From Peptoniphilaceae bacterium (GTDB taxonomy: Bacteria; Bacillota; Clostridia; Tissierellales; Peptoniphilaceae), in contig JAQYEZ010000067.1 in assembly GCA_028723425.1 (NCBI GenBank), positions 1 through 34,586 on the forward strand: a DNA stretch of 34,586 nucleotides, in the 5' to 3' direction. Positions 1 to 34,586 of the stretch are shown piece by piece (the first letter of the stretch is position 1; the number at the start of each line of letters is the position of its first letter). Made by a program: the position numbers and the translations under genes. The notes under the pieces were generated by a model. It had not been told where the DNA came from. It saw nothing but the letters and a program-made list of their open reading frames with translations, and searched no databases.

Positions 1-38
1 TCAAAATACTCATTCATAGTCAAATCCACCTTTTTCAT
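1..38 (-). CDS. N-terminus of a transposase, probably ISNCY/IS1202-type (partial)
   Basis: A minus-strand gene starts at 38 and runs off the left edge; only MKKVDLTMNEYF is visible. An AGGAGG ribosome site at 49-54 (read on the minus strand) lies about ten bases ahead of the ATG. The KVDLTMNE opening resembles the N-terminus of ISNCY (IS1202-like) transposases as I remember them, but twelve residues cannot prove it. If correct, bases 61 to about 140 would be the non-coding end of the element, and pyrB would lie just outside the insertion. The alternative is an unrelated small protein. Confidence 0.4.
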   Translation of the reverse strand, partial: MKKVDLTMNEYF

Positions 39-164
39 TTTCAATTACCTCCTAAGAGATAATTTTACAATATTTTTAATTGAATTACTGACAAATTTAT
101 TTGTGTTTCTACTATGACAATATCACTTGCGTTCTACACTGATAGAAAAAATTGAAAAAAATAA

Positions 165-193
165 TTGAATATTACTTTAGCTTCTGATATAAT
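165..193 (+). promoter_or_regulatory. sigma-A promoter of the pyrimidine operon
   Basis: TTGAAT (165-170), a 17-base spacer and a perfect TATAAT (188-193). Transcription should start near 200, about 20 bases before the pyrB ATG. That leaves no room for a PyrR-type attenuator. Confidence 0.7.
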
Positions 194-221
194 AAGAAAA
201 ACTTATGTAAAGGAGTTAAAA

Positions 222-1151
222 ATGCTAACGATAAAAAATTTATTAGGTGCAGATGATTTAAATAAAAGTGATTTACTTGAAATAATCGATTTGGCTCAAG
301 ATATAGTTAAGAGTCCCCAAGATTTTTCTCATTACTGTGATGGAAAATTATTGGGGACTCTTTTTTTTGAGCCTTCAACCAGAACAAGATTGTCTTTTGA
401 GTCTGCTATGAACAGACTTGGTGGTAGGGTAGTAGGCTTTTCTGATCCAAGTGCTTCTTCTACTCAAAAAGGTGAGAGCCTAAGAGATACTGTAAAAACT
501 GTAAGTCAATATACAGATATAATAGCAATGAGACATCCTATGGAAGGAGCTGCAAAACTTGCTAGTGAAACAGCAGATTGTCCAATTATAAATGCAGGAG
601 ATGGTGGTCATCAACATCCAACCCAAACTTTAACTGATATTTTGACAATTATGTCTGTAAAAAAATCTTTGTCAGGTCATAAAATAGGAATTTGTGGAGA
701 TTTAAAATATGGTAGAACTGTACATTCACTTTTAAAGGTTATGTCTATGTTTGATGATAACGAGTATGTACTTATATCACCAAAAGAACTACAATTACCT
801 GCTAATGTAAAGAAGTTTGTTTTTGAAGACAATTCTTTACCCTATGAAGAAAGATCAAACCTTGATGATTCTTTGGATGACTTAGATATACTTTACATGA
901 CAAGGATCCAAAAAGAAAGATTCTATTCAATCAACCAATACATAAGATTAAAGGATTCTTATGTTTTAAATGCAGAAAAACTTAAAAATGCTAAAAAAGA
1001 CATGATGATTCTTCATCCACTTCCTAGAGTTAATGAAATTTCAACAGATGTGGATAATGATCCAAGGGCTTTATATTTCCAACAAGCCAAATATGGGATG
1101 TATGTTAGAATGGCACTTATAATTAAACTATTGGAGGCAAATAATGCTTGA
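222..1151 (+). CDS. pyrB: Aspartate carbamoyltransferase catalytic subunit
   Basis: Condenses carbamoyl phosphate with aspartate to carbamoyl aspartate, the committed step of pyrimidine synthesis. The 309-residue protein has the carbamoyl-phosphate motif [11 protein letters not shown] (51-61), the GGHQHPTQ motif in the middle and HPLPR near the C-terminus. The start at 222 is preceded by AAGGAG (210-215). An in-frame TTG at 165 is rejected because it lies inside the -35 box. The gene overlaps pyrI by 8 bases, as expected for a catalytic and a regulatory subunit made together. It is first in a six-gene operon. Confidence 0.96.
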
Positions 1152-1572
1152 GATAACTTCTTTAAAAAATGGAATCGTAATTGATCACATCAAACATGGA
1201 AACGGAATTAAGATATTTAAGGAACTTGGCTTAGAAGAGCTAGACGGAGAAGTAGCTTTAATCTTAAATGCAAACTCTCCTTCTCGTGGAAAGAAAGATA
1301 TAGTAAAAATCGAAGATAACCTCGATATTAACCTTGATGCAGTAGCTATAATTGATCCAGATGCAACTGTTAACTATATCAAAGATGAAAAAGTAACTGA
1401 AAAGAAGGAGCTTGAGCTTCCAAAAGTTTCTGAAGGTATATTACATTGTCAAAATCCTAAGTGTGTTTCAACAACAGAAAGAGAAGTAAAATCTAGATTT
1501 ATTTTAATAGATAAAGATAAGAAAATGTACAAATGCGACTATTGTGATCAAATCTATGATGTAGAAAAATAA
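1144..1572 (+). CDS. pyrI: Aspartate carbamoyltransferase regulatory subunit
   Basis: Allosteric, nucleotide-binding chain of ATCase. At 142 residues it has the usual N-terminal effector-binding region and a C-terminal zinc domain. Four cysteines are visible at 102, 107, 131 and 134 (C-x4-C then C-x2-C); in the family they bind the zinc that contacts PyrB. Its start lies inside the 3' end of pyrB, so translation is probably coupled. Its presence means ATCase here is likely the regulated holoenzyme rather than the free trimer found in Bacillus. Confidence 0.95.
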
Positions 1573-1613
1573 TAAAAAGTTTTATTTTACTTTAATTATG
1601 AGGGGGCATGTGA

Positions 1614-2480
1614 ATGACAATAATTGATAAACTTTACCAAAGAATAGAAGAAAGAGGTTTTGTTTGTGTAGGCCTAGATACTTCGCTTGATTATATTCCA
1701 GAAAAAATGAAAAAAAATAAATCTATAAGCAAGGCACTATTTGATTTTAATAAGGAGATAATAGATCATACCTATGATGTATGTGCAATTTACAAACTTC
1801 AAATAGCCTACTACGAGTCTTATGGGCTTGAAGGAATGAAGGCCTACAAGGATAGCTTAGAATATTTAAGAAATAAAGATTTGCTTTCTATAGGAGATGT
1901 AAAAAGATCCGACATAGCTGATAGTGCAAAGCAATATGCTAAGGCTCATTTTTCTGGAGACTTTGAAACTGATTTTATCACACTAAATCCATATATGGGT
2001 CTTGACTCCATAGAAGCTTATGAAGAATATCTAAAAAGTGGGGATAAGGGGATATTCGTCTTGCTTAGAACATCAAATAAGGGAGCAAATGATTTCGAAG
2101 TTTTAAAGACAGAAAATGGCAAAGAATTATTTTTTACAATAGGAGATAAGCTAAAAGTCTTAAATGAAAAATATATTTCCAAGTCTGGTTATGGTCCAGT
2201 AGGTCTTGTAGTTGGAGCAACTTTTTCTGAGGAAGTAAAAGAAATAAGAGAAAGATATAAAAATATGTTCTTTTTAATACCAGGCTTTGGAGCACAAAAA
2301 GCAGATAGTTTAAATGTTTATAATCTTATGAATAATAAAAATGGCGGAGTTGTAAATTCATCAAGGGCTATCTTAAAAAACTATTTAAATTATGAAGACG
2401 GAGAAGATAATATAGGCTTATATGCAAGAAAAAAGGCCATAGAAACAAAAGAGGAAATTTCTAAAAATGAAGTCTTATAA
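1614..2480 (+). CDS. pyrF: Orotidine 5'-phosphate decarboxylase, type 2
   Basis: Converts OMP to UMP, the last step of the pathway. The 288-residue length and the motif GDVKRSDI (94-101), with catalytic Lys97, place it in the longer type 2 family. AGGGGG at 1601-1606 sets the start at 1614. An ATG-TGA pair directly in front (1608-1613) forms a start-stop codon pair in the same frame and is probably accidental. The 3' end overlaps pyrK by 14 bases. Confidence 0.95.
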
Positions 2481-3183
2481 AATAGGAAAGATTTTAGAAA
2501 ATAAAGAAATTGCCAAGGATATTTGGCAAATGAAAGTTAAAGCAAAGCTAGAATCACAACCAGGTCAATTTTTTATGCTTAGGGCAGCTTCCTTTAGAAA
2601 TGATCCTCTACTATCTAGACCCTTTGGAGTTTGCGATGAAAATAAAGACCAAATCACCTTTCTCTACCAAGTAGTTGGAAAAGCAACAAAAATAATGGCT
2701 AGTCTAAGGGAAAATGAAGAAGTAAAACTTCTCGGTCCTTTGGGCAAGGGCTTTGACCTAAAAAAGGATAAAAAAATAGCACTTGTAGCTGGTGGCCTTG
2801 GTATAGCTCCACTTTTGTATTTATGCAAAAGTCTTGAAAATAAGCCAGACTTTTATGCTGGTTTTTCCGATGAAATATATTTTGTCGATGCTTTCAGCCC
2901 CTTTGTTAATAAGATAGTAACAACAGTTGATAAAATAGACCATAAGTTTATTACAGAAGTAATAGATACTGATAATTATGATTTAATATATGCCTGTGGA
3001 CCTAATCCGATGCTTAAAGCCTTATGTGATAAAAACACAAGTGCAGAAATCCAAGTTTCTATGGAAGCCCATATGGCTTGTGGTATAGGAGCATGTCTGG
3101 GCTGTACAATTGAAGCCAAAGATGGTGGCTTTTTAAGAGTTTGCAAAGATGGTCCAGTTTTTTATGCCAAGGAGGTTTTCTAG
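2467..3183 (+). CDS. pyrK: Dihydroorotate dehydrogenase B electron-transfer subunit
   Basis: FAD and [2Fe-2S] protein that passes electrons from PyrD to NAD+. The 238-residue chain has the flavin motif RPFGV (51-55), the NAD-binding glycine run AGGLGIAP (108-115) and four cluster cysteines at 205, 210, 213 and 226. The start overlaps pyrF; GAGGAA at 2453-2458 lies ahead of the ATG. The stop codon TAG directly abuts the pyrD ATG. Confidence 0.95.
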
Positions 3184-4083
3184 ATGTCTTTGGAAGTAGA
3201 TATTTGTGGAATAAAATTTAAAAATCCTGTCATTGCAGCTTCTGGAACCTTTGGCTTTGGGAGGGAATTTTCTGCTTATATTGACCTAAATAGACTTGGG
3301 GGCATAGCTTCAAAAGGCCTTACTCTCCATAAAAATTTGGGTAACAAGGGCCTTAGAATTTATGAAACAGCATCGGGCCTTATGAATTCTATAGGCTTAC
3401 AAAATCCAGGCATTGCTTATTTTGTTAAGGAAGAACTTCCCTTCTTATTAGCAAAAGATACTGTAACAATCGCAAATCTTGGTGGTCACTCTATCGATGA
3501 GTATGTAAGGGGAGCAGAAATTTTAGATCAAACAGATCTAAAAATTATAGAACTTAATATATCATGTCCCAATGTAAAAGAGGGAGGGATGGCTTTTGGT
3601 ACAGATCCTTCCAAGGCAAAGGAAGTTATAACAAAAGTTAGAGAGAAAACTAATAAAGTCCTTATGGTAAAACTCTCACCAAATGTAGGTCATATTGGAG
3701 ATTTTGCAAAGATTGCCCAAGATTGCGGAGCAGACTGCATAAGTCTCATTAATACAGTAAATGCTATGGCTATAGATATTAGGAAAAGAAAAGCAGTTTT
3801 TGCCAACAAGACTGCAGGTCTTTCTGGACCTTGTATAAAGCCTATAGCTTTAAGAATGGTAAATGAAGCAGCAAATAGTGTTTCCATACCGGTAATTGGC
3901 ATGGGAGGGATAATGACCTATGAAGATGCCATAGAATTTATAATGGCAGGAGCCAAGGCTGTTCAAGTTGGAAGTGCAAACTTTGTGGATTATAAAGCCA
4001 TGATTAATATCATAGATGGTATTGAAAAATTTATGGATGAAGAAAAGATTAAAGATTTAAGTGAAATTACAAATATTATTTAA
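3184..4083 (+). CDS. pyrD: Dihydroorotate dehydrogenase, class 1B catalytic subunit
   Basis: FMN enzyme oxidising dihydroorotate to orotate with NAD+ as acceptor, acting as a complex with PyrK. The 299-residue protein has the class 1 active-site motif NISCPN with catalytic Cys128. The adjacent pyrK identifies the class 1B, NAD-linked form. AAGGAGG at 3170-3176, inside the end of pyrK, serves the start. Confidence 0.96.
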   Translation: MSLEVDICGIKFKNPVIAASGTFGFGREFSAYIDLNRLGGIASKGLTLHKNLGNKGLRIYETASGLMNSIGLQNPGIAYFVKEELPFLLAKDTVTIANLGGHSIDEYVRGAEILDQTDLKIIELNISCPNVKEGGMAFGTDPSKAKEVITKVREKTNKVLMVKLSPNVGHIGDFAKIAQDCGADCISLINTVNAMAIDIRKRKAVFANKTAGLSGPCIKPIALRMVNEAANSVSIPVIGMGGIMTYEDAIEFIMAGAKAVQVGSANFVDYKAMINIIDGIEKFMDEEKIKDLSEITNII

Positions 4084-4093
4084 GGAGAAAAAT

Positions 4094-4672
4094 ATGGATA
4101 GAACTATAGAATTATTAAAAAAATCAAATGCTTTATTAGAAGGTCATTTTCTTTTATCATCAGGCAAACACTCAAATAAATATGTGCAATGTGCTAAACT
4201 TATACAAAACCCTAAATATTGTCAAGAAGTAGCAGAGATTATTGCCCAAAAAGTAAAAGAAAAAGGTTTAGAAGTTGACCTTTGTGTGGGACCTGCTATG
4301 GGAGGAGTAATTATATCTTATGAAGTTGCCAAAGCCTTAGGAGTTGAGGCAATCTTTACTGAAAGACTTGAAGGGGATATGACTTTAAGACGTGGTTTTA
4401 CAATTGAAAAGGGAAGTAAAATCCTTGTAGTAGAAGATGTTATTACAACTGGAAAATCATCGTTTGAAACAATTGATGTTATAAAACAATTAGGAGGAGA
4501 AGTTACAGGCCTTGCTGCAATAGCAAATAGGTCAGATCAAGAACAATTACATGGCTATCCAATAGCAGCAGCTACAAGTGTTCATATAGAAACTTGGGAT
4601 GCTGATAAAATACCAGAAGACCTAAAGAAAATTCCTGTAGTTAAGCCAGGATCAAGGATTACTGTAGAATAA
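4094..4672 (+). CDS. pyrE: Orotate phosphoribosyltransferase
   Basis: Joins orotate and PRPP to make OMP. The 192-residue protein carries the PRPP-binding loop VVEDVITTGKS (112-122). AAGGAG at 4082-4087, overlapping the pyrD stop, fixes the start at 4094; an upstream in-frame ATG at 4061 lacks this support. It is the last gene of the operon. pyrC, carA and carB are not in the window. Confidence 0.95.
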   Translation: MDRTIELLKKSNALLEGHFLLSSGKHSNKYVQCAKLIQNPKYCQEVAEIIAQKVKEKGLEVDLCVGPAMGGVIISYEVAKALGVEAIFTERLEGDMTLRRGFTIEKGSKILVVEDVITTGKSSFETIDVIKQLGGEVTGLAAIANRSDQEQLHGYPIAAATSVHIETWDADKIPEDLKKIPVVKPGSRITVE

Positions 4673-4695
4673 CTTGTTAAAGGCCTTCTAAAAGA

Positions 4696-4736
4696 GTAAA
4701 ATATAAGTAACTGTAATAAAATTGTTACTATTTTAC
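4696..4736 (+). terminator. Weak hairpin after pyrE
   Basis: GTAAAATATAAGTAAC (4696-4711) and GTTACTATTTTAC (4724-4736) can pair over 13 bases with a three-base bulge. No T-run follows, so it may slow transcription or protect the mRNA end rather than terminate. Confidence 0.3.
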
Positions 4737-4759
4737 GTGTATTTTACTATGAGGTAGAG

Positions 4760-5473
4760 ATGAAGACTAAATCTAAAAGAATAATTCTTTCCTTTCTTTC
4801 TATAATTTTAGTTGTAACTATAGCTATAGGAACTGATTATGGAAGTCTTGCTTCTAATCAAGTGGAAAAAAGATCTAGCTTAATCGAAGGAATTAACAAG
4901 ATTAATATTCAAACTTTGGAACTTTATCAATCAAAAATGAAAAGATTTGACAAACTTTCAAAAGACTTGGAAGCTTTTAAAGAGAAGGGATCTTCAGGTA
5001 TTAAAGAAGATAACATCTTATATTTGACAAACAAAACAGGATTTACAGCTAGTGAATTAGACTCAGCTTTAAGGGGAACAAAGCTTGAGGGCTTGGGAGT
5101 TGACTTTAAGAAAGCAGAAGATGAAACAGGAGTAAATGCAATTTTGCTAATGGCTATAGCTAAACATGAATCTGGTAATGGTACTAGTCTTTTAGCAAAT
5201 GAAAAAAATAATTTATTTGGCTTTAATGCTATAGACCAAGATCCCATAAATGCTGCTAGCAAATTTAAGACCAAGGGAGAGTCTATAATGCATGTGGCAA
5301 AATTTTTAAAGGAAAATTACCTTAAAAAAGGTGCTAGATTTTATAATGGAATATCCACTGAGGGTATAGGAAAATTGTATGCAACAGATCCAGCTTGGTC
5401 AAAAAAAGTTTCCAATATGATGATAGAAGTTTCACAAAATATGATGGATGAATATGAAAGGGCAGGTAATTGA
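4760..5473 (+). CDS. Secreted or membrane-anchored glucosaminidase-domain protein
   Basis: Probable peptidoglycan N-acetylglucosaminidase. Residues 7-25 form a hydrophobic signal or anchor segment after a Lys/Arg-rich start. Residues 45-85 look helical. The GH73-type domain (about 95-235) contains KHESGNG with the likely catalytic Glu137, followed by NNLFGF (150-155). The 237-residue protein is a short LytG/Bax-like form without SH3 or LysM repeats. GAGGT at 4751-4755 precedes the ATG. A terminator overlaps its stop codon. The substrate is inferred from the family. Confidence 0.85.
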   Translation: MKTKSKRIILSFLSIILVVTIAIGTDYGSLASNQVEKRSSLIEGINKINIQTLELYQSKMKRFDKLSKDLEAFKEKGSSGIKEDNILYLTNKTGFTASELDSALRGTKLEGLGVDFKKAEDETGVNAILLMAIAKHESGNGTSLLANEKNNLFGFNAIDQDPINAASKFKTKGESIMHVAKFLKENYLKKGARFYNGISTEGIGKLYATDPAWSKKVSNMMIEVSQNMMDEYERAGN

Positions 5474-5484
5474 CCTGTCTTTTT
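5461..5484 (+). terminator. Rho-independent terminator overlapping the glucosaminidase stop
   Basis: GGCAGGT (5461-5467), five-base loop, ACCTGTC (5473-5479), then TTTTT. The stem includes one G-T pair, and the stop codon lies in the loop and right arm. Confidence 0.7.
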
Positions 5485-5486
5485 GA

Positions 5487-5514
5487 TTGAAAAATTAATA
5501 AACAAGCATATAAT
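5487..5514 (+). promoter_or_regulatory. sigma-A promoter of the GlgB-like gene
   Basis: TTGAAA (5487-5492), 16-base spacer, TATAAT (5509-5514). It starts immediately after the preceding terminator, so the GlgB-like gene has its own transcription unit. Confidence 0.7.
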
Positions 5515-5532
5515 TTTTCAAAGGAGTTTATT

Positions 5533-7191
5533 ATGAATACTAGAGAATATTTACATGGTCAATCATCAGAAGGTTATAAGTTTTTTGGATGTCATAAAAG
5601 AAAAGAAGGAGGCTATATATTTAGACTTCTAGCCAAAGAAGCTACTAAGGTTTACATAGCAGGCGACTTTAATGATTGGAAGAAAGAAAGTGCTAGAAAA
5701 TATCCTACCGGTGTTTTTTCTATAAGAAATGCAAAGGCAAAAGAAGGGGACAGATATTGCTATTATATAGAGGATAAAAATTCTAAGCTTATACAAAAAC
5801 TTGACCCCTTTGGCAATCAAATAGATCCAAGTTTATCATATTCTGTAATTGCTGATACAGATTACAAGTTTACTAGCAAGAAGGTAAAAACTGATAAATT
5901 AAATATTTTTCAAGTAAATATACAATCCTATTTTGACTTATATAATAAAAAAACAAATCTAGCCTTTGAAGCTAAAGAATTAATTTCCTATGTAAAGGAT
6001 AATAACTTTACTCATATAGAGCTAATGCCAATAGTTCAAGTAAAGTTAGTAGATTCTCTTGGTTATAGGCCAATAAATCTTATTTCTTTAGACCAAAGTC
6101 TTGGTATAGTAAAGGAAATGAAAGAATTTGTAGATCTTTGCCATAAAAATAAGCTTGGGCTAATCCTTGATTTTGATTTTTCGGAATTTGATGATTTAAA
6201 ACAAGGACTTAAAGAATTTGATGGGACTAGAATGTATGAATCAGACTATGATGATATCAGATATAACTATTTTTCTGGCATGAACTTTGATACAAGTAAA
6301 AATTTGGTAAAATCATATATAATGTCTAGTTTAGAGTATTGGATAAATGAGTTTAATGTCGATTTAATAAAATTTTCAAATATCGAAAAATTAATTTATT
6401 GGCAAGGTGATTTTTCTAGAGGAATTAACACAAATTCTTATGAATTTGTAAAGACTTTAAATAAAAAAATACATGATTTAAAAAGTAAATCTATAGCCTC
6501 ATCAGCTTCAAGTAAAAATTTTATAGATAAAGAACTTGGTTTTGATTATATAGAAGATAATAGCCTTAGAGAGGTTATAAAAATTTTTCAAAAAGAGCCA
6601 TTTTTTAGGAACAACTATAAGAAGACTATCAGTAAGTTAATAAATAAAGATATGAGTGGAAGAATTTTGGCTCTTAACTATCTAGATTCTTTACTTGAAG
6701 GTTGCTCTCCAGCAATGAAAATGTATGGACAAGATTATAAATATGACCAATACAAGACTTTTATGACCCTATTATATACACTTAAAGCTGATAAGATGAT
6801 TTTTTCATCAGATGAAATAGGGGATCTAGAAAAGCGGTATGTTGGAAAACCTAAAAAAGTAAATTTAAATTCTAACCAAAGTGAGTTTGCTAGTTTTTTT
6901 AAGAGCTTAACTTCAATTTGTACAAAAAACAAGGCATTTTCTGATAAAAATTCAGAAATTATAGATCTTGATATAGAAGGTTATTCTATTTTTGCTTATA
7001 AGAGACTATATAAAAATGAAGAATTTTTAATCTTGTTAAATTTAACAGATATTGCTTATTCAATAGATTTAAGAAATACTTACATGATTATTTTGGCTAG
7101 TGATGATAAACTTTATCAAAAGCATAAAGATAAGCTTATGGAAAAAGTTAAGCTAAATAAATTCTCTTCTTGTATCTTAAAAAAGAAATAA
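5533..7191 (+). CDS. GlgB-like GH13 protein lacking all three catalytic acids
   Basis: Its architecture is that of glycogen branching enzyme: a CBM48 domain (about 25-110, with VYIAGDFNDW), a GH13 barrel (about 125-450, with FTHIELMPI) and a C-terminal beta domain. Ungapped comparison with the remembered GlgB consensus puts Ser282 where the nucleophile Asp of R-x-D-A-V should be, and Lys280 for its Arg. Ser323-Ser324 replace the Glu-Glu acid/base pair, and NYLD (382-385) replaces SHDE. The His of region I is Glu. The family reaction is therefore very unlikely. At 552 residues it is shorter than usual (about 620-730) but unbroken. AAGGAG precedes the ATG. A carbohydrate-binding or scaffolding role is inferred. 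Confidence 0.8.
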   Translation: MNTREYLHGQSSEGYKFFGCHKRKEGGYIFRLLAKEATKVYIAGDFNDWKKESARKYPTGVFSIRNAKAKEGDRYCYYIEDKNSKLIQKLDPFGNQIDPSLSYSVIADTDYKFTSKKVKTDKLNIFQVNIQSYFDLYNKKTNLAFEAKELISYVKDNNFTHIELMPIVQVKLVDSLGYRPINLISLDQSLGIVKEMKEFVDLCHKNKLGLILDFDFSEFDDLKQGLKEFDGTRMYESDYDDIRYNYFSGMNFDTSKNLVKSYIMSSLEYWINEFNVDLIKFSNIEKLIYWQGDFSRGINTNSYEFVKTLNKKIHDLKSKSIASSASSKNFIDKELGFDYIEDNSLREVIKIFQKEPFFRNNYKKTISKLINKDMSGRILALNYLDSLLEGCSPAMKMYGQDYKYDQYKTFMTLLYTLKADKMIFSSDEIGDLEKRYVGKPKKVNLNSNQSEFASFFKSLTSICTKNKAFSDKNSEIIDLDIEGYSIFAYKRLYKNEEFLILLNLTDIAYSIDLRNTYMIILASDDKLYQKHKDKLMEKVKLNKFSSCILKKK

Positions 7192-7233
7192 TTTTTTCTG
7201 GGTATAAAGTAAATATTAGAGAGGAGGAAAGGT

Positions 7234-8442
7234 GTGAAAATAAAATTAAATGAAGAAGAAAATACAAAACTATTTTATAGATTAGTTTTTGTGTTTGTTT
7301 CCATTTTATTCTTTTTTATGGTATATAGATTTGACGGGTTTAAGAAAAGTCTTTCACAAGTTATGGCTGTCTTATCTCCAGTTATTTTTGGTGGTATCTT
7401 AGCCTATCTAGTAAATATACCCCTTAGTTTTTTGGAAAAAAATCTATATAAGCTTAATTTTTATAGAAATTTATCCTTTAGGAAAAGAAGAAATATAGCA
7501 CTTTCAATAACATATGTGGTAATCATATTTTTAATATTTTTATTCTTTAGTCTTTTGATACCACAACTTGTAGAATCTATAGGCAAACTATCTTCCATGA
7601 TAAATGACTATTTAAGTAACAATAAGTTTGATTCTTGGGAAAGTTTTTTTAAAAAGTTTGGCTTATCACCTAAGATTTCGGGATTTTTGACAGATTCTTT
7701 AACAAGACTTACAGAATATTTAAAGGGATTTTTATCAAAACTTGGGCCAATGCTAACTTCGCTTGCTTCAGGACTTATTTCAACAACAATTACTGGTCTT
7801 ATAGGATTTTTTATGTCCTTATATCTTTTAAGTAGTAAGGAGCATTTTGCACAAATAAGTAAAAAGGCAACTTATGCTATTTTTCCTAAAAAAATGGCAG
7901 AAAAACTAATAAAGATTAGTCGTGAACTTGAAGAAAATATAAAATCTTATTTGACAGGAAGCCTATTGGGATCTGCCATATTGGGTTTGGAAGTATCCAT
8001 AGTTTTATTCTTTTTAGGAGTAGAAGGGATTATAACTTTTGGATTAATTTTAACAATTTCCAATATGATTCCTTACCTTGGACCCTGGCTTGGAGCAACA
8101 CCAGTATTTTTAATGATTGGTGTTCAGGATATGAGAAATGCTATGATTTTTATTATAGTAATAATTATAGCTCAACAAATTGATGGTAATATTGTTCAAC
8201 CAAGAATTCAATCGGGTCAAATGGGCATGAATTCATTCTGGATAGTTTTTGCTATTATAATTGGAGGATCATTATTTGGTATATTAGGAATGATTATTGG
8301 AGTTCCAATATTTGCAGTTTTGTATACTCTTTTGAAAGAACTAATAGAGTTTATATTAGAAAAAAAAGGCTTACCTAAAGAATCAAAGGCATATAGTAAG
8401 GAAAATGAGGGAAAATTTATAAATTCTTATGTAGATAAATAA
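7234..8442 (+). CDS. AI-2E family transporter (PerM/YdiK-like permease)
   Basis: An integral membrane protein of 402 residues with about seven or eight hydrophobic segments. The pattern is typical of the AI-2E/UPF0118 family: an N-terminal helix pair, a soluble stretch near 120-180, and a C-terminal block containing PYLGPWLGATP and GNIVQPRI. Family members have been linked to autoinducer-2 export or Na+/H+ exchange; the substrate here is unknown. It starts with GTG at 7234 behind AGGAGG (7222-7227). It follows the GlgB-like gene by 42 bases and is probably co-transcribed with it. Confidence 0.88.
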   Translation: MKIKLNEEENTKLFYRLVFVFVSILFFFMVYRFDGFKKSLSQVMAVLSPVIFGGILAYLVNIPLSFLEKNLYKLNFYRNLSFRKRRNIALSITYVVIIFLIFLFFSLLIPQLVESIGKLSSMINDYLSNNKFDSWESFFKKFGLSPKISGFLTDSLTRLTEYLKGFLSKLGPMLTSLASGLISTTITGLIGFFMSLYLLSSKEHFAQISKKATYAIFPKKMAEKLIKISRELEENIKSYLTGSLLGSAILGLEVSIVLFFLGVEGIITFGLILTISNMIPYLGPWLGATPVFLMIGVQDMRNAMIFIIVIIIAQQIDGNIVQPRIQSGQMGMNSFWIVFAIIIGGSLFGILGMIIGVPIFAVLYTLLKELIEFILEKKGLPKESKAYSKENEGKFINSYVDK

Positions 8443-8444
8443 TT

Positions 8445-8474
8445 AAGGACTTTTGTGCGTTCAAAAGTCCTTTT
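8445..8474 (+). terminator. Strong terminator between convergent genes
   Basis: AAGGACTTTTG (8445-8455) pairs perfectly with CAAAAGTCCTT (8462-8472) around a six-base loop, followed by T bases. It may also serve the minus-strand gene ending at 8489. Confidence 0.85.
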
Positions 8475-8488
8475 AAAAACAATAAAAT

Positions 8489-8965
8489 TTAGTGATTTTT
8501 CTTTTTTTCTACTAGCTTATATACATTTTCTATATTATGAGCTACATTGGTAAATCTTTCGAGTATGGTTTTTCTTGTTATGATTCCAAGAAAATAGCCA
8601 TTCCTTTGCGTTATACAAATAAAGTTATTATTGATAATTAGTCTAAGTATATCTTCTAAATCAGAATTGTTAAAAAGTATAGGCACAACTTGATTCATTA
8701 TCTCTGACACCTTGGTATTATTTAGTTTATCATTATTAAACAAAACATCATCTTCACAAGATGTTACTATTTTTGAAATTGATATTAGACCTCTAACCCT
8801 ATATTCCTTATCCAAGACTGGTATTGTTTGATAACTGTTAGCAGATAATACCAAGATAGCGTGAAGGAGAGTATCATCCTCTTGCAAGACTGCAACGTCA
8901 TCCGCAGGTATCATCAAGTTTTCTGTTGGTTGATTAAATAATTCTCTAAATTTTTCTCCAATCAT
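8489..8965 (-). CDS. cbpB: CBS-pair protein of the c-di-AMP-binding CbpB/DarB type
   Basis: A 158-residue protein made almost entirely of two CBS motifs (about 18-70 and 85-140). The opening MIGEKFRELF, then NLMIPADDVA, and the phrases IPVLDKEYRVRGLI and INNNFICI closely follow Listeria CbpB and Bacillus DarB as I remember them. Those proteins bind c-di-AMP and, when unbound, stimulate the (p)ppGpp synthetase Rel and, in Bacillus, pyruvate carboxylase. The start at 8965 is chosen because CTCC at 8972-8975 (GGAG on the minus strand) is correctly spaced; upstream ATGs lack a ribosome site. It is downstream of SRP RNA on the same strand. Confidence 0.8.
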   Translation of the reverse strand: MIGEKFRELFNQPTENLMIPADDVAVLQEDDTLLHAILVLSANSYQTIPVLDKEYRVRGLISISKIVTSCEDDVLFNNDKLNNTKVSEIMNQVVPILFNNSDLEDILRLIINNNFICITQRNGYFLGIITRKTILERFTNVAHNIENVYKLVEKKKNH

Positions 8966-8978
8966 TCTTAACTCCATT

Positions 8979-9036
8979 AAAAAAAGGACTTGCAAAAAAC
9001 TTTTATAAAAACTTATAAATAATTTGCAAGCCCCTT
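8979..9036 (-). terminator. Terminator of the tRNA-Ser/SRP RNA unit
   Basis: On the minus strand, AAGGGGCTTGCAAA (9036-9023) pairs over about 14 bases with TTTGCAAGTCCTTTT (8996-8982), and T bases follow to 8979. The run of Ts ends only a few bases before the cbpB ribosome site. Confidence 0.8.
9002..9029 (-). promoter_or_regulatory. Possible cbpB promoter inside the SRP terminator
   Basis: On the minus strand TTGCAA (9029-9024), 16-base spacer, TATAAA (9007-9002). The -35 box is in the first arm of the terminator stem and the -10 box in its loop. No other promoter is visible between SRP RNA and cbpB. Confidence 0.4.
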
Positions 9037-9050
9037 AACTTCACTATGTA

Positions 9051-9316
9051 AGCACACCCAAGATTGAATCTAGAAAACCCTACGTTACTCTAATAGTTAG
9101 CTCATGACAGGTGACCTTACGGCACACCGAAAGATCTGCTTAATGCTGCTACGTTCCCGTCCTGACATGGTTCACAGTTTCCTGTTGCGCAAGACCCATC
9201 AATCAACACCACTTTTTAAAGTCAGACTAGGATTTCCTAAACCCTCCCTTGGGAATTCAACCTTGCTGTAGCGGATTGCAAGTTACAGGGCACCGCTAGT
9301 TCCCCGTCTAGTGCAT
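9051..9316 (-). ncRNA. ffs: Signal recognition particle RNA, large Gram-positive type
   Basis: The RNA scaffold of SRP, which binds Ffh to target nascent membrane proteins. The minus strand has the Alu-domain signature near the 5' end (GCGGTGCCCTGTAAC then GCAATCCGCT), GGGTCTTGCGCAAC in the middle, and the Ffh-binding helix 8 CAGGACGGGAACGTAGCAGC with its GGAA tetraloop. GAGCTAACT follows. About 266 bases matches the Bacillus scRNA class. Its 5' end abuts the CCA of tRNA-Ser. Ends are estimated to within a few bases. Confidence 0.92.
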
Positions 9317-9407
9317 GGCGGAGAGCATGGGATTTGAACCCATGATACACTTATTAATGTATACACGATTTCCAATCGTGCTCCTTCAACCACTCGGACA
9401 GCTCTCC
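9317..9407 (-). tRNA. tRNA-Ser (anticodon GGA)
   Basis: Acceptor GGAGAGC/GCTCTCC, D stem TCC/GGA, anticodon stem CACGA/TCGTG with loop TTGGAAA (anticodon GGA, reading UCC and UCU), a long serine-type variable arm and T arm ATGGG/CCCAT. The CCA is encoded. SRP RNA begins at the next base, so both are probably cut from one precursor. Confidence 0.97.
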
Positions 9408-9425
9408 ATGTGCTTACAAATAAAT

Positions 9426-9454
9426 ATTATACTAGAAGGATTTAGAAATTTCAA
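9426..9454 (-). promoter_or_regulatory. Promoter of the tRNA-Ser/SRP RNA unit
   Basis: On the minus strand TTGAAA (9454-9449), 17-base spacer, TATAAT (9431-9426), placed 18 bases before the tRNA 5' end. A near-perfect stable-RNA promoter. Confidence 0.85.
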
Positions 9455-9479
9455 TTAAAAAATATAAAACTTTCTGTGG

Positions 9480-9485
9480 TATAAT
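9480..9485 (+). promoter_or_regulatory. -10 box of the dnaX operon promoter
   Basis: TATAAT at 9480-9485, 19 bases before the dnaX ATG. No good -35 hexamer is seen at normal spacing, so strength is uncertain. It is divergent from the tRNA-Ser promoter. Confidence 0.45.
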
Positions 9486-9504
9486 ACATTAGAAAGGAAA
9501 TTTT

Positions 9505-11259
9505 ATGGCAAAAGCATTATACAGACAATATAGGCCAAAAACTTTTGATCAAGTTTTAGGTCAAGATAGGGTTGTCAATGTTTTGAAAAACCAAGTAGAA
9601 AAAGGTATGATTTCACATGCATATTTGTTTGCAGGTGAAAGAGGTTGTGGTAAAACAACTTGTGCAAAAATTTTTGCAAAAGCTATCAACTGCAAAAATC
9701 AAAAAAATGGTTCGCCATGCTTAGTATGTGAAAACTGTAAAGCTATAGATGAAGAAACAACTATGGATGTTGTGGAAATGGATGCAGCTAGTAACAGAAG
9801 GATTGATGATATAAGGGCACTTAAAGAAACTGTAATGTATCCTCCTAATAATCTTAAATACAAGGTATATATTATAGATGAGGCTCATATGATTACTAAG
9901 GAAGCCTTTAACGCCTTGTTAAAAATAATGGAAGAGCCACCTAGTCATTTGGTTTTTATACTTGCAACCACAGAAATAGATAAGATTCCCTCAACAATTT
10001 TGTCAAGGGTTCAAAAGTTTGAATTTAATAAAATAGATAAAGAGCAAATCTTAAAGCAAATCAATATAATCTTGGATGATTATTCGATAAAGATGGACCA
10101 AGCAGCAAAAGAGCTTATCATAAACAATGCTAACGGAGCAATGAGAGATGCTTTAAGTATTTTAGACCAAGTAATTTCATCATCAAAAGACTCATATACA
10201 CTTTCTGATGTGGAAGAAATTCTTGGAGTTGTTGGAATAAAAGATATTTACAATTTGGCAAGTTCAATAAATTCTTATGATAAAAAATCAGCCTTACAAG
10301 ATGTTTTTTCTTTGAGAGTGAACAATAAGTCTAACAAGGATATTTTGGATGGTCTAACATCTTTTTACCATGATATTTTAATCTATAAGTCTATTATGGA
10401 TGAAAGTTATTTTGATCAGGAAGAAAGATTTGAGTATATTAAAAAAATGGCAGCTAGTATTGACAATTCAAGGCTTATGGATTCTTTGGAGATTCTATCT
10501 CAATATGCTGAAAAAATGAAGTATAGTGATAATACTGATTTAATATTAGAACTAACAGTTTTTAGACTTATTGACTATAAAGATATCAAATCAATAGAAT
10601 CAAGACTAAATGCTCTAGAAAAAGAAAATACTTCTTCATTAGCTGATATGGTTAATTCTATACTAGACAATAGGCTAGAAAATCTTGATTTAAACAAAGT
10701 TAATATTAATAGAGCTTTGGCAAATGATAATCAGGAAGATGAAAAAAATATAGAATTAAATAGCAAGAAAGAAAGTATTAATAATGAAGAAATTCCACAA
10801 ATATCAGATGAAGATGTAAAAAAGCTAGATGATTTGACAGATCAAAAGACAGCTAATCCACTAGCTAAAGAAACTGTTTTAACTAAGGATAAAATATCAA
10901 ATACAAGCCTTGATAAAAAAACAGAAGATCAAATAAAAGATGAAATAATTAAGCAAGTAGGCCCCTTAATAAGGACTATGTTTACTATAGAAGGCTTTAA
11001 TTACGAGTTAAAAGATCAAGTTTTTTATCTTTACTATAAGGATTCTATCTATTACATGTCCCTTGCAAATAAAAGGGATGCCATAGAAAAAATTGTGAGA
11101 GATTTTACAAATAAGTCGCTAGAAGTTAAAATAATAAAAGAATTTGAAAAAAAATCAAGTGATGAAATAAAAGAAGAAAATAAAAATTCTGAAATAGAAG
11201 AAAACCAGGCCTTAAAAAAACTAGAGAAAATTTTTGGAGACCAATTAATAATAGAATAA
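9505..11259 (+). CDS. dnaX: DNA polymerase III subunit tau (gamma/tau)
   Basis: AAA+ clamp-loader ATPase of the replisome. Walker A GERGCGKT at 44-51, zinc cysteines at 63, 72, 75 and 78, and Walker B DEAH at 125-128. Sensor 1 (ATTEIDKIP) and the SRV arginine-finger region follow, then domain III to about 365 and a charged linker (about 370-480). A C-terminal domain would contact DnaB and polymerase. At 584 residues this is a normal tau. AAAGGAAA precedes the start. A run of seven A bases at 10742-10748 could allow a -1 frameshift to a 419-residue gamma-like product. It is followed by ybaB and recR, the usual Firmicute order. Confidence 0.95.
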   Translation: MAKALYRQYRPKTFDQVLGQDRVVNVLKNQVEKGMISHAYLFAGERGCGKTTCAKIFAKAINCKNQKNGSPCLVCENCKAIDEETTMDVVEMDAASNRRIDDIRALKETVMYPPNNLKYKVYIIDEAHMITKEAFNALLKIMEEPPSHLVFILATTEIDKIPSTILSRVQKFEFNKIDKEQILKQINIILDDYSIKMDQAAKELIINNANGAMRDALSILDQVISSSKDSYTLSDVEEILGVVGIKDIYNLASSINSYDKKSALQDVFSLRVNNKSNKDILDGLTSFYHDILIYKSIMDESYFDQEERFEYIKKMAASIDNSRLMDSLEILSQYAEKMKYSDNTDLILELTVFRLIDYKDIKSIESRLNALEKENTSSLADMVNSILDNRLENLDLNKVNINRALANDNQEDEKNIELNSKKESINNEEIPQISDEDVKKLDDLTDQKTANPLAKETVLTKDKISNTSLDKKTEDQIKDEIIKQVGPLIRTMFTIEGFNYELKDQVFYLYYKDSIYYMSLANKRDAIEKIVRDFTNKSLEVKIIKEFEKKSSDEIKEENKNSEIEENQALKKLEKIFGDQLIIE

Positions 11260-11271
11260 AGGAGACAAATA

Positions 11272-11607
11272 ATGGCAAGAAGAGGATTCCCGGGTGGTTC
11301 AAATATGAACAACATGATGAAACAAGTACAAAAGATGCAAAAACAAATGGCTGATGCCCAACAAGCTATAGAAGAAAGAGAGTTTACTGCAACATCAGGT
11401 GGTGGAGTAGTAGAGCTTATAGTAAATGGTAAAAAAGAAGTAGTAAAAATAAATATAAATCCAGATGTTATAGACCCAGAAGATAAGGAAATGCTAGAAG
11501 ATTTAATAGTTGCTGCTGTTAATGATGCTATGAAACAAGTAGATGATTTTAGTCAAAAAGAAATGGGAAAATTAACTGGTGGACTTAATATACCTGGTCT
11601 AATGTAA
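11272..11607 (+). CDS. YbaB/EbfC family nucleoid-associated protein
   Basis: A 111-residue DNA-binding protein, dimeric in the family. The N-terminus is rich in Met, Gln and Gly (PGGSNMNNMMKQVQKMQKQM) and leads into the conserved VVELIVNGKKEV strand, with a Gly-rich end (LTGGLNIPGLM). GGAGACAA precedes the ATG. It sits between dnaX and recR as in most bacteria; its stop overlaps the recR start by one base. A role in nucleoid or repair processes is family knowledge. Confidence 0.93.
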   Translation: MARRGFPGGSNMNNMMKQVQKMQKQMADAQQAIEEREFTATSGGGVVELIVNGKKEVVKININPDVIDPEDKEMLEDLIVAAVNDAMKQVDDFSQKEMGKLTGGLNIPGLM

Positions 11608-12212
11608 TGAGTTTATATCCAGAAAGTTTAAATAAACTAATTGAAGAATTTCAAAAACTTCCGACTATAGGTAGAAAGTCTGCAGAAAGATTGGCTATGT
11701 CTATAATAGAAAATGATTATGATAGTGTAAAATCTTTCTCAGATAGCCTTATAGAAGTTAAAGATAAAATTAAACATTGCAAGATTTGTGGTAATTTAAC
11801 AGAAGATGATGTATGTGATATTTGCAAGGATATATCCAGAGATGAATCTACGATTTGTTTAGTAGAAGATGTAAGAAATCTTATAGCTATAGAGAAATCG
11901 CAAGTATTTCATGGCAAATACCATGTCTTGGGTGGTCTAATTTCACCCTCAGATAATATTGGTGTTGAAAGTCTTTCTGTTGATAAACTCTTGGATAGGA
12001 TAGATAAGGAAAATATTAAAGAGATAATACTTGCAATTTCTTCGACCATAGAAGGAGAAACTACATGCTTGTTTTTGGCAGGCCTCTTGGAAGAAAGGGA
12101 TGTAAAAGTATCAAGAATAGCCTCTGGTATACCTGTAGGCTCAAATATAGAATATTATGATCAACTAACCTTAGAAAGAGCCTTAGAAGATAGAAGAGAA
12201 ATAAAAGACTGA
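11607..12212 (+). CDS. recR: Recombination mediator RecR
   Basis: Acts with RecO and RecF to load RecA at gaps. The 201-residue protein shows the helix-hairpin-helix region (LPTIGRKSAERLA, 18-30), four zinc-finger cysteines at 58, 61, 70 and 73, and a Toprim domain beginning ICLVEDVRN (83-91) with the Walker-like C-terminal segment. TAATG overlap with ybaB indicates translational coupling. It ends the dnaX operon; a terminator follows. Confidence 0.95.
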   Translation: MSLYPESLNKLIEEFQKLPTIGRKSAERLAMSIIENDYDSVKSFSDSLIEVKDKIKHCKICGNLTEDDVCDICKDISRDESTICLVEDVRNLIAIEKSQVFHGKYHVLGGLISPSDNIGVESLSVDKLLDRIDKENIKEIILAISSTIEGETTCLFLAGLLEERDVKVSRIASGIPVGSNIEYYDQLTLERALEDRREIKD

Positions 12213-12224
12213 TTTTTTAATGAT

Positions 12225-12250
12225 AGAGGGTGGGAAACTGCCTTCTTTTT
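12225..12250 (+). terminator. Terminator after recR
   Basis: AGAGGGTGG (12225-12233), GAAA loop, CTGCCTTCT (12238-12246), then TTTTT. Nine pairs, three of them G-T. Confidence 0.65.
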
Positions 12251-12267
12251 AGGTGAAAGGAGAAACA

Positions 12268-12774
12268 ATGACCGAAGATAAATATCAAACCATACGTCAT
12301 CCTTTAAAACCATATTATAATAATGACTCACAAGTATTAATTTTGGGATCTTTTCCTTCTGTAAAAACAAGAGAATATGGATTTTTTTATGGTCATTTAC
12401 AAAATAGATTTTGGCCTTTGTTGGAACAAATATTTTCTGTAAATTTAGGTAGACAAATACAAGAAAGAAAAAATTTTTTAAAAGATCAAAAGCTTGCCCT
12501 CTATGATTGCATATATCAATGTGACATTATAGGATCTAAAGATTCATCTATAAAAAATGTTATCCCTACAAATTTAAAAGAAATAGTAGAAAATTCACAA
12601 ATAAAGCATGTCTTTTGTAATGGGGCAACTTCTTACAAATATTATAAAAAATATCACGAAAAAATTATAGGAATTAAGGCTATTAAACTTCCATCTACAA
12701 GTCCAGCCAACGCAAGATATAGTTTTGATAAACTAATGTTAGAGTGGATGGCAATTAAAGAGTGTTTAAAATAA
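12268..12774 (+). CDS. Hypoxanthine-DNA glycosylase (UDG superfamily, family 6)
   Basis: Probably removes deaminated adenine from DNA. The 168-residue protein has the superfamily opening LILGSFPS (24-31), then YGHLQNRFW (41-49), and near the end LPSTSPANA, the trio that marks the DNA-deoxyinosine glycosylase group. AAGGAG at 12257-12262 supports the ATG at 12268; a GTG at 12253 lies before the ribosome site. A single gene after a terminator; its promoter is not clear. Confidence 0.85.
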   Translation: MTEDKYQTIRHPLKPYYNNDSQVLILGSFPSVKTREYGFFYGHLQNRFWPLLEQIFSVNLGRQIQERKNFLKDQKLALYDCIYQCDIIGSKDSSIKNVIPTNLKEIVENSQIKHVFCNGATSYKYYKKYHEKIIGIKAIKLPSTSPANARYSFDKLMLEWMAIKECLK

Positions 12775-12834
12775 TTAAGGATAGTAAACAAGTAGTTTAT
12801 AAAATAGTGAAGAATACAAAATTTGGAGGTAAAA

Positions 12835-14166
12835 ATGAATAGAAATAAAGGCAATAAAAAAGTAGGGTTTTTAGCCTTTTTACCCTTGATAGTTTTTTTA
12901 GTTTTATATATAGGAAGTGGCCTATATTTTACCTTAAAAAAAGTAGAAAATCCCTTTTCTATGTTTCCAAGACATATTGCCCTATTTGTAGGTATTGCAG
13001 TTGCCCTTCTCATGCAAAGACAATATCCAATTAGTCAAAAAATAGATATCTTATGCGAAAATATGGGAAATTCAGGTGTAATGATGATAGGTCTTATCTA
13101 TCTTTTGGCAGGTGGCTTTCAAGGAGCTGCTGCTAGTATGGGTGGAAAAGACTCAGTAGTTAACTTTTCCTTATCACATATACCACCTTCAATGTTAGTA
13201 CCTGGTATCTTTATTATGGGAGCCTTTATTTCAACGGCGATTGGTACATCTATGGGAACAATAGCAGCACTTGCTCCTATAGCTATAAGTGTGGCAGAAG
13301 GAGCCAACCTAAACATAGCATTAACATCAGCCGCTGTAATAGGTGGGGCATATTTTGGTGACAACTTATCTATGATTTCTGATACTACAATATCTGCAAC
13401 CCAAGGTGTAGGGGCTAAAATGAAAGATAAGTTTAGGATGAATTTCTATATAGCTTTGCCTGCGGCAATAGTTGCTGCAATTTTATACGGAATAAATGGC
13501 GGAGAAGGAGTTATTACAGAGCATTTATCCTATGATTTACTTAGAATTTTACCCTATATAGCTGTATTGGTTGCCGCTCTTTTTGGAGTAAATGTTGCAG
13601 TTGTTTTATTTATTGGAATATTAATGACTGGAATTATTGGCTTTATTCAACAAAGTGTAGGTTTTTTTGAATGGATTGGAGCAATTGGCGATGGTATGGC
13701 TGATATGTTTTCTATTACAATAGTAGCAATCTTAGTTTCTGGGATTATTGGTCTAGTTAGATTCTATGGAGGTGTTGAATGGCTTGTTGGAAAAATAACA
13801 TCAAAAATTAAAAAAAGAAAAGAAGCAGAGTATGGCATATCTTTTTTAGTAGGAATTCTATCTGCTGCCTTGCTCAATAATACAATAGCTATTATTATTT
13901 CAGCACCAATTGCTAAAGAAATTGGAGAAAAATACAAGATAGCACCAAAAAGACTTGCATCTTTATTGGACATCTTTGCTTGTGCTTTTCTTGCACTTAT
14001 GCCACATGATGGTGGAATGTTGATAGTAACGGGTCTAGGTCATGCTTCTCCAATTGAAGTATTGAAATATTCTTACTATATTTTTGCTTTAATAATAATG
14101 ACACTTTTATCAATAAAATTTGGCCTATTTAGAACGCAAGAAGAAAAATCTTATGATAAAAATTAG
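12835..14166 (+). CDS. NhaC-family Na+/H+ antiporter
   Basis: A polytopic membrane protein of 443 residues with about eleven hydrophobic segments. The NhaC signature region GGAYFGDNLSMISDTTISA lies near residue 180, followed by GVGAKMKDKFRMNF. Family members exchange Na+ for H+ or carry organic anions such as malate/lactate; which applies here cannot be told. GGAGG at 12825-12829 marks the ATG at 12835. It stands alone. The 124 bases after it hold only a weak, near-palindromic TTAGTATAATATACTAA. Confidence 0.85.
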   Translation: MNRNKGNKKVGFLAFLPLIVFLVLYIGSGLYFTLKKVENPFSMFPRHIALFVGIAVALLMQRQYPISQKIDILCENMGNSGVMMIGLIYLLAGGFQGAAASMGGKDSVVNFSLSHIPPSMLVPGIFIMGAFISTAIGTSMGTIAALAPIAISVAEGANLNIALTSAAVIGGAYFGDNLSMISDTTISATQGVGAKMKDKFRMNFYIALPAAIVAAILYGINGGEGVITEHLSYDLLRILPYIAVLVAALFGVNVAVVLFIGILMTGIIGFIQQSVGFFEWIGAIGDGMADMFSITIVAILVSGIIGLVRFYGGVEWLVGKITSKIKKRKEAEYGISFLVGILSAALLNNTIAIIISAPIAKEIGEKYKIAPKRLASLLDIFACAFLALMPHDGGMLIVTGLGHASPIEVLKYSYYIFALIIMTLLSIKFGLFRTQEEKSYDKN

Positions 14167-14290
14167 TATAATATACTAAAAAATGTTAGTTTATACCATT
14201 AAAATATCTAATAGCAAGAATCTCTTTTAATAAGTAAATTTCATTTTTGGGTAATATAAAAATATAAGTTAAAAATACAAGGAGAAGACT

Positions 14291-14773
14291 ATGTCTATAG
14301 ATAAAAAAATTGCTATTCAAGATACTTATGGAGAAAGATTTCAACATTGCTGGGGATGCGGTCCCAAAAATCCTTATGGTATTCATTTAAAATCCTATCC
14401 TACTGACGATTCAAGCGAATGTATATTAAAGTATAAGCCAGATGGAATTTTTACGGGTGGAGTTCCTAAAAACTTATTTGGCGGAATGATTGCAGTTTTG
14501 TTTGATTGCCACGGGACAGCTTCGGCAGCATTTTTTGCACATAAAGCTAAAGGCTTAGAATTAAATAAGGATACCTTGATAGGCCGCTTTATAACTGCAA
14601 GGCTTGAAATTGATTTTATAAAACCAACCCCAATGAATGAAGAAATAACTATAAAAGCAAGAGCAAGTGAGATTACAGATAGAAAGGTAATTGTAAATAT
14701 GGTTTTGGAGGCTAAGGGTCAAGTAAGAGCCAAGGCAAGGATGGTAGCAGTTGGAGTAAAAGATAATATGTAA
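14291..14773 (+). CDS. PaaI-type hotdog-fold acyl-CoA thioesterase
   Basis: A single-hotdog protein of 160 residues. The opening CWGCGPKNPYGIHLKSY is typical of the PaaI/YigI-like thioesterases, followed by GGMIAVLFDCHGTASAAF on the central helix (the catalytic region) and strands containing ARLEIDFIKPTPM. The substrate is unknown. AAGGAG at 14281-14286 precedes the start. It is the last housekeeping-type gene before the IS/Fic island. Confidence 0.8.
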   Translation: MSIDKKIAIQDTYGERFQHCWGCGPKNPYGIHLKSYPTDDSSECILKYKPDGIFTGGVPKNLFGGMIAVLFDCHGTASAAFFAHKAKGLELNKDTLIGRFITARLEIDFIKPTPMNEEITIKARASEITDRKVIVNMVLEAKGQVRAKARMVAVGVKDNM

Positions 14774-14801
14774 ATTTTTATGTTTTTGGAAAATATTCAG
14801 A

Positions 14802-14862
14802 GTGTAAAATATTTTGTGTAAAATAGAAAAAGAGAACTCAAACTTGTAAAGTTTTGTTGAAT
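14802..14862 (+). repeat. Direct repeat, copy A (IS-end sequence)
   Basis: Matches 16421-16482 with four substitutions and one single-base gap. The two copies have the same orientation and bracket the two Fic genes. Confidence 0.85.
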
Positions 14863-14944
14863 ATAAAAAATAACAAGGAGTTCTCTTATTTATAATTTTA
14901 ACATAGAATTAATGCAAAAAACTCGCCCTAGTATTAGATGTTAA
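14802..14944 (+). mobile_element. Remnant of an IS256-type left end
   Basis: Starts with GTGTAAAATATTTTGTGTAAAAT, an internally repeated end like those of IS256-family elements. AAGAGAACTC (14830-14839) and GAGTTCTCTT (14878-14887) form a perfect 10-base inverted repeat that would enclose the AAGGAG ribosome site at 14875-14880. A frame from 14888 reads IYNFNIELMQK, similar to IS256 transposase starts, but has ATT instead of ATG and stops at 14942. The rest of the element is missing. Confidence 0.5.
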
Positions 14945-15002
14945 TGATTTTTTTAGTATACAGTTAGTAGATTTACTAAAATCAGACTTAACTGTATTTT
15001 TA

Positions 15003-15030
15003 GACTATAAAAAGCTGTTAGCTTATAGTC
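15003..15030 (+). promoter_or_regulatory. Hairpin abutting the ribosome site of the first Fic gene
   Basis: GACTATA plus AGCT pairs with AGCT plus TATAGTC, with a three-A bulge and a GTT loop. The last paired base is directly followed by AAGGAGG (15031-15037). A second inverted repeat, ATACAGTTA (14958-14966) with TAACTGTAT (14989-14997) and a T-run, lies just upstream. Translation or read-through control is possible. Confidence 0.45.
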
Positions 15031-15041
15031 AAGGAGGCTTC

Positions 15042-15626
15042 ATGTTAGACGAAGAATTACTAAGCAAAAAAAGAGCTATAGAATTGTGGGATTTAAAAAA
15101 AATAGATGAATTCGAAGTAGGCACATATAAAAGTTTGCAGCAAATACATAAGTATCTTTTCCAAGATATTTTTGACTTTGCAGGACAAACACGAACTGTA
15201 AATATGTCAAAAGGATACTTTAGATTTGCATCAGCATTGTATTTAGATGAAGCTTTAAAAAAAATAGAGAAAATGCCAGAATCTACCTATGATGAAATAA
15301 TAGAAAAATATGTAGAGATGAATGTTGCTCACCCTTTTAAAGAGGGAAATGGTCGTTCTACTAGGATATGGATTGATTTAATCTTAAAGAAAAATCTATC
15401 TAAGTGTATAGACTGGTCTAAAGTAGACAAACAAGACTACCTAAGTGCTATGGAAAGATCGCCAGTAAATTCTCTAGAAATTAATCATCTATTAAAACAA
15501 GCTCTTACTGACAAAATATATGATAGACAAGTTTATATGAGGGGCATACAACAATCATATATATACGAAGATTTAAATAAGTATAATATATATGATATTG
15601 ATATAGATAAAGATATAACAATATAA
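15042..15626 (+). CDS. Fic protein, class III-like AMP transferase
   Basis: The Fic fold transfers AMP (or a similar group) to protein hydroxyls. The canonical motif HPFKEGNGR is at 97-105, with the flap region (NMSKGYFRFAS, 54-64) before it. At the C-terminus MRGIQQSYIYED (166-177) matches the inhibitory helix of class III Fic proteins such as Neisseria NmFic; the S-x-x-x-E core is Ser172-Glu176, but Asp177 replaces the usual Gly/Asn. At 194 residues it is close to NmFic. The start at 15042 has AAGGAGG; the frame is open upstream to 14913 without a usable start codon. Nine bases separate it from the second Fic gene. Confidence 0.88.
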   Translation: MLDEELLSKKRAIELWDLKKIDEFEVGTYKSLQQIHKYLFQDIFDFAGQTRTVNMSKGYFRFASALYLDEALKKIEKMPESTYDEIIEKYVEMNVAHPFKEGNGRSTRIWIDLILKKNLSKCIDWSKVDKQDYLSAMERSPVNSLEINHLLKQALTDKIYDRQVYMRGIQQSYIYEDLNKYNIYDIDIDKDITI

Positions 15627-15635
15627 GGATAAGTC

Positions 15636-16310
15636 ATGATTACTGATAAATATAAGATGAGTCAAAAAGAAAATATTTTATATGCAAAAAGAAATATAAT
15701 AGACTATATATATAACTCTGCAAAGTTGGAAGGTCTAAAGGTAACTTTTCCTCAAACACAAGCAATATATAATAAGCTAAAAATTGATAATACAAGCGTA
15801 GATTTTGATGAAGTCAATAAGATATTAAACCTAAAGCATGCCTGGCAATACATAATTAAAAATATAGATAAAGAAATAAACTTAGGATTCATAAGTAGAG
15901 TACATGAAGAAGTCGCAAAAGATGAAGCACTAGAGTGGGGAAAAATAAGAACTGGTCAAGTAAGTATATCAGGTACTTATTATATACCACCAATACCTCA
16001 AAAAAAAGACGTGGAGGAACAACTATCAATTTTTAATAAAGATACTAATATAACTAATAGAGCAATTGATAGAATGCTTTATATGATGAAATCTCAAATA
16101 TTTTGGGATGGTAATAAAAGAACAGCTACAATTATTGCAAATAAAGATTTAATTTGTAATGGTGCAGGAATAATATCAGTAAAAGAAACTGATCTTTATA
16201 ATTTTAATATTTTGCTTACTAATTTTTATAATGATGATAGAAATAAAAATGAATTAAAGAACTTTTTATATGAAAAAAGCATAGATGGAATGTCTACAAA
16301 AAAAATTTAA
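15636..16310 (+). CDS. Fic-family protein with His-to-Gln in the active-site motif
   Basis: A 224-residue Fic protein with an N-terminal inhibitory motif SAKLEG (28-33), as in class II Fic proteins, followed by TFPQTQAIYN. The flap region ISGTYYIPPIP (111-121) is present. The core motif reads QIFWDGNKRT (154-163): Gln154 is where the catalytic His of HPFx(D/E)GNGR belongs. The Asp-Gly-Asn-x-Arg anion site is kept. Ordinary AMP transfer is therefore doubtful, but nucleotide binding is likely. I recall other Fic proteins with Q-x-F-x-D-G-N-K-R, so it may be a real subfamily. AAGGATAAG precedes the ATG; it is co-transcribed with the first Fic gene. Confidence 0.82.
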   Translation: MITDKYKMSQKENILYAKRNIIDYIYNSAKLEGLKVTFPQTQAIYNKLKIDNTSVDFDEVNKILNLKHAWQYIIKNIDKEINLGFISRVHEEVAKDEALEWGKIRTGQVSISGTYYIPPIPQKKDVEEQLSIFNKDTNITNRAIDRMLYMMKSQIFWDGNKRTATIIANKDLICNGAGIISVKETDLYNFNILLTNFYNDDRNKNELKNFLYEKSIDGMSTKKI

Positions 16311-16420
16311 GCTCCAAAAAAGAGTTTCTGTTTATAAGTAAAAGTAGTTTAATTGACTAGAACAAAAAAATATATATATGTATTATAAGTAATACCATTA
16401 AAGGTTGCTATTATTACATA

Positions 16421-16482
16421 GTGTAAAATATTTTGCGTAAAGTAGAAAAAAGAGAACTCAAACTTGTAAAGATTTGTTAAAT
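16421..16482 (+). repeat. Direct repeat, copy B (IS-end sequence)
   Basis: Second copy of the 14802-14862 sequence, downstream of the Fic pair. After it the sequence differs: the transposase start and the GAGTTCTCTT arm are absent, and an unrelated 8-base inverted repeat (GTTAATTT 16484-16491 / AAATTAAC 16513-16520) appears. From 16521 to about 16780 I see no gene. Confidence 0.85.
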
Positions 16483-16782
16483 AGTTAATTTTTGGATTAT
16501 GTTTTTGTAAACAAATTAACTTAAAAGCATATATTTATTTAAATAGACCTTTTATGGTTTTGTATTTGTTAGATATAGTAAGGACTAAAGCTGGCATATG
16601 TATCTTTATTATCATTCAAAGAATAGGGAGATAAAAAATTAAGATTATAACTAGTAGGGATTTGGATTTTGATGGTTTGGACTATAAGTGTGAACTATTT
16701 TTCGGTTGACATTTACAGGAGAATATTAGGATATTCTACTTATATTTTACAAGAAATAGTTGTTGTGGTATTTTCTTTATAA

Positions 16783-16875
16783 GATACCTAGAGGTTGAAA
16801 AGTATCCGTCTCCAACGCGGCTCTTTATGAGTGTCGAGAAATGCGGGCGACAAAAGGCGGTCCCGCCTAGTTGGA
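16783..16875 (+). ncRNA. Unassigned structured RNA, riboswitch-like leader
   Basis: A clearly GC-rich block in AT-rich DNA. Possible helices: GATAC (16783-16787) with GTATC (16802-16806); an enclosing CCAAC (16812-16816) with GTTGG (16870-16874); and inside it either GCGGG (16843-16847) with CCCGC (16862-16866), or the competing TGTCG (16832-16836) with CGACA (16848-16852). A strong terminator follows at once. TTGACA at 16706-16711 could be a -35 box, with a poor -10 at 16729-16734. I do not recognise the family. No intact gene follows. Confidence 0.45.
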
Positions 16876-16907
16876 AAGCACTTCTATTAATTTAGGGGTG
16901 CTTTTTT
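16876..16907 (+). terminator. Strong terminator after the structured RNA
   Basis: AAGCACTTCT (16876-16885), eight-base loop, AGGGGTGCTT (16894-16903), then T bases to 16907. Ten pairs, two of them G-T. Confidence 0.85.
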
Positions 16908-16955
16908 GTTGGATTTTTTTGCAATTATTTTAGAGTGTGTTAATACTCAATCAGA

Positions 16956-17141
16956 TTGTTGACAAAGTACATACCAGAAATGAAGCCCATAGAACAAATT
17001 AGAAAGTATATAAGGACCATGGGATTTAAGAATGAACTATTTCATTTTCTATCTGATGTAGTAGATAGATTATGTAATCCAATAAATAATTTAACAAAAG
17101 AAATGGTTAAAAGTATAACTCATAGGGATTGGTTGTATTAA
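16956..17141 (+). pseudogene. C-terminal fragment of an IS630-family transposase
   Basis: The 61-residue frame contains YIPEMKPIEQIRKYIR, the IS630 DDE region with its last acidic residue (family form PYTPEMNPIEQIWKEIR), then VVDRLCNPINNLTKEMVKSI and HRDWL, also typical of that transposase C-terminus. The first two thirds of the gene is missing, there is no ribosome site, and the frame begins at a TTG only by chance. Downstream, TTAGTTGTT (17151-17159) and AACAACTAA (17208-17216) form an inverted repeat. Confidence 0.75.
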
Positions 17142-17214
17142 AATGTTTTATTAGTTGTTATCATTATAAGCGAAAATAACAATTATTTTAATGTATAAAT
17201 ATTAATAAACAACT

Positions 17215-17261
17215 AAAAAAGTGATGAGCAGAATAGAATTAACTATTCTGCAACACCACTT
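17215..17261 (-). terminator. Terminator of tmRNA
   Basis: On the minus strand a two-part stem: AAGTGGTG with CATCACTT (outer, one G-T pair) and GCAGAATAG with CTATTCTGC (inner, perfect), six-base loop, followed by six Ts (A bases at 17215-17220). Confidence 0.85.
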
Positions 17262-17345
17262 CACTATGTAAATCATCCTTACTCAAGAAAAAATAAAACT
17301 AAAACAATGTTTTACAAAGTGCATTGAGTTCGGATGTGAACTCAT

Positions 17346-17702
17346 TGGTGGAGATGAAGGGATTCGAACCCTTGTCCGTAGAGGCCTTGTAAAAAGCATC
17401 TACATGCTTAGTAAGTATTTAATTTTCCCAAGATTCTTATCTACTCACAAATAATTAATTTTGGTAGCTTCATAGATACTATTAAAACTCAAAGCTTTGT
17501 AATAATAGTTTGTCGCTAACTTATGAAATGAGTAGAAAACTTGCGACAAAAAGTTTTCTAGCCATTGCAGGCTTATTACTAAGCTGCAAGAGCGAATTGT
17601 TCGCTATTATTGTTTGCATTTATATTTAATTTGCAAGTTTACGACTTGCCAAACGGCATGCAACTAAAAACTCATCAACTACGTCGAGACCAAAACATCC
17701 CC
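17346..17702 (-). ncRNA. ssrA: tmRNA (transfer-messenger RNA)
   Basis: Rescues stalled ribosomes with SmpB and tags the nascent protein for proteolysis. The minus strand begins GGGGATGTTTTGGTCTCGAC (5' end, 17702) and ends GGGTTCGAATCCCTTCATCTC with CACCA, forming the tRNA-like domain. The resume codon GCA is at 17617-17615 and the tag frame reads ANNSEQFALAA followed by TAG (17581-17579). The LAA end is the normal protease signal. Downstream on the minus strand is a 7-base hairpin (GAGTTC/GAACTC, about 17325-17345), and the terminator is about 85 bases on. At 357 bases it has normal length. Confidence 0.95.
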
Positions 17703-17712
17703 ATGTTTTTAG

Positions 17713-17741
17713 ACTATACTTTAGTCAAGGCTTATTGTCAA
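17713..17741 (-). promoter_or_regulatory. tmRNA promoter
   Basis: On the minus strand a perfect TTGACA (17741-17736), 17-base spacer, TATAGT (17718-17713), eleven bases before the tmRNA 5' end. Its -35 box overlaps that of the divergent glgC promoter. Confidence 0.85.
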
Positions 17742-17763
17742 AAGTTAAAAAGATTTATATAAT
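17735..17763 (+). promoter_or_regulatory. Glycogen operon promoter
   Basis: TTGTCA (17735-17740), 17-base spacer, perfect TATAAT (17758-17763). This predicts a leader of about 78 bases before glgC. I see no riboswitch or CcpA-type operator in it. Confidence 0.75.
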
Positions 17764-17848
17764 TAAATTAGTAAAGAATCAAATTTAGAAATATTTAATT
17801 CTGGGTATAGGTATATTAAAGATGTGATTAAAAATTATAGGAGGCCTT

Positions 17849-18982
17849 ATGAGAAGTACAAATCATGTAGCAGCAATGCTTTTGGCAGGAGGTCAAGGTT
17901 CAAGACTTAAAGCTTTGACCAGAGATATGGCAAAACCTGTTGTTCCTTTCGGCGGAAAATATAGGATAATTGACTTTGCTTTAAGTAACTCTACAAATTC
18001 AGAGATAAGAGATATTGGCGTCTTAACCCAATATAAGCCACAACTTCTGAATACACACTTGGGTATTGGTTCTGCTTGGGACTATGATAGAAATTCTGGT
18101 GGCTTAAGAATTCTTTCACCTTATTATACTGAAGAAGGTGGTAGATGGTTTGAAGGCACAGCAGGAGCTATATACGAAAATATTAGATATCTTGATAATG
18201 TAAACCCTGAATACGTTTTAATTCTATCTGGGGACCACATATACAAGATGGACTATAGTAAGCTTTTGAATGTTCACAAGGAAAAAGGAGCAGATTGTAC
18301 CATTGCAGTTATGGAAGTTGAATGGGAGGAAGCCAGCAGATTTGGAATTATGAATACTGATGATGAGGGAAGAATTGTAGAGTTTGAAGAAAAACCAGTA
18401 AATCCTAAATCTAACTTAGCTTCTATGGGTATTTATATGTTCAATTGGAAAGTTTTGAGAAAGGCACTAATCGAAGATCACGAAGATCCAAATTCTTCTT
18501 ATGACTTTGGAAAGGATATTATTCCTAAATTGTTAAGGGAAGGTTCTCCACTATATGTATATAAATTTGATGGTTATTGGAAAGATGTTGGAACAGTTAG
18601 AAGTTATTGGCAAGCAAACCTCGATTTAATCAATCCAAATAACCCCTTAGATATTCACGATGATGACTGGAGAATTTATACAGCTTCATTAAATTTGCCA
18701 CCTCATAGAATTGGTAAAAATGCAGAACTTTCTGATGCTTTGATTAACGAGGGATGTATAATTGATGGAAAAGTTAACAATTCTGTCTTATTTTCAAATG
18801 TAATTATTGAAGAAGGTGCAGAAGTTTATAACTCTGTTGTTCTTTCTGGAACAATAATAAAATCTTCTAGTAAAGTCTACAATGCAGTTATAACTGAAGA
18901 TATGGTTATTGATAAAAATATAGGCAGCAAGGAAAGTAAATCTGTATTTTTAGTAAGCTCTGAAGGAATTGAGGAGGAGTAA
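17849..18982 (+). CDS. glgC: Glucose-1-phosphate adenylyltransferase
   Basis: Makes ADP-glucose from ATP and glucose-1-phosphate, the committed step of bacterial glycogen synthesis. The 377-residue protein has the nucleotide loop [10 protein letters not shown] (11-20), [13 protein letters not shown], the metal-site GDHIYKMDY and the sugar-phosphate motif EFEEKP. A left-handed beta-helix makes up the C-terminus. GGAGGCC precedes the ATG. It is followed after 3 bases by glgD, and the two probably form a hetero-tetramer. Confidence 0.95.
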
Positions 18983-18985
18983 GAT

Positions 18986-20101
18986 ATGCAAAATATAGTT
19001 GCTTTAATATATAGTTCAGAATATGAAGAAAGTAATTATGACAGTTTATGTAAGGTAAGACCTGATTATATGCTTCCTTTTGCTGGAAGATATAGGATAA
19101 TAGATTTTGCACTTTCAAATATCTCTAACTACAATATCACAAGCGTTGTTTTATATGCTGGTCTTAATATAAGATCAACCTTGGACCATGTTGGAAATGG
19201 CAGGAATTGGGAATTGAATAGAAGGATGGGAGGACTTAAAATTTATCCTTCTATTTACAATAAAATGGATAGCAATTCTGAGATTGAAACATATTTTTCT
19301 TCTATGAAGTTTTTTGAGGACTCTAATAGAGAATATGTTTATATAACAAACCCTATGTATATTACCAAAGTTGATATATCTGATGCATATGAAACAATGA
19401 TTTCTGAAAATCTTGATTGCCTAGTTTTTTCTAAAAAAGTTAAGGATGATTATGGTTTTTATTTGAATAGACGAATAATTAATCTTGATGAAGAGGGAGA
19501 AGCTATTGGTGTTGGTATAAACCTTGGTCTACAAGATGAAATTGAACTATTTACTGGATCTATTTTGATTAAAAAATCAATCTTTATGGATTTACTCAGA
19601 TACTCAATAGAAAAAAATAATGCAGATACTGTACTTGAAGCAATATTTAAATATCCTAAGGAAATTATAACTGGTCTTTACAGGTCAAGTTCAACTTTAC
19701 AAGTAATACAAGATACTTTGTCTTATTATGATGCAAATAGAAAACTTTTGGATAGGGATTATTTTAATGAGCTTTTCTATGAAAATGGAATGGTTTATAC
19801 TAAATCTAAAGACGAACCGTCAACAGAGTATACAAAAGACTCGGTTGTTAAAAATTCCTTGATAGCAAATGGTGCTATTATTCAAGGTCATGTAGAAGAT
19901 TCTATTATATTTAGGGGTGTAACTGTTAAAAAAGGAGCAGTTGTAAAAAATTCTATTGTATTTCAAGGTACAATAGTTGGAGAGGGATCTATATTGAATA
20001 ATGTTATCACAGATAAGGATACCATTATAGGCGACCACATTCATTTATTTGGAAATAGGATTCATCCATTCCTAACAGAAAAAGGCGAACACATTAATTA
20101 A
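18986..20101 (+). CDS. glgD: GlgD, non-catalytic partner of ADP-glucose pyrophosphorylase
   Basis: A 371-residue GlgC paralogue. It keeps the fold ([27 protein letters not shown]-terminal beta-helix repeats) but the N-terminal GGxGxRL loop is replaced by ALIYSSEYEESNYDS, and the GDH metal site by TNPMYITKVD. In Firmicutes GlgD modulates GlgC without activity of its own. GAGGAGGAG at the end of glgC serves as ribosome site. It is a known pseudoenzyme, unlike the GlgP-like protein further down the operon. Confidence 0.95.
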   Translation: MQNIVALIYSSEYEESNYDSLCKVRPDYMLPFAGRYRIIDFALSNISNYNITSVVLYAGLNIRSTLDHVGNGRNWELNRRMGGLKIYPSIYNKMDSNSEIETYFSSMKFFEDSNREYVYITNPMYITKVDISDAYETMISENLDCLVFSKKVKDDYGFYLNRRIINLDEEGEAIGVGINLGLQDEIELFTGSILIKKSIFMDLLRYSIEKNNADTVLEAIFKYPKEIITGLYRSSSTLQVIQDTLSYYDANRKLLDRDYFNELFYENGMVYTKSKDEPSTEYTKDSVVKNSLIANGAIIQGHVEDSIIFRGVTVKKGAVVKNSIVFQGTIVGEGSILNNVITDKDTIIGDHIHLFGNRIHPFLTEKGEHIN

Positions 20102-20112
20102 AGGGGTTTAGA

Positions 20113-21540
20113 ATGAAAGTTTTATTTTTAGCAAGTGAAGCAGTACCATTTGTAAAAACAGGAGGTCTAGCAGATGTAGCTGGCTCTCTACCAAAAGAGT
20201 TAAAGAAAAATGGAATTGACGTTAGAGTTGCTCTACCTTTGTACAAGACTATAGATAATGTATATAGGTCAAAGATGAAAAAAGTAACAGAATTTTATGT
20301 AGACCTTGATTGGAAACATCAATATGCTGGAGTATATGCTATTGACTGGGATGATGTTACATATTATTTTATCGATAATTTGGAATATTTTGACAGACCA
20401 AGTCCTTACGGATATGACGATGATGGTGAAAGATTTATCTTCTTTTCAAAGGCTACAACACTGCTTTCAAAAAAAATAGACTTTAAACCAGATATTATCC
20501 ATACAAATGATTGGCATACGGCCTTGGTAAATGTTTATGTCAATGATTTTAGAAAGGGAGATCATTTCTTTGATGATATTAAAACATTATTTACTATACA
20601 CAATTTAAAATATCAAGGAGTATTTGATTCGGGCTATCTTAAATTCACTGGTTTGGATGGGTCATATTTTAACGAAAATGATTTAAAATACTATGAAGCT
20701 ATTAATCTTATGAAAGGTGGTATAGTTCATTGTAATTATTTAAATACTGTTTCTAAAAACTATGCTAGAGAAATAAAATATCCTTTCTATGGGGAAGGGC
20801 TTGATGGTATAATCAGGAAATATGAAGCTAAGCTTTCTGGTATAGTTAATGGAATTGACTATGATATATGGAATCCAAAAACTGATGAATTTATATTTAA
20901 GAATTACAGCCTGGCTACTATAAAGAATAAGAAAGCTAATAAGCTTGGTCTACAAAAATTATATTCTCTTCCACAAAGAGAAGATGTTCCTTTAATTGGA
21001 ATTTGTTCAAGACTTACAGCTATGAAAGGTTTTGACTTGGTAAGATACATTTTGGAGGAGCTCTTACAAGAAGATATTCAGCTTGTAATTATTGGTACTG
21101 GTGATTATACTTATGAAGAAATGTTTAAGTATTTTGAATGGAAGTATCCTAAAAAAGTTGCTGCAAGGATATACTATGACGGTGAAGAAAGTCATAAATT
21201 ATATGCAGGATGTGATTTTTTGATGATGCCATCAATATCAGAACCATGCGGAATAAGTCAATTAATAGCTATGAAGTATGCTACACTTCCAATAGTAAGA
21301 GAAGCTGGTGGTTTGAAAGATACAGTTATTCCTTACAATGAATACACTAAGGAAGGAACAGGATATTCTTTTAAAAATATAAATGCTCATGAGCTTTTAT
21401 TTACTACTAAAAAAGCTATTGAAGTCTATCTTAATAAGAAGGATGACCACCTAGCTTTGATGAAAAACGCTATGAGTGCTGTTCATGACTGGAAGAAGTC
21501 AGCAGAAGAATATGTTAATTTGTATGAGAGTTTAATTTAA
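20113..21540 (+). CDS. glgA: Glycogen synthase (GT5)
   Basis: Extends alpha-1,4-glucan from ADP-glucose. The 475-residue protein has the ADP-glucose motif KTGGLADV near residue 15, HTNDWHTAL, NGIDYDIWNP, the SRLTAMKGFDL segment with its Arg and Lys, and the catalytic-Glu loop SISEPCGISQ near the C-terminal third. All key residues are present, so the enzyme should be active. It starts 11 bases after glgD, with AAGGGG in the gap. Confidence 0.95.
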   Translation: MKVLFLASEAVPFVKTGGLADVAGSLPKELKKNGIDVRVALPLYKTIDNVYRSKMKKVTEFYVDLDWKHQYAGVYAIDWDDVTYYFIDNLEYFDRPSPYGYDDDGERFIFFSKATTLLSKKIDFKPDIIHTNDWHTALVNVYVNDFRKGDHFFDDIKTLFTIHNLKYQGVFDSGYLKFTGLDGSYFNENDLKYYEAINLMKGGIVHCNYLNTVSKNYAREIKYPFYGEGLDGIIRKYEAKLSGIVNGIDYDIWNPKTDEFIFKNYSLATIKNKKANKLGLQKLYSLPQREDVPLIGICSRLTAMKGFDLVRYILEELLQEDIQLVIIGTGDYTYEEMFKYFEWKYPKKVAARIYYDGEESHKLYAGCDFLMMPSISEPCGISQLIAMKYATLPIVREAGGLKDTVIPYNEYTKEGTGYSFKNINAHELLFTTKKAIEVYLNKKDDHLALMKNAMSAVHDWKKSAEEYVNLYESLI

Positions 21541-21544
21541 ATAG

Positions 21545-23809
21545 ATGGATATGAAAAATAATATCATAGAAAGAATACAAAATTTTTTGTATTCTTTTTA
21601 TGCTAAAGACGTAAAAGATGCAAGAATTAATGAAATTTATCATGGTCTCTGTCACTGCCTAATGGAAGTTATAGGAAAAAGATGGGTTGAGGCTAAAAAA
21701 ACTCACTTTGATGAAAATTATTATATTTTAAGTTTTGAGTACATGCCTGGTAGGTTTTTGGAAAATAACATTAGAAAATTAAAAATTGAAGATAAAATAA
21801 GAGAGGCTCTTAAGGATCTTGGCTTTAGTTATGAAGAAATTTTATCTTATGAAGAAGAACCATCAATTGGCAATGGTGAAATAGGCATAGGCTCATCTTA
21901 TATATTAAATGAGCTTACAAAAAGGAATATAAAAACTTTGGCTTACTCCCTAAGATATGAAGGCGGAAATATGAGACAAGTCATAAAAAATGGTATGCAA
22001 GTAGAAGTTTCAGACCATTGGCTAAATAGTGCTAACAAATGGGAACACAAGAAGGGCTTTTATACAGAGCTTGAAATAGATGGAAAAAAGCTAAAGGCAA
22101 CAGCCTATGATATGCCAGTTCTTAGTGATAAAACTGCTTATGTAAATACCTTAAGGTTATGGTCATCAAATCCTATTTCAAAAATTGATTTTCAAGATTT
22201 TTCTAGGGGTGATTTGATAAAAGCCTATGATGATTACATAATGGATTCATCTATAACCCAGTTTTTATATCTTGATAATTCTACCTATGAAGGAAAATTT
22301 TTAAGATTAAAACAAGAATATTTTTATGCCTATGCTTGTGTGCATGATATTTTTAGAAGATACTTTAAAAATTTTAAAGACGTAGAAAAAATTAAGGATA
22401 AGATTAAAATTTTGGTTTCAGATGTTCACCCAGCTTTAGCCCTGGTTGAATTTGTTAAAGTTCTTTATGACCAATATGCTTTTACTTATAAAAAGGCAAT
22501 TGAATTTTCTAGAAATATTTTTGAACATTTTGTTTTTTTAATAACAGAAGACTCTCATGAAGAATATGACCTATCCATGGTAGAAAAACTAAATATGGAT
22601 TTTTATAAAAGTCTTGTTGAAATAAACGATTTTTTAATAGAAGAAAATCCAAAAAATCATATAATAAATAATAGTAAAGTTTCACTCAATAATATAAACA
22701 AGTACTTATCAAAAGAATATTTGATAAGTTCACAACTTATATATCAGGGTGTAAAGAAAAAAGACAAGATAAAATTAAAGAATATTAATTTTGGCATAGA
22801 TAGAGATCTTTATGGATCAAGTTGCAACAAAAGATTGGCTAAGTTTTTATATGAATATGGAATAGATGATTTTAGTGTAGATAAGATTAGAAAAGTCTCA
22901 AATTTGTATATGAATAATAGTTTTATTGATGGCTTGGAAGAATTAAAAATTAAAAATAAAAAAAGCTTTATAGAAAAATATTATAAAAAAGAGTCAAGGC
23001 TTAATCCTTATTCAATATTTGATATCCAAGCTACTAATTTTCATGAAGCTAAAAGACAGTTGTTAAATGCCTTGTCAATTGCAGATTTGTATTATAGGTT
23101 AAAAGAGAATTCTAGCCTTGATATTGTCCCTACAACTTATATTTTTTCAGGCAAAGCAAATGAAGGTTATTATATAGCTAAAGAAAGTATTAAATTTATA
23201 CTTGCTTTAAAAAAAATGATAGAAAAAGATAGGCTTATAAAGGAAAAAATCAAGATACTTTTTGTAGAGAACTTAAATGTATCAAAATCTAGAATTTTAT
23301 ATCCAATTTGCGATATTTATTCAAATTTGACTTTACCCTTATATGATAATAACGGATTTGAAATTTTAGCATCTTGCATGAATTTCTCAAATGTTGTAAC
23401 AAGTAAAGGCGGCATTTCAAATAACCAAAAAGAACCAAAACATAGTTTCTATTTAATAGGCCAAGATTTAGATAAATTGGAAAGAGATAGATCTGAAAAT
23501 TCATATCAGGCAAATAACTATTATTATAGCCATGAAAGAGTTAGAAATACTGTTGATTATTTGATCAAAGAAGACTATGATAATTTCTCTTATAATTTTA
23601 AAACCATATATGATTATTTGATAAATTATAATGATAGTTTCTATATATTTAAAGATATGGAAGAAGTAAGCCAAAAAAGAATTGAAATTTCAAAAGATTA
23701 TTTAAATAAAAACTTGTGGGTTAAAAATGAAATTGATAATATTTTATGGGCTAATGAGTTTTATTTAGGTGAAAATGCAAAAAATATTGTGAAGAGGAGT
23801 AAGATATAG
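21545..23809 (+). CDS. GlgP-like protein without the PLP lysine (phosphorylase pseudoenzyme)
   Basis: The full-length fold is that of glycogen phosphorylase (754 residues; family about 750-830): SFEYMPGRFLENN (63-75), YSLRYEGGNMRQ (134-145), VNTLRLWSSNP (200-210), SDVHPALA (292-299) and FDIQATNFHEAKRQLLN (492-508) all align. Ungapped alignment from NVS (578) through the conserved Pro587 and Asp590 to Gly604 and Gly623 puts Ala609 where the family has the PLP lysine of GNMK. The phosphate-site Lys-Arg is Thr497-Asn498. The HSVNG and KTNGITPRRW segments are unrecognisable and GNGGLG is GNGEIG. No frameshift or stop is present. Phosphorolysis is therefore very unlikely; a glucan-binding or regulatory role is inferred. 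Its ribosome site is weak (GAGAG). Confidence 0.82.
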   Translation: MDMKNNIIERIQNFLYSFYAKDVKDARINEIYHGLCHCLMEVIGKRWVEAKKTHFDENYYILSFEYMPGRFLENNIRKLKIEDKIREALKDLGFSYEEILSYEEEPSIGNGEIGIGSSYILNELTKRNIKTLAYSLRYEGGNMRQVIKNGMQVEVSDHWLNSANKWEHKKGFYTELEIDGKKLKATAYDMPVLSDKTAYVNTLRLWSSNPISKIDFQDFSRGDLIKAYDDYIMDSSITQFLYLDNSTYEGKFLRLKQEYFYAYACVHDIFRRYFKNFKDVEKIKDKIKILVSDVHPALALVEFVKVLYDQYAFTYKKAIEFSRNIFEHFVFLITEDSHEEYDLSMVEKLNMDFYKSLVEINDFLIEENPKNHIINNSKVSLNNINKYLSKEYLISSQLIYQGVKKKDKIKLKNINFGIDRDLYGSSCNKRLAKFLYEYGIDDFSVDKIRKVSNLYMNNSFIDGLEELKIKNKKSFIEKYYKKESRLNPYSIFDIQATNFHEAKRQLLNALSIADLYYRLKENSSLDIVPTTYIFSGKANEGYYIAKESIKFILALKKMIEKDRLIKEKIKILFVENLNVSKSRILYPICDIYSNLTLPLYDNNGFEILASCMNFSNVVTSKGGISNNQKEPKHSFYLIGQDLDKLERDRSENSYQANNYYYSHERVRNTVDYLIKEDYDNFSYNFKTIYDYLINYNDSFYIFKDMEEVSQKRIEISKDYLNKNLWVKNEIDNILWANEFYLGENAKNIVKRSKI

Positions 23810-25680
23810 ATTATCAAAGTATTAAAGATTATCAGTTAGGAGCAATTTATCAAAAAAATAAAACGACATTTAGAGTATTTGCCCCAAATAGAGAAAAAAT
23901 TGATCTTCTTCTGACTGATGATTATAGGAAAGTAAGAAAAAAAGTTCTACCTATGAAAAAAAACAAGGACGATATATTTGAACTTGTTGTAAATGAAGAT
24001 TTGGACGGATATTTTTATTCTTATCTTGTAGATGAAAAGTACCAAGTGACAGATCCTTATTCAAAGGCATCTTCTATTAATAGCCTTATGTCTTGTGTTA
24101 TTGACCTTTCAAAAACTGACCCTGAAGGATTTAGAAATTCTAAAGTAAAAGACAATAAGGAAGATGATGCTATTATTTATGAATTGAGTGTAAAGGATTA
24201 TACCAGTCATGAAACATCTGGTGTAAAGCAAAAAGGAAAATTTTTGGGCTTAGCTGAACTTAATACATCGTATAAAGAATTTTCTACAGGCCTTTCTCAT
24301 TTAAAAGATTTGGGAGTAACCCATATTCAACTTATGCCTATCTATGATTTTATAACAACCTTTGAAGAGCCTTATATGTTTTTTGATGATGATAATTACA
24401 ATTGGGGTTATGATCCAGAACTATATTTTAATGTTGAAGGCTCTTATGCAACCAATCCTTATGATGCAAAGTCTAGGATTTATGAATTAAAAAAGATGAT
24501 AAAAGAAATTCATGATCAAGGCATGTCTGTTGTTATGGATGTTGTCTTTAATCATACTTATAGGTCTTTAGATTCTAATCTTGAACTACTTGCTGGTGAC
24601 TATTATCATAGAAGAGAAAAAGATGGAAGTCTTTCAAACGGTACTGGTGTTGGTAATGAAATTGCATCGGAAAAGCCCTTTGTAAGAAAACTAATAATTG
24701 ATTGCTTGAAATATTGGGCTTATGAGTTTAAAATAGATGGTTTTAGATTTGATTTGATGGCTGTTTTAGATTTAGATACTATTAAGCTTGCCTTAGAAGA
24801 ACTAAAGAAGATAAATAAAAATATTATTCTTTATGGGGAACCTTGGATGGCTTTTTCTTCACCCCTAGATATAGACCAACAAATTTGGATACCCAAACAA
24901 AAATCCAATGGTTTTGGAGTCTTTAATGATAGATTTAGGGATGCCATTAAGGGAGATAATGATGGCTATGCCATAGGCTATATACAAGGAGATTATTCTT
25001 TAAAAACAAAAATTGAAGAAGGTATGGCAGGATCAATTTATTATGATGAAAAAAGACCTGGAATTTGTGATTATGCAAGTGAAACCATAAATTATTTTAA
25101 TTGCCATGACAATTTAATCTTTTATGATAAATTATTGGTTTCTTTAAGCGAAAAAATCTATATTGATGAAATAACAAAACTTGCCTTTGGGATTTTGTTT
25201 TTATCTTTAGGTAAGCCATTTATATATGAAGGAAATGAGTTTAACAATACTAAATTTAACGATAGTAATTCCTACTCATCATCTCTAAAGATAAATGCAG
25301 TGGATTGGAAACTAAAGGAAAAAAATTATGATCTTTACCTATATGTAAGAGATATAATTGAATTAAGAAAAGAAAATAGAGAATTCTTATCAATGGTAGA
25401 TCCAAAAGAAATCAGAAAAAGAATGTCTTTTTTAGCTAATATGCCAGAATATATAGTAGGCTATGTTATTAAAGGGGATAAAGAAAGTTTACTTGTTATA
25501 ATTAATGCAGGAAAAAATGATTACACCATAGATTTAGAAGAATTTAATGGATGGGCTTATAAGAATAAAGAAATTAGAAAGATTTTTGATAAAAAGGGTA
25601 AAATAAATAAAAGCCTTAGTTTAGGAAAAAAAGAAAATATAGAACAATTGTCTGTAAATGTTTACAAAATTGGAGGATAA
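23806..25680 (+). CDS. Type I pullulanase / glycogen-debranching GH13 enzyme, apparent ATA start
   Basis: Cleaves alpha-1,6 branches. From 23806 it is 624 residues: CBM48 region (about 10-90, LGAIYQKNKTTFRVFAP), the pullulanase signature YNWGYDP (198-204), MDVVFNH (244-250), nucleophile Asp316 in DGFRFD, acid Glu345 in GEPW and Asp435 in NCHDN. All catalytic residues are present. The first ATG, at 23953, would remove half of the CBM48. The frame is open to a stop at 23800, and GAGGAG (23794-23799) is correctly spaced for ATA at 23806, overlapping the glgP-like stop by 4 bases. Either ATA is used, or an ancestral ATG was mutated or misread. Confidence 0.85.
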   Translation: MDYQSIKDYQLGAIYQKNKTTFRVFAPNREKIDLLLTDDYRKVRKKVLPMKKNKDDIFELVVNEDLDGYFYSYLVDEKYQVTDPYSKASSINSLMSCVIDLSKTDPEGFRNSKVKDNKEDDAIIYELSVKDYTSHETSGVKQKGKFLGLAELNTSYKEFSTGLSHLKDLGVTHIQLMPIYDFITTFEEPYMFFDDDNYNWGYDPELYFNVEGSYATNPYDAKSRIYELKKMIKEIHDQGMSVVMDVVFNHTYRSLDSNLELLAGDYYHRREKDGSLSNGTGVGNEIASEKPFVRKLIIDCLKYWAYEFKIDGFRFDLMAVLDLDTIKLALEELKKINKNIILYGEPWMAFSSPLDIDQQIWIPKQKSNGFGVFNDRFRDAIKGDNDGYAIGYIQGDYSLKTKIEEGMAGSIYYDEKRPGICDYASETINYFNCHDNLIFYDKLLVSLSEKIYIDEITKLAFGILFLSLGKPFIYEGNEFNNTKFNDSNSYSSSLKINAVDWKLKEKNYDLYLYVRDIIELRKENREFLSMVDPKEIRKRMSFLANMPEYIVGYVIKGDKESLLVIINAGKNDYTIDLEEFNGWAYKNKEIRKIFDKKGKINKSLSLGKKENIEQLSVNVYKIGG

Positions 25681-25681
25681 G

Positions 25682-27376
25682 ATGCAAGATTACAAAAAAG
25701 TATATGAAACATGGGCAAATGATAATTTTTTTGACCAAAAAACAAGAGATGAATTAAAAAAAATAGCTGATAATGAAGAAGAAATAAAAGATAGATTTTA
25801 TCATGAATTAGAATTTGGTACTGCAGGTCTTAGAGGAAAACTTGGAGCTGGTACTAATAGAATGAATGTCTATATGGTAGGAAAGGCAAGTCAAGGCTTT
25901 GCAGATACAATAATATCTGAAGGCAAGGAAGCTATGGCTAGGGGAGTTGTTATTTGCCATGATGTAAGACATATGTCAGATGAATTTTCTAAGCTAGCTG
26001 CAGAAATATTTGCTGCTAATGGTATAAAGGTTTATATTTTTAAAGATATTCAACCAACACCAGTTTGTTCCTACGCTATCAGATATTTAAAAACAATAGC
26101 AGGTGTTATGGTAACTGCTAGTCATAATCCTAAAGAATATAATGGTTACAAGGCCTATTGGGAAGATGGCAGTCAAATTTTAGAAGAAACTGCCAACAAA
26201 ATATTATCCAATATGAAAAAATACGATGATTATTCTAAAATTAAGAGAATGGACTTTGAAAAAGGACTCGAAGATGGAATAATTGAGTGGATTGATGATC
26301 AATTAATCGATGATTATGTAAAAGATGTTAAGGCTTGCGCTATAAACGAAGATATAGACAAGGATGTAAATATAGTTTATTCTCCATTAAATGGTTGTGG
26401 TAATAAATTGGTTAGAAGGATTTTAGCTCAAAGAGATTTTACAAATATTCATGTGGTTAAAGAACAAGAAAATCCAGATCCTGATTTTACTACAGTTGGT
26501 TATCCAAATCCCGAAGACCCAAAAGCCTTTTTATATTCAGAAAAGTTAGGTAAAGAAGTAAATGCTGACCTATTACTTGCTACAGATCCTGATTCAGATA
26601 GGTGTGCAGTTGAAGTTAAAAATGAAAAAGGCGAGTATATCTTCCTAACAGGTAATGAAATTGGAACCTTGTTGACTAACTATATTCTAAGTCAATTACA
26701 TGCTAAGGGCGAGTTAAAAGAGGATTCTGCCATAGTTAAATCATTGGTATCCACAGATATGGTTAAACCAATAGCTAAATCTTACGGTGTTGATGTATAT
26801 GAGGTTTTAACTGGCTTTAAAAATATCTATGAAGTTGCCAATAGATTTGAAGCAAATGGTAAGGGAAACTTTGTATTTGGTTTTGAAGAATCAATAGGCT
26901 ATAATTATAAAGACTTTGTAAGAGATAAAGATGCTGTTAACTCTGCTATGTTAATCTCTGAAATGACAGGTTACTACAAAAAACAAGGAAAAACTTTGCT
27001 AGATGTTTTAGAAGATTTGTACAAAGAGTTTGGATATTATTCAACAAATGTAATTTCTATAGTTCTAGAAGGATTAGATGGTCAGGCAAGAATTTCTAGA
27101 ATAATGGATTATGTAAGAAAGAATCCATTAAAAGAACTTGCAGGAGAAAAAGTAGATACAATTGTTGATTACTTAAATGATGACACAGGTTTAAACAAGT
27201 CTAATGTACTAAAATATTACTTTACAGATAAATCATGGTTTGCACTTAGACCTTCAGGAACTGAACCAAAAATTAAGCTTTATGTAAATGCCATAGCAGA
27301 TAGCAAAGAAGCTTCAGACAAAAAACTAAATCAAATAGTTAAAGATATGCAAGAAGTTATAGAAAGTGTTAAATAA
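25682..27376 (+). CDS. Phosphoglucomutase (alpha-D-phosphohexomutase)
   Basis: Interconverts glucose-1-phosphate and glucose-6-phosphate, linking glycogen to glycolysis and UDP-sugar synthesis. The 564-residue protein has the phosphoserine loop TASHNPKEYNGYK, the metal loop TDPDSDRC, the sugar loop GFEESIGY and the C-terminal phosphate loop RPSGTEPKIK. This is the long PgcA/PGM2-like type. GGAGG at 25672-25676 supports the ATG at 25682; an in-frame ATG at 25658 lies inside the pullulanase gene. Last gene of the operon; a terminator follows. Confidence 0.93.
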   Translation: MQDYKKVYETWANDNFFDQKTRDELKKIADNEEEIKDRFYHELEFGTAGLRGKLGAGTNRMNVYMVGKASQGFADTIISEGKEAMARGVVICHDVRHMSDEFSKLAAEIFAANGIKVYIFKDIQPTPVCSYAIRYLKTIAGVMVTASHNPKEYNGYKAYWEDGSQILEETANKILSNMKKYDDYSKIKRMDFEKGLEDGIIEWIDDQLIDDYVKDVKACAINEDIDKDVNIVYSPLNGCGNKLVRRILAQRDFTNIHVVKEQENPDPDFTTVGYPNPEDPKAFLYSEKLGKEVNADLLLATDPDSDRCAVEVKNEKGEYIFLTGNEIGTLLTNYILSQLHAKGELKEDSAIVKSLVSTDMVKPIAKSYGVDVYEVLTGFKNIYEVANRFEANGKGNFVFGFEESIGYNYKDFVRDKDAVNSAMLISEMTGYYKKQGKTLLDVLEDLYKEFGYYSTNVISIVLEGLDGQARISRIMDYVRKNPLKELAGEKVDTIVDYLNDDTGLNKSNVLKYYFTDKSWFALRPSGTEPKIKLYVNAIADSKEASDKKLNQIVKDMQEVIESVK

Positions 27377-27392
27377 AACTTAATAATATATG

Positions 27393-27418
27393 AGAAGAGG
27401 CTTTTGGTCTCTTCTTTT
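27393..27418 (+). terminator. Terminator of the glycogen operon
   Basis: AGAAGAGGC (27393-27401), TTTTG loop, GTCTCTTCT (27407-27415), then Ts. Eight Watson-Crick pairs and one G-T. Confidence 0.75.
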
Positions 27419-27428
27419 CTTACTTTTA

Positions 27429-27456
27429 TTGTAAGTTTTAAACCATGGTATATAAT
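27429..27456 (+). promoter_or_regulatory. Promoter of the FHA-RodA-PBP operon
   Basis: TTGTAA (27429-27434), 16-base spacer, TATAAT (27451-27456), about 33 bases before the FHA gene. Confidence 0.65.
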
Positions 27457-27488
27457 GGTAAAATAAGAGTAAGCTTAAAGGAGGAGAT

Positions 27489-27995
27489 ATGGAACAGTTT
27501 TTTAATTTTATAGATAGTTTCTTTTCCATAAAAGTTTTTGGAAATTTAACACTATATCAATTACTTTCAACTATCTTAAAATATTTGTTTGTAATAATCG
27601 TTCTATACTTCATTTATTCTATCATTAGGATAATATACTATGATGTAAGAGCAAGTATGAAAAAAGAAAAAATATCTGACACTTATTTAAAATTATTAAA
27701 TTTTAACCAAGGATTTAAATTTAAAGTTCAGGAATATTATATTATAGGAGAAAATAATACTATAGGTAGGGAAAAATCAAATACTATAAGCATTAATGAC
27801 AAATTTATGTCCAAATTTCATGCAAGAATCATATATGATGAGGGCGTGTATTTCTTGGAAGATTTAGATTCGGCTAATGGTACCTATTTAAATAATGAAA
27901 AGATAGAGGATGCGATTGAACTTAAATCTAACGATATTATAAAGATGGGTCAAGTTCAATTTCTCTTTGTAGATGGTGATGAAAATGCCAACTAG
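27489..27995 (+). CDS. Membrane-anchored FHA-domain protein
   Basis: A phosphothreonine-binding protein. Residues 20-50 form one membrane helix near the N-terminus and the FHA domain fills 80-163 with all key residues: Gly93-Arg94, Ser108 and His111 (SKFH), and NGT (130-132). GGAGGAG precedes the ATG. It overlaps the RodA gene, so it probably reports Ser/Thr kinase signals to the elongation machinery, as proposed for actinobacterial FhaB. The kinase is not in the window. Confidence 0.85.
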   Translation: MEQFFNFIDSFFSIKVFGNLTLYQLLSTILKYLFVIIVLYFIYSIIRIIYYDVRASMKKEKISDTYLKLLNFNQGFKFKVQEYYIIGENNTIGREKSNTISINDKFMSKFHARIIYDEGVYFLEDLDSANGTYLNNEKIEDAIELKSNDIIKMGQVQFLFVDGDENAN

Positions 27996-29253
27996 ATATT
28001 ATGATTATTTAAACGGAAAAAATAAATACAAGAGAACAACTGTATTTTTACTGTTTATCTTTGAGTTTTTAACCTTGAGTTTAGCCTTAATATATAACGC
28101 AGGTAACCTGAAAGCTCATGACCTATATACTTATATAGCAATTTTAGTAACAACTATGTTGTCAACAATCCTTGTTAGTAAAATTACTAAAGGAGATAAT
28201 ATCTTTCTTCTTATAGTAAATATGCTATTTTCAATAGGGGTAGCAGTTGTATATAGGCTTGATCCTGAGCTTGGAAGAAAACAGCTGATTTTTTATATAG
28301 TAGGTATTTTTGTTTTTTTCTTAACCTATAAAATATTAAAATTATCAATAAATTGGGAAGATTTAACCTTACTTTATTTTATAGTTTCTATGGGTCTTTT
28401 TCTTATTACCATAGTTTTTGCGAGATTTACCTATGGAGCAAAAAACTGGATTTCTATAGGTGGAGTGAGCATTCAACCTTCTGAATTTATTAAAGTTCCA
28501 CTTGCCTTTTTCATTGCAAGTTTTTATACAAATTATGGTAAATATCAAAAAAAGCCATTTGGAAAGTATTATATGACCATAGGCATCTATTTATTTATAG
28601 CTATGTTTTTTATCCAAAGAGAACTAGGAACAGCCCTAATATTTTTTGGAGTAATGATACTTTCACAATTTGTCTATGAAAGGGATAGAAAATTAATAGC
28701 TATAAATATCTTGGCAACAATTATGGGCTCTATTTTGGCTTATTTTCTATTTTCTCATATTCGTATTAGAGTTAAAACTTGGTTAGATCCATGGTCTGTT
28801 ATAGATGATATGGGCTATCAAATTACCCAATCCTTGTTTGCACTTGCTAGTGGAGGTTTATTTGGTACAGGCTTAGGACTTGGAAGGCCCGATTATATAC
28901 CTGTTGCTGAAAGTGATTTTATATTTCCTGCTATCTGTGAAGAAATGGGAATATTTATGGGAATAGCTGTAGTTATGCTTTTCTTACTTTTGGTTTATAG
29001 GGCCTTAAAAACTTCCTTAACTCAACAAAATAAATTTTACTCTATCCTTTCTTTTTGCGTGGGCAGTTTGTTTGCCCTTCAAACATTTATAATTTTGGGT
29101 GGAGTTTTAAAGTTGATACCCCTAACAGGAGTTACCCTTCCCTTTATATCGGCTGGAGGATCTTCTATGGTATCTGGATTTATTTTATTAGCTTGCCTGC
29201 AATACGCATCCGAAGAAATAAGTGATGGTGACGATATAAATGAAAAAGAATAG
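27985..29253 (+). CDS. rodA: RodA/FtsW/SpoVE-family peptidoglycan polymerase
   Basis: SEDS-family glycosyltransferase that polymerises lipid II. About ten membrane helices; the family motifs GAKNWISIGGVSIQPSEF, GYQITQSLFALASGGLFGTG, SDFIFPAICEEMG and LPFISAGGSSM are all present. Start codons at 27973, 27979 and 27985 are possible; 27985 is preferred because GGTGAT (27975-27980), which can pair with the 16S 3' end, sits just ahead. It overlaps the FHA gene. RodA rather than FtsW is inferred from the adjacent class B PBP. Confidence 0.88.
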   Translation: MPTRYYDYLNGKNKYKRTTVFLLFIFEFLTLSLALIYNAGNLKAHDLYTYIAILVTTMLSTILVSKITKGDNIFLLIVNMLFSIGVAVVYRLDPELGRKQLIFYIVGIFVFFLTYKILKLSINWEDLTLLYFIVSMGLFLITIVFARFTYGAKNWISIGGVSIQPSEFIKVPLAFFIASFYTNYGKYQKKPFGKYYMTIGIYLFIAMFFIQRELGTALIFFGVMILSQFVYERDRKLIAINILATIMGSILAYFLFSHIRIRVKTWLDPWSVIDDMGYQITQSLFALASGGLFGTGLGLGRPDYIPVAESDFIFPAICEEMGIFMGIAVVMLFLLLVYRALKTSLTQQNKFYSILSFCVGSLFALQTFIILGGVLKLIPLTGVTLPFISAGGSSMVSGFILLACLQYASEEISDGDDINEKE

Positions 29254-30757
29254 AAAAGATGAAAATAAAGAAAAAAAATCTTTTTTTCAAAAAATTTTAG
29301 AAAAAGAAGAAAATTCGCGAAATAGAGATAATCTTAAAGCTAGGAGTTTAAAAAAGACTACTATGAATACAAGGATAATCTTTGTTATGGTATTTTTTAT
29401 CCTAATATTTTTATTTATTGTTCTATATTTGGTTTATTTTCAACTATTTAAAGCTGATAGCTTAGCTAGTAATGACCATAATAAGAGAAACTGGGTAGAT
29501 GAAAATGCAATTGTCAGAGGAAATATATATGATACAAATGGAAAACTTTTGGTCTATAGTCAAAAAGATGATAATGGCTATAATAAAAGAATTTACAATT
29601 TTGGCAGGGTTGACTCAAGCTTTACTGGTTTTAGTTCTGTCCAATATGGCAAAAGCGGTCTGGAAAAATCATATAATAATCAACTACTTAACTTGCCCAA
29701 GGCCCCAGTTAGTAAGCTTAGAGGAATGATTGAAAAAAACGGAGTAGGTAATAATTTAAACCTAACAATAAACCAAGACATCCAAGATATTGCTTATAAG
29801 TATCTACAAGATCATACTGGGGCTATAGTAGTAATGAATCCTAAGACAGGAGAAATTTTGGCAATGGTTTCAAATCCTACTTTTGATCCAAATACTCTAG
29901 ACAGAGATTGGGGGCAATTGATACAAAATAACGAGGGACCTTTGTTAAATAGAGTAAGTCAAGGAATATATAGACCTGGTTCTACCTTTAAAATAGTAAC
30001 TACAACTGCTATTTTAGATAAGGGAGTTGATCAAAATTATAATGATACCGGCAAGGAAACTATCCAAGGCTATGATATAAAAAACTTTGGAGATCAAATT
30101 TTTGGAGCTTTAAATCTTAGATCAGCTTTTATTAATTCGGTTAATACTTACTTTGCTGCAAAAACAGATTTAATAGGCAAAGAAGCTTTTAAAGAAGTTA
30201 GTGAAAGCTATATGTTTAATAAGAGCTATGATTTTGATTTAAGCCTTGTTAAATCAAAAATACCTTTTGAAGATTTAAATCAGGCAGATCTTGCAATGAC
30301 AGGTTTTGGCTATGGAAAAACACAAGTAACGCCCCTACACATGGCTTTGGTTACATCAGCCATAGCAAATGATGGCCAAATGATGGCACCAATTTTAGTA
30401 AAGTCTGTTATGAATAAGGATGGAAAAAAAATAGAAGAAAAAACTCCTAAACTATTATCAAGAGTTACAAGTGTAGAAAATGCTCAAAAAATTAGAGATT
30501 TGATGGTAGGAGTTGTCAATGAAGGAACAGGAAAATCTGCCTATCAGCCAGGGGTTCAAATTGCAGGAAAGACAGGAACTGCTGATAGGGAAAATGGTTC
30601 GACTGATGCTTGGTTTGTTGGTTTTGCACCAGCCTATGATCCGAAAATTTCAGTAGTTGTTATTTTGGAAAATGATGGTTCTACTGGAGGAGAGGTTGCA
30701 GCGCCAATAGCTGGAGCTATGATAAAGGATATAACTTATCAAGTAAAATTAAATTAA
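29240..30757 (+). CDS. Class B penicillin-binding protein (PbpA-like transpeptidase)
   Basis: Cross-links peptidoglycan together with the RodA partner. The 505-residue protein has a basic, Lys-rich cytoplasmic tail (1-42), one membrane helix (44-68), a small dimer region and a transpeptidase domain with STFK (248-251, catalytic Ser248), SVN (300-302) and KTG (444-446). All three active-site motifs are intact. It overlaps the rodA gene by 14 bases. Its stop codon directly abuts the stop codon of the convergent NAD kinase gene. Confidence 0.92.
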   Translation: MKKNRKDENKEKKSFFQKILEKEENSRNRDNLKARSLKKTTMNTRIIFVMVFFILIFLFIVLYLVYFQLFKADSLASNDHNKRNWVDENAIVRGNIYDTNGKLLVYSQKDDNGYNKRIYNFGRVDSSFTGFSSVQYGKSGLEKSYNNQLLNLPKAPVSKLRGMIEKNGVGNNLNLTINQDIQDIAYKYLQDHTGAIVVMNPKTGEILAMVSNPTFDPNTLDRDWGQLIQNNEGPLLNRVSQGIYRPGSTFKIVTTTAILDKGVDQNYNDTGKETIQGYDIKNFGDQIFGALNLRSAFINSVNTYFAAKTDLIGKEAFKEVSESYMFNKSYDFDLSLVKSKIPFEDLNQADLAMTGFGYGKTQVTPLHMALVTSAIANDGQMMAPILVKSVMNKDGKKIEEKTPKLLSRVTSVENAQKIRDLMVGVVNEGTGKSAYQPGVQIAGKTGTADRENGSTDAWFVGFAPAYDPKISVVVILENDGSTGGEVAAPIAGAMIKDITYQVKLN

Positions 30758-31543
30758 TTACAAAAGCTTATTTTTAATATTGGTCCAGTAATGGTTCTTA
30801 TTAAGAATAAGTTTTTTTATTTTTTTATTAGAAACTGTTATTGTTATCTTATTATTATTTGAAAAATAATTTCTACCGTCAAAAATATAAGCTATATGAT
30901 GAGAGTCTCTTTTAGAAGCTACAATATCTATAGTTGCCTCATTTGGTAAGATTATGGAAGATCTTAAGGCCTTATTTAGACTAGAAAAAACTGGAGCTAT
31001 TGGAGTAAGTTGATAACCTTGTAGACTCTGGTGAAGTATAGAGCCATTGCAGGATAGATTATAAGCAGTAGATCCATGAGCAGTACAAACTATCAGACCA
31101 TCTCCAGAAAAGTTTTCTATAAAATTTCCATCTATAAAAACTCTTAATCTTACAAGTTGATTTTTTTTGCTTTTTACAACAATTTCATTTAGGCAATTAA
31201 TACTTTTATTGCCAATAGAGCCTTGAAGAATTGATAAATCTTCGATTTGGTATTCATTTTTGGAAAAAGTTTTTATAAAATCTTCTATATTATCTGGTGA
31301 TATTTCTTGATAAAAACCTAAATGGCCAGTATTAATTCCAATAAATGGAATTTGAGAAAAGTTTGTTTGGTTAACAGCATTTAAAAAAGTACCATCTCCA
31401 CCTATAACAAGGTTTAACAGTGCATCCTTTTCAAAATTATTTGTTACCTTATATCCATATTCTCTTAGTATGTATTTTGTTTTATTATAAACACTTCTTG
31501 TGTAGGGCGATTTATTTTTAAATATGTTAATTTTTTTAGTCAT
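30758..31543 (-). CDS. nadK: NAD kinase
   Basis: Phosphorylates NAD+ to NADP+. The 261-residue protein has the family motif GGDGTF (48-53), GINTGHLGF, and the catalytic/ligand region SGDGLIVCTAHGSTAYNLS. AAAGGTAAG on the minus strand precedes the ATG. It is convergent with the PBP gene with no intergenic base. It diverges from the pseudouridine synthase gene across 60 bases. Confidence 0.93.
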   Translation of the reverse strand: MTKKINIFKNKSPYTRSVYNKTKYILREYGYKVTNNFEKDALLNLVIGGDGTFLNAVNQTNFSQIPFIGINTGHLGFYQEISPDNIEDFIKTFSKNEYQIEDLSILQGSIGNKSINCLNEIVVKSKKNQLVRLRVFIDGNFIENFSGDGLIVCTAHGSTAYNLSCNGSILHQSLQGYQLTPIAPVFSSLNKALRSSIILPNEATIDIVASKRDSHHIAYIFDGRNYFSNNNKITITVSNKKIKKLILNKNHYWTNIKNKLL

Positions 31544-31563
31544 TTATCTTACCTTTCTTGTAG

Positions 31564-31577
31564 TATAATTTATTATA
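31564..31577. promoter_or_regulatory. Back-to-back -10 boxes between nadK and rluA-type gene
   Basis: TATAAT on the plus strand (31564-31569) and on the minus strand (31577-31572) are two bases apart. Neither has a convincing -35 box, so this is tentative. Confidence 0.4.
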
Positions 31578-31603
31578 ACATATGAAAGAGAAATGGAGTT
31601 TTT

Positions 31604-32455
31604 ATGTCGACTATAAAGTTAATAAGCAAGAAGGAAATAAGCTTGAAAGAACTGTTAAAAGAAAATTATATATCAAAAAGGGCAAGTATAAAACTAATAA
31701 ATAAGGGCTTACTTATAAATGGAGAAATTTCTTTTGGTAATAGAAAATTGAAAGTTGGAGATACAGTTGAAATACCAATAACAGAAGAAAATATAGATTA
31801 TGAACCTATTAAGGGAAAACTTGATATTCTATATGAAGATGATCAAATAATTATTATTAATAAGGCTAGCGGAATAACTATGAACTCCAAAAATCAAGTA
31901 AATCTATCCAATATCATTGCTTATTATTTTGTGAAAAATAATATCAACAGAAAAATAAGACTAATAAATAGACTTGATATGAACACATCTGGCATTATGC
32001 TTATAGCAAAGAACAAATATGCACAAAGCTATTATCAAAAAGAAATTGAAAATAACAGACTTGTAAAAAAATATCTAGCTATAGTCGAAGGAAAATTAGA
32101 AATAAATGAAAAAGTAAAGATAAATATAACCTATGATAAAGACAATAAATTCTATTACCATAGTCAAAAAGGCATAGAAGCTGTAACAATCTTTAATACT
32201 ATAAAGGCTAATGACAAATATTCTCTTGTTGAAGCTAATATTTTGACAGGAAAAACTCATCAAATTAGAGCTTCTTTAAGACATTTAAAACATCCTATAA
32301 TAGGGGATTACCTATATGGGTCAAAATATGAATTGGATAGATTTTTATTACATTCATATTACCTAGAATTTAGAGAGTTTATAACTGGTCAAGAAATGAT
32401 AATAAAATCTAAACCAGACTTTGAAAAATACATGAAAAAGCTTGGCTTATCATAG
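31604..32455 (+). CDS. RluA-family rRNA/tRNA pseudouridine synthase
   Basis: Isomerises uridine to pseudouridine in RNA. The 283-residue protein has an S4-like N-terminal domain (about 13-60) and the RluA catalytic motif INRLDMNTSGIML with Asp125; the usual His of HRLD is Asn122. GKTHQIRASLRHL and GDYLYG follow as in the family. Several RluA paralogues are normal in Firmicutes and the target site cannot be assigned. GGAG at 31595-31598 precedes the ATG. Confidence 0.9.
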   Translation: MSTIKLISKKEISLKELLKENYISKRASIKLINKGLLINGEISFGNRKLKVGDTVEIPITEENIDYEPIKGKLDILYEDDQIIIINKASGITMNSKNQVNLSNIIAYYFVKNNINRKIRLINRLDMNTSGIMLIAKNKYAQSYYQKEIENNRLVKKYLAIVEGKLEINEKVKINITYDKDNKFYYHSQKGIEAVTIFNTIKANDKYSLVEANILTGKTHQIRASLRHLKHPIIGDYLYGSKYELDRFLLHSYYLEFREFITGQEMIIKSKPDFEKYMKKLGLS

Positions 32456-32460
32456 TATAT

Positions 32461-32489
32461 TTGCAAAAATTACGATCATCTTATATAAT
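32461..32489 (+). promoter_or_regulatory. 6S RNA promoter
   Basis: TTGCAA (32461-32466), 17-base spacer, TATAAT (32484-32489); start expected at about 32496, the first paired base of the RNA. Confidence 0.75.
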
Positions 32490-32495
32490 TTAATT

Positions 32496-32663
32496 AGTCC
32501 AAGGACTAGGCTTGAATTTAAACCTACAACTTTTATAAGGGATTGCGGAGTTTTGACTTTGATGGCAGGCCCCCTTTGAGGGGACGTCAGATATTTCAAA
32601 CAGCGAACCCACCTTCACATACGGGAAGGTATTAAATATAAGGCCACCTTGGATTATTTTTTT
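32496..32663 (+). ncRNA. ssrS: 6S RNA (RNA polymerase regulator)
   Basis: A stable RNA of about 165 bases that mimics an open promoter and binds sigma-A holoenzyme. The ends pair (AGTCCAAGG 32496-32504 with CCTTGGATT 32647-32655) and a T-run terminates it. Inside are the hairpin CCCC-TTTGA-GGGG, the conserved-looking GATATTTCAAACAGCGAACC and a small hairpin CCTTC-GAAGG on the 3' side of the central bubble, as in Firmicute 6S RNAs. Identification is from memory of the family; no gene overlaps it. Confidence 0.75.
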
Positions 32664-32692
32664 ACATAATATTAATTAAATTTTATTGCTTT

Positions 32693-32722
32693 GTTAAGTA
32701 TTCTTTATCTTGGGTATATAAT
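32693..32722 (+). promoter_or_regulatory. Promoter of the ytxH-like operon, possibly sigma-B-like
   Basis: TATAAT at 32717-32722 could be a sigma-A -10 box, but the best -35, TTGTTA (32691-32696), is 20 bases away. Overlapping it, GTTAAG (32693-32698), 13 bases, GGGTAT (32712-32717) resembles the general-stress consensus GTTTAA-N13-GGGTAT. Confidence 0.35.
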
Positions 32723-32764
32723 AAACATAACAAATTAATATAACAATTAATAAAGGAGAATTTT

Positions 32765-33292
32765 ATGAGTATATCAGATTATATTGAAGAAAAAGCAAAA
32801 AGAAAAGAAAGAGAGATTAGATATGAGCTTTGGAAAGTTAAAACTCATGATCATAGAATGAGAGCGCAAGGTGCTTTGGTAGGAGCACTTGCAGGTCTTG
32901 CTGCTGGTGTTTTACTTGCTCCTAAATCAGGAAAAGAAACCAGAGAATCTTTAAAGGAAGCTTTTAATGATACAGTAAATACTGTAAAAGAAACTGCTAA
33001 TGATGCTGTTGATTCTGCAGTTGATACTTATGAAGAATTTAAAGATAGAGCTTATACAGAAATAAAGCCTATAATTGAAAAAGCCGATGATAAGAAAGAA
33101 GAAGTAAAAGAAGATTTAGAAGATACAAAAGAAGATATCAAAACAAAGGCTAAAGAAACTAAAGAAAAAGCTGAAGATGTAAAGGAAATTGCTAAGGATA
33201 CATCTAAAAACTTAAAGTCAGATGCAAAAGAGGCTAAAAAAGATCTTAAAGACGGTGCCAAAGAAGCAAAAGATGCTGTAAAGAACAAATAA
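32765..33292 (+). CDS. YtxH-family protein
   Basis: A 175-residue protein. A hydrophobic, Gly/Ala-rich segment (about 36-52, GALVGALAGLAAGVLLAP) followed by KSGKETRE is the YtxH signature. The rest is a long, highly charged Lys/Glu/Asp/Ala helix, probably coiled coil, with repeated KETKEKAEDVKE-like blocks resembling LEA proteins. Function is unknown; in Bacillus ytxH belongs to a stress-induced operon. AAAGGAG precedes the ATG. The next gene starts 17 bases downstream. Confidence 0.8.
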   Translation: MSISDYIEEKAKRKEREIRYELWKVKTHDHRMRAQGALVGALAGLAAGVLLAPKSGKETRESLKEAFNDTVNTVKETANDAVDSAVDTYEEFKDRAYTEIKPIIEKADDKKEEVKEDLEDTKEDIKTKAKETKEKAEDVKEIAKDTSKNLKSDAKEAKKDLKDGAKEAKDAVKNK

Positions 33293-33309
33293 ACAAGAAG
33301 GAGTAAAAG

Positions 33310-33753
33310 ATGGTAACAATTAATTTGAAATTAATTGCCGATGTTATCTTGTTTATAGTTGCTGTAATAGCTATAGTTTTCTTAATACAAGTTTTAGTAA
33401 AAGTAAGCAAATTATTAGACACAGTTAATGGTATAGTAAATAAGAATTCTAGTCATATTGATAAGACTATAGAAAAATTACCAGATCTTGTTGATACTGC
33501 CAATAATTTAGTAGTAAATGTTAATGATATAGTAAATGATCCAAATTTAAAGATGGCTATATCAAAAGCTAATGATACCATTACTAATGTAAGTATGATT
33601 AGTGAAGACGTTAAGGATACTGTTAATTATTTCGGCGAAACGGCTATAGATGGAGCAGATTCATTTGGCGAAGGGATTGCATCTGTTAGTGACTATGCTA
33701 CAATGATAAGAGATGTTGTCGACATAGTAAGAGATGTAATAGCTGGAAGATAA
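33310..33753 (+). CDS. Small membrane protein, DUF948/YtxG-like
   Basis: A 147-residue protein with one N-terminal membrane helix (about 8-32) followed by a helical region of heptad-like repeats (LLDTVNGIVNKNSSHIDKTI onward), rich in Val, Asp and Asn. This layout matches the DUF948 (YtxG) family, which is paired with YtxH in many Firmicutes. Function unknown. AAGGAG precedes the start, and a strong terminator ends the pair. Confidence 0.65.
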   Translation: MVTINLKLIADVILFIVAVIAIVFLIQVLVKVSKLLDTVNGIVNKNSSHIDKTIEKLPDLVDTANNLVVNVNDIVNDPNLKMAISKANDTITNVSMISEDVKDTVNYFGETAIDGADSFGEGIASVSDYATMIRDVVDIVRDVIAGR

Positions 33754-33759
33754 TCAAGT

Positions 33760-33788
33760 AATAGGTCATCATATGATGACCTATTTTT
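33760..33788 (+). terminator. Strong terminator after the ytxH-like pair
   Basis: AATAGGTCATC (33760-33770) pairs perfectly with GATGACCTATT (33775-33785) around ATAT, followed by T bases to 33788. Confidence 0.85.
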
Positions 33789-33842
33789 AATTTTATTGTA
33801 TAATAATTAGTATATGAAAACATATTCTAGAAAGGAGATTAT

Positions 33843-34586
33843 ATGAGTCAACCTACAATAAAAGATGTTGCCAAACTTGCTGGTGTATCGATTTCTACAG
33901 TTTCAAGAGTTATGAATGACTCAAAGCCAGTTAGCCCCGAAGCAAGAAGAAAGGTTTTAGATGCAATAAATAAACTTGACTTCAAGCCTAATCAATTGGC
34001 AAGATCATTAGTAATGAGAAAATCCAACATGATAGGTGTTATTGTTGAGGATATAGGAATTGAATATATGGCTCAGCTAATAAGGGGAGTTGAAGAAATT
34101 GGACATTTATATAAGTATGATATTATTTTATCATCAACCTACCATGACCAAGATGCCCTAGAAAACTCAATTAGATTTTTATCAACAAAACAAGTGGAAG
34201 GAATTGTAGTTATAAGTGAAGATATGTCACCAGAGGTTTTGGTACAACTAAAAGAAAGCAAAATTCCTTTCGTTTTATTAGATAGATTTTATAATTTCAA
34301 AAATCTTACTACGGTAACTATGGACTATGAAGAAGAAGAATATAAAATTGCCAAATTCCTAGATGATTTAGGTCACAAAAAGATTGCCTACATAACTAGA
34401 AAAGACAAAAACTTCCTATCTACAAGGAAAACTGATGGCTATGTGAGATTTATAAGCGAAAAAGGTGAACTTCCTTTAATAATAGAGGCAGAAGGAATTT
34501 CTAGTGATAATGGGTATAATATAGGAGAGGAAGCATTAAAAGTAATAAAGGAAAACAATGTTACTGCAGTTTCATGTATTAATGAT
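33843..34586 (+). CDS. LacI-family transcriptional regulator (3' end outside the window)
   Basis: The first 248 residues of a LacI/GalR repressor. The helix-turn-helix TIKDVAKLAGVSISTVSRVM (5-24) and hinge (PNQLARSLVMRKSNMIGVIV) are complete, and the periplasmic-binding-like effector domain runs to the right edge with no stop. AAGGAG at 33833-33838 precedes the ATG; TATAAT at 33799-33804 is a possible -10 box. TGAAAACATATTCT (33815-33828) loosely resembles a cre-type operator. It could be CcpA-like or a sugar-specific repressor; the visible part does not decide. Confidence 0.92.
   Translation, partial: MSQPTIKDVAKLAGVSISTVSRVMNDSKPVSPEARRKVLDAINKLDFKPNQLARSLVMRKSNMIGVIVEDIGIEYMAQLIRGVEEIGHLYKYDIILSSTYHDQDALENSIRFLSTKQVEGIVVISEDMSPEVLVQLKESKIPFVLLDRFYNFKNLTTVTMDYEEEEYKIAKFLDDLGHKKIAYITRKDKNFLSTRKTDGYVRFISEKGELPLIIEAEGISSDNGYNIGEEALKVIKENNVTAVSCIND

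Follow-up and report, generated by a model that had tools for sequence, protein, structure and literature searches.

A conserved glycogen phosphorylase homologue without the PLP lysine, very likely inactive as a phosphorylase, in the glycogen operon of a Peptoniphilaceae genus

In this study we analysed a protein, referred to as X, which is encoded in the glycogen operon of a Peptoniphilaceae bacterium within a stretch of 34,586 nucleotides (the window; Table 1). We are highly confident that X is a maintained protein and not a phosphorylase. Judged from sequence comparisons, the operon's own glycogen phosphorylase would have become a non-catalytic, PLP-free protein that is kept by purifying selection, and the chances are about even that it now binds glucan and acts as a regulator of, or scaffold for, the enzymes of glycogen synthesis.

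Table 1. Position of X, its altered segments and the neighbouring features in the window
Feature	Position	Strand	Basis
GlgB (branching-enzyme) paralogue with CBM48, 552 aa, possibly related	5533..7191	+	profile and alignment
glgC, ADP-glucose pyrophosphorylase catalytic subunit	17849..18982	+	NF003670, 574 bits
glgD, paralogue of GlgC (in other Firmicutes its regulatory subunit)	18986..20101	+	TIGR02092, 285 bits (cut-off 236.6)
glgA, glycogen synthase	20113..21540	+	NF001898, 639 bits
X, pseudo-phosphorylase, PF00343 fold, 754 aa, no PLP lysine	21545..23809	+	profile match and alignments
X residues 109-114, GNGEIG, formerly GNGGLG	21869..21886	+	alignment
X residues 497-503, TNFHEAK, formerly KRIHEYK; final Lys (rabbit K574) retained	23033..23053	+	alignments
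X residues 601-609, DNNGFEILA, formerly EASGTGNMK loop	23345..23371	+	alignments
X Ala609, codon GCA, column of the PLP lysine (rabbit Lys680)	23369..23371	+	all alignments agree
pulA, type I pullulanase	23953..25680	+	TIGR02104, 546 bits, match from profile position 52
pgm, phosphoglucomutase-type mutase	25658..27376	+	PF02878, PF02879, PF02880, PF00408
terminator-like stem-loop 3' of pgm	27392..27416	+	consensus scan

The frame of X is uninterrupted. Homology to phosphorylases along the whole protein, as proposed in an earlier note on this DNA, was borne out by Pfam PF00343 (372.7 bits at a cut-off of 27, residues 89-739), whereas the match to NCBIfam TIGR02093 stayed under its cut-off (391.6 against 552.9 bits). 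X was aligned to phosphorylases of the PDB, to canonical paralogues and to 33 phosphorylases from viral-contig and cyanobacterial loci. Columns are named after the residue numbers and roles of the rabbit enzyme, with a PDB chain offset of 11 taken from the alignment. The PDB and multiple alignments concurred that Ala609 stands at the PLP-lysine position, as the earlier note had claimed, and its replacement of the phosphate-binding Lys-Arg pair was found again, as Thr497-Asn498 fall into the Lys568-Arg569 columns. The Tyr573 column holds Ala502, the Tyr648-Arg649 columns hold Leu577-Asn578 and EASGTG is replaced by DNNGFE. Moreover, Phe331, Phe416 and Glu112 occupy the columns of His377, Asn484 and Gly135. 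The PLP-contact segments VNG and TNGITPRRW are absent and GNGGLG is altered, both as noticed before. Retained are Arg254 (R292), Asp293 (D339), His295 (H341), Lys503 (K574), Lys537 and Tyr542 (Y613). We infer that most anion-binding groups have been lost from X and that an acidic residue lies where phosphate would approach. A PLP-binding lysine elsewhere in the protein, for which the earlier note had proposed to look, is not evident since residues 601-613 contain no lysine; Lys or Arg at position 621 is common among the copies of the genus and not invariant.

Among the features of a functional GT35 enzyme, X has the fold with the PF00343 match and lacks the PLP lysine, the phosphate residues and loop, and a sufficient TIGR02093 score. 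With these losses X cannot work as a phosphorylase through the mechanism known for GT35, and the inactivity suggested in the earlier note is very likely with both the PLP and the phosphate sites gone. Its premise that all phosphorylases depend on PLP stands within GT35 but, to our knowledge, not beyond this family.

An AlphaFold2 model of X, for which 33 ordinary phosphorylases served as input alignment, reached a pLDDT of 78.8 and a pTM of 0.79. The stretches of low confidence (332-337, 392-417, 598-602, 625-630 and 739-754) lie mostly within or beside the altered active-site loops, which is expected as X differs there from the other rows of the alignment. In Foldseek the top matches were chains of E. 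coli GlgP (best 9s7v) with a TM of 0.86-0.87 to the query.

The genes glgC-glgD-glgA-X-pulA-pgm are all located on the + strand with tight spacing, and the ATG of X lies 4 bases 3' of the glgA stop. The operon had been described before as otherwise intact, but glgB is not part of it. A genome without branching enzyme was ruled out, as GlgB (L255) with intact catalytic motifs is encoded on contig C26; a search of the genome for GH57 found none. The coding region of pulA probably starts near 23806 rather than at 23953. No stop interrupts its frame upstream as far as 23806, the part from 23806 to 23952 reads ...GAIYQKNKTTFRVFAPN..., the residues encoded upstream of 23953 match the N-terminus expected of the family and GAGGAG at 23794 lies ahead of the open frame. 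The pulA frames of the congeners, mostly 626-643 aa, are also longer than the frame called from 23953 in the window. No ATG, GTG or TTG occurs in the frame from 23806 to 23952, and the first codon could be an ATA overlapping the stop of X. The terminator scan found 2 candidates in the window compared to 3.1 expected in shuffles and is not significant alone. Besides, a tmRNA gene (17346-17702, - strand, tag ANNNSEQFALAA) lies immediately upstream of glgC, and two tandem Fic-domain ORFs (15042-16310; PF02661, 51 and 31.7 bits) were observed.

X was found in all 30 further genomes of the same genus with an identity of about 48-52%. The slot glgC-glgD-glgA-X is present in each of these congeners (20 loci L050-L069, nine loci L226-L234, and G003 as L038), followed by pulA in 29, and in G004 the contig ends. 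The copy of G003 is clearly broken and that of G030 is frameshifted near the N-terminus (pieces of 701 and 80 aa); in the other congeners the frames measure 735-780 aa, and 29 of the 31 genus genomes have an unbroken X. For the residue counts 30 genus copies were aligned, namely the window and 29 congeners, with the broken copy of G003 left out. The PLP column holds Asn in 28 of them, Ala in one (the window), His in one and Lys in none, a loss that by these counts is more than chance. K568, R569 and Y573 occur in 0/30, and Lys568, Arg569, Arg649, Thr676, Gly677 and Lys680 are lost in 30/30, of which Arg649 is variable in normal phosphorylases as well. The Gly135 column is acidic throughout (D 27, E 3). 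R292, D339, H341, K574 and Y613 are retained in every copy, the changes E672D, A673N, T676F and W491Y are fixed, and so are D601, N602 and F605 in window numbers.

For ten close pairs of the genus (those of 435 with dS under 0.9) the dN/dS of X was 0.054-0.111 with a median of 0.063. The neighbouring genes reached 0.035 (glgC), 0.043 (glgD), 0.034 (glgA) and, over 8 pairs, 0.080 (pulA) and 0.031 (pgm). In the 62 pairs with dS under 1.5 the median of X was 0.29, which we read as saturation in AT-rich genes and set aside. The 34 former active-site columns had a mean entropy of 0.64, compared to an average of 1.25 for 741 sites (none of 20000 random draws reached so low a value). This is mostly due to 12 retained columns (0.16); the 22 changed columns averaged 0.90, only moderately under the background (a value reached or undercut by 673 of 20000 draws). 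Normal enzymes are near-invariant at 94 columns that have changed in X. In 28 of these the new residue is fixed to at least 90%, for example E601D, A602N, T605F, K609N, Q594N and H331F (window numbers); a fixation of at least 95% was reached by 18% of the 94 and by 23% of all sites. Furthermore, the genus shows 51 X-specific residues with a fixation of at least 97%, 8 of them within residues 10-44. In a comparison with seven neighbouring genes X evolved the fastest (mean distance 0.708, 28 genomes). The low dN/dS in close pairs, the presence throughout the genus and the conserved operon slot support the view, already taken in the earlier note from the open frame, that X is maintained by selection. 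By its low close-pair dN/dS and its 55 unbroken loci out of 59, X does not behave as a pseudogene with relaxed constraint and disabled frames.

Searches at family, order and class level with a profile of X, combined with fetched neighbourhoods, revealed X in 28 further genomes, 21 of family f1 and 7 of family f4. In all of them X lies in the glg operon, and between glgA and pulA where the contig has both. The class search covered 391 genomes sampled from a larger group at a threshold of 1e-150, at which the known X genomes G039 and G235 were missed. Therefore, the spread of X is a lower bound. Excluding the broken copies of G095 and G120, the latter with a loop closer to normal (KEPCGTTVMK), 26 outside copies remained for residue counts. 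Their PLP column holds Lys in 11, Thr in 4, Ile in 3, Asn in 3, Ala in 2, Arg in 2 and Glu in one. A general absence of the lysine in orthologues, which had been put forward for checking, thus holds within the genus but not outside of it. The SGT(G/S)xxK loop is absent from all 56 copies (30 genus and 26 outside), none of which has an EASGTG loop, and part of this absence, like the Lys in 45 of 45 normal rows, is given by construction since normal and X rows were sorted by the SGTGNMK motif in the first tree. Independent of this sorting, all phosphorylases beside glgA in f1 and f4 fell into X. The least altered copies (L072, L074, L075) still have 13-14 of the 22 site residues that were tabulated, and the tree of 51 proteins requires at least 5 changes of the lysine state. 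Taken from these alignments, the phosphate loop is lost in every aligned X and the PLP lysine was lost several times. A scan of genome contigs gave a single locus, an ordinary cyanobacterial phosphorylase. Plasmid searches found no close relative and the first viral-contig scan found none; a second viral-contig scan gave ordinary phosphorylases, which were used solely in the structure alignment.

Broken X loci amount to 4 of 59 (G003, G030, G095, G120), with 55 unbroken. Broken relatives, which would indicate plain decay according to the earlier note, therefore exist, but as they are few, decay does not explain most copies; it was also mostly rejected by the close-pair dN/dS and the frame conservation. 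By our count, 36 genomes of f1 and f4 have glgA with no X found. We fetched the glgA loci of 20 of them and compared their ORFs of at least 90 aa to a profile built from 56 X, which gave no match. In 15 of the 20, glgA runs straight into pulA (gap -17 to 165 bases), which indicates that X is dispensable in these relatives; one locus has 966 bases between glgA and pulA and four have no pulA nearby. Perhaps the absence of X is tolerated since the second phosphorylase covers glycogen breakdown. Three X-less glgA loci (L247, L252, L254) have no recognisable glgC, glgD or pulA nearby, which suggests isolated or different glycogen-synthase loci.

The second phosphorylase is encoded by the genome's only other PF00343 gene (contig C66, 980.7 bits). 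It is a normal phosphorylase of 807 aa with 1054.7 bits to TIGR02093 and adjoins malQ, a GH77 4-alpha-glucanotransferase. Neither this enzyme nor the occurrence of the X trait in at least two families was part of the earlier note. 30 of the 31 genomes of the genus and 27 of the 28 other X genomes gave a second phosphorylase match. In G002 (contig C247) and G014 (contig C22) a second phosphorylase copy is split or stop-riddled and X is intact; G014 has an additional divergent phosphorylase (L037) with the motif EASGTGNMK.

A first tree of 79 proteins supported an X clade (SH-aLRT 99) and gave long-branch warnings. In the second tree of 51 proteins, with long-branch and redundant rows removed, X formed one side of a branch with a bootstrap of 99 and an SH-aLRT of 95. 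X groups with L219-L221 (support 100/99.7), ordinary GlgPs of two other families which occupy the slot glgC-glgD-glgA-P-pulA. Of the six top class matches outside f1 and f4, five were fetched (L219-L223) and G406 was left out. All five keep the PLP lysine and 20-21 of the 22 site residues; three have Ser for Gly677, and none of the five matched both of two further motif patterns. A derivation of X from the second, MalQ-linked phosphorylase was rejected (p-AU 0.0129). The trees point to a descent of X from the operon GlgP, with the long X branches as a caveat; vertical descent and transfer between f1 and f4 are both compatible with the tree. The slot of X corresponds to the ordinary glgP slot, based on the operon order glgBCDAP-amy-pgm of Lactobacillus acidophilus given in an excerpt of PMC4282360.

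With Lys568, Arg569, Lys680 and Thr676 lost, an acidic Gly135 column and Arg292, Asp339, His341, Lys574 and Tyr613 kept, the cleft of X would no longer bind phosphate or PLP but could still accommodate a neutral alpha-glucan chain. The strongly conserved N-terminal cap segment, which in muscle phosphorylase is part of the dimer face, may carry a partner. Our preferred reading is that X docks as a glucan-holding regulatory or scaffold subunit on GlgA or GlgC/GlgD, as GlgD serves GlgC. Such a role is suggested by the location of the gene (glgA on one side, pulA on the other), by a cleft that is partly kept and has lost anion-binding groups, and by the conserved N-terminus. A partial mirror-tree analysis gave values of 0.55 for glgA, 0.47 for pulA and 0.15 each for glgC and glgD. 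It named no partner of X, as the unrelated rodA (itself background) reached 0.52, about as high as glgA.

Alternatively, X could heterodimerise with the MalQ-linked GlgP via the phosphorylase dimer face and thereby brake or target glycogen breakdown. The N-terminal segment near this face ranks with the better conserved stretches of X, the second phosphorylase accompanies X in nearly all genomes, and the entry titles of E. coli GlgP, the best structural match, say dimer and tetramer. We nevertheless regard this as unlikely since X lies beside the synthesis genes and not beside malQ-glgP, a second phosphorylase is present in X-less relatives too, and in G002 the second copy is split over two frames while X is intact. 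That X is a remnant of the operon phosphorylase in slow decay, tolerated since the second enzyme replaced it, seems distinctly improbable with a pulA-like dN/dS in the close pairs, frames that stay open in 29 of the 31 genus genomes at an identity of about 50%, and 51 X-specific residues fixed to at least 97%, even though the four broken loci, the other genera of the same families without X, the fastest evolution of the eight genes and a fixation of the changed columns that is overall not above average sites would fit it.

A new PLP-free GT-B activity, for instance nucleotide-sugar transfer or hydrolysis, would be in line with the frequent use of nucleotide sugars by GT-B folds, with several altered cleft residues fixed in the genus, and with an Asp in the Glu672 column together with Lys574 in all 30 genus copies. 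It is, in our view, very unlikely as the same copies have lost the phosphate groups and carry the acidic Gly135 column, and the pocket, in the 26 outside copies, varies from one X lineage to another, which a conserved catalytic site would not. Least of all do we expect a sensor or weak phosphorylase that binds PLP or phosphate non-covalently: the lysine in 11 of 26 outside copies and the site residues kept in L072, L074 and L075 speak for it, but the EASGTG loop is found in no X, and six site residues, from Lys568 to Lys680, are gone from all 30 genus copies.

The window contains a second conserved glycogen pseudoenzyme, the GlgB paralogue, which lies about 10.7 kb upstream of glgC. It was checked in the window and 19 congeners, and all 20 copies have lost the nucleophile Asp of GH13 as well as both Glu/Asp of the acid motif. 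Asp is missing from the third Asp column too, which may be misaligned, since an Asp follows one residue further in all 20 copies. All three GH13 residues are intact in five GlgBs, one of them the genome's own (L255). One could imagine that glycogen is assembled on a platform of retired enzymes, in which GlgD (from GlgC), X (from GlgP) and this protein (from GlgB, with its glucan-binding CBM48) jointly bind nascent chains and enzymes, although we consider it unlikely.

We know of no conserved non-catalytic member of the GT35 family. Our searches of open-access literature brought up no description of a bacterial GT35 protein that lacks catalysis, and a term search in the portion covered of a 2024 review (PMC11046441) gave no passage on such an inactive phosphorylase. 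Pseudoenzymes of glycogen metabolism are known (GlgD), and the phosphorylase case appears to be new. The graded series from ordinary operon GlgPs over lysine-keeping intermediates to lysine-free X makes the change of function testable. Moreover, general models such as Pfam will call X a glycogen phosphorylase, and glycogen breakdown will be misassigned in this group.

Compared to bacterial GlgP and MalP (GT35), X shows whole-length PF00343 homology and a predicted fold with a TM of 0.86 to E. coli GlgP. It also shares the operon slot of bacterial GlgP (L219-L221; L. acidophilus in the excerpt of PMC4282360). In contrast to these enzymes it has no PLP lysine, phosphate loop, Lys568-Arg569, VNG or TNGITPRRW and scores under the TIGR02093 cut-off. 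GlgD, the inactive GlgC paralogue of Firmicutes, is likewise a dead glycogen-enzyme paralogue kept in the operon, and X, with its dead catalytic site beside the pathway enzymes, resembles it in this respect. This is an analogy of function; GlgD belongs to another fold and enzyme. According to an excerpt of PMC9093745, GlgD is inactive and yet alters the kinetics of GlgC in GlgC/GlgD forms. In plants, the non-catalytic isoamylase paralogue ISA2 is a dead alpha-glucan enzyme that was retained as well, in the accessible part of PMC12510319 for glucan binding and complex formation. Unlike X, ISA2 is of the isoamylase class, acts on plant starch and shares no common descent with X. A platform of retired enzymes, if true, would be the bacterial counterpart of the plant helpers ISA2, LESV and PTST, and if X has the proposed role, the retention of dead alpha-glucan enzymes in a structural or regulatory function would be common to bacteria and plants.
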